Assembly: GCA_031127085.1 (NCBI GenBank)
Contig: JARIEY010000012.1
Location: forward strand, 1-34,929
Length of the DNA: 34,929 nt
Source of the DNA: Gemmatimonadota bacterium
Lineage (GTDB): Bacteria > Gemmatimonadota > Gemmatimonadetes > Gemmatimonadales > Gemmatimonadaceae
Direction: 5' to 3'
The notes under the pieces were generated by a model. The model was not told the origin of the DNA and searched no databases. It worked only from the letters and a program-made list of their open reading frames with translations. The translations under genes were made by a program, and so were the position numbers. Positions 1 through 34,929 of the stretch are shown piece by piece. How positions within the stretch are numbered: the stretch's first letter is position 1; every line of letters starts with the position of its first letter.

Positions 1-1
1 C

Positions 2-364
2 GGATCGCTGGCGGCCAGCGGACCGGCGCGGACCGGCCATCCGCATCCGCGCGGCGCGGGGTCGTTCGCGCGTGTGCTCGGCCGCTACGTGCGCGAGCGC
101 AAAGTGCTCACGCTCGGCGCGGCGATCCACAAAATGAGCGGGCTCGCTGCCGCGCGACTGCAGCTTTCCGGGCGCGGGCTGCTGCGCCCCGGGGCGGTGG
201 GTGACGTGGTGGTCTTCGATCCTGCGACGGTCGCGGACACGGCGACGTTCGCCAATCCGTTCCAGTATGCGGTGGGGATCACCGCGGTCTTTGTGAACGG
301 GTCGGCGGCGTTCCTCCATGGCGAGCGCGGAGCGCGCACGGGGCGTGCCGTGCGGGTGGGGTAG
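2..364 (+). CDS. N-acyl-D-amino-acid deacylase, C-terminal part (cut by window start)
   Basis: The reading frame is open from base 2 and ends at TAG 362-364, leaving about 120 residues. The visible part carries the C-terminal signature of the D-aminoacylase branch of the amidohydrolase superfamily: a GHPHPRG stretch, then VLGRYVRERK, a helix (LGAAIHKMSGLAAARL), the GLLRPGAVGDVVVFDP strand pair and a final VFVNG segment. Family members hydrolyse N-acylated D-amino acids with a metal-dependent TIM barrel. Only the last barrel elements and the small beta-sandwich are present here, so the metal ligands cannot be checked. A start at 74 (GTG) would split the conserved motif, so the gene certainly begins upstream of the window. 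The substrate is not determined. Confidence 0.8.
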   Translation, partial: GSLAASGPARTGHPHPRGAGSFARVLGRYVRERKVLTLGAAIHKMSGLAAARLQLSGRGLLRPGAVGDVVVFDPATVADTATFANPFQYAVGITAVFVNGSAAFLHGERGARTGRAVRVG

Positions 365-467
365 GAGGGCGCACCTGTCGGTGCCTTTGCCGTTGCGCGG
401 TCGCGTGCTAACGTAGGGATTCGGCATGCGTGGGCCGGAGCGCCCCCTTGCGCTAAAATGCCATATG

Positions 468-487
468 GTGATATAGTGATATATCAC
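468..487. promoter_or_regulatory. candidate operator: tandem GTGATATA plus palindrome GTGATATATCAC
   Basis: An AT-rich island in GC-rich DNA, 31 bp upstream of the DUF2892 gene. The 8-mer GTGATATA occurs twice back to back (468-475, 476-483), and the second copy is the left half of a perfect 12-bp palindrome (476-487). This looks like a dimeric winged-helix repressor site or an AT-rich promoter core. No regulator is identified. Confidence 0.35.
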
Positions 488-518
488 TTCGGCACCCCTC
501 CTCCACCACGAGGTTTGC

Positions 519-713
519 ATGTTCAAGGTCAATGAAGGAACGCCCGATCGCGCCGTGCGCGTCCTGCTCGGCATCGCGCTCATTGCGCTGGCCATCACGA
601 AGGACATGACGTGGGCCTGGATCGGCATCGTTCCGCTGCTTACGGGCGCGACGGGAATCTGCCCGCTCTACTCGGTGCTCGGCATCAACACGTGCGGCGT
701 GAAGAAGGGTTAA
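519..713 (+). CDS. DUF2892 (YgaP-type) small membrane protein
   Basis: This 64-residue protein has the plan of the DUF2892 family: an N-terminal NEGTPDRAVRVLLG segment, one hydrophobic helix (about residues 15-27), a short turn, a second hydrophobic stretch (WAWIGIVPLLTG) and a C-terminal cysteine pattern GICPLYSVLGINTC. Family members are two-helix inner-membrane proteins, sometimes fused to rhodanese domains and linked to sulfur or cyanide stress. That link is family knowledge and is not shown here. ATG 519 follows a weak AGG about 8 nt upstream. The gene stands alone, with an unusual AT-rich repeat upstream and a perfect hairpin downstream. Confidence 0.8.
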   Translation: MFKVNEGTPDRAVRVLLGIALIALAITKDMTWAWIGIVPLLTGATGICPLYSVLGINTCGVKKG

Positions 714-731
714 CGCCGCCAGCGAACCTCG

Positions 732-759
732 GAAGCGGCCGCCTGCGGGCGGCCGCTTC
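732..759 (+). terminator. GC-rich hairpin after DUF2892 gene
   Basis: A perfect 12-bp stem (732-743 with 748-759) with loop TGCG lies 18 bp after the DUF2892 stop codon. It has no T tract, so it may terminate weakly or protect the 3' end. It is listed for its position and perfect pairing. Confidence 0.5.
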
Positions 760-831
760 GTCGTTCGCATACATTCTCCCCGGGTCGTTGCTCCCGTCGT
801 TCAGCCCTTCCCCTTCGCCGTGGGTGTCCGC

Positions 832-2097
832 ATGCGCCGCCTTGCCACGCTGCTCCTGATCGTTGTCGCGCTCCCTGTCTCGGCGCAGGCGCCCGATCCC
901 TATCTGGCGCGCGTCAAGAAGCTGCTGGCCGTTTCTCCCGTCATCGACGGCCACAACGACGTGCCGTGGGAGATCCGCGAGAACCGCGCGATGCCGCGCG
1001 ATGTCGACCACTTTGACCTGCGCACCGACCTCAAGGGGCAGGATACCGACCTCGCCCGCATGAAGAAGGGCGGGCTCGGCGGGCAGTTCTGGTCGATCTA
1101 CATTCCCGGCGACGCGAAGGACTCAGGATACGCCCGCATCCAGCTGGAGCAGTTCGACATCGCCCGGCGGATGATTGCCAAGTACGGCAAGGAGATGGTG
1201 TTCGCCAAGACGGCCGATGACGCGCGCCGCGCGATGGCGCAGAAGAAGTTCCCGTCCTTTCTGGGGATGGAGGGCGGTCACGCGATTGAGAATTCGCTGG
1301 GCGCGCTGCGCGCCTATTACGACCTGGGCGCGCGCTATATGACGCTCACGCACAACGTGACGCTCGACTGGGCCGACGCCGCGCTCGGCAAACAGGCGCA
1401 CGGCGGCCTCACGCCGTTCGGCAAGGAAGTCATTCGTGAGATGAATCGGATGGGGATGATCGTCGACCTGTCACACGTGTCACCGGCGGTGATGAGCAAT
1501 GTGCTGGACATCACCGAGTCGCCCGTGATGTTCTCGCACTCCTCGGCGCGCGCCCTCTCCGATCATCCGCGCGATGTGCCCGACTCCATCGTGCTGCGCG
1601 TGAAGAAGAACGGTGGTGTGGTGATGGTGACGTTCGTGCGCGAGTTCGTCTCGCAGAAGAACCTCGACTGGCGCACCGTGCGTACCGCGCGTCGCCGCGA
1701 ACTCGCGGCCGGGTTCGGCGGCGACACGGCGCGCCTGCGCATCGCCATGGAGGAGTGGCTTCGCGCCAACCCCGAGCCGATCGTGACCCTCAAGGATGTG
1801 GCCGACCACTTTGATCACCTGAAGAAGCTCATCGGCGCCGACCACGTGGGGATCGGTGGCGATTTCGATGGTACGGGCGGCGAGTACATTCAGGGGCTCG
1901 AGGACGTGTCGAAGTATCCGGACCTGCTGGTCGAACTCGCGCGTCGCGGGTGGACCGACGACGAACTGCGCAGGGTGGCCAACGGCAACATTCTTCGCGT
2001 ACTCGCAGAGAACGAGAAGGTGGCGGCCCGCCTGCAAAAGTCGCGCAAGCCGAGCACTCGGACCATCGACGAGTTGGATCGCGGGCCGCGGATGTAG
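832..2097 (+). CDS. membrane dipeptidase, peptidase family M19, exported
   Basis: M19 dipeptidases are binuclear-zinc enzymes that hydrolyse dipeptides, including ones containing D-residues. The 421-residue protein starts with a signal peptide (MRRLATLLLIVVALPVSAQA, about residues 1-20), so it should act in the periplasm. Metal-site motifs are visible in order: DGHND (His41, Asp43), the bridging-Glu segment GMEGGHAIEN, DLSHVS, FSHSSARAL, and the late IGGDFDG motif. Length is normal for the family. ATG 832 is chosen over the in-frame GTG at 820 because it places two arginines directly before the hydrophobic core. Neither start has a clear ribosome binding site. It is probably monocistronic. 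The true substrate is unknown. Confidence 0.88.
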   Translation: MRRLATLLLIVVALPVSAQAPDPYLARVKKLLAVSPVIDGHNDVPWEIRENRAMPRDVDHFDLRTDLKGQDTDLARMKKGGLGGQFWSIYIPGDAKDSGYARIQLEQFDIARRMIAKYGKEMVFAKTADDARRAMAQKKFPSFLGMEGGHAIENSLGALRAYYDLGARYMTLTHNVTLDWADAALGKQAHGGLTPFGKEVIREMNRMGMIVDLSHVSPAVMSNVLDITESPVMFSHSSARALSDHPRDVPDSIVLRVKKNGGVVMVTFVREFVSQKNLDWRTVRTARRRELAAGFGGDTARLRIAMEEWLRANPEPIVTLKDVADHFDHLKKLIGADHVGIGGDFDGTGGEYIQGLEDVSKYPDLLVELARRGWTDDELRRVANGNILRVLAENEKVAARLQKSRKPSTRTIDELDRGPRM

Positions 2098-2124
2098 CCC
2101 CCGTTGGCACGTCGCGTAGGGAAT

Positions 2125-2155
2125 CGAAGGGCCGCCAGTACTGGGCGGCCCTTCG
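2125..2155. terminator. bidirectional hairpin between convergent genes
   Basis: A 12-bp perfect stem (2125-2136 with 2144-2155) and a 7-nt loop sit between the stop codons of the dipeptidase gene (plus) and the B12 regulator gene (minus). There is no T tract on either side. Its position in a 66-bp convergent gap supports a shared terminator. Confidence 0.55.
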
Positions 2156-2163
2156 CGTTCGCG

Positions 2164-3102
2164 CTAGCTCCCCGTCTGCGCCACGAGCCAGTGCCGCAGC
2201 GACGGCAGGTCGCTGACGAGGGCCGCGCCGATGGCGTCGAGCGACGGGCGATAGGCCCCAACCGCGGCACCGCCGACGACAATCCGCACGTCGTCGCGGA
2301 GCGCGCCCCGGAGGGCGCGCAGTTCGCCGTCCATCAGGGGATCGTCCAGGGGAAAGACGACACTCAGGGCCACCGCGCGTGCGTGGCTCACGGCGGCGGC
2401 ATCGGCGATCACGGAGGCCGGGAGATTCGGGCCCAGATAGACGACGCGCCATCCGGCCGCGGCCGCCGTGGCCGCGGCGAGCGCAGCGCCAAGCTCGTGC
2501 CACTGCCCCGCGGGCGTGGTGACCAGCAGCACGGGGGCATCGGGGGCGGGGGCATACTGGTCGGTGAGCCAGCCGAGCAGGCGCCGCACCGCCGAGGTGG
2601 CCATATGCTCGTGCGCGGGCGAGAGCGTGCCGCCGTGCCAGCGGTCACCCGTGGTGCGCACGAGCGGCGAGACGACGCCGTCGAGCAGTTCATCCATCGA
2701 CAGGCGCAGCGTGGCCTGGCGCAGCGTGTGCTCGAGCGCGTGGCCGTCGAGTGCCTCAACGGCGCCGAGCGCATCGGCCAGGAAGGGCTGCGCGGCGAGC
2801 GCGTGCGGCGTCTGCCGCGCCAATACCCCCGCCTCCTCGGCCCGCACCAGCTGCGTCAGCGCCTCACTGCTCAGCGAGGCCACGGAGGCGATGTTGCGTC
2901 CCGCTTCGACGGCCCGCGCGAGCAGGCGCAGTCGCGCGACATCGGCTTCGGTATACCAGCGCTGGCCGCCGGGCGACCGGTTCGGGTGCACCACCCCATA
3001 CCGACGTTCCCACGCCCGGAGGACATCCGGAGAGAGCCCCGTGCGTTCGGCGACGAGGCGCATCGGCAGCATATCGTGGGGGCGGGCGGCGGTATCGTTC
3101 AC
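2164..3102 (-). CDS. MerR-family regulator with B12-binding domain (CarH/LitR type)
   Basis: The 312-residue protein has three parts: a MerR helix-turn-helix at about residues 14-70 (RLVAERTGLSPDVLRAWERRYG), a four-helix B12 cap at about 105-185, and a Rossmann-like B12-binding domain at about 188-305. The cap contains Trp155 followed after nine residues by Glu165-His166, the Wx9EH signature known from light-sensing CarH proteins, where it contacts the upper face of adenosylcobalamin. The Rossmann domain keeps His202 (QWHELG) in the place of the lower cobalt ligand, though the usual Asp of DxHxxG is not present, and a late GG (VVGGAAVG). Proteins of this type repress promoters in the dark and release them in light. 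The start is GTG 3102; ATG 3072 or 3063 is also possible. It is divergent from an SRPBCC gene, a common partner of such regulators. Confidence 0.82.
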   Translation of the reverse strand: MNDTAARPHDMLPMRLVAERTGLSPDVLRAWERRYGVVHPNRSPGGQRWYTEADVARLRLLARAVEAGRNIASVASLSSEALTQLVRAEEAGVLARQTPHALAAQPFLADALGAVEALDGHALEHTLRQATLRLSMDELLDGVVSPLVRTTGDRWHGGTLSPAHEHMATSAVRRLLGWLTDQYAPAPDAPVLLVTTPAGQWHELGAALAAATAAAAGWRVVYLGPNLPASVIADAAAVSHARAVALSVVFPLDDPLMDGELRALRGALRDDVRIVVGGAAVGAYRPSLDAIGAALVSDLPSLRHWLVAQTGS

Positions 3103-3162
3103 AGTCGCGGGAAAGGTAGGTCGTCCGACGAGAGCCGGAAGGGAACGCGCGGCGGGTGGTGG

Positions 3163-3202
3163 GGCGTTGAGGGAACGAATGACCCTGCAGTCCCTAACGC
3201 CG
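3163..3202. promoter_or_regulatory. imperfect inverted repeat in the CarH-like/SRPBCC divergent gap
   Basis: GGCGTTgAGGGA (3163-3174) is mirrored by tCCCTAACGCC (about 3190-3201), with one extra base in the left arm and about 15 bp between arms. It lies in the 122-bp gap between the divergent B12 regulator and SRPBCC genes, 23 bp before the SRPBCC start. That is a suitable place for the regulator's operator, but no binding evidence exists. Confidence 0.3.
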
Positions 3203-3224
3203 GCTTGTCCGGCCTGGGTCCCGC

Positions 3225-3767
3225 ATGTTCTCGCCCCGGTCCTGGCTTCTTACCACCTCGCTCTCGGTGCCGCGCGCCATCGGCGACATCTTTCCGTTCT
3301 TCGCCGATGCGTCGAATCTCGGGCGCATCACGCCGCCGGAACTGCGCTTCACCATCCGCACGCCAATGCCGGTTCCAATGTTCGCGGGCGCCTTGATCGA
3401 CTATTCGATCGGCGTCTGGGGCGTGCCGATGCGATGGCGCACGCTCATCAGCCACTGGGAGCCGCCGTTTCGTTTTGTCGATGAGCAACTGCACGGCCCG
3501 TACGCGCGTTGGGTGCACGAACATCGGTTCACCCCCATTCCCGGTGGCACGCGCATCGACGACGCGGTGACCTTTCAGTTGCCGTTCTCCCCGCTCGGTG
3601 ACCTCGCCTCCCCGGTGGTGCATCGCATGCTGCGCCGCATCTTCGCCTACCGCCAGGAGCTCGTGTCCGATCTGCTGACCGCCGGCACCGCCGGGGGGAT
3701 TGTCTCGCCGGTGGTGATCGTGCGCGCGCCACTGTCGGGCAACGAGACGGCGGCGCCCGCCGTGTGA
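3225..3767 (+). CDS. SRPBCC-family protein (START-like ligand-binding fold)
   Basis: The 180-residue protein shows the typical pattern of the SRPBCC group often labelled cyclase/dehydrase or cell-division-inhibitor-like: an N-terminal strand, FPFFADASNLGRITPPELRF (about residues 23-43), a GVPMRWRTLI strand, WEPPFRFVDEQLHGPYARWVHEHRF, and a C-terminal helix with HRMLRRIFAYRQ. The fold forms a hydrophobic ligand pocket; the ligand is unknown. Length is near the family norm, with a short unconserved tail. ATG 3225 fits the start of the fold, without a clear Shine-Dalgarno. It is transcribed divergently from the CarH/LitR-type regulator. SRPBCC genes are frequent members of LitR/CarH light regulons, so light control is a reasonable inference. 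Confidence 0.8.
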   Translation: MFSPRSWLLTTSLSVPRAIGDIFPFFADASNLGRITPPELRFTIRTPMPVPMFAGALIDYSIGVWGVPMRWRTLISHWEPPFRFVDEQLHGPYARWVHEHRFTPIPGGTRIDDAVTFQLPFSPLGDLASPVVHRMLRRIFAYRQELVSDLLTAGTAGGIVSPVVIVRAPLSGNETAAPAV

Positions 3768-3907
3768 CGGTTGCCGCTGGCGCGTGACGGCGACCGGTCG
3801 AATGTGACACCGGCACGCTTGCGTTGTGATGCCTGAATCGTCGACAGTGTAGTCAGCGACGGGTTGCACGACAGCGGTCCGTTGCGTCAAGGCGGTGGGA
3901 GGGTTTG

Positions 3908-4510
3908 ATGCTCATCCCGGCAGGCAGGACGTATCCGGTGTTCACGGCGAGGCCCACGCCGGTAGCCACGGGACGCGCGGCGGTTGAGCGCATCCGCCCG
4001 GATGTGATGGCACGTATCGCCGGCAGCATCACTCCCTCGCCCGATGCGGCCGGGGTGGTCAGCCTCTCAGAGCTCGTGAGCGAGCGCGTTCGCAAGGCGG
4101 GATTCCTGCACCAGGCCATCAATGTGCGCGTGCGCTGCGACCTGCCGTGCGGCGACGTGGTGGTGACGGCCCAGCGGCGCCAGGTCGAGAGTGCGCTGGT
4201 CGCGATCCTGCGCGGCACGGCGGCCGCGGCCGAGATCTCACACGCGGCGGTGGATGTGCTGGTGCGGGTGCGTCGTGACGCCACGCACGGCCTGCTGCAG
4301 GTGGTGGAGCACACCACCGGGTTCAGTGCCGCGCATATGGCGAGCATCTTCAACCTGAACTTCGCCCGCACGGTCAACCGCGAGGCGGCCGAGGGTGTGG
4401 CGGCCTTCCGCGAACTGTCGGAGCAGCTGCGCGATACGCTCGAGACGTACTACGAGCCTGGCGTGGGCGCGACGTTCAGTCTGCGTTGGCCGCTGGAGCC
4501 GGAGGAGTAG
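3908..4510 (+). CDS. degenerate histidine-kinase-like ATPase domain protein
   Basis: I do not recognise a named family, but the 200 residues read like an isolated HATPase domain that has lost its catalytic residues. Residues about 52-66 (VSLSELVSERVRKAG) match the region before the ATPase core. VVTAQRRQVESALVAILRGTAAAA has the spacing of an N-box helix but lacks its asparagines. VLVRVRRD.THGLLQVVEHTTGFS replaces the DxGxG box. MASIFNLNFART resembles the iFepFf segment, and GVGATFSLRWPLEPE matches the closing strand. There is no phosphoacceptor histidine helix or membrane segment. ATG 3908 follows GGGAGGG by 4 nt; the overlapping TTG at 3905 is too close. It may serve as a non-enzymatic partner in signalling. 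It is tail to tail with the aminotransferase gene. Confidence 0.55.
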   Translation: MLIPAGRTYPVFTARPTPVATGRAAVERIRPDVMARIAGSITPSPDAAGVVSLSELVSERVRKAGFLHQAINVRVRCDLPCGDVVVTAQRRQVESALVAILRGTAAAAEISHAAVDVLVRVRRDATHGLLQVVEHTTGFSAAHMASIFNLNFARTVNREAAEGVAAFRELSEQLRDTLETYYEPGVGATFSLRWPLEPEE

Positions 4511-4554
4511 CCGCAGCGGGTGTGTGAACGCGAGGGGGCGGGGCGCGAAGCGCG

Positions 4555-5649
4555 CTATCGCTGGGCGAGCGCCTCGCCGACGACGTCGAGCACCCGCGTG
4601 ACCGTCTCGACGGTGTGGTCGCCCATATGCCCTACGCGAAACGTGGTGGCGGCCAGCTTGCCGTAGCCCGGTCCCATGACATAGCCGCGTCGTTCGACCT
4701 CGACCAGCAGGGCGCGAGCGTCGATGCCGGCCCCCGTCTTCACGACGGTCACGGTCGCGCTGCGCGAGCCGGCGGGGGCAAGAATGCCCTCGATGCGGCC
4801 GCTCGGCCGCTGATGCTCCACCCACGCGTGCGTCACCGAGGTCATCGCGGCGTGGCGCGCCCAGCGGCATTCGATCCCCGTGGGGCCAATGGCTGCCATC
4901 TGCGCCTCGAGCGCGTACATCAGCGACACGGCCGGTGTGTTGGGCGTCTGTCGCTTGGCGGCGTACTGCGCGAACTCGACGATGTCGAAATAGCGGCCGC
5001 GCGCCGGCGCGTCCTTGGCCTGCGCCAGATAGCGGTCGCTGACGCAGCAGAAGGCGAGGCCTGGCGGCAGGGCCAAAGCCTTTTGCGAGCCGGTGAGGAT
5101 GAAATCGAGGCCCCACGCGTCCGTCTCCACGGGCATGCCGCCCATTCCGGAGACCGAATCGATCAGCGAAAAGGCGCCGTGCGCGTGCGCGAGTTCGGCG
5201 ATTGCCTGCACATCCTGTGCGGCACCGGTGGACGTTTCCGAATGCGCGGCCGTGACGGCAGCGAAACGGCGGTCACGCAGGGCCTGCTCGACGCGCTCGA
5301 GCGGGACCACCTCGCCGTACGCGACCTCGAGGGCCTCCACCGTGCGGCCACAGGCGCGGGCGATCTCGGCGAAGCGCGCGGAGAAGGCACCGTTCACCAG
5401 CGAGAGGATGGGACCGGCCGGCGCGTTGCGAATGGCGGCTTCCATCAGACCGGTGGCGGACGAGCTGGAGATGAACACCGGACGTGACGTGCGAAAGAGC
5501 CGACGCAGGCCGTCGTCGCAGTGCGCGTACAGGGTCTCGAACTCGGCGCTGCGGTGCGAGATCATCGGGCGCTGCATGGCCGCCAGGATCTCGGGACGCA
5601 CCTCGGTGGGGCCGGGGAGGAAGAAGGTGCCGAAGTGGGGCGACGTCAT
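4555..5649 (-). CDS. class V aminotransferase, alanine-glyoxylate/serine-pyruvate type
   Basis: This 364-residue PLP enzyme belongs to the class V group containing alanine-glyoxylate, serine-pyruvate and some phosphoserine aminotransferases. Visible motifs are LPGPTEVRPEIL at the N-terminus, SSSSATGLMEAAIRN (phosphate-binding turn, about 61-75), HSETSTG (136-142), SLIDSVSGMGG with the PLP Asp164, and TGSQKALALPPG with the Schiff-base Lys190. It is the last gene of the serA operon, and its ATG overlaps the phosphatase stop codon by four bases (ATGA). The context suggests it makes phosphoserine from 3-phosphohydroxypyruvate in place of a classical SerC. Glyoxylate or pyruvate amination is the alternative. 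The enzyme fold is certain; the substrate is inferred. Confidence 0.82.
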   Translation of the reverse strand: MTSPHFGTFFLPGPTEVRPEILAAMQRPMISHRSAEFETLYAHCDDGLRRLFRTSRPVFISSSSATGLMEAAIRNAPAGPILSLVNGAFSARFAEIARACGRTVEALEVAYGEVVPLERVEQALRDRRFAAVTAAHSETSTGAAQDVQAIAELAHAHGAFSLIDSVSGMGGMPVETDAWGLDFILTGSQKALALPPGLAFCCVSDRYLAQAKDAPARGRYFDIVEFAQYAAKRQTPNTPAVSLMYALEAQMAAIGPTGIECRWARHAAMTSVTHAWVEHQRPSGRIEGILAPAGSRSATVTVVKTGAGIDARALLVEVERRGYVMGPGYGKLAATTFRVGHMGDHTVETVTRVLDVVGEALAQR

Positions 5650-6290
5650 GCGGAGAGGGCGTGGGCGACGAGGGCGGAGAACGAGTCGAGAACGAGCGCG
5701 GCGCGCGCCACCACGGCGTCGCGCCGGACAAATCCAATGTACGCGGCAAACGTCTCGACCGCCGGGATCATCGCGGCGTCGGTGGAGCCGTCGCCCACCG
5801 CCAGAATGGGGCGCGCGAGGAACAAGTGGTCGAGGACGACCGGCTTGCCGCGCTGCGTAGCCAGCGGCGTAGGAACGACGCCGATGAAGCGGCCGTCGTC
5901 ATCAAGCTCCACCTCCACGGCGTGCACGTGGTCGTCGGCGATGCCGAGCGATCGCGTCATCGGGAGCAGCGCGGCGCGCAGCCCGCCGCTGACCACGTGC
6001 ACGGCAACACCGGCCGCCTGCAGGGCGGCAACGGCGTCCGCGGCCCCGGGGGCGAGCGTGTCGATGTAGGCGTGGGCGAGTGCGTGCAGGTCGAGCGAGG
6101 TTGGTTCGATGAGGGCGAGGCGACGCGTGTACACCTGATCGAGCGCGACGTGGCCGTCCATCGCCTGCGCGGTCAGCGCTTCGACCGACCGCTGGACCTC
6201 CTCGCCACGCCGCGCGGCAAGCCAGTCGATGCCCTCGATTGCGGACAGCGTCGAGTCGGCGTCGAGCACCACGGTGGCATAGCGTCTCAC
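5646..6290 (-). CDS. serB: HAD-family phosphoserine phosphatase
   Basis: The 214-residue protein has the four HAD motifs: DADST at residues 10-14 (nucleophile Asp10, acid Asp12), VVSGG in the second motif, a lysine in QRGKPVV, and AVGDGSTDAAM. The cap and the EGIDWLAARRG segment after motif I match SerB-type phosphatases, which hydrolyse O-phospho-L-serine in the last step of serine synthesis. An upstream in-frame ATG (6389) would put about 100 bp inside the preceding gene and add a low-complexity leader. The start is therefore GTG 6290, which overlaps the previous stop in GTGA and suggests translational coupling. Its place between serA and the aminotransferase supports the assignment. Confidence 0.82.
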   Translation of the reverse strand: MRRYATVVLDADSTLSAIEGIDWLAARRGEEVQRSVEALTAQAMDGHVALDQVYTRRLALIEPTSLDLHALAHAYIDTLAPGAADAVAALQAAGVAVHVVSGGLRAALLPMTRSLGIADDHVHAVEVELDDDGRFIGVVPTPLATQRGKPVVLDHLFLARPILAVGDGSTDAAMIPAVETFAAYIGFVRRDAVVARAALVLDSFSALVAHALSA

Positions 6291-7648
6291 AGAATGTTTC
6301 CCGGCGCGAGCCGGCCTTCCGGGTCGAACGCCTGCTTGAGTGCGCGCATCACCGCGAGCTGCCGCGACCCGGCCTGCAGCCCAAGCCACTTGGCCTTCAC
6401 CTTGCCGATGCCGTGCTCGGCGGCGACCGTGCCGCCCATTGCCAGTACGGCGCGCAGCGTCTCGGCGATGGCCTGCTCAACGCGCGTCACCTCAGCGGGA
6501 TCGCGCGCCACGAAGTTCTGGTGCGGGTGCCCGTTGCCCAGGTGTCCGTAGGTGACCGGCGACAAACCGTGCTCGGCATTGATCGTCGCCGCCTGCGCGA
6601 GCGCGGCGGCGGCGAGCCGATACGGGACGGCCCAGTCGGTGCTCATCCGTCGCCCGCCCTGCGGCAGGTACGGCGCGGTGCGCTCGTGCATCGCGGCGGG
6701 GAGGGCGTGGCGCAGCCGGCGCGCTTCGCGCAGGGCGTGCTCGCCATCGAAGACGCGCACGTCGACATCGCGGGCGCCGAACTGTTCGCCCAGCGCGAGC
6801 CAGGCGTCGAGCGGCGGCTCGCGGTCGCCCGCCTCCTCCAGGTAGACCATTGCGCCGGCGTTCGGAGCCCACGCCGCGTCGCCCATCGCGGCGCGCGCGA
6901 TGGCGAAAGACTCGCCGTCGAAATACTCCAGGCAGCGCGGTGCGACGCCGGCCGTTTCGCGCGCGGCGACGATGAATGCGAGCGCGCGCTCCGCGTCGGG
7001 GAAGGGCACGCCCAGTCCAAGCACCTGCACCGGCACGGGGAGCAGGCGCAACTCCGCTTCGGTGACTATGCCGAGGGTTCCTTCGCTCCCCACGAACCAG
7101 TCGACGGGATCGTGCGCGAGGTGAAACCCGACCGTGTTCTTTTCCACGCCGGGGCGCGCGGCGGTGAAGTCGGTGCCATCGGCGAGGACGGCGCGCACCG
7201 ACTGCACGTGCGCGCGCGTGGGGCCATAGCGCAGCGTACGCGGCCCCGACGCGTTGCAGGCGATCGCTCCGCCCACGGTGCACTCTTCTTCGCTGGTCGG
7301 ATCGGGGGCGAAGAACAGGCCGTGGGGCGCGCACGCGCGCTGCAGGTCGCCAATGAGCACGCCGGGTTCCACGCGCGCGATGCGGCGCGCGGGATCGATG
7401 TCGAGGATACGCGCCATCGCGCGCGTGGAGAGCAGCCAGTCGAGCGCCGCGACCGACGCGCCCGTGGTGCTGGTCTGCGCGCCAGCGGCGGTGACGCATC
7501 GCCGTTCCGATGCCGCCTGCCGCATCAGCTCTACGGTCTCCTCGTGCGACTCGGGACGCGCCACCGCCTCGGGGACGCTGCGCAGCCCCGACACGTCGCG
7601 CGCGTACCCCTCCAACGCCGACGGGTCGCGGAGCAGGGTCAGACTCAC
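6287..7648 (-). CDS. FAD-linked oxidase, GlcD / D-lactate / D-2-hydroxyglutarate dehydrogenase family
   Basis: This 453-residue flavoprotein is of the vanillyl-alcohol oxidase/PCMH fold. It has an N-terminal FAD-binding half (RPESHEETVELMRQA; VEPGVLIGDLQRA; GGAIACNASGPRTLRYG; FVGSEGTLGIVTEAELRLLP) and a C-terminal substrate half with YGHLGNGHPH, the metal-binding histidine motif, and AEHGIGKVKAKWL. Relatives oxidise D-2-hydroxyacids such as glycolate, D-lactate or D-2-hydroxyglutarate. The gene starts at GTG 7648, overlapping the serA stop as GTGA, and is followed by serB with a second GTGA. SerA of some bacteria reduces 2-oxoglutarate to D-2-hydroxyglutarate, so this enzyme may re-oxidise that product. 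The exact substrate cannot be read from the sequence. Confidence 0.85.
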   Translation of the reverse strand: MSLTLLRDPSALEGYARDVSGLRSVPEAVARPESHEETVELMRQAASERRCVTAAGAQTSTTGASVAALDWLLSTRAMARILDIDPARRIARVEPGVLIGDLQRACAPHGLFFAPDPTSEEECTVGGAIACNASGPRTLRYGPTRAHVQSVRAVLADGTDFTAARPGVEKNTVGFHLAHDPVDWFVGSEGTLGIVTEAELRLLPVPVQVLGLGVPFPDAERALAFIVAARETAGVAPRCLEYFDGESFAIARAAMGDAAWAPNAGAMVYLEEAGDREPPLDAWLALGEQFGARDVDVRVFDGEHALREARRLRHALPAAMHERTAPYLPQGGRRMSTDWAVPYRLAAAALAQAATINAEHGLSPVTYGHLGNGHPHQNFVARDPAEVTRVEQAIAETLRAVLAMGGTVAAEHGIGKVKAKWLGLQAGSRQLAVMRALKQAFDPEGRLAPGNIL

Positions 7649-9255
7649 GCGTCGCCCCCAAAGCGCACGATCGTGGCGCTGCGCACGTCGCGCAGCGCGG
7701 TCAACGAGGCGCGCACGTGCGCGGGCGGTGCGCCGTCGATGGTCACCACCGCCAGCGCATCGCCCCCGGCCGCCAGACGGGCCTGATGATATTCGGCGAT
7801 GTTGACGCCAGCGTCGGCCAGCGCCGTGCCAACGCGGCCGATGACACCGGGGACGTCGTGATTGGTGAGCACCACCAGCGTGCCGCGCGGCGCGACGTCG
7901 ACGTGGAAGTCGGCGATGCGGGTGAGGCGCGGCGGCATATCGAGCGCCGCGACGCCGCCCACGCGCATACTCTGCGATCCGGCGACGAGCCGAACCTCGA
8001 TGGCGCGAGAGTGCGGGGCGAAGCCGCCTTCGCCGTGCGCCAGCACGAGGCCGCGCGCCGTGGCGAGCGCACGCGCGTTGATGAGGTTCAGCCGTTCGGA
8101 CTCGATCACACCCTCAAGCGTGCCCGCGGCGGCGGCGGCGAGCAGTGCGCCAGCGCTCGACGTCAGGTCTTCGCCCATCTTCAGCGTGACGGAGTCGATG
8201 GCCGTGGCGCCGCGCTCGGCCAGCAACGCACGGGCCACCGCCGCCGCGCGCCGCGCGAGCAGCAACGCCGGGCCGAGCGTGGCCGCGTCTTCGCCGGCCA
8301 GCGCGCCGTTGAGCGAGCGGGACAGGTCGCCATTCAGCAGGGCGTCGCGCACGGCGGCGCAGGCATCCACCGCGACGTTGCGCTGCGCTTCGGCCGAGGA
8401 GGCGCCGATGTGCGGCAGCAGGACGACGTTCGGGTAGCCGCGAAACGCGTGGTCGCCGGTGAGCGGCTCCTTGAGATACACGTCGAGCACCGCGCCGGCG
8501 ACGTGCCCCGCGTCGAGCGCCGCGCGCAACGCGTCATCGTCCACGATGCCGCCGCGCGCCATGTTCACCACCACGGCCCCCGGCCGCAGTCTACGCAGGG
8601 CACTGGCGTCGATCATTCGCGTCGTCTCGTCGGTGAGCGGCACGTGCACGGTGACGATCTGCGCCGCTTCGAGCAGCGCGTCGAGCGTCGCGGCGCGTTT
8701 GACGCGCAGGGCCGCAAAGCGCTCGTCGCTGACGTACGGGTCGTAGGCGTGCACCTCCATGCCAAACGCGTGTGCCCGGTGCGACACCTCGCCGCCAATG
8801 CGCCCCAGCCCCACGATCCCCAGCGTCTTGCCGCGCAGTTCCGTGCCGAGCAGGTCAGACCGCTCCCAGCGCCCCTCGTGCATTGAGGAGTCGGCGCGCG
8901 TGAGATGCCGCAGCAGCGAAATGACGCCACCGAAGAACAACTCCGCCACGGCCACGGTATTCCCCGCCGGCGCGTTGATGACGGCGATGCCCAGTTCCGT
9001 GGCGACATCCATCGCCACGTTATCCACGCCGACGCCGGCGCGCCCCACCACCTTGAGTCGGCTCGCGCGCCGCAACAGCGGTTCGCTGATGCGCGTGGCA
9101 CTGCGGCCGATGATGGCGTCGTATTGATCGACCCGCTCCAGCAGCTCGGCTGCCGGCAGGGTGGGGAGTTCGTCGATCGTGAACTCGGGCACGGCGCGGA
9201 GGAGCTCTACGCCTTCACGATCGACTTCGTCGGTGACCAGGATGCGCACGGGCAT
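7645..9255 (-). CDS. serA: D-3-phosphoglycerate dehydrogenase, long form with ACT domain
   Basis: SerA oxidises 3-phosphoglycerate to 3-phosphohydroxypyruvate, the first step of serine synthesis. The 536-residue protein contains a split catalytic domain, an NAD-binding domain with GIVGLGRIGG (146-155), the catalytic triad segments NMARGGIVDDDAL (Arg), LDVYLKEPL (Glu) and LLPHIGASS (His), an intervening ASB domain and a C-terminal ACT domain (about the last 80 residues, LTNHDVPGVIGRVGTALADAGVNI). Length is normal for the long form. ATG 9255 fits the family start; an in-frame start at 9504 would add 83 unrelated residues. The bases just upstream are almost purely C and T, with no Shine-Dalgarno. 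It is the first gene of the four-gene operon, and serine feedback through the ACT domain is likely. Confidence 0.92.
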   Translation of the reverse strand: MPVRILVTDEVDREGVELLRAVPEFTIDELPTLPAAELLERVDQYDAIIGRSATRISEPLLRRASRLKVVGRAGVGVDNVAMDVATELGIAVINAPAGNTVAVAELFFGGVISLLRHLTRADSSMHEGRWERSDLLGTELRGKTLGIVGLGRIGGEVSHRAHAFGMEVHAYDPYVSDERFAALRVKRAATLDALLEAAQIVTVHVPLTDETTRMIDASALRRLRPGAVVVNMARGGIVDDDALRAALDAGHVAGAVLDVYLKEPLTGDHAFRGYPNVVLLPHIGASSAEAQRNVAVDACAAVRDALLNGDLSRSLNGALAGEDAATLGPALLLARRAAAVARALLAERGATAIDSVTLKMGEDLTSSAGALLAAAAAGTLEGVIESERLNLINARALATARGLVLAHGEGGFAPHSRAIEVRLVAGSQSMRVGGVAALDMPPRLTRIADFHVDVAPRGTLVVLTNHDVPGVIGRVGTALADAGVNIAEYHQARLAAGGDALAVVTIDGAPPAHVRASLTALRDVRSATIVRFGGDA

Positions 9256-9454
9256 CGGGCGGGGGAGGGGGAAGGGAGCAGGGGCAGCTGGCGGAGGGAC
9301 CACTGTAATTTGCCTTCGGGGTTGCGCCGACGCGACTGCGCCGGCGCGACAGCGGCGGCGCCCCCGAGTTGGCACCGGGCCGCGTTGGGAGCAAATTCCG
9401 GGTGTGCGGCGTTGATCTGTGACCAATGCCATTCCCCCCTTCGCGGAGTTGTCG

Positions 9455-10015
9455 ATGAACGGTCGTTTGCTTGCCCTCTTCGTTCTGGTTCCTTCTCTGG
9501 CCACCGCTCAGGGGCCGCTCAAGGCCGCGCTCAGCAGCCGCGCGACGGTGGAAGCCGCACTGAACCCGCCGCGTGAGGCCGGCAAGCCCGCCCCCAAAGC
9601 GCTGGTCATCAAGATTGAGTACGGCCAGCCCCACGCGCGCGGCCGCGAGGTGCCCGCGGAGCTGTCGAAGGTCGAGACGATCTGGCGCACCGGGGCCAAC
9701 TCCTCCACGACGCTGACCACCGATGCGGACCTCGAGATCGGCGGTGCGTCGGTGCCGAAGGGCGCCTACTCGCTGTACTCGGTGCGCACCGAGGGCGGCT
9801 ACCAGCTGATCATCAACAGCAACACGGGCCAGTGGGGAACGCAGTACGACAAGAGCAAGGACGTCGCCCGCGTAGCGCTGACCGCCCGCACGCTGGCCGA
9901 GAGCCGGGAGTCGCTGCAGATCGCGCTGGTGCCGGCAAGTGACCAGGCACCAAAGGGTGTCCTGACGATCGTGTGGGGGAAGCTCGAACTCTCCACCACC
10001 TGGTCGGCGAAGTAG
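9455..10015 (+). CDS. DUF2911 exported protein
   Basis: The 186-residue protein begins with a signal peptide (MNGRLLALFVLVPSLATAQG) and continues with the DUF2911 pattern: VIKIEYGQPHARGREV, IWRTGANSSTTLTTDADLEIGG, PKGAYSLYSV, YQLIINSNTGQWGTQYD, and a closing ILTIVWGKLELS-like strand series. DUF2911 proteins are secreted beta-rich proteins of unknown function, common in Bacteroidota and Gemmatimonadota. ATG 9455 is chosen because CGGAG lies 6 nt upstream and the signal peptide starts there; GTG 9419 would put 12 extra residues in front of the signal peptide. It is divergent from serA and followed by a strong terminator. Confidence 0.85.
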   Translation: MNGRLLALFVLVPSLATAQGPLKAALSSRATVEAALNPPREAGKPAPKALVIKIEYGQPHARGREVPAELSKVETIWRTGANSSTTLTTDADLEIGGASVPKGAYSLYSVRTEGGYQLIINSNTGQWGTQYDKSKDVARVALTARTLAESRESLQIALVPASDQAPKGVLTIVWGKLELSTTWSAK

Positions 10016-10021
10016 ATTTCG

Positions 10022-10049
10022 GGGGGCGGCAATCGCCGCCCCCTTTTTT
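10022..10049 (+). terminator. intrinsic terminator after the DUF2911 gene
   Basis: A 9-bp stem GGGGGCGGC/GCCGCCCCC (10022-10030 with 10035-10043), loop AATC, followed by six T residues (10044-10049). It separates the DUF2911 gene from the transaldolase gene. Confidence 0.92.
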
Positions 10050-10074
10050 CGTCCCACCCCTACGTCCGCTCGCC

Positions 10075-11217
10075 ATGCCCGCTCCGCGCCTTCAGGCCCT
10101 GCACGACGCCGGCCAGAGTCTCTGGCTCGACTATATCGATCGCCCCATGCTGCACAACGGAGAGCTGGCCCGCCGCATTCGCGACGACGTGCTGACGGGG
10201 ATGACCTCCAACCCGGCGATCTTCGAAAAAGCGCTGGCGCAGGGGACGGCCTACGACGCGCAAGTGGAGGGGCTCATGGGCGAGCGGACCTCTTGGCAAC
10301 TGTTCGAGGAACTGGCCGCCGCCGATGTGCGCGCGGCCTGTGATCTGTTCCGCGACGTCTACGATCGCTCGGCTGGCGTCGACGGGTACGTGTCGCTGGA
10401 GGTGTCACCCAACGTCGCCAACGATGCCGAGGGCACGGTGCGCGAGGCGCGGCACCTGTGGGCGCTGGTGGACCGGCCGAATGTGATGATCAAGGTGCCC
10501 GGCACCGACGCCGGCGCTGCGGCGCTTCGCCAGCTGATCGCCGACGGGATCAACGTCAATGTGACGCTGCTCTTTGCAGTGGACGCGCACGCCCGGGTGA
10601 TCGAGGCGTACATCGCCGGCCTCGAGGCGCGTGCCGCGGCCGGCGCGCCGCTGGCGTCGGTGGCCAGTGTGGCGTCGTTCTTCGTGAGCCGCGTGGACAG
10701 CGAGATCGACAAGCGGCTCGACGCGCAGGTGGCGCGTGGCACGCTTTCGGCGGACGCGGCCGCTGCGATCAAGGGGAAGGCGGCGGTGGCCAACGCCAAG
10801 CTGGCGTACCACCTGTTCACCGATCGGTTCAGTGGGACGCGCTGGGAGGCGCTGGCGGCGCGCGGCGCGCGCGTGCAGCGTCCGCTCTGGGCGAGCACCT
10901 CCACCAAGAACCCCGCCTATCGCGACGTGATTTACGTGGAGGAACTCGTGGGTCCGCAGACGGTGAACACGCTGCCGCCCGCGACCTTGGAGGCCTTCCG
11001 CGACCACGGCGACACCCGTCGTTCCATCGATGAAGACTTGGTGGGCGCCAAGCGCGCGCTCGCCGCGGTGGAGTCCACGGGCATCTCCGTCCGCGAGGTG
11101 ACGGACCAGTTGCTTGGTGAAGGGCTGGCGTCTTTCCAGAAGTCGTTCGACACGCTGCTGGCCGGCCTCGAGGCCAAGGCAAGCGCGCTCGGACGCCCCG
11201 TGTCTGCCGGCCGCTGA
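10075..11217 (+). CDS. tal: transaldolase
   Basis: Transaldolase moves a dihydroxyacetone unit between sugar phosphates in the non-oxidative pentose phosphate pathway. The 380-residue length fits the long bacterial subclass. Seen in order are GQSLWLDYIDRPML, TGMTSNPAIFEKAL (residues 41-54), YVSLEVSPNVA, NVMIKVPGTDAG with the Schiff-base Lys140, INVNVTLLFAVDAH, ASVASFFVSRVDSEIDK, RPLWASTSTKNPAYRDVIYVEELVGPQTVNTLPPATLEAF. ATG 10075 comes shortly after the terminator of the previous gene; an upstream in-frame ATG would place the start inside that gene. It opens a plus-strand run of central-carbon genes and lies 10 bp before pyruvate kinase. Confidence 0.93.
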   Translation: MPAPRLQALHDAGQSLWLDYIDRPMLHNGELARRIRDDVLTGMTSNPAIFEKALAQGTAYDAQVEGLMGERTSWQLFEELAAADVRAACDLFRDVYDRSAGVDGYVSLEVSPNVANDAEGTVREARHLWALVDRPNVMIKVPGTDAGAAALRQLIADGINVNVTLLFAVDAHARVIEAYIAGLEARAAAGAPLASVASVASFFVSRVDSEIDKRLDAQVARGTLSADAAAAIKGKAAVANAKLAYHLFTDRFSGTRWEALAARGARVQRPLWASTSTKNPAYRDVIYVEELVGPQTVNTLPPATLEAFRDHGDTRRSIDEDLVGAKRALAAVESTGISVREVTDQLLGEGLASFQKSFDTLLAGLEAKASALGRPVSAGR

Positions 11218-11227
11218 GGGCCTTGTC

Positions 11228-12637
11228 ATGCCAAATCGTTCCAAGCGCACCAAGGTGGTCTGCACCATCGGCCCCGCGTCGTCCACGCCCGAGGCGCTGC
11301 GCGCGCTGATGCAGGCGGGGCTCGACGTGGCCCGCATCAACTTCTCGCACGGCACGCACGCGCAGCACGCGGCGCGCATCACCGATATCCGCCGCATCGC
11401 CTCCGAGCTGAACCGCCCGGTGGCGATCCTCGGCGATCTGCAGGGCCCGCGCATTCGCGTGGGCAACCTCGAGCAGCCGGTGCAGCTGGAGGAGGGGGCC
11501 GAGCTCACGCTCGCGCATGAGAGCGTGGCGCGCCCCGGCGACCTGCCGGTCACGTATGACGGGCTCGCCAAGGACGTCCACGCCGGTGCGCGCATTTTGC
11601 TCGACGACGGTTTGCTCGCGCTCGACGTGCTGGCCGTCGAGGGAGATTTCGTGCACTGCCGCGTGGTGTACGGCGGGTTGCTGAAGTCGCACAAGGGAAT
11701 GAATCTTCCCGGCGTGCAGGTGTCGGCGCCGACGCTGACCGAAAAGGATCTGGTCGACATCGCCTTCGCGGTGGAGCACAACCTCGACTACCTGGCGCTC
11801 TCGTTCGTGCGTCGGCCGTCGGATCTCGCCGAGTTGCGCGCCCTCGTGCCCAAGGGCGTGCTGCTCGTCTCCAAGATCGAGAAGGACTCGGCGCTGCTCG
11901 ACATCGAGGAGATTCTCAAGGCGTCCGACGCGGTGATGGTGGCGCGCGGCGACCTGGGCGTCGAACTGCCCTTTGAAGAAGTGCCCATCGCGCAGAAGCG
12001 CATCATTGCCCTGGCCAACCGGTTTGGCCGCCCCGTGATCACGGCGACGCAGATGCTCGAGTCGATGATCACCAATCCGCGGCCGACGCGCGCCGAGGCG
12101 AGCGATGTCGCCAACGCGATCTTCGACGGCACCGACGCGGTGATGCTGTCTGCCGAGACGGCGAGCGGCGCGTATCCCAAGCTGGCGGTCGAGGCGATGG
12201 TGCGCATTGCGTGCGAGGCCGAGCGGCATCCGGTGCCGCGCGGCGTCGGTGCCGATCGCGTCGAGCCGGGGCAGGCGAGCGTCGAGGAGACGATTGCCGG
12301 CGCAACGGCAACGGCGGTGCGTATGCTTGGCGCGGCGGCCATTGTCGTATTCACCAAGTCGGGCTTCGCGGCGCGCATCGTCGCCGCGCGACGCCCGGGC
12401 GTGCCCATTGTCGCGATGACGGACCAGGCGCGCACGTACCGGCAACTCGCGCTCGTGTGGGGCGTGACGCCTGTGCTCGTGCCGCATGCCGACACGTACG
12501 AGCAGATGGCGTGGAGTGCGCGCGGCATCGTGGTGGATATTGGAATCGCCAAGCCCGGCGATCGCGTGGTGATGACGGCGGGCGTGCCGTTCGACGTGCC
12601 GGGCACCACCAACACGCTCAAGGTGGAGACGGTGTGA
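11228..12637 (+). CDS. pyk: pyruvate kinase
   Basis: Pyruvate kinase converts phosphoenolpyruvate and ADP to pyruvate and ATP. The 469-residue protein shows RTKVVCTIGPASSTPEAL at the N-terminus, RINFSHG (substrate and potassium site), DLQGPRIRVG, the B-domain (about 70-165), LVSKIEKDSALLDIEEIL with the catalytic Lys, VMVARGDLGVELPFEEVPIAQK, ITATQMLESMI, PTRAEASDVANAIFDGTDAVMLSAETASG and a C-terminal regulatory domain ending PGTTNTLKVETV. Start ATG 11228 has GAGGG about 8 nt upstream. The gene follows tal closely, and its stop overlaps the start of the next gene (GTGA), indicating a polycistronic message. Confidence 0.95.
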   Translation: MPNRSKRTKVVCTIGPASSTPEALRALMQAGLDVARINFSHGTHAQHAARITDIRRIASELNRPVAILGDLQGPRIRVGNLEQPVQLEEGAELTLAHESVARPGDLPVTYDGLAKDVHAGARILLDDGLLALDVLAVEGDFVHCRVVYGGLLKSHKGMNLPGVQVSAPTLTEKDLVDIAFAVEHNLDYLALSFVRRPSDLAELRALVPKGVLLVSKIEKDSALLDIEEILKASDAVMVARGDLGVELPFEEVPIAQKRIIALANRFGRPVITATQMLESMITNPRPTRAEASDVANAIFDGTDAVMLSAETASGAYPKLAVEAMVRIACEAERHPVPRGVGADRVEPGQASVEETIAGATATAVRMLGAAAIVVFTKSGFAARIVAARRPGVPIVAMTDQARTYRQLALVWGVTPVLVPHADTYEQMAWSARGIVVDIGIAKPGDRVVMTAGVPFDVPGTTNTLKVETV

Positions 12638-13407
12638 AGCTGACGTTCCTCGGCACCGGCACGAGCTTTGGCGTGCCGGTGGTCGGCTGCCGCTGCGCCG
12701 TGTGCCGCTCCGGGGACCCGCGGGACAAGCGAACGCGCGTTGGCGTCGTCGTGGAGGTGGGGCAGACGCGTCTGCTGATCGACACGCCGCCCGAGCTGCG
12801 CCTGCAGCTCATCGCCACCGGCATTGAAGACGTGGATGCCGTGCTCTTCACGCACGACCACGCCGATCATACGCACGGGCTCGACGACATTCGCGCCATC
12901 TCGGTGCGGCGCGAGGGGGCGATGCCGGTGTATGGCCCGCCTGAAACGCTCGAGGCGCTGCGGCTGAAGTTCCCCTACATCTTTGACGAGCGCGTGCGCG
13001 CGCAGCCCGGGACGTACAAGCCCGAGGGGACGATGATTCCCCTCGCGCCGGGGGTCACGACGCGCATTGGCGATGCCGACGTCACGCCCTTTGAGGTGCC
13101 GCACGGCGCCTGGCGGGTGTTCGGCTACCGCATTGGCGGGCTCGGCTACATCACCGACGCCAAGACGATTCCCGATGCGGCCTTCGCGCAGTTGCAGGGC
13201 GTCGAAGTGCTGGTGATCAACGCGCTCTTCCGCACGCCGCACCCCACGCACCTGAGCCTCGGCGAGGCGGTGGCGGCGGCACGACGGGTCGGGGCGCGGC
13301 AAACCTGGCTGACGCACCTGACGCACGACAACCTGCACGCCGCGCTCGCGGCGGAGTTGCCCAGCGACATTCAACCGGCCTTCGATGGCCTTGCCGTGGA
13401 GTGGTAA
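12634..13407 (+). CDS. PhnP-like metallo-beta-lactamase-fold hydrolase
   Basis: The 257-residue protein opens with LTFLGTGTSFGVPVVGCRCAVC and SGDPRDKRTR, matching the PhnP-like group of metallo-beta-lactamase phosphodiesterases. The metal motif is FTHDHADHTHGLDDIR, with later ligands in the EVPHGAWRVFGYRIG and YITDAKTIPDAA regions and a terminal LTHLTHDN. PhnP itself cleaves ribosyl 1,2-cyclic phosphate; other members of this group have unknown substrates. The start is GTG 12634, overlapping the pyk stop by four bases. The TAA stop shares one base with the pgi start. Its place inside a glycolytic run suggests a sugar-phosphate repair or turnover role, but that is inference. Confidence 0.8.
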   Translation: MKLTFLGTGTSFGVPVVGCRCAVCRSGDPRDKRTRVGVVVEVGQTRLLIDTPPELRLQLIATGIEDVDAVLFTHDHADHTHGLDDIRAISVRREGAMPVYGPPETLEALRLKFPYIFDERVRAQPGTYKPEGTMIPLAPGVTTRIGDADVTPFEVPHGAWRVFGYRIGGLGYITDAKTIPDAAFAQLQGVEVLVINALFRTPHPTHLSLGEAVAAARRVGARQTWLTHLTHDNLHAALAAELPSDIQPAFDGLAVEW

Positions 13408-14798
13408 TGGCGTTCACGCTCGATGTGACCTCGATGAGGGAGCCGGCAGTTCCCGCCGGCGTGCGCGATGACGACTGGACCGGCCTCGCCGAGCGCTTCC
13501 GTGCCGCGCACGCGGCGGTGGCGGCCGTGGCGGCCACCGGAGTGCTCGGTTACCGCGAGTTGGAGCAGCAGCGCGCCGAGCGCACGCGCGTGACGGCCTT
13601 CGCCGCGTCGGTTCAGGGACGCTACGATGACATCGTGGTCCTCGGGATCGGCGGGTCGTCGCTGGGCGCGATCGCGTTGCGCACGGCGCTGCTTCCCCCT
13701 GCCTGGAATGCGCGCACGGCCACCCAGCGCGGCGGGCGCCCGCGACTGCACGTGCTGGACAACGTGGATCCGCGCACCATCGCGGGCGTGCTCGACATCG
13801 TGGCGCTGCCCCGCACGCTGTTCGTGGTGATCTCCAAGTCGGGCGGGACCATTGAGACGCTGGCGCAGTATCTCGTGGTGCGCGAGCGGCTGGCGCGCGA
13901 GGGGCTGGATGCCTCGCAGCACTTGGCGTTTGTGACCGACCCGGCGAAGGGCGCCCTGCGCGCCATCGCCACGCGCGACAGCATTCCGGTGTTTGCGGTG
14001 CCGCCCAATGTGGGCGGGCGTTTCAGCGTGCTCTCGCCGGTTGGCACGCTCCCCGCCGCGCTCTGCGGCATTGACGTGGAGGCGCTCTGCGCCGGCGCGA
14101 TGGCGATGCGCGACGCCACGATGGGCGACGTGCTCGACGAGAACATGGCCGGGCTGTTCGCGACGCTGCAGTGGCGCGCGCACTCGCAGGCCGGGCAGGC
14201 GATGCACGTGATGATGCCGTACAGCGACGCGCTGCGCGACCTGGCGCCGTGGTTCGTGCAGTTGTGGGCCGAGTCGCTGGGCAAGGTCGATGCGGACGGC
14301 CGGCACGTGGGCCCGACGCCGATTGCCAGCGTCGGCGCCACCGATCAGCACAGCCAGGTGCAGCTGTTCATGGAAGGCCCCGCAGACAAGACCGTGACCT
14401 TCCTGCGAGTCGAGGGTTCGGCGGACGACGTGCTGATCCCGTCGCTCGAGGCCGGCGAGAAGGCGCTCGCTTTTCTGGGCGGGCACACGCTGGGCGAGTT
14501 GCTCGACGTCGAGTGCCGTGCAACGGCGAGCGCGCTGGCCCGGGCTGGCCGCCCGTCGATGACGATGACGGTGGGGGCGGCCGATGCGTGGCATCTGGGC
14601 GGGCTGCTGATGTGGCTGATGCAGGCTACGAACTTCGGCGGAGCGCTGTACCGGGTGAATCCTTTGGATCAGCCTGGGGTAGAACTTGGTAAGCGGTTGG
14701 CAAATAAGGAGTTGGGGCACCCTGACCTCCGCGACGTGGTCGTGGATGGCGGGGGGGCGGCGCAGGCGGCTGCTCTGCGGCGCGTGCGGGTCGGCTGA
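13407..14798 (+). CDS. pgi: glucose-6-phosphate isomerase
   Basis: This enzyme interconverts glucose 6-phosphate and fructose 6-phosphate. The 463-residue protein has VVLGIGGSSLGAIALRTAL, LDNVDPRTIAGVLD, FVVISKSGGTIETLAQY (phosphate-binding SIS-domain signature), VPPNVGGRFSVLSPVGTLPAAL, LWAESLGKV (active-site glutamate region), GATDQHSQVQLFMEGP and a C-terminal half ending in NFGGALYRVNPLDQPGVELGK. It matches the shorter PGI form typical of many bacteria. ATG 13407 overlaps the preceding TAA by one base (TAATG). A 115-bp gap follows before the aldolase gene. Confidence 0.93.
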   Translation: MAFTLDVTSMREPAVPAGVRDDDWTGLAERFRAAHAAVAAVAATGVLGYRELEQQRAERTRVTAFAASVQGRYDDIVVLGIGGSSLGAIALRTALLPPAWNARTATQRGGRPRLHVLDNVDPRTIAGVLDIVALPRTLFVVISKSGGTIETLAQYLVVRERLAREGLDASQHLAFVTDPAKGALRAIATRDSIPVFAVPPNVGGRFSVLSPVGTLPAALCGIDVEALCAGAMAMRDATMGDVLDENMAGLFATLQWRAHSQAGQAMHVMMPYSDALRDLAPWFVQLWAESLGKVDADGRHVGPTPIASVGATDQHSQVQLFMEGPADKTVTFLRVEGSADDVLIPSLEAGEKALAFLGGHTLGELLDVECRATASALARAGRPSMTMTVGAADAWHLGGLLMWLMQATNFGGALYRVNPLDQPGVELGKRLANKELGHPDLRDVVVDGGGAAQAAALRRVRVG

Positions 14799-14913
14799 CG
14801 CGCGGTATTCGGTTGCCCCCCGCCTCAAAAAGGGGCAAATTCAACAGGCTGTTCCCTCCCGTGTTCGCACGGTCCGGCGCCGCGTGCGCGCCACCTTCAT
14901 AAGAGTACCTGAC

Positions 14914-16335
14914 ATGTCGAATCCGCTCGACTCATTGCACCGCGTTCTCGGGCCCGTGGCGGCCGTTGAGAACAATCGTATGATCCTCAAGGAGCCGGCC
15001 TCCCTCGCGTCGACGCGAATGGATGAACTGGCTCGCCTCGCCGTGTTCGGCGACGCCGACGAAAAGGAGTGGGCCCGCTGGGCGATTCACGAGCTCGGCC
15101 AGATGGTCGGCGTGCGTTCGGCGTCGATCCACGAGCTGTATATGGCCCGCGGGCGCGGCGAGATCGCCGGCTTCACGGTGCCCGCGATGAACATTCGTGG
15201 CATGACGTATGACACGGCGCGCGCGATCTTCCGCGCCGCGATCAAGCTCAACGCCGGCGCGTTCCTGCTGGAGATTGCGCGCAGCGAAATCGCGTACACG
15301 GACCAGCGGCCGTCGGAATACGTGGCCGTGATGACCGCGGCCGCGCTCCGCGAGGGGTACCGGCACCCGATCTTCATTCAGGGCGACCACTTCCAGGTCA
15401 ACGCCAAGAAGTATGCGGTGGATCCGGTGGCCGAGGTGTCGGCCGTGAAGGCGCTCGCCACTGAGGCGATCGCCGCCGGCTTCTACAACATCGACCTCGA
15501 CACGTCGACGCTGGTTGACTTGTCCAAGCCGAACCTCGAGGAGCAGCAGCGCCTCAACTATGAGATTGGCGTGGAGCTCACGCGCTACGTGCGCGGTCTC
15601 GAACCCGCTGGCGTGACGATTTCGCTGGGTGCGGAGATCGGCGAAGTGGGGACGGAGAACTCGACGGTTCCAGAACTGCGCGCGTTCATGAACGGCTACA
15701 ACGCCACGCTGCTCAAGCAGGCGCCGGGCATGGTAGGCATTTCCAAGATTTCGGTGCAGTCGGGGACGTCGCACGGCGGCGTGGTGCTGGCCGACGGTTC
15801 CATTGCCGACGTCAAGCTGGACTTCCAGACGCTCGAGGATCTGGGACGCGTGGCACGCACCGAATACGGGCTGAGCGGCGCGGTGCAGCACGGCGCGTCG
15901 ACCCTTCCCGACAAGATGTTCAACAACTTCCCGCGCACCGAGACGGCGGAGATCCACCTCGCCACCGGCTTCCAGACGATGCTGTACGACATGATCCCCG
16001 ACGCCTTGCGCGAGGAGATCTATGCCTGGCTGCGCGAGGCCGCCAAGGATGAGCGCAAGGCGGGCGACAGCGACGAGCAGTTCTTCTACAAGTCGCGCAA
16101 AAAGGCGCTCGGCCCGTTCAAGAAGGCGCTGTGGTCGCTGCCGGCCAGCACGCAGGCCGAACTGGCCCGCGCGTACGACGCGAAGTTCGAGTTCCTGTTC
16201 TCCCAGCTGGGCGTCGGTGGCACTTTGCCGTACGTCGAGCGGTATATCGATGCACCCGACCAGCGCCGGCCCTCGCCCGCGCTGGGCGGTACGGCGGTTG
16301 AAGCGGCGCCCGACGACGCCGAAGCCGGCGAGTAG
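14914..16335 (+). CDS. class II (metal-dependent) ketose-bisphosphate aldolase
   Basis: The 473-residue protein fits the class II aldolase barrel. VPAMNIRGMTYDTARAIFRAA marks the first strand and helix. FIQGDHFQV carries the Asp-His pair expected to be the catalytic base and a metal ligand. SLGAEIGEVGTE, SVQSGTSHGGVVL and AVQHGASTLPDKMF correspond to further metal and phosphate sites, and IHLATGFQ to the substrate-phosphate strand. It is longer than the usual 280-360 residues, with about 90 residues before the barrel and a C-terminal extension. The context (tal, pyk, pgi) suggests fructose-1,6-bisphosphate as substrate; tagatose-bisphosphate is possible. ATG 14914 has no good Shine-Dalgarno. 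Fold confidence is high, substrate moderate. Confidence 0.75.
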   Translation: MSNPLDSLHRVLGPVAAVENNRMILKEPASLASTRMDELARLAVFGDADEKEWARWAIHELGQMVGVRSASIHELYMARGRGEIAGFTVPAMNIRGMTYDTARAIFRAAIKLNAGAFLLEIARSEIAYTDQRPSEYVAVMTAAALREGYRHPIFIQGDHFQVNAKKYAVDPVAEVSAVKALATEAIAAGFYNIDLDTSTLVDLSKPNLEEQQRLNYEIGVELTRYVRGLEPAGVTISLGAEIGEVGTENSTVPELRAFMNGYNATLLKQAPGMVGISKISVQSGTSHGGVVLADGSIADVKLDFQTLEDLGRVARTEYGLSGAVQHGASTLPDKMFNNFPRTETAEIHLATGFQTMLYDMIPDALREEIYAWLREAAKDERKAGDSDEQFFYKSRKKALGPFKKALWSLPASTQAELARAYDAKFEFLFSQLGVGGTLPYVERYIDAPDQRRPSPALGGTAVEAAPDDAEAGE

Positions 16336-16349
16336 GGCAGGGACGTGCC

Positions 16350-16375
16350 GCGGGGCGCGAACGTGCGCGCCCCGC
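16350..16375 (+). terminator. GC-rich hairpin between aldolase and lipoprotein genes
   Basis: A 10-bp stem GCGGGGCGCG/CGCGCCCCGC (16350-16359 with 16366-16375) lies 14 bp after the aldolase stop and 20 bp before the next start codon. There is no T tract. It may terminate, attenuate or stabilise the message. Confidence 0.45.
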
Positions 16376-16395
16376 ACCATTCATTCGGAGAGACC

Positions 16396-17295
16396 ATGCG
16401 CAAGATGTTCTTGATGGCGGCTGCGGCGGTGATCGCCGTGACCGGCTGTGTGTCGAAGAAGGACTACGAAAAAGAGCTCGAGCAGGTGAAGCTGATTTCG
16501 GCCGAAAAGGACTCGCTCCTCAAGGACGTGATGGCGACGACGCAGTTCATCGCTGACGTCAACACGGAACTGGGCCGCGTGCGCGACGCCAAGGCCGGGA
16601 AGCCGGTGCAGGGCGCCGCGGGCGAACTGCCCAATCCGTCGCCGGCCGAGCAGCGCACGCAGATGCTCGAGCGCATCAAGCAGCTGACCGACCGGGTGAA
16701 CGAGGCCGAAGCGCGCCTCGCTGCCAGCCGCCAGCGCGTCGCCGCGCTGTCGGGTGACAACGCCGCGCTCACCAAGCAGCTGGCCCAGTACGACTCGACG
16801 ATCACGGCGTTCAAGTCGATCATCGACAACCAGAAGGCCGAGATTGCGTCGCTCAACGCCCAGGTCAGCGCGCTGACGGGCGAGGTGGCGGTGCTCAAGA
16901 CCGACAAGGCGCAGCTGACCAGCGAGAAGGAGACGCTGACCAGCGAGAAGGCGGCGCTGACGGTCGAGCGCAACACGGTCTACTACGTCATCGGCACCAA
17001 GGATGAACTCCGCAAGAAGGGGATCATCGTCAAGAAGGGCGGCATCCTGGGCATCGCGGCGACCGATATTCCGGCGACGACGCTGAACCCGGCCGACTTC
17101 ACGTCGGTGGACAAGACCAAGACGGCCGAGATCGCGCTGCCGAACCCGGACAAGGGCTATCGCATCCTGTCCCGCCAGGACGTGACGGCGGCGGAAGCTG
17201 CGCCCCCGAAGGGTGGCTACAAGGGCGCGATCAAGATCACCAACGCGGAGCAGTTCTGGGCCGCGTCCAAGTTCCTCATCATCGTGCAGAACTGA
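16396..17295 (+). CDS. coiled-coil lipoprotein of unknown function
   Basis: The 299-residue protein starts with a lipoprotein signal (MRKMFLMAAAAVIAVTGC, lipobox VTGC, Cys18). Residues about 20-205 are strongly helical with heptad-like spacing, including three short repeats around LTSEKETLTSEKAALTVE, so a long coiled coil is expected. The C-terminal 95 residues are different: VYYVIGTKDELRKKGIIVKKGGILGI, then FTSVDKTKTAEIALPNPDKGYRILS and AEQFWAASKFLIIVQN. From memory, this tail resembles one attached to coiled-coil lipoproteins in Bacteroidota whose role is unknown. ATG 16396 has a clear GGAGAG 3 nt upstream. It probably spans the periplasm from a lipid anchor. Confidence 0.75.
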   Translation: MRKMFLMAAAAVIAVTGCVSKKDYEKELEQVKLISAEKDSLLKDVMATTQFIADVNTELGRVRDAKAGKPVQGAAGELPNPSPAEQRTQMLERIKQLTDRVNEAEARLAASRQRVAALSGDNAALTKQLAQYDSTITAFKSIIDNQKAEIASLNAQVSALTGEVAVLKTDKAQLTSEKETLTSEKAALTVERNTVYYVIGTKDELRKKGIIVKKGGILGIAATDIPATTLNPADFTSVDKTKTAEIALPNPDKGYRILSRQDVTAAEAAPPKGGYKGAIKITNAEQFWAASKFLIIVQN

Positions 17296-17314
17296 TGCAT
17301 CAGGGGCACCGCGG

Positions 17315-18229
17315 ATGAGTGCGCCGCCGCTGGGCGGGGCGGCGCGCTTCCGTGACACGGTCGTCGACTACGCCCGGCGCATCTGGGCCAAGGGCGCGGA
17401 CGACGACCTGTTCTTTCTCGCCGGCGGGGTGGCCTACAACATCCTCCTCGCCGGCGTTCCGTTTTTCCTGCTCCTGATCGCCGGCATCGGGTATGTGCTG
17501 AACAAGCCCGAGGCCGACTCCACGCGCGACGTCGTGGAGTTCCTCGGACGCCTGTTGCCGGTGGGCGCCGAGGACGGCAAGAGCTTCCTCGACCCGATTC
17601 TGCGCGACGTAGTGCGCACGCGCGGCCGCGTGGGACTTCTTTCGGCCGCTGCCTTCGTCTGGTTTTCCACGCGCCTGTTCGGCACGCTGCGCAGCGTGCT
17701 GTTGCGCGTGTTCGAGCTCCGGCAGGGGCGGGGCATCGTCGCCGGCAAGCTCTACGATGTGGGCTACACCATCGTCGCCTCCGTGCTGATTGTCGCCTAT
17801 CTCGTGATTTCCGCCTACCTCGCCATCATGGGCAATCGCGGGACAGCGATTCTGCGCGAGATGGGCGTGAACGCGACCGTGATGGGGAACGTGGAGTACG
17901 CGCTGGGGCGCCTGCTCGCGTTCGGCGTCGTGGTGATGATCTTCTACAGCATCTACAAGTTCGTCCCGTCGCGGCACGTGCCGTGGCGTCAGGCGCTGGT
18001 CGCCGCGCTCACCACCGGCGTGTTGTTTGAGGCCGCGCGCAACGCGTTTGTGCTGGTGGTTGCGCAGTTCAACCCGGGCTCGCTGTACACGGGGACGCTG
18101 GGGGCGCTCGTGATCGTGGTTTTCTGGACATATTACGCGGCGCTGCTCTTCGTCATCGGCGGCGAAGTGGCGCACGTTTACGAGGAACGCCGGCGCCTGA
18201 TGCGCCGCTTTGAAGCCCTGGAGGGATAG
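17315..18229 (+). CDS. YihY/BrkB family inner-membrane protein
   Basis: The 304-residue protein has the YihY/virulence factor BrkB layout: an N-terminal [31 protein letters not shown] helix (about 28-58), a cytoplasmic stretch, [20 protein letters not shown], and further helices around [63 protein letters not shown] and [25 protein letters not shown]. Some older annotations call the family ribonuclease BN, which is not supported. The molecular function is unknown. ATG 17315 begins 20 bp after the lipoprotein stop. The stop shares one base with the next start (TAGTG). Confidence 0.85.
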
Positions 18230-19254
18230 TGATCGACCTGCGCAGCGACACCGTCACCAAGCCCACGCCGGCGATGCGCCGCGCGATGGCCGAAGCCGAG
18301 GTCGGCGACGACGTGTTGGACGGCGACCCGACCGTGCTCGCGTTGCAGGAGCGCGTGGCGGCGATGCTGGGCAAGGAGCGCGCGCTCTTTGTCCCCACGG
18401 GGACGATGGGCAACGCGTGCGGGCTTTGGGTGCACGGACGGCACGGCACCGAGGCGTACGCGCACGACGACTCGCACATCGTCAACTGGGAGATCGCCGG
18501 GTTGGCTGGGTTGCGCGGCTTGCAGCCGCGCATGGTGCGCGGCGCGCCGGTGATGACGCTCGAGACGCTGAAAGCGGCGGTGCGCTCGCCGAGCAAGCAC
18601 GCGCCTACCGCCAGCGTCGTCTGCTTTGAGAACACGCATAACGGCGCGGGCGGTATGGTGACGCCCATTGCCGAACTCCGTGCGATGGCCGACTTCGCCC
18701 GCAGCACGCTGAAGCTTCCCATCCACATGGACGGCGCCCGCCTGTGGAACGCGCACGTGGCGACCGGGACGCCGCTCGCCGACTTCGCCGAGTGCGCCGA
18801 CACGGTGATGGTGTCGTTTTCCAAGGGACTCGGCGCGCCGCTCGGTGCGGTGGTGGCCGGTTCGGCGGCGCATATCGAGGAAGCGTTCTCGGCGCGCAAG
18901 CGGTTTGGCGGTGGCATGCGGCAGAGCGGCATTGTGGCCGCGGCCGCGCTGCACGGGCTGGAACACCACTTGGACCGGCTGGCCGACGATCACGCCAACG
19001 CCAAGCGTCTGGCGAGGATCATCGCCGACGGTGTGTCGGACGTGCGGGTGGTGCCGCCGGACACCAACATTGTGATGATCGACCTGCCCGCGCGCATCGA
19101 TGCGCCCGCGGTCACTGCCAAGGCGAAGGCGCTCGGCGTGATGATTTCCGCGTGGCACGACAAGCGCGTGCGCGTGGTCTGCCATCTTGATGCATCGGCG
19201 GCGCAGGTGGATGAGGCGGCGCGGGTGATGGTACAGGCTTTGAAAGGCGATTGA
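18229..19254 (+). CDS. ltaE: low-specificity L-threonine aldolase
   Basis: This PLP enzyme splits L-threonine or L-allo-threonine into glycine and acetaldehyde. The 341-residue protein begins [19 protein letters not shown], the family hallmark, and shows [16 protein letters not shown] (51-70), [25 protein letters not shown] with the PLP Asp168, and [13 protein letters not shown] with the Schiff-base Lys199. Length is typical. GTG 18229 overlaps the previous stop by one base and has GGAGGG just upstream. The TGA stop and the last Asp codon lie inside the first unit of a 65-bp repeat element, so the repeat supplies the end of this gene. Confidence 0.92.
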
Positions 19255-19313
19255 GGATTGGGAATTCGGATTGGGATTTAGGATTGCGATTTGGGATTGC
19301 GATTTGCGATTGA
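19249..19313 (+). repeat. 65-bp element, copy 1 (five 13-bp units)
   Basis: Five consecutive 13-mers, all starting with GA: GATTGAGGATTGG, GAATTCGGATTGG, GATTTAGGATTGC, GATTTGGGATTGC and GATTTGCGATTGA. Units have the form GAnnnnnGATTnn. The element starts six bases before the end of the threonine aldolase gene and contains its stop codon. The first unit is identical to the first unit of the copies at 20698 and 21145. It runs straight into a 16-bp minisatellite. Confidence 0.88.
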
Positions 19314-19314
19314 C

Positions 19315-19490
19315 GGCGGGTGCGGGGCGTGCTGGGTGCGGGGTGCGCTGGGTGCGGGGTGCGCTGGGTGCGGGGCCGGCTGGCCGCGGGGTCGGCTGGC
19401 CGCGGGGTCGGCTGGCCGCGGGGTCGGCTGGCCGCGGGGTCGGCTGGCCGCGGGGTCGGCTGGCCGCGGGGTCGGCTGGCCGCGGGGCGC
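19315..19490. repeat. 16-bp minisatellite, 11 units
   Basis: Eleven head-to-tail 16-bp units. The first (19315) is degenerate. Two are GCTGGGTGCGGGGTGC (19331, 19347), the third of this type (19363) is a junction form, then six identical GCTGGCCGCGGGGTCG copies start at 19379, 19395, 19411, 19427, 19443 and 19459, and a last variant starts at 19475. Because 16 is not a multiple of 3, every frame is open, giving spurious Gly/Arg/Ala/Trp open frames on both strands. Near-identity of the central units suggests recent expansion by slippage. Confidence 0.95.
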
Positions 19491-19562
19491 ATTCCGCTTG
19501 ATCAGCACTCGTGACGTTGGGCTGCTTGGCAGGTTCACGTTTCTTCCTTTGGAGACCCCCCG

Positions 19563-20699
19563 GTGCCTCTCTCTCGCCGTCATTTCGTCTCCGCGCTCGG
19601 TCTTGGGGGCGCAGGTCTGTTCTCGCCGCCGCTGCTTTCTGCCCGCGGCCACGAGGATCGTCTGGTCACGCTCCTCTCTGGTCTTCCGGCGCCCGGGGGA
19701 CTGATTCGACTCGACAGCAACGAGAATCCCAACGGTCCCGGGCCGCGTGCCTTCGAGGCGATCAAGGCGATGTTTGGCGAGGCCAACCGCTATCCTGACG
19801 ACCCCGAACGCGCCCTGGTGGCGGCTATTGCGCGCGAGCATGGCGTGTCGGAGGAGAACGTCATTCTGGGGTGCGGCTCGAGCGAGATCCTGCGGATGTG
19901 CGTCGAGGCGTTCGTCAGCACGGCGCAGCATCTCGTGACGGCCGGCCCCACGTTTGAGTTGCCCGCCACCTTTGCGCGCACGATGGGTCGCCCGGTGGTG
20001 ACCGTGCCGGTGGACGCCAAGCTGCGGCTCGATCTGGAGGCGATGGGGAACAAGGCTGGGGGTGCGGGACTCATATTCTTCTGCAATCCCAACAATCCCA
20101 CGGCGACGGTGCACGGCGATGAGACCGTGCGCGACTTCGTGGCGCGTGTACGGCGCGACTCGCCGGCCACTTACATCCTCATCGACGAAGCCTATCACGA
20201 GTACGTGGATGACCCGACCTATCGGTCGGCAGTCCCGATGGCGCTCGCCGATGCCAACATCATCGTCTCGCGGACCTTCTCGAAGGTCTTTGGTATGGCG
20301 GGGCTGCGCGCTGGCTACGCGATTGTGCACCGCGATACCGCGCGGCGACTGCAGGGCTGGCGGATCGGGTCGGGCGTCAACGTGCTCGCGGCCGCGGCCG
20401 CTACGGCGTCGATCAGCGATCGCGAACACCTGGCGCTGGAGCAGAAGCGCAATCGCGACGCCAAGGCGTTCACCCGCGCCTACTTTGAGAAGGCCGGCTA
20501 CGAGGTGGGCGTCAGCGAGACCAACTTCCTGATGATCGATCTGCGGCGCGATATGCGCCCCGTGCGCGAGGCCTGCCGCAAGGAAGGAATCGCCGTGGGA
20601 CGGCCGTTCCCGCCGCTCAACAGCTGGCTGCGCGTCTCCATTGGCACGATGGAGGAGATGCAGCGGGCGGTTGAGGTGTTTCGGAAGGTGATGGGCTGA
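19563..20699 (+). CDS. HisC-like PLP aminotransferase with Tat signal peptide
   Basis: The 378-residue protein is a fold-type I aminotransferase close to histidinol-phosphate aminotransferase: IRLDSNENPNGPGPRAFEAI, GCGSSEILRMCVEAF, FFCNPNNPTATV (PLP-binding Asn), ILIDEAYHEYVDD (PLP Asp and Tyr), and VSRTFSKVFGMAGLRAGY with Lys241. Unlike cytoplasmic HisC, it carries a twin-arginine leader (LSRRHFVSALGLGGAGL, about residues 3-20), which predicts folding with its cofactor and export by Tat. The first 48 residues have no HisC counterpart. GTG 19563 has GGAG 8 nt upstream. No other his genes are nearby, so a role in histidine synthesis is unlikely. The substrate in the periplasm is unknown. A repeat element begins at its stop codon. 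Confidence 0.8.
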   Translation: MPLSRRHFVSALGLGGAGLFSPPLLSARGHEDRLVTLLSGLPAPGGLIRLDSNENPNGPGPRAFEAIKAMFGEANRYPDDPERALVAAIAREHGVSEENVILGCGSSEILRMCVEAFVSTAQHLVTAGPTFELPATFARTMGRPVVTVPVDAKLRLDLEAMGNKAGGAGLIFFCNPNNPTATVHGDETVRDFVARVRRDSPATYILIDEAYHEYVDDPTYRSAVPMALADANIIVSRTFSKVFGMAGLRAGYAIVHRDTARRLQGWRIGSGVNVLAAAAATASISDREHLALEQKRNRDAKAFTRAYFEKAGYEVGVSETNFLMIDLRRDMRPVREACRKEGIAVGRPFPPLNSWLRVSIGTMEEMQRAVEVFRKVMG

Positions 20700-20762
20700 T
20701 TGAGGATTGGGAATCCGGATCACGATCGAGGATTAAGAATCCGGATTGCGATTGGCGATTAC
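20698..20762 (+). repeat. 65-bp element, copy 2 (five 13-bp units)
   Basis: Units at 20698, 20711, 20724, 20737 and 20750: GATTGAGGATTGG, GAATCCGGATCAC, GATCGAGGATTAA, GAATCCGGATTGC, GATTGGCGATTAC. The first two bases are the last two of the aminotransferase TGA stop. It is followed after 4 bp by an inverted copy (20767-20831). Confidence 0.88.
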
Positions 20763-20766
20763 GGCG

Positions 20767-20831
20767 TGATCGCGGGGTCGCGTTCCTTCATCTCAGTCAC
20801 CCGTCGTCATCCGGATTCCCGATCGTCGATC
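20767..20831 (-). repeat. 65-bp element, copy 3 (inverted, degenerate)
   Basis: On the minus strand, starting from 20831: GATCGACGATCGG, GAATCCGGATGAC, GACGGGTGACTGA, GATGAAGGAACGC, GACCCCGCGATCA. The first two units match the family well; the rest keep only the leading GA and the 13-bp spacing. With copy 2 it forms an inverted pair upstream of the SRP RNA promoter. Confidence 0.65.
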
Positions 20832-20836
20832 GGCAG

Positions 20837-20866
20837 TTGCCCCGCCCTCGCTCGCCGCGGTACATT
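20837..20866 (+). promoter_or_regulatory. likely promoter of the SRP RNA gene
   Basis: TTGCCC (20837-20842) and TACATT (20861-20866) are separated by 18 bp and place the transcription start at about 20871-20873, matching the 5' end of the RNA inferred from its terminal stem. Confidence 0.55.
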
Positions 20867-20870
20867 GTTA

Positions 20871-20971
20871 GTGCTTCAGGCCCCGGTGGGCGCGGGCCCG
20901 CCAACTCCGCCAGGGCCGAAAGGCAGCAACGGTACGTGGTGTTCCACGTCGCATCGTCAGGCCTGAAGCAC
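20871..20971 (+). ncRNA. ffs: signal recognition particle RNA, small bacterial (4.5S) type
   Basis: The ends GTGCTTCAGGC (20871-20881) and GCCTGAAGCAC (20961-20971) pair perfectly as an 11-bp terminal stem, giving an RNA of about 101 nt. The interior holds the conserved domain IV: CCGCCAGGGCCGAAAGGCAG followed by CAACGG (about 20907-20932), that is, the GCC-GAAA-GGC tetraloop hairpin and the asymmetric AGCA loop bound by Ffh. There is no Alu domain, as expected for the short form. The RNA scaffolds co-translational targeting of membrane proteins. It is flanked by a promoter, a terminator and two inverted pairs of 65-bp repeats. Confidence 0.93.
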
Positions 20972-20972
20972 T

Positions 20973-21018
20973 CTCGCGGGGTTTCGCCGAAATAGGGCGG
21001 GGCCCCGCGAGTCTTTTC
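20973..21018 (+). terminator. terminator of the SRP RNA gene
   Basis: CTCGCGGGG (20973-20981) pairs with CCCCGCGAG (21003-21011) across a 21-nt loop that can fold further, followed by TCTTTTC. It starts 2 nt after the mature RNA end. Confidence 0.8.
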
Positions 21019-21022
21019 TGAC

Positions 21023-21087
21023 GATCGATGATGGGGAATCCGGATCGCGATTCAGGATCTTGACCTCGGACCGCGACCTGTCGATCG
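21023..21087 (+). repeat. 65-bp element, copy 4
   Basis: Units at 21023, 21036, 21049, 21062 and 21075: GATCGATGATGGG, GAATCCGGATCGC, GATTCAGGATCTT, GACCTCGGACCGC and a degenerate fifth. It follows the SRP RNA terminator directly and runs into the inverted copy 5, with 7 bp of overlap. Confidence 0.75.
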
Positions 21088-21145
21088 GATGTCGCCATCC
21101 GGATTCCCGATCCTAAATCGTGATCCGGATTCCCAATCCTCAATC
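21081..21145 (-). repeat. 65-bp element, copy 5 (inverted)
   Basis: On the minus strand from 21145: GATTGAGGATTGG, GAATCCGGATCAC, GATTTAGGATCGG, GAATCCGGATGGC, GACATCCGATCGA. The first 26 bp are identical to copy 2. The element contains the last Asp codon and the stop codon of the prephenate dehydrogenase gene, just as copy 1 does for threonine aldolase. Confidence 0.88.
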
Positions 21146-22009
21146 GTCTTGTGACCAGCCGTTCCCAACGCGGAATGCCTCCTCAATGGCGGACCGATCG
21201 CGTCGCGCCACGGCACCCCGCAGCGCGCCGAGTTGCGCCAGGCAGGTCTCGAGCGCATCAAGCACCGGGACGGCGTTGTCCTCCAGAATGGCGGCCCACA
21301 TCGTCACCGACGAGGCGGCCATTCGGGTCATGTCGCGGCCGCCGCCGCCGAGCCGTTTGCGGGGTATCCCCCGCGACGCAAGCGTCCCGGCCAGCGCGAG
21401 CGAGAGCAGCTGCGGCAGGTGGCTCGCGAAAGCCATTTCGGCATCGTGGCTGGTGGCGTCTCGCTCTGCTGGCACCGCACCGATGGCGCGCCACAGGGCG
21501 CGCGCGCGTTTCCAGGCGTCTGGCGTTGTCTCCGGCGATCGGCAGAGATCGACGCGAGCCCCATCGAAAAGGCCCCTCCGCGACGCGTGCCATCCGGCGC
21601 GGTGGTCGCCCGCCATGGGATGACTCCCCACGAAGACCGGTGAGAGCCCGAGCGCGGCCGCCCTGCTCTGAATGCTCCGCTTGGTGCTTCCCACGTCGGT
21701 GACCAGCGCGGCCGCGTTCAGGTGCGGCGCCGCCCGCTCGAGCAGCGACGCGGCGGCGTCGACCGGCACGGCGAGCACCACCGTTCGTGCCTCCTCGAGT
21801 GCGCGGAGACCGCCATCGAACACCCGCGCAATAACGCCGGCGCGATATGCGTCGCGCGTGGCCGATTCGTCAGCGTCGAAGCCCCAGACCTCAAGCCCGC
21901 GGGCCGCGAGTTCCCGAGCGAGCGACCCGCCGATGAGCCCCAGTCCCAAAATGGCGACCGGCCCTTCGATCCCGGTTGCCCGACGAGGGCGCGTACGCGT
22001 GGCACTCAT
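21140..22009 (-). CDS. tyrA: prephenate dehydrogenase
   Basis: This NAD(P)-dependent enzyme oxidatively decarboxylates prephenate to 4-hydroxyphenylpyruvate, the tyrosine precursor. The 289-residue protein has an N-terminal Rossmann motif (VAILGLGLIGGSLARELAARG), VVLAVPVDAAASLL, VTDVGSTKRSI, and FVGSHPMAGDHRAGW with the catalytic His, followed by the helical dimerisation domain (MAFASHLPQLLSLALAGTL). There is no fused mutase or ACT domain; the mutase is the separate gene just upstream. ATG 22009 overlaps the mutase stop as ATGA; an in-frame ATG at 22039 lies inside the mutase gene. It is the last gene of the aromatic operon and should be under the tyrosine leader. Confidence 0.9.
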   Translation of the reverse strand: MSATRTRPRRATGIEGPVAILGLGLIGGSLARELAARGLEVWGFDADESATRDAYRAGVIARVFDGGLRALEEARTVVLAVPVDAAASLLERAAPHLNAAALVTDVGSTKRSIQSRAAALGLSPVFVGSHPMAGDHRAGWHASRRGLFDGARVDLCRSPETTPDAWKRARALWRAIGAVPAERDATSHDAEMAFASHLPQLLSLALAGTLASRGIPRKRLGGGGRDMTRMAASSVTMWAAILEDNAVPVLDALETCLAQLGALRGAVARRDRSAIEEAFRVGNGWSQDD

Positions 22010-22299
22010 TGCCCGTCGTCCTGCTGGGCGCGCCGGCACATGGCGACGACCGGCCAGAAAATGTCGCGCACGGCTTCCTCCGGGAGGTGGGCGCGGCGCG
22101 CCTGACGGGCGGCGGCGGCCACCACCTGCGCTTCACGCCAGGTGTCAAGCGTCGCCAGGCCCGCCGCGCGCTTTTCCACGCCAATGCGACGTGCCAGTGC
22201 CACCCGGCGAGCCAGCAGGTTCACCAACTCGGTGTCGAGCGCGCTGAGTTCGTCGCGCAGCGCGGTCAGCGACGGCGTGGTCTTTGCCGCGGGCGTCAT
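22006..22299 (-). CDS. chorismate mutase, AroQ class, monofunctional
   Basis: The 97-residue protein is an all-helical AroQ-type mutase converting chorismate to prephenate. Helix 1 reads LRDELSALDTELVNLLARRVALARRIGVEKRAAG, with the usual D-x-x-L-x-x-L-x-x-R pattern and the catalytic Arg and Lys positions. The rest (DTWREAQVVAAAARQA, LPEEAVRDIFWPVVAMCR) supplies the other two helices. It has no secretion signal or fused dehydratase. Its ATG (22299-22297) shares one base with the DAHP synthase stop, and its stop overlaps the tyrA start. In some bacteria a small mutase also associates with and regulates DAHP synthase, which the adjacency would allow. Confidence 0.88.
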   Translation of the reverse strand: MTPAAKTTPSLTALRDELSALDTELVNLLARRVALARRIGVEKRAAGLATLDTWREAQVVAAAARQARRAHLPEEAVRDIFWPVVAMCRRAQQDDGQ

Positions 22300-23351
22300 C
22301 AGGCCACCCGCGTGGCGCGCGTGTCGGGCCCGAGCGTGCGGCCACTGGCGGTTGCGAAGGGGGCGAGGGCACTCATCATGGCGTCGAACGCCTCGAGCGT
22401 GAGCGACTGGTCGCCGTCCGACATCGCCTCGCCGGGGCGAGGATGCACCTCGACAATCAGCCCGTCCGCGCCGGCGGCGATGGCCGCGAACGCCAGCGGT
22501 GCCACGAGGTCGGCGCGCCCCGCGGCGTGGCTGGGATCAACGATCACCGGCAGGTGGGTCTCGCGCTTCAGGACGGGAATGGCGGCCACATCGAGCGTGT
22601 TGCGCGTTGCGGTTTCGTAGGTGCGGATGCCCCGCTCGCACAGCACCACCATCTCGTTCCCGCGGGCCATGATGTGTTCGGCGGCCAACAGCAGTTCGGT
22701 GATGGTGGCCGAGAGCCCTCGCTTGAGCAGCACGGGACGGCGCACGCGGCCGACTTCGGCGAGCAAGGCGTAGTTCTGCATATTGCGCGCACCGATCTGC
22801 AGCATATCGGCGTGCTCGGCCACCAGATCGACATGGCGCGGGTCCATGACCTCGGTGACCACGGGGAGTCCCGTGGCGGCGCGTGCGTCGGCCAGGAGCG
22901 CCAAGCCCTCCACGCCGAGTCCCTGAAATGCCCACGGCGATGTGCGCGGCTTGAACGCGCCGCCCCGCAGCATCGTCGCGCCGTGCTCGCGGACGCCGCG
23001 CGCGGTCTCGAGCAACATGGCCGCATTCTCCACCGAGCAGGGACCCGCGGCGACCACGATGCGCCGTCCGCCAAGGACCGTCCCCGCGGCGTCGCCCAGC
23101 GGCACCGGCGTGGGAGCAGCGCGGAACTCGCGCGACGCGAGCCGGTACGGTGTGCGCACGGGGACGACCGAGGCGACGCCCTGCCAGCGCCGCACGGCGC
23201 CGGCGTCGAGCGCCGAGGTGTCGCCGATGCACCCCACCACCACGCGGTCGGTGCCGCGCGAGACGTGCGTGCGCACGCCGTGTGCTTCGAGGTGTTCGCG
23301 CAGCGCGTCGAGCGTAGGCTGGGGAATGCCGGCTTCGGTGATGATGATCAC
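22299..23351 (-). CDS. aroF: 3-deoxy-7-phosphoheptulonate (DAHP) synthase, type I-beta with regulatory domain
   Basis: This enzyme condenses phosphoenolpyruvate and erythrose 4-phosphate, the entry step to aromatic amino acids. In the 350-residue protein, residues 1-70 form a ferredoxin-like domain of the kind that gives tyrosine/phenylalanine feedback control in Thermotoga DAHP synthase. The catalytic barrel has [12 protein letters not shown] (101-112), [67 protein letters not shown] and DPSHAAGR. The start is GTG 23351, with GGAGG 4 nt upstream. A terminator with T tract ends only 14 nt before the start codon, preceded by a tyrosine-rich leader peptide. It is the first structural gene of the operon aroF, mutase, tyrA. 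Confidence 0.93.
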
Positions 23352-23365
23352 GGGGCCTCCGAAGG

Positions 23366-23399
23366 AAAAGAAAAAGGCCCGTGGACGTGTCCACGGGCC
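23366..23399 (-). terminator. attenuator terminator upstream of the DAHP synthase gene
   Basis: On the minus strand, GGCCCGTGGAC (23399-23389) and GTCCACGGGCC (23386-23376) form an 11-bp perfect stem with a 2-nt formal loop, followed at once by TTTTTCTTTT (23375-23366). It lies between a leader peptide gene and the aroF ribosome binding site, so it would stop transcription before the operon unless disrupted. Confidence 0.88.
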
Positions 23400-23456
23400 A
23401 GTTGTGTGCGATGGGTGTGTTCTGCTATGCGCGAACGCCTACCCCCGCGGCCCGTG
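23392..23456 (-). promoter_or_regulatory. candidate antiterminator pairing
   Basis: CACGGGCC at 23456-23449, inside the leader peptide gene and 13 nt after its last Tyr codon, is exactly complementary to GGCCCGTG at 23399-23392, the left arm of the terminator. The two pairings exclude each other. A ribosome stalled on the Tyr codons would leave 23456-23449 free to take the arm and let transcription continue. No folding calculation was done. Confidence 0.6.
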
Positions 23457-23502
23457 TGAGGCAGCGAACGTAGTAATACGAGTAGGCGCGGGCGCTGTGC
23501 AT
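23425..23502 (-). CDS. tyrosine-rich leader peptide of the aromatic operon
   Basis: A 25-codon open frame on the minus strand runs from ATG 23502 to TAG 23425. Its residues 6-14 read AYSYYYVRC: four tyrosine codons (TAC, TAT, TAC, TAC at 23484-23470) in five positions, with no Phe or Trp codon anywhere. The stop precedes the terminator by 25 nt. This is the architecture of an amino acid attenuator, and tyrosine is the expected end product of the operon that follows (DAHP synthase, chorismate mutase, prephenate dehydrogenase). No Shine-Dalgarno precedes the ATG. A promoter -10 element 8 nt upstream suggests the message may be leaderless. Translation of the frame is not shown, but the Tyr run, terminator and competing pairing together make chance unlikely. 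Confidence 0.8.
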
Positions 23503-23510
23503 GGTGGAGC

Positions 23511-23540
23511 ACGGTAACGGGGCGCAGGGCGAGACGTCAA
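23511..23540 (-). promoter_or_regulatory. likely promoter of the aromatic operon
   Basis: On the minus strand, TTGACG (23540-23535) is followed after 18 bp by TACCGT (23516-23511). Transcription would begin close to the leader ATG at 23502, consistent with a leaderless leader peptide. The -35 matches consensus at 5 of 6, the -10 at 3 of 6. Confidence 0.5.
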
Positions 23541-23553
23541 GGGCGGGGAGTGT

Positions 23554-23624
23554 GCCGTCTGCCATCGGCCGTCTGCCATCTGATGTCAGGTGACTGATGA
23601 CCGATGGCAGATGACCGACGGCAG
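23554..23624. repeat. 14-bp repeat pair in inverted orientation
   Basis: Two tandem units GCCGTCTGCCATCG and GCCGTCTGCCATCT (23554-23581) face two tandem units ATGACCGATGGCAG and ATGACCGACGGCAG (23597-23624). CTGCCATCGGCCGT in the left arm matches the reverse complement of a right unit at 12 of 14 positions. The arms are 15 bp apart and could form a cruciform or RNA hairpin in the gap between divergent aroF and dnaX. Confidence 0.75.
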
Positions 23625-23664
23625 ATGCCTACCGCCCACCCTCGACCCACTGCACTTTTAGAGC

Positions 23665-25458
23665 ATGTCCCTCGCCCTCGCCCGCAAATACCGCCCAAAG
23701 ACCTTTGCGGCGGTCGCCGTGCAGTCGCACGTCGCCGGGACCCTCAAGGGGGCGATCGCCCGTGGCCGCGTGGCGCACGGCTACTTGCTGTGCGGCCCGC
23801 GCGGCACCGGCAAGACCACGCTCGCCCGCGTGCTCGCGATGGCGCTGAACTGCGAGGCCAAGCGCGAGGACGGCGAGCCGTGCGGTGAGTGTCCCAGCTG
23901 CACGCGCATCTGGAGCGGCTCCGCCTCGCTGGACGTGGTGGAGATCGATGCGGCGTCGAACCGCGGGGTGGACGACGCGCGCGACCTGCGGGAGCGCGCG
24001 CAGTACGCGCCGACGGGGGAGGACCGCTACAAGGTCTACATCGTCGACGAAGCGCATATGCTCACCCGCGAGGCGTGGAACACGCTGCTGAAGGTGCTCG
24101 AGGAGCCGCCGCCGCGTGTGGTGTTCGTCTTCGCCACCACAGAGCCGCAGAAGATTGCGCAGGCGGCCGCTCCGGTGCTGAGCCGGCTGCAGCGCTTCGA
24201 CCTCAAGCGCATCGGCCCCGCGGATGTGCGCGAACGGCTCGCCTCCGTGCTGGCCGAAGAGCAGGTGACGGCCGAGCCTGAAGCGCTGGCGATGCTGGCC
24301 CGTGCCGCGGACGGATCGATGCGTGACGCGCTCTCGCTCACCGACCAGGTGCTGGCGTGGGGGGACGGCGCACTCACACCGCAGCGCGTGCGCGATGCGC
24401 TTGGGCTGGTCCCGGAAGACGAGACGCTCGCGCTGTTCGATCTGGTCCTCGAGCGCCGTGCGGGTGACGTCTTTGCGGCGGTCGGTCGCCTGGCCGACCA
24501 CGGCGTCGACTTCAACGTCCTCCTGGCCGACGTGAGCGACCTGTTGCGGGCGCAGCTCGCGCTGACTTTGGGCGGCACGCCGCCCGACATCAGCGACCGG
24601 TTGCGCGGCGAACTCGAGTCACGGAAGGGACGTGCCACATCGGCCGACCTCGTCCGTATGCTGGTGATGCTCGTCGAGCTCGAACCGCACTTCCGGCGTT
24701 CGGCGCAGCAGCAGCTGCTGCTGGAGACGCTGCTGGTGCGTTTCGCGCTGCTCGATCGCACGGTCGATCTGGAAAGCGTGCTGCGTGGCGTGATGGCCTC
24801 GCCGGCCGGCCCTCCGGCCTTCGGTGGAGGCGGCACGTCGCGCGCCGAACCTTCACGCGGCGAGCCCTCACGCGCCGAACCGGTGCGCGCGGCGGAGCCC
24901 GTGCGCGCGCCCGCGTCGGCCGTTCGGGAAGGCGACGCAACGCGCAGCGCCCCGCCGCGGCTGCGCGACAGCGTGGAAACGGCGTCTGCAGCGGTGGCTG
25001 AACCTCCGGCGCCGCGCCAGTCGCCGCGCAGCGCGAGCCCGGCGCCGGCGGCGGCCGACATCGCGGCGCCGGCCGCGACGGTGCCCGTAGAGATCAACCG
25101 TCTCGCCGAGCACTGGGACGACATTGTCGACGTCATCCGGCGCGCGGGCCGCGGCACACTGGCCGGGATGCTCGACCACGCCACCCCGCATGCGGTGGCC
25201 GGCAACGGCACGGTCACGCTGGCCGTCGACACCGAGGCGCACGGCGAAGCCATCACTCAGGCGGCCGACCACGTGCTGGCCGCGCTGCGCACGCGCTTTC
25301 GCGGCGTGGAGCGTCTCGCCGTCAAGGCGCAGCAGGCGGCACCGATGGAGCGGCTCACCGAAGAAAACGTGCTGCAGCGGCGCGTGGCTCAGTTGCGCAA
25401 GCGCGATCCGATCCTCGACGCCGCCATCAGTGCGCTCGACCTCCGCGTGATTCCGTAG
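23665..25458 (+). CDS. dnaX: DNA polymerase III subunit tau
   Basis: DnaX forms the clamp-loader motor that loads the sliding clamp and couples the replicative polymerases. The 597-residue protein begins LARKYRPKTFA and has Walker A GPRGTGKTT (44-52), a four-cysteine zinc module (Cys63, 73, 76, 79), Walker B IVDEAHML with DEAH at 128-131, LLKVLEEPPPRVVFVFATTEPQKI and the SRC-like LSRLQRFDL. Residues about 390-480 are a Pro/Ala/Arg-rich linker with short RAEPSRGEPSRAEPVRAAEP repeats, followed by a C-terminal domain (VEINRLAEHWDDIVDVIRR). I see no slippery A-rich frameshift site in the linker, so only the full-length form is predicted. ATG 23665 lacks a strong Shine-Dalgarno. It leads the dnaX-ybaB-recR set. 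Confidence 0.93.
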   Translation: MSLALARKYRPKTFAAVAVQSHVAGTLKGAIARGRVAHGYLLCGPRGTGKTTLARVLAMALNCEAKREDGEPCGECPSCTRIWSGSASLDVVEIDAASNRGVDDARDLRERAQYAPTGEDRYKVYIVDEAHMLTREAWNTLLKVLEEPPPRVVFVFATTEPQKIAQAAAPVLSRLQRFDLKRIGPADVRERLASVLAEEQVTAEPEALAMLARAADGSMRDALSLTDQVLAWGDGALTPQRVRDALGLVPEDETLALFDLVLERRAGDVFAAVGRLADHGVDFNVLLADVSDLLRAQLALTLGGTPPDISDRLRGELESRKGRATSADLVRMLVMLVELEPHFRRSAQQQLLLETLLVRFALLDRTVDLESVLRGVMASPAGPPAFGGGGTSRAEPSRGEPSRAEPVRAAEPVRAPASAVREGDATRSAPPRLRDSVETASAAVAEPPAPRQSPRSASPAPAAADIAAPAATVPVEINRLAEHWDDIVDVIRRAGRGTLAGMLDHATPHAVAGNGTVTLAVDTEAHGEAITQAADHVLAALRTRFRGVERLAVKAQQAAPMERLTEENVLQRRVAQLRKRDPILDAAISALDLRVIP

Positions 25459-25468
25459 GATCAGACCA

Positions 25469-25783
25469 ATGGATCTCAAGAACCTCGTCGCGCAGGCCCA
25501 GCAGATGCAGCAACGCGCCCAGCAGGTGGAGGAGGCGCTCTTGAAAGTGACCGTCACGGGCTCGGCTGGGGGCGGCATGGTGACCGTCGAGGCGGACGGG
25601 AAGGGCAACGTGAAGAAGGTGCGTCTCGACCCCGCGGCGGTGAACCCGGCTGATCTGGAGATGCTCGAGGACCTGATCACCGTGGCCGCCGTGGACGCGC
25701 AGAAGAAGGCGGCCGAGGCGGCGCAGCATGAGATGCGCGCCCTGATGGGCGGCCTCAACCTTCCGTTCCCGCTCCCGTTCTGA
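25469..25783 (+). CDS. ybaB: YbaB/EbfC nucleoid-associated protein
   Basis: The 104-residue protein is a small DNA-binding dimer of the YbaB/EbfC family. It opens with MDLKNLVAQAQQMQQRAQQVEEALLKVTVTGSAGGGMVTVEADGKG, and continues VKKVRLDPAAVNPADLEMLEDLITVAAVDAQKKAAE, the typical two-helix, three-strand core. The tail FPLPF is short. ATG 25469 has AGGA about 8 nt upstream, which overlaps the dnaX stop. The position between dnaX and recR is widely conserved in bacteria and supports the call. Confidence 0.93.
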   Translation: MDLKNLVAQAQQMQQRAQQVEEALLKVTVTGSAGGGMVTVEADGKGNVKKVRLDPAAVNPADLEMLEDLITVAAVDAQKKAAEAAQHEMRALMGGLNLPFPLPF

Positions 25784-25784
25784 C

Positions 25785-26372
25785 GTGTCGGCGATTGACG
25801 ATCTGGTCGCTGAGCTGTCGCGACTGCCCACCATCGGCCGCAAGTCGGCGCTGCGACTGACCTACCACCTGCTCAAGCAGCCGGCGGAGCAGTCGCGGCG
25901 CCTGGCCAATGCGCTGGTCACCCTGGCCGAGAAGGTGCATCCGTGTCCGCGGTGCTTCAATCTCACGGAGCAGGACCTGTGCGCCATCTGCGCCGATCCG
26001 CGTCGTGATGCCGCGTTGATCTGCGTGGTGGAGGAAGCGTCGGACATCGGGGCGATTGAGCGCTCCGGCGAGTTTCGCGGGACCTACCACGTGCTCGGCG
26101 GCCGGCTGGCCCCCATCGACGGCATTGGTCCGGACGATCTGTCGATCGCTCCGCTGGTGGCGCGGGTTGGGGCGGGCGGCGTGCGCGAGGTGATCCTCGC
26201 CACTAATGCAAAGTTGGAGGGCGAAGCCACCGCGCTGTACGTGCAGCAGCAACTGGCCCCCACGGGGGTGGTGCTCAGCCGGATCGCCCGCGGCCTCCCC
26301 GTGGGCGGCGACCTGGAGTACGCGGACGGCGTCACCATTGCCCAGTCGCTTACCGCCCGCCGGCAACTATAG
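25785..26372 (+). CDS. recR: recombination mediator RecR
   Basis: RecR acts with RecF and RecO to load RecA at gaps during recombinational repair. The 195-residue protein has the N-terminal helix-hairpin-helix LSRLPTIGRKSALRLTYHLL, a C4 zinc finger (Cys54, 57, 66, 69), the Toprim domain from about 78 (LICVVEEASDIGAIERSGEFRGTYHVLGGRLAPIDGIGPDDL) and the C-terminal SRIARGLPVGGDLEYAD motif. Length is typical. The start is GTG 25785, one base after the ybaB stop. Confidence 0.95.
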   Translation: MSAIDDLVAELSRLPTIGRKSALRLTYHLLKQPAEQSRRLANALVTLAEKVHPCPRCFNLTEQDLCAICADPRRDAALICVVEEASDIGAIERSGEFRGTYHVLGGRLAPIDGIGPDDLSIAPLVARVGAGGVREVILATNAKLEGEATALYVQQQLAPTGVVLSRIARGLPVGGDLEYADGVTIAQSLTARRQL

Positions 26373-26480
26373 AGCTTCCAGGGCGCTGGGCGTGGCGGAC
26401 AACTATAAGACGACCTGCGGTCGCCCCCTGTCCCAGCGGCGGCCGTTTTGACATCTTTACCGCAACTTCAGCCCTCCCTC

Positions 26481-26969
26481 ATGCCTGTTGGTTCCGCCAG
26501 TTGGTCCTTTACGGAAGATGACTTCGGGGCGATTACGCATACGCTCCAGAAGTTCCTGTTCGACAGCAACGCCCGGTGCGCGCTTCTCGTGGACCGGACG
26601 GGGCAGCTGGTCGCGACCGTGGGAGAGCAACCCAACTTCGACCCGACGGCGTTTGCCACGCTGACCGCCGCCGATTTCAGCGCGAACGACCAGCTCGCGC
26701 GCCTTATCGGCGAAACGGATTTCAACTCGCTCTTTCATCAGGGCGAGAAGGAATCGATGTACCTGGCAGATGTTGCCCGGCGCGTCATCCTCGTCACGCT
26801 TTTCGACAACCGCACCACCCTCGGGCTGGTGCGGCTCAAGATGAAGGAAACCGTGGGTGAACTCACGCGACTTTTCGAAGCGGTCTTCTCGCGCGGCAGC
26901 AGCGGCCAGCCGCAGCAACCTCACCTTCTCGCCGGCGCCGACGACGAGATCGACCAGCTGTTCAGCTAG
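26481..26969 (+). CDS. mglB: MglB-type roadblock/LC7 protein, GTPase-activating partner of MglA
   Basis: The 162-residue protein is a roadblock/LC7 protein of the MglB type. It shows CALLVDRTGQLVATVGEQPNFDPTAFATLTAADFSANDQLARLIGE, then ESMYLADVARRVILVTLFDNRTTLGLVRLKMKETVGELTRLFE, and ends ADDEIDQLFS. As I recall Myxococcus MglB, it has the same FDNRTxLGLVRL core and a closely similar acidic C-terminus, and that C-terminal helix contacts MglA. MglB stimulates GTP hydrolysis by MglA and sets cell polarity in gliding bacteria. ATG 26481 gives the expected length; a TTG at 26448 would overlap a TTGACA-like sequence. The order mglB-mglA is the one known from Myxococcus. What the pair controls here is unknown. 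Confidence 0.85.
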   Translation: MPVGSASWSFTEDDFGAITHTLQKFLFDSNARCALLVDRTGQLVATVGEQPNFDPTAFATLTAADFSANDQLARLIGETDFNSLFHQGEKESMYLADVARRVILVTLFDNRTTLGLVRLKMKETVGELTRLFEAVFSRGSSGQPQQPHLLAGADDEIDQLFS

Positions 26970-26981
26970 GAGCTAACGGCC

Positions 26982-27659
26982 ATGTCGATGATCAACTATG
27001 CGTCGCGCGAGATCAACTGCAAAATCGTCTATTACGGGTCGGGATTGGGCGGAAAGACCACCAATCTCGAGCACGTCTACGGCAAGGTGAAGCCGGACAC
27101 GCGCGGGAAGCTGATTTCGCTTGCCACCGAGACCGAGCGCACGCTCTTCTTCGATTTCCTCCCCGTCGACCTCGGGACGATTCGCGGATTCAAGACGCGC
27201 TTCCACCTGTACACGGTGCCGGGGCAGGTCTACTACAACGCGTCGCGCAAGCTGATTCTCAAGGGCGTGGACGGCATCGTCTTTGTGGCCGACTCGCAGA
27301 TCGAGCGCATGGAAGCGAACCAGGAGGCCATGCAGAACCTGTACGACAACATGGCCGAGTACGGGTACGACCTCACGAAGATGCCGTTCGTGCTGCAGTA
27401 CAACAAACGCGATCTCCCCAACGCCGCGCCGCTGGCCGAGATGCAGGCCGCGCTCAACCCGGGCTGGGAAGTCACTGATCCGGCGCGTATGCGGGTGACG
27501 CCCGATCCGTTCCATCCAACGGAGAACCTGATCGAGCAGCTCCCCACGGGCGAGTGGATTGAGCGCGCGACGTACTTCGAAGCGGTGGCGGTGACGGGCG
27601 ACGGCGTGTTCGACACGCTCAAGGCCGTCTCCAAGCTGGTTCTCAAGGCGCTCGCCTGA
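26982..27659 (+). CDS. mglA: MglA-type small GTPase
   Basis: This 225-residue GTPase starts [32 protein letters not shown] when read in pieces: [12 protein letters not shown], then the P-loop GSGLGGKTT (19-27). It continues with [34 protein letters not shown] (G3 region), [16 protein letters not shown] and QYNKRD (G4, 141-144), all characteristic of MglA rather than eukaryotic Ras. It ends [17 protein letters not shown]. Compared with MglA as I recall it (about 195 residues), there is an extra segment of about 30 residues at 160-197 ([18 protein letters not shown] region) before the last strand. AGGAG lies 9 nt before ATG 26982 and overlaps the mglB stop. Confidence 0.9.
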
Positions 27660-27675
27660 GCGCACGCGGCCAAGC

Positions 27676-28347
27676 GTGAATCTTCCCAACACGATCACGG
27701 CTGCGCGCATCGCGCTGACGCCGTTGGTCGCGTGGCTGCCGTTCATTCACTCGGCGACGCTGCGCGGCCTGGCCTTCGTGCTGTATCTGGTGGTGGCGAT
27801 CTCCGACCACTACGACGGCAAGTTGGCGCGCGAGCGCAAGGAAGAGACCGACCTCGGGCGCCTGCTCGACCCGCTGGCCGACAAGATCTTTCTGCTGGCG
27901 ACGTTCATTCCGATGTACATGCTGCAGGCGCCGCGCGGTGAGTGGCTCACGCACATCCTGCCGCGCGTAGCCGAATCGTCGGGGTATCCGTTCGTGACTT
28001 GGGCGGGCGTCTCGGTGCCGTTCCCGTGGTGGGTACTGGTCATCGTGCTGGGCCGCGAGGCGGCGATGACCTGGTTCCGCCACGCCGCGAACAAGCGCGG
28101 GGTGGTGATCGCCGCCATTGGGCCGGGCAAGGCGAAGGCGACGTTCCAGTACATCTGGGTGGGTGCGGCGTACTTCTGGTTCGCCTTCCGCACCTGGGTG
28201 GAGGAGCACGGATTCACCGCGCCGGCCTGGGATCACGTGGCGCTGTTCGCGGGCTCGGTGGGGACCCTGTCGATGGGGATCGCCGTCGTGCTGACGGTCT
28301 GGAGCTTTGTGGTGTATGTGCGGCGGTACGGCGGAGTTCTGAAATAG
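27676..28347 (+). CDS. CDP-alcohol phosphatidyltransferase, probably phosphatidylglycerophosphate synthase
   Basis: The 223-residue membrane enzyme carries the full CDP-alcohol phosphotransferase signature D-x2-D-G-x2-A-R-x8-G-x3-D-x3-D, from Asp44 to Asp69. It starts NLPNTITAARIALTPLVAWL, typical of PgsA, and has several hydrophobic helices (LAFVLYLVVAIS, FLLATFIPMYML, WWVLVIVLG, YIWVGAAYFWFAF, SMGIAVVLTVWSFVVYV). PgsA makes phosphatidylglycerol phosphate from CDP-diacylglycerol and glycerol 3-phosphate. Another alcohol acceptor cannot be excluded. A short loop of about 30 residues (APRGEWLTHILPRVAESS) between helices is unusual. GTG 27676 is 16 bp after mglA. The pgsA-cinA order is common in other bacteria. 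Confidence 0.82.
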   Translation: MNLPNTITAARIALTPLVAWLPFIHSATLRGLAFVLYLVVAISDHYDGKLARERKEETDLGRLLDPLADKIFLLATFIPMYMLQAPRGEWLTHILPRVAESSGYPFVTWAGVSVPFPWWVLVIVLGREAAMTWFRHAANKRGVVIAAIGPGKAKATFQYIWVGAAYFWFAFRTWVEEHGFTAPAWDHVALFAGSVGTLSMGIAVVLTVWSFVVYVRRYGGVLK

Positions 28348-28418
28348 GGCAGGGGAAGGGAGCAGAGAGGAGATGGTACGGGGAGTGGGAGAGGCGGTGG
28401 ACGGCTGGGGGCGGTGAT

Positions 28419-29678
28419 ATGCAGATCGAGATCGTGACCATCGGCGATGAACTCCTGCTCGGGTTCACGATCGACACCAACGGCGCGTACCTGGCGCGCG
28501 AGCTGGCCAAGCACGGCATCACTGTCGCGCGCCGCACGTCGGTGGGGGATGGGGCTGAGGACATCGCCCACGCCGTGGGAGAATCGCTGGAGCGCACGGG
28601 CGCCGTGATCACGACCGGCGGCTTGGGCCCGACGAGCGACGACCTGACAAAACCTTCCATCGCGCACCTCTTTGGGCGCGCGATGTACGAGGACGCCGAT
28701 GTCGTGGCCTCGCTGCATCGGCGCTGGAAGGCGCTGGGGCGCACGGGCGAGATCCCGCGGAGCAATCTGCAGCAGGCGCTGATTCCGGTGGGGGCCGAGA
28801 TTCTGGTGAATGCGCACGGCACCGCGCCCGGCATCTGGCTCGCGGACGAGCGCGGGCGCTGGGTGGCGATGCTCCCGGGCGTGCCGCGTGAGATGCGCGG
28901 GCTGTTCGCCGACGAACTGCTGCCGCGACTGCGGGGACGGATGGACGGGCCGGCCACCGTCGTGCGTTCGTCGACGATTCGCACCACCGGCATCGCCGAG
29001 AGCGCGCTCTCCGATCGTATCCGCGCGTTGAGCGCGCTGGACCTGGAAGGGCTCGGCCTGGCGTACCTCCCTGGATGGGAGGGCGTGGACCTTCGGTTGA
29101 CCGCGCGCGGGCTGCCGCCCGATACCGCCGATGCGCGGTTGGCGCGCGTAGCCGCGCAGCTTCAGGTGACGGCCGGTGAGTACACGTACGGCACGGGAGA
29201 TGCGGACTTGGCCGCCGGGGTGCTCGCCGCGCTGCGCGCGGCCGGGCAGCGTATCGCAGTGGCGGAGTCGTGCACCGGCGGGCTGCTGGGGGCACGGCTC
29301 ACCGCCGTTCCCGGATCGAGCGACGTGATGCTCGGCGGGATCATCGCGTACCACAACGACGTGAAAATGTCGGCGCTGGGCGTGCGTGCCGAGACGTTGG
29401 CCGCGCACGGTGCGGTGAGCGAGGCGACCGCCCTGGAGATGGCTCGCGGGGCGCGTCGCGCGCTCGGTGCGTCCGTCGGCGTCAGCATTACGGGCATCGC
29501 CGGTCCCGACGGGGGGACCCCGGAGAAGCCCGTGGGGACGGTCTGCATCGCGTGCGATATGGACGGGGCATCGAAGAGCTTTCGAGCGATGATGATCGGC
29601 GATCGCGGTGAAGTTCGGCAGAGGAGCGCGCAGTCGGCGCTGAGTCTGGTGCGCCGGATGCTCTTGGGTACGGCGTAG
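28419..29678 (+). CDS. cinA: CinA: competence/damage-inducible protein, NMN amidohydrolase family
   Basis: The 419-residue protein has both CinA domains. The N-terminal MoaB/COG1058 domain (IEIVTIGDELLLGFTIDTNGAYLARELAKHGI; ITTGGLGPTSDDLTKPSIA; LPGVPREMRGLF) is linked to ADP-ribose or NAD-metabolite hydrolysis. The C-terminal PncC-type domain (VAESCTGGLLGARLTAVPGSSDVMLGGIIAYHNDVKMSALGV; SITGIAGPDGGTPEKPVGTV) deamidates nicotinamide mononucleotide. ATG 28419 begins the conserved first strand. It lies 71 bp after the phosphatidyltransferase gene, in a purine-rich spacer containing several GGAG-like sequences. It probably recycles pyridine nucleotides. Confidence 0.93.
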   Translation: MQIEIVTIGDELLLGFTIDTNGAYLARELAKHGITVARRTSVGDGAEDIAHAVGESLERTGAVITTGGLGPTSDDLTKPSIAHLFGRAMYEDADVVASLHRRWKALGRTGEIPRSNLQQALIPVGAEILVNAHGTAPGIWLADERGRWVAMLPGVPREMRGLFADELLPRLRGRMDGPATVVRSSTIRTTGIAESALSDRIRALSALDLEGLGLAYLPGWEGVDLRLTARGLPPDTADARLARVAAQLQVTAGEYTYGTGDADLAAGVLAALRAAGQRIAVAESCTGGLLGARLTAVPGSSDVMLGGIIAYHNDVKMSALGVRAETLAAHGAVSEATALEMARGARRALGASVGVSITGIAGPDGGTPEKPVGTVCIACDMDGASKSFRAMMIGDRGEVRQRSAQSALSLVRRMLLGTA

Positions 29679-29685
29679 GCGAGGC

Positions 29686-29703
29686 GGCGCGGCAGGCCGC
29701 GCC
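29686..29703 (+). terminator. short GC hairpin after cinA
   Basis: GGCGCGGC/GCCGCGCC (29686-29693 with 29696-29703) with a 2-nt formal loop, 7 bp after the cinA stop and followed by TTCG. There is no T tract. Confidence 0.4.
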
Positions 29704-29776
29704 TTCGAAACGTCTGGGTGCGGCGGGCCGTACGGGGCAAGAGCCGCCAAAGCGGCAGAAATTCACGGCGCGGCGG

Positions 29777-29805
29777 TTGCACTGTAGGACGGCGTATCGT
29801 GAAAT
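29777..29805 (+). promoter_or_regulatory. possible promoter of grpE-dnaJ
   Basis: TTGCAC (29777-29782) and TGAAAT (29800-29805) are separated by 17 bp and lie 61 bp before the grpE start. No CIRCE-type inverted repeat is seen in the 188-bp gap. Confidence 0.35.
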
Positions 29806-29866
29806 TCAGGAATCGGCATCTTCGTGCCGCCTGCCCGCGCCGGGATGCCCGCGAACCGAAAGGATC

Positions 29867-30424
29867 ATGACTGACCCGAACACCAATCCAGAGCTGGTAG
29901 CCGACGTCCCCGCTGCGGAGGGCGCCGCCGCGACGCCCGCCGACACTGTGGCGGACAGCGTGAGTGCGGCCGAGACCGAGGCGTTGCGTCTCGTGGCCGA
30001 ACAGAAGGACAAGTATCTGCGTCTCTTTGCGGAGTTCGAGAACTTCCGCAAGCGCAGTGTGCGCGAGCGTCAGGAGGCCGAGTCCAAGGGAATGAGCTTC
30101 GTCGTCGCCGGACTGCTCGAGGCGCTCGATGACCTCGGCCGCGTGGCGCACCTCGACGCCGCGGTGACGCCGGCGCAGGCCATCGTGGACGGCGTGGCGA
30201 TGGTCGAGAAGAAGGTGCTCAAGTCGCTGGCCGGCCACGGATTGGTGCTCGTGAACCCCGAGGGCGAGAAGTTCGATCCGGCCGTGCACGAGGCGCTGAG
30301 CGCGATGCCCGCGGCGCTCCCCGAGGAGGACGAACGGGTCGCGCAGGTCTATCAGGTGGGCTACACGTTCAATGGCCAGCTGCTGCGCCCGGCGCGCGTC
30401 GTGGTCAAGCAGTGGCACGGCTAA
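29867..30424 (+). CDS. grpE: nucleotide exchange factor GrpE
   Basis: GrpE releases ADP from DnaK in the Hsp70 cycle. The 185-residue protein has an acidic, Ala-rich N-terminus (1-40), a long dimerisation helix (TEALRLVAEQKDKYLRLFAEFENFRKRSVRERQEAE), FVVAGLLEALDDLGRV, and the beta domain VEKKVLKSLAGHGLVLVNPEGEKFDPAVHEALSA through VYQVGYTFNGQLLRPARVVV. ATG 29867 has AAGGA about 4 nt upstream. dnaJ starts 7 bp after the stop. dnaK is not in the window. Confidence 0.94.
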   Translation: MTDPNTNPELVADVPAAEGAAATPADTVADSVSAAETEALRLVAEQKDKYLRLFAEFENFRKRSVRERQEAESKGMSFVVAGLLEALDDLGRVAHLDAAVTPAQAIVDGVAMVEKKVLKSLAGHGLVLVNPEGEKFDPAVHEALSAMPAALPEEDERVAQVYQVGYTFNGQLLRPARVVVKQWHG

Positions 30425-30431
30425 CCCGCTG

Positions 30432-31586
30432 ATGGCACAGGGCAAGGACTTCTACGCCGTCATTGGCGTCTCCGAAAAGGCGACGCCCGACGAGATCAAG
30501 AAGCAGTATCGCCGCCTGGCGAAGCAGTATCACCCCGATTCCAACAAGGGGGAACCCAAGGCGGCGGAGCGCTTCAAGGAGATCTCGGAGGCGTACAACG
30601 TCCTGGGCGACGCCAAGAAGCGCGCGCAGTACGACGAGATGCGCCGGCTTGGGGCCTTCGGGGATTTTGCGCGGCGGCCGGGCGGTGGCCCCACGGGTGG
30701 CTATCGCGGTTCTGGGCCGCGCCCTGGCGCGCGTCCTGGCGCAGGCACACCGCCTCCGGGCTACAAGTTCGAGGATTTTGACGTCGGCGGCTTTGGCGGG
30801 CTGGGTGATCTATTCAGTTCGATGTTCGGTGGCGGCGCGCAGCGCCCGCGCGCGAGCGAACCCGAGAAAGGGCAGAGCATCGAGACGACGCTCGAGGTCC
30901 CGTTCCGCGTGGCCGCCATCGGCGGCAAGGTGCCGATTGAGCTTGAGGTAAACGAGGAGTGCGCGCAGTGCGCCGGCAGTGGCGCCGCCAAGGGCGCCAA
31001 GGTGAATGCCTGTCCCGAGTGCGGTGGGCGCGGCTCGATCTCGTTTGGCCAGGGGAGCTTTGCCGTCAGCCGGCCGTGCCCGATGTGTCTGGGCAAGGGG
31101 TCGGTGGCGAGCGAAAAGTGTGGCTCTTGCGGCGGGCAGGGCGAGAAGCGCGAGCGCAAGAAGGTGCTGATTACGGTGCCACCGGGCACCGACAGCGACG
31201 CGAAGATCCGGCTCAAGGGGCAGGGTGGACGCGGCGTGCGCGGCGGCGCGCCGGGCGATCTCGTCATTACCTTCAAGGTGGAACCCGACAAGTTTTACGC
31301 GCGAGACGGGCTCGATCTCGTGGCACACGTGCCGGTGAACATCGCGCAGGCGACGCTCGGCTCAAAGGTCAGCGTGAAGACGCTGGATGAGAAGAAGGTC
31401 ACCATTGCCATTCCCGCCGGCACGCCGTCGGGGAAGCGCTTCCGTGTGCGCGGTCAGGGGATCGAGAAAGACGGCAAGAAGGGCGACCTGCTGGTCGAGG
31501 TGCGAGTGGACGCACCGCACGACCTGACGCCTGAGGCGAAGGCGGCGATGGAAGCGTTCGCGCACAAGGCAGGGATGAAGTACTAG
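30432..31586 (+). CDS. dnaJ: chaperone DnaJ (Hsp40, type I)
   Basis: DnaJ delivers clients to DnaK and stimulates its ATPase. The 384-residue protein has the J domain (FYAVIGVSEKATPDEIKKQYRRLAKQYHPD, HPD at 34-36), a Gly/Phe/Pro-rich linker (about 78-135, ending FGGLGDLFSSMFGGG), and a zinc-finger domain with four CxxCxGxG repeats: CAQCAGSG, CPECGGRG, CPMCLGKG, CGSCGGQG (177-237). Then come the two client-binding beta domains (VLITVPPGTDSDAKIRLKGQGG; VTIAIPAGTPSGKRFRVRGQG). All four zinc repeats are intact. Only 9 bp separate its stop from the stop of the convergent mnmA. Confidence 0.94.
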   Translation: MAQGKDFYAVIGVSEKATPDEIKKQYRRLAKQYHPDSNKGEPKAAERFKEISEAYNVLGDAKKRAQYDEMRRLGAFGDFARRPGGGPTGGYRGSGPRPGARPGAGTPPPGYKFEDFDVGGFGGLGDLFSSMFGGGAQRPRASEPEKGQSIETTLEVPFRVAAIGGKVPIELEVNEECAQCAGSGAAKGAKVNACPECGGRGSISFGQGSFAVSRPCPMCLGKGSVASEKCGSCGGQGEKRERKKVLITVPPGTDSDAKIRLKGQGGRGVRGGAPGDLVITFKVEPDKFYARDGLDLVAHVPVNIAQATLGSKVSVKTLDEKKVTIAIPAGTPSGKRFRVRGQGIEKDGKKGDLLVEVRVDAPHDLTPEAKAAMEAFAHKAGMKY

Positions 31587-31595
31587 ACGGCGCGG

Positions 31596-32663
31596 CTAGT
31601 CGATGATGCCGCCGCCCAGGACGCGCGTTCCATCGTAGAGCACGGCGCTCTGCCCCGGCGAGATGGCGGCCACGGGCGAAGGGAGCGACAGCGTAATGCT
31701 GGATGCGGTGATCCCGTCGATCACCGCCTGAGCGAGTGGCGCGCGATGGCGAATGCGCACCTGCACCGAGTCGCCGATGCGCGGTGGCTCGTCGACCAGC
31801 CAGTTGATGCCGCTCGCGGCGAGCGAATGGCCCAGTAGCGCCTCGCGCGGGCCGACGACGACCTCGCGCTGGTCGGGGCGGAGCGCGATGACATACAGCG
31901 GATCCGACGCGCCACCGGGGAGCCCGCGACGCTGCCCCACCGTGTAGCGCGCGAAGCCCTCGTGTTCACCGACGACCGCACCGTCCACCGTGACGATGCG
32001 GCCCGGTGAGAGGGCGGGCGCATGCTCGCCCAGCTCGCGGCGCAGGATCTGCACATAGTCGCCGCCGGGAACAAAGCAGATTTCCTGACTCTCGGGCTTG
32101 TCGGCCACGCGCGGCAGCTGCAGCTCGCGCGCGAGCGCGCGCGTCTCCGCTTTGGTCATCTCGCCCACGGGCAGCATCAGCCGCCGCAGCACGCTCCGGT
32201 TGATTCCCCAGAGGAAGTACGTCTGGTCCTTGTTGTCGTCCGCGCCGCGATGCAGCGCGCCGTCGATGACGCGGGCGTAGTGCCCGGTGGCCACGAACTC
32301 GGCGCCGATGCCGTCGGCCTTCGTCACGAGGTCGCTGAACTTGGTGAAGGTGTTGCAGCGCACGCACGGAATCGGGGTGCGTCCGCGCGCATACTCGGCC
32401 ACGAAGTCGGCGACGATGTCGCGGCTGAAATGGTCCACCATATTGAGCACATAGTGCGGAATCCCAAGCAGCTCCGCGACGCGACGCGCATCGCTGGTGG
32501 CGTCGAGCGAGCAGCATGGACGATCGGGAAGCTCGGCGCCGTCCTCGAAGAGCTTCATCGTGACGCCCACCACGTCGAACCTCTGGCGCACGAGCAACGC
32601 GGCGGCGACCGAACTGTCGACGCCGCCCGACATTGCCACGAGCACCCGCGCGCCGGGCGTCAC
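31596..32663 (-). CDS. mnmA: tRNA-specific 2-thiouridylase MnmA
   Basis: MnmA places sulfur on U34 of tRNAs for Lys, Glu and Gln. The 355-residue protein has the PP-loop VAMSGGVDSSVAAALL (9-24), FVATGHYARV, NKDQTYFLWGI, KAETRALAREL, and KPESQEICFVPGGDY. Catalytic cysteines are expected at Cys100 (PCVRCN) and Cys196 (SQEICF). The C-terminal barrel includes YTVGQRRGL and SPGQSAVLYDG. The GTG 32663 start has GGAAGG 5 nt upstream, and a stop lies in frame just above it. It follows the cysteine desulfurase gene by 42 bp on the same strand, which suits a sulfur relay from desulfurase to MnmA. Confidence 0.94.
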   Translation of the reverse strand: MTPGARVLVAMSGGVDSSVAAALLVRQRFDVVGVTMKLFEDGAELPDRPCCSLDATSDARRVAELLGIPHYVLNMVDHFSRDIVADFVAEYARGRTPIPCVRCNTFTKFSDLVTKADGIGAEFVATGHYARVIDGALHRGADDNKDQTYFLWGINRSVLRRLMLPVGEMTKAETRALARELQLPRVADKPESQEICFVPGGDYVQILRRELGEHAPALSPGRIVTVDGAVVGEHEGFARYTVGQRRGLPGGASDPLYVIALRPDQREVVVGPREALLGHSLAASGINWLVDEPPRIGDSVQVRIRHRAPLAQAVIDGITASSITLSLPSPVAAISPGQSAVLYDGTRVLGGGIID

Positions 32664-32705
32664 GCGCCTTCCGCTCGCGGCATCACGCGCCTGCTCGTCG
32701 GCACC

Positions 32706-33869
32706 CTAGAACGCCCCCGACATCGCCCGCGCCGAGCGCACGACGTCCGGATAGATGGCGACGACGCGATCGATGTCGGCGTCGGTCGTGAGCTTTCCGA
32801 CGCTCATACGCACCGCGGCGCTGCCGAGTTCAGGCGAGACGCCCATTGCGCTGAGGACGTGCGAGGGCGTCACGCTTCCGCTCTGGCAGGCGGAACCGCT
32901 GGAGGCCGCGATGCCCTGCAGGTCGAGGGCCATCAGCATCGATTCGCTGTCGGTGCCAGGAACGGAGGCGTGCAGGATGTGCGGGACGCGCTCGGCGTCG
33001 CGGCCGTGGATCACGATCTCCGGTACGCGCGCGAGCAGCGATGCCTCAAGCCGGTCGCGCAGCGTGCGCAGGCGCTCACACTCGGCGTGCTGCTCGCGCA
33101 GCGTGAATTCCATGGCCGTGGCGAGCGCCACCGCGTAGGGGACGTTCTCGGTGCCCGGGCGACGGCCGCGATCCTGCGTGCCGCCAAAGAACAGCGGAGT
33201 GAGGGGCGTGCCGCGCCGCACGAAGACGGCGCCGATGCTCTTAGGCGCGCCGAATTTGTGGCCGCTGACCGAGAGAAAGTCGAAAGGCACGGTGCGGGCG
33301 TCGACTGCGAGTTTACCGAACGCCTGCACGGCGTCGGTGTGGAAGACGGCGCCCGCCGCCTTGGACAGGGCGGCAAGCTCGGCGATGGGCTGCACCACGC
33401 CCGTCTCGTTGTTGACCCACATCACGCTGACTATCGCGACATCGTCGCGTATGTGCGCGCGAGCGTTATCGAGATCGACGTGTCCGCTGGGCGCGATGCG
33501 CAGCAACCGCTCATCACCTCCCTCGCGCGCCGCTTGGTGCACCGCCTGCAGCACGGCTTTGTGCTCGATGGGGGTGGCGACAATGCCGGGTCGGCCGCCG
33601 CCGAACTGCGCGCGCCAGCCGCCAAGGACGGCCAGGTTGTCAGCCTCCGTCCCGCCGGAGGTGAGGCAGATCTCGTCGGGCTGTGCACCCAGGCAGGCCG
33701 CGATGCGCTCCCGCGCGGCGTCGGACGCTGCGCGCGCCTCACGTCCCCAGCGATGCGTGCTCGACGCGTTGCCGAACTTCGCACTGAAGTACGGCAGCAT
33801 CGCCTCGAGGACTTCGGCGCGCACCGGTGTGGTGGCGGCGTGGTCGAGATAGACGGAGGCCGGGGGCAT
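32706..33869 (-). CDS. iscS: cysteine desulfurase, IscS/NifS class
   Basis: This PLP enzyme takes sulfur from cysteine as a persulfide and passes it to Fe-S or tRNA-thiolation partners. The 387-residue protein has VYLDHAATTPVRAEVLEAM at the N-terminus, FGNASSTHRWGREAR, LTSGGTEADNLAV, VNNETGVVQPI, FHTDAVQAFGKL, VSGHKFGAPKSIGA with Lys205, and SSGSACQSGSVTPSHVL with the catalytic Cys328. Length and loop fit the IscS/NifS group. ATG 33869 is chosen over an in-frame start at 34025, which overlaps the next gene. There is no Shine-Dalgarno, but a TATATT lies 6 nt upstream, suggesting a leaderless message. mnmA is the next gene; no iscU-like scaffold is nearby. Confidence 0.92.
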   Translation of the reverse strand: MPPASVYLDHAATTPVRAEVLEAMLPYFSAKFGNASSTHRWGREARAASDAARERIAACLGAQPDEICLTSGGTEADNLAVLGGWRAQFGGGRPGIVATPIEHKAVLQAVHQAAREGGDERLLRIAPSGHVDLDNARAHIRDDVAIVSVMWVNNETGVVQPIAELAALSKAAGAVFHTDAVQAFGKLAVDARTVPFDFLSVSGHKFGAPKSIGAVFVRRGTPLTPLFFGGTQDRGRRPGTENVPYAVALATAMEFTLREQHAECERLRTLRDRLEASLLARVPEIVIHGRDAERVPHILHASVPGTDSESMLMALDLQGIAASSGSACQSGSVTPSHVLSAMGVSPELGSAAVRMSVGKLTTDADIDRVVAIYPDVVRSARAMSGAF

Positions 33870-33904
33870 ATGCGAAATATAGCGGCTCCCAAGGGGCATA
33901 TTCG
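33863..33904 (-). promoter_or_regulatory. iscS promoter region with 12-bp direct repeats
   Basis: On the minus strand TATATT (33881-33876) lies 6 nt before ATG 33869, placing the start of transcription at or next to the start codon. Read on the plus strand, GGGGCATATGCG (33863-33874) and GGGGCATATTCG (33893-33904) are direct repeats with one mismatch, 30 bp apart, bracketing that -10 element. No good -35 is seen. Confidence 0.4.
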
Positions 33905-33939
33905 CCCCGCGGGCGCCAGGCGTGTGCGCCCGCCGACGG

Positions 33940-34401
33940 CTACAGCGACCGAGTGAACCGCATCTCGACGGCCGGTTGCTCGTCGCCTTCCGGGGAGATG
34001 TTGAACATGCGCAGGGCACACTCATCGACCGCGGTCGCCTCGAGCGCCAGTCGCCAGCCCCAGTCGGCGCCAGGCGGCGCCGCGTAGGTGCCGTGTACGG
34101 ACGCGGCGGTGTCCGTGGTGGCGCCTCGACACTCCATCAGCACGCAGTTGGAGTGCCAACTGTCGGTCCAGGCGGCGGAGAGTGCGTTGGACCCTGCGTC
34201 GCTCACCAGCAGCAAAACGCCTGACTGCGGGGCGCCGCGGTCGGCCCACTGATACCGCACGCTCAGCGACTGCCCCTCGGCCTCCACCGTGACCGTCGCC
34301 GTGGCGTCGGAGCGCCGCGGCTCGGCGTTTGGGTTGAGCCAGAGCGTGTTGTCGCCGTGCCAATGCCCGGCGAGGGCCGCGAGGGTGGCGGGAATGGCCA
34401 T
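33940..34401 (-). CDS. DUF1579-like protein of unknown function
   Basis: The 153-residue protein resembles DUF1579, a lipocalin-like beta-barrel family: LAALAGHWHGDNTLWLNP at the N-terminus, ATVTVEAEGQSLSVRYQW, then AAWTDSWHSN and VHGTYAAPPGADWGWRLAL, ending VEMRFTRSL. There is no signal peptide or membrane segment, so it should be cytoplasmic. ATG 34401 starts the conserved region; a start at 34587 would add 62 residues without family support. The ligand and role are unknown. It lies 70 bp upstream of iscS on the same strand. Confidence 0.65.
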   Translation of the reverse strand: MAIPATLAALAGHWHGDNTLWLNPNAEPRRSDATATVTVEAEGQSLSVRYQWADRGAPQSGVLLLVSDAGSNALSAAWTDSWHSNCVLMECRGATTDTAASVHGTYAAPPGADWGWRLALEATAVDECALRMFNISPEGDEQPAVEMRFTRSL

Positions 34402-34590
34402 GATCTTTGGTGCTTGAAGTGAGCGAATGCGGTGCCCCGGCGCGCCGCGCAGACAGAAGGTGCCGTCGGGGCGTCGTCGCGGCAACCGGCGCTGCCGCCG
34501 GCCCTGCCGCGCTCCCGTTCGCCCGGCTCCTGTGGGGTAGCCGATGCGCGACAGCCGGCCACCTCGCTGGTGGGGTGTGCCGCGCATTCC

Positions 34591-34596
34591 TAGATT
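34591..34596 (+). promoter_or_regulatory. possible -10 element of the last gene
   Basis: TAGATT ends 6 nt before ATG 34603, the same spacing as TATATT before iscS. A transcript from it would start at the start codon. No matching -35 is seen. Confidence 0.3.
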
Positions 34597-34602
34597 GCCC
34601 GC

Positions 34603-34929
34603 ATGCCCGACCGCCGCTTCACCGACGACGAAGTCGCCGAGATCTTCCGCCGCGCCGCTGAGGCGTCACAGTCTGCCGCCGACGCGATGTCGCCGTCGGA
34701 GGGACTGACGCTGACGCAGGTGCAGGAGGTGGGGCGCGAGGTCGGTCTCTCGCCAGAGGCGTTGGCCGACGCTGCGCGGTCACTCGAGCGGCAGGAGCCG
34801 CGCTTCCGCCGACGCCTGCTGGGGATGACGGTGGGGGTGGGGCGGACCGTGCCGCTGGGGCGCTCATTGACTGACGCGGAGTGGGAGCGACTGGTCGTGC
34901 GCCTGCGCGACACCTTCGATGCCAAGGGG
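34603..34929 (+). CDS. hypothetical protein, N-terminal part (cut by window end)
   Basis: An open frame begins at ATG 34603 and runs past the window end, giving 109 residues. It starts MPDRRFTDDEVAEIFRRAAE, continues with GLTLTQVQEVGREVGLSPEALADAARSLER and then RRRLLGMTVGVGRTVPLGRSLTDAEWERLVVRLRDTF. The first 70 residues look like two helical segments often found at the N-terminus of membrane or sensor proteins in this phylum, a recollection I cannot confirm. No catalytic motif or membrane helix is visible in the part present. Codon use (G/C at third positions) matches neighbouring real genes, which supports coding. Confidence 0.7.
   Translation, partial: MPDRRFTDDEVAEIFRRAAEASQSAADAMSPSEGLTLTQVQEVGREVGLSPEALADAARSLERQEPRFRRRLLGMTVGVGRTVPLGRSLTDAEWERLVVRLRDTFDAKG

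What the first reader, a model, noticed from the sequence alone, without database searches (positions are those of the whole stretch)
23366..23540. Tyrosine attenuator controlling a DAHP synthase-chorismate mutase-prephenate dehydrogenase operon
Seen: a 25-codon frame (23502-23425, minus) with four Tyr codons in five positions and no Phe or Trp codons; a perfect 11-bp hairpin with a T tract (23399-23366) ending 14 nt before the aroF start; and CACGGGCC (23456-23449), 13 nt after the last Tyr codon, exactly complementary to the left arm of that hairpin. Known: ribosome-mediated attenuators use such leader peptides, best described for Trp, Phe, His, Leu/Ile/Val and Thr operons. Tyrosine control of aromatic genes is usually by TyrR or T-boxes. 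Inference: low charged tRNA-Tyr stalls the ribosome, frees the antiterminator segment and turns on the operon. A tyrosine-specific leader in this kind of organism appears little described.
Basis: partly seen in the sequence, partly recalled or inferred. Interest (0 to 1): 0.88.

Follow-up and report, generated by a model that had tools for sequence, protein, structure and literature searches.

The report
Tyrosine-sensing attenuator before aroF operon
In front of the bacterium's tyrosine-making genes lies a short decoy gene rich in tyrosine codons followed by a transcription stop signal, a classic on/off switch that should turn the genes on when tyrosine runs short; it is conserved across the Gemmatimonadota, where the decoy's amino-acid mix partly follows the pathway it controls.

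Summary
A 25-codon ORF ([25 protein letters not shown], 23502-23425, minus), a terminator (23399-23366) and a segment complementary to its 5' arm (CACGGGCC, 23456-23449) precede a translationally coupled aroF-chorismate mutase-tyrA operon. Forty of 46 Gemmatimonadota aroF orthologues have the same arrangement. None of 27 lower-identity DAHP synthase loci, mostly second copies from the same phylum, does. Antiterminator and terminator arms co-vary: swapping partners between species destroys pairing (z -7.8 and -13.3). Aromatic codons are enriched only in the leader frame. Promoter boxes put the transcript start at the leader's own start codon, without a Shine-Dalgarno, so the leader is probably leaderless. 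T-boxes and TyrR were not found in 60 related genomes. Best explained as a classical ribosome-mediated attenuator. "Tyrosine-specific" holds for this species and a few others; across the phylum the leader reads aromatic residues generally (120 Tyr, 81 Phe, 25 Trp), with more Tyr before aroF-CM-tyrA than before aroF-pheA operons. Rfam has no family for it at threshold. The closest described case, the C. glutamicum aroR leader (Phe-Tyr-Phe), responds to Phe and not Tyr. A new member of a known kind; function is untested experimentally.

The parts
23535..23540 (-). -35 box TTGACG
   Evidence: TTGAC lies 35-40 nt before the leader start in 25/39 leaders against 0.4% at random positions
23511..23516 (-). 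-10 box TACCGT, 18-nt spacer, ending 8 nt before the leader ATG, so transcription should start at or next to the ATG
   Evidence: TANNNT ends 5-9 nt before the start in 25/39 leaders against 0.9% at random; coordinates
23425..23502 (-). leader [28 protein letters not shown], Tyr codons at 23484-23482, 23478-23476, 23475-23473, 23472-23470; no Shine-Dalgarno
   Evidence: conserved frame in 8/8 genus members that have the orthologue; in-frame aromatic enrichment
23482..23490 (-). segment 1, CGCGCCTAC; pairs with 23442-23436, covered by a ribosome stalled on the Tyr codons
   Evidence: MFE fold; swap test 5' part against post-segment-2 tail z -3.83, 2 in 10,000 permutations
23436..23442 (-). segment 1', GTAGGCG, 3' partner of segment 1
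23449..23456 (-). segment 2 (antiterminator 5' arm) CACGGGCC, inside the leader ORF
   Evidence: swap test segment 2:segment 3 z -7.8, 0/10,000
23390..23399 (-). segment 3 (shared arm) GGCCCGTGGA
23376..23385 (-). segment 4 (terminator 3' arm) TCCACGGGCC, loop CACG at 23389-23386
   Evidence: swap test segment 3:segment 4 z -13.3
23366..23375 (-). T tract TTTTTCTTTT of the intrinsic terminator
22299..23351 (-). aroF, DAHP synthase (GTG start, GGAGG at 23360-23356)
   Evidence: NCBIfam NF006421 463 bits over cut-off 335; Pfam DAHP_synth_1 and FXD domain
22006..22299 (-). chorismate mutase type II, start overlaps the aroF stop (TGATG)
   Evidence: Pfam CM_2 66.4 bits
21140..22009 (-). tyrA, prephenate dehydrogenase, start overlaps the CM stop (ATGA)
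   Evidence: Pfam PDH_N and PDH_C

Best explanation
A ribosome-mediated transcription attenuator. Transcription starts at the leader ATG and a ribosome begins the leader directly. Shown by sequence and comparison: the ORF, the aromatic-codon run, the co-varying segments 2, 3 and 4, the 1:1' pairing, the promoter and the operon. Inferred: when Tyr-tRNA is charged the ribosome runs through to the stop codon; segment 2 is then either held in the 1:1' structure after release or kept from segment 3 by the ribosome in the loop between them, so 3:4 forms and transcription ends before aroF. When Tyr-tRNA is uncharged the ribosome halts on codons 7-11, covers segment 1, leaves segment 2 free just beyond its leading edge, and 2:3 forms before segment 4 is made, so RNA polymerase reads into aroF-CM-tyrA.
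For: Conservation in 40/46 orthologue loci (39 by script, L030) and absence from 27/27 lower-identity DAHP synthase loci L044-L070. Swap tests between species: 2:3 z -7.8, 3:4 z -13.3, 1:1' z -3.8, unrelated control pairing z -0.2. Tyr 11.6% in the leader frame against 0.2 and 1.8% in the other frames, window excluded. Segment 2 begins 16 nt after the first base of the last Tyr codon (7-25 nt in the others, most often 10-17), as expected for a stalled ribosome. Simulated folds: in the window, stalled-ribosome masks give 10 bp between segment 3 and the leader before segment 4 exists, and a ribosome at the stop gives the 10-bp terminator. Tyr share of aromatic codons is higher before aroF-CM-tyrA operons than before aroF-pheA operons (49Y/18F/3W against 35Y/34F/11W; p 0.003, one per genus 0.007; also within the long-AroF clade, p 0.008). 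No T-box and no TyrR domain over cut-off in 60 genomes. hisG in 10/10 tested genomes of the phylum has a His-rich leader plus terminator, so attenuation appears to be in use here.
Against: No expression data. In the full-length fold, 3:4 still wins over 2:3 under the stalled mask for the window, so the switch must be kinetic. Segment 2 ends 20-22 nt before the stop codon, so a ribosome resting on the stop would not clearly cover it; the off state is less explicit than in E. coli trp. Without a ribosome many relatives are predicted to form 2:3, so the untranslated state may not be uniformly off. Close relatives carry Phe codons too, so strict Tyr specificity is not conserved.
Confidence: 0.87

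Rival explanations
1. The same attenuator, but a general aromatic-amino-acid sensor rather than a tyrosine one; Tyr-only content in this species is drift.
For: Phe in six of the seven other genus leaders, Trp in several genera; C. glutamicum aroR with Phe-Tyr-Phe responds to Phe and not Tyr (PMC11802643).
Against: The window leader has no Phe or Trp codon, so only Tyr starvation among the aromatics can halt the ribosome there. Tyr share follows the operon type, though with few independent contrasts.
Confidence: 0.1
2. Regulatory arrest peptide: the nascent chain itself senses free tyrosine or another ligand, as TnaC senses Trp.
For: The ORF is conserved and the AAGxGVRA end is nearly constant within the genus.
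Against: Across genera the peptide is not conserved apart from aromatic content, with Tyr, Phe and Trp interchanged; the constant C-terminal codons coincide with RNA segments 2 and 1', which explains their conservation.
Confidence: 0.02
3. Unregulated terminator or chance ORF; aroF expressed from another promoter.
For: No promoter mapping exists.
Against: Conservation, covariation and negligible false-positive rate.
Confidence: 0.01

Closest known systems
C. glutamicum aroR leader upstream of aroF (Neshat et al. 2014, as described in PMC11802643 and PMC4046766)
   Same: Aromatic leader peptide attenuator before a DAHP synthase gene. Leader peptides without a ribosome binding site also occur in that species (title of the ilvBNC reference).
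   Different: Phe-Tyr-Phe leader that responds to Phe limitation and not Tyr; different phylum; the window leader has Tyr only and heads an operon with CM and tyrA.
uORFC-13-1 motif upstream of aroF in Acholeplasma (PMC8632094)
   Same: Short ORF with aromatic (Phe) codons before a terminator ahead of a DAHP synthase gene.
   Different: Phe-coding U run, has a ribosome binding site, restricted to Acholeplasma and unassigned environmental sequences.
Trp leader, E. coli trp operon (Rfam RF00513)
   Same: Control codons, segments 1-4, and, from memory of the trp leader, similar spacing between control codon and segment 2.
   Different: Rfam model scores 18.1 bits against a threshold of 41; control residue is Tyr; segment 2 lies inside the ORF with the stop 20 nt beyond it; no Shine-Dalgarno.
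Proposed tRNA-Tyr attenuation of E. coli aroF-tyrA (Camakaris 1980, cited in PMC2659441; paper not available here)
   Same: Same pathway genes and same proposed signal.
   Different: There it was a proposal made from work without repression control; PMC8632094 calls attenuation of E. coli aroF hypothesised.

Membership tests
Ribosome-mediated transcription attenuator | Short leader ORF with a run of codons for the pathway's product | tested here: met
   4 Tyr in 5 codons before aroF-CM-tyrA; conserved aromatic runs in 40/46 orthologue loci
Ribosome-mediated transcription attenuator | Intrinsic terminator between leader and first structural gene | tested here: met
   10-bp stem plus T tract; arms co-vary, z -13.3
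Ribosome-mediated transcription attenuator | Mutually exclusive antiterminator using the terminator 5' arm | tested here: met
   Segment 2:3 co-varies, z -7.8
Ribosome-mediated transcription attenuator | Segment 1 pairing that is blocked by the stalled ribosome | tested here: met
   1:1' swap test z -3.8; weaker than the others
Ribosome-mediated transcription attenuator | Leader is translated and read-through rises when the cognate tRNA is uncharged | not testable with these tools
   needs ribosome profiling, term-seq or reporters
Rfam Trp_leader RF00513 | Score at or over the gathering threshold | tested here: not met
   18.1 bits against 41
T-box (RF00230) | T-box RNA present | tested here: not met
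   0 of 60 genomes including this one; control genomes ring
TyrR regulation | TyrR-type DNA-binding domain in the genome | tested here: not met
   TIGR04381 0 of 60 over cut-off, none in the genus; E. coli control rings; own assembly is 82% complete

The most novel reading that the evidence does not exclude
The first tyrosine-specific ribosome-mediated attenuator, belonging to a phylum-wide family of leaderless aromatic leaders whose Tyr/Phe/Trp mix is tuned by evolution to the branch enzymes in the operon, with similar leaders before DAHP synthase in many other phyla and no Rfam family.
Probability: 0.5. Interest if true: 0.65.

Novelty: new member of a known kind. Interest (0 to 1): 0.5.

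Why it matters
Tyrosine is described as controlled by TyrR or T-boxes; attenuation by tRNA-Tyr was proposed for E. coli aroF-tyrA decades ago but, as far as the papers read here show, remained a hypothesis. A natural Tyr leader, with dozens of relatives whose codon mix changes with the operon, lets one test how an attenuator's specificity evolves. It also suggests how a little-studied phylum regulates aromatic amino acids, and points to an RNA family missing from Rfam.

Tried and rejected
T-box and TyrR control: searched in 60 genomes, not found over cut-off. Known Rfam leader families: none over threshold in the window or in nine loci with such leaders. Leaders on trpE, pheA and leuA in 12 genomes: no convincing ones with my criteria, except the aroF-pheA operon of L171. 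Same scan with other amino-acid groups: small abundant residues (Ala/Gly/Ser) also reach four in eight codons often (25 loci) because of GC-rich coding, so that count alone is not decisive; the frame comparison, controls and swap tests are. The 1980 J. Bacteriol. paper could not be read. MAFFT covariation counting across genera was not used because spacers vary; the register-free swap test replaced it.

Full report
OBSERVATION. Every element reported is present at the given coordinates. The leader ORF is [25 protein letters not shown] (23502-23425, minus). Segment 2 CACGGGCC (23456-23449) is complementary to the first eight bases of the terminator's 5' arm GGCCCGTGGA (23399-23390). The stem is 10 bp with a CACG loop (not quite 11), followed by TTTTTCTTTT (23375-23366). 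aroF starts at GTG 23351 behind GGAGG. The stretch folds better than all 200 shuffles (z -3.64). None of 3000 shuffles gives a comparable Tyr run.

OPERON. The downstream genes are DAHP synthase (NF006421, 463 bits), chorismate mutase type II (CM_2) and prephenate dehydrogenase (PDH_N/PDH_C). Stop and start codons overlap at both junctions (TGATG, ATGA), so this is a dedicated tyrosine-branch operon.

COMPARISON. The window lies in a 3.15-Mb, 241-contig genome. The named records closest in aroF identity among those fetched are Gemmatimonadota, and one (L088, Gemmatimonadaceae bacterium P6-2) carries the same leader as L029 from the same-family genome G069, so the family is very probably Gemmatimonadaceae. 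Of 46 orthologous aroF loci examined, 39 gave an aromatic leader plus terminator by script, and L030 has one by inspection. The exceptions are one contig cut short (L023), one weak Phe-Ser-Tyr leader (L015) and four without. All eight genus members in which the orthologue was found have it. The 27 lower-identity DAHP synthase loci fetched (L044-L070), mostly second copies from the same genomes, have none, which is an internal control. Scanning 1.87 Mb of all these loci gave, apart from the aroF-associated leaders, essentially one chance hit.

STRUCTURE. Segments were exchanged between species, about one sequence per genus, letting register float. Own segment 2:3 pairing beats exchanged pairing by z -7.8 and own 3:4 by z -13.3, none of 10,000 permutations reaching either. 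The 5' part of the ORF against its 3' tail (1:1') gives z -3.8 (2 in 10,000), and an unrelated control pairing gives z -0.2. Terminator and antiterminator therefore change together, for example CACGGGCC, CCGCGGGCC, CCGGGAGCC and TCCCCAGGG types. Tyr makes up 11.6% of codons in the leader frame and 0.2 or 1.8% in the other two frames; Phe 8.1% against 3.4 and 2.2%, the window excluded. Segment 2 starts 16 nt from the first base of the last Tyr codon in the window, so a ribosome stalled there would leave it free.

START OF THE LEADER. TTGAC sits 35-40 nt before the leader start in 25 of 39 leaders (0.4% at random positions), and TANNNT ends 5-9 nt before it in 25 of 39 (0.9%). A Shine-Dalgarno-like motif is present in 1 of 39 leaders against 17 of 27 aroF genes. 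The leader is probably translated from the very 5' end of the transcript. That leaders without a ribosome binding site occur in other attenuators rests on the reference title.

SPECIFICITY. Across 39 leaders there are 120 Tyr, 81 Phe and 25 Trp; five leaders, the window's included, have Tyr alone. Six of the seven other genus leaders carry Phe as well. Tyr share is higher before aroF-CM-tyrA than before aroF-pheA operons (p 0.003; 0.007 with one per genus), and the contrast between tyrA operons and the rest holds inside the clade of long AroF proteins (p 0.008). These sequences share ancestry, so the number of independent switches is small. I read this as codon mix tuned to the operon, with moderate confidence.

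MECHANISM. Shown: anatomy, conservation, covariation. Inferred: stalling by uncharged tRNA-Tyr, kinetic capture of segment 3 by segment 2, read-through. Folding with the ribosome mask gives 10 bp between segment 3 and the leader before segment 4 is made, and the terminator when the ribosome is at the stop. Weak points: the full-length fold still prefers the terminator in the window, the stop codon lies about 20 nt past segment 2, and the no-ribosome fold differs among relatives.

ALTERNATIVES. No T-box in 60 genomes and no TyrR domain over cut-off. An arrest peptide is unlikely since residues other than aromatics are not kept across genera and the constant C-terminal codons overlap segments 2 and 1'.

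KNOWN OR NEW. Rfam gives nothing over threshold. The C. glutamicum aroR leader (Phe-Tyr-Phe) controls aroF and responds to Phe, not Tyr (PMC11802643; PMC4046766). An Acholeplasma aroF uORF motif with Phe codons is described, and attenuation of E. coli aroF is called hypothesised (PMC8632094; PMC2659441). A survey of Actinobacteria found no tyrosine attenuator (PMC1262725). No paper in the library joins Gemmatimonad- with leader peptide and attenuat-. Similar aromatic leaders precede DAHP synthase in Geomonas, Pelobacter, Fusobacteria, Calditrichota, Planctomicrobium, Clostridia and other MAGs, so the kind is broad. Verdict: a real, probably functional attenuator, a new member of a known kind with an unusual control residue.

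Noticed in passing
L187-L196; own genome L190, about 196 nt before the hisG match: His-rich leader peptides (for example MTLRRHHHVHRHGPTGRGSTRACG) followed by a terminator precede hisG in 10 of 10 Gemmatimonadota tested; Rfam does not call those in L188, L190 and L194 at gathering threshold.
   Followed up: partly
L075, L082, L091, L106, L108, L111, L117, L119, L126, L127, L131, L133, L144: Aromatic-run short ORFs upstream of DAHP synthase in many other phyla, often mixing Phe, Tyr and Trp; most were not checked for antiterminators.
   Followed up: partly
L092:2004, L098:2407, L123:1427: Aromatic leader plus terminator lying further upstream of aroF, probably heading longer aromatic operons.
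   Followed up: no
window 20875-20970 (+): Bacterial small SRP RNA, convergent with the aroF operon.
   Followed up: no
window 23545-23625: Imperfect repeats and inverted repeats of the type GCAGACGG/CCGTCGGTCATCTGCC just upstream of the promoter; similar GGTAGACGG-type repeats stand at the same place in genus relatives.
   Followed up: no
window about 19290-19490: GC-rich repeated DNA giving ORFs of repeated GRLAAGSAGRGVGWPR units on one strand and PRPADPAASRPRGQPT on the other.
   Followed up: no
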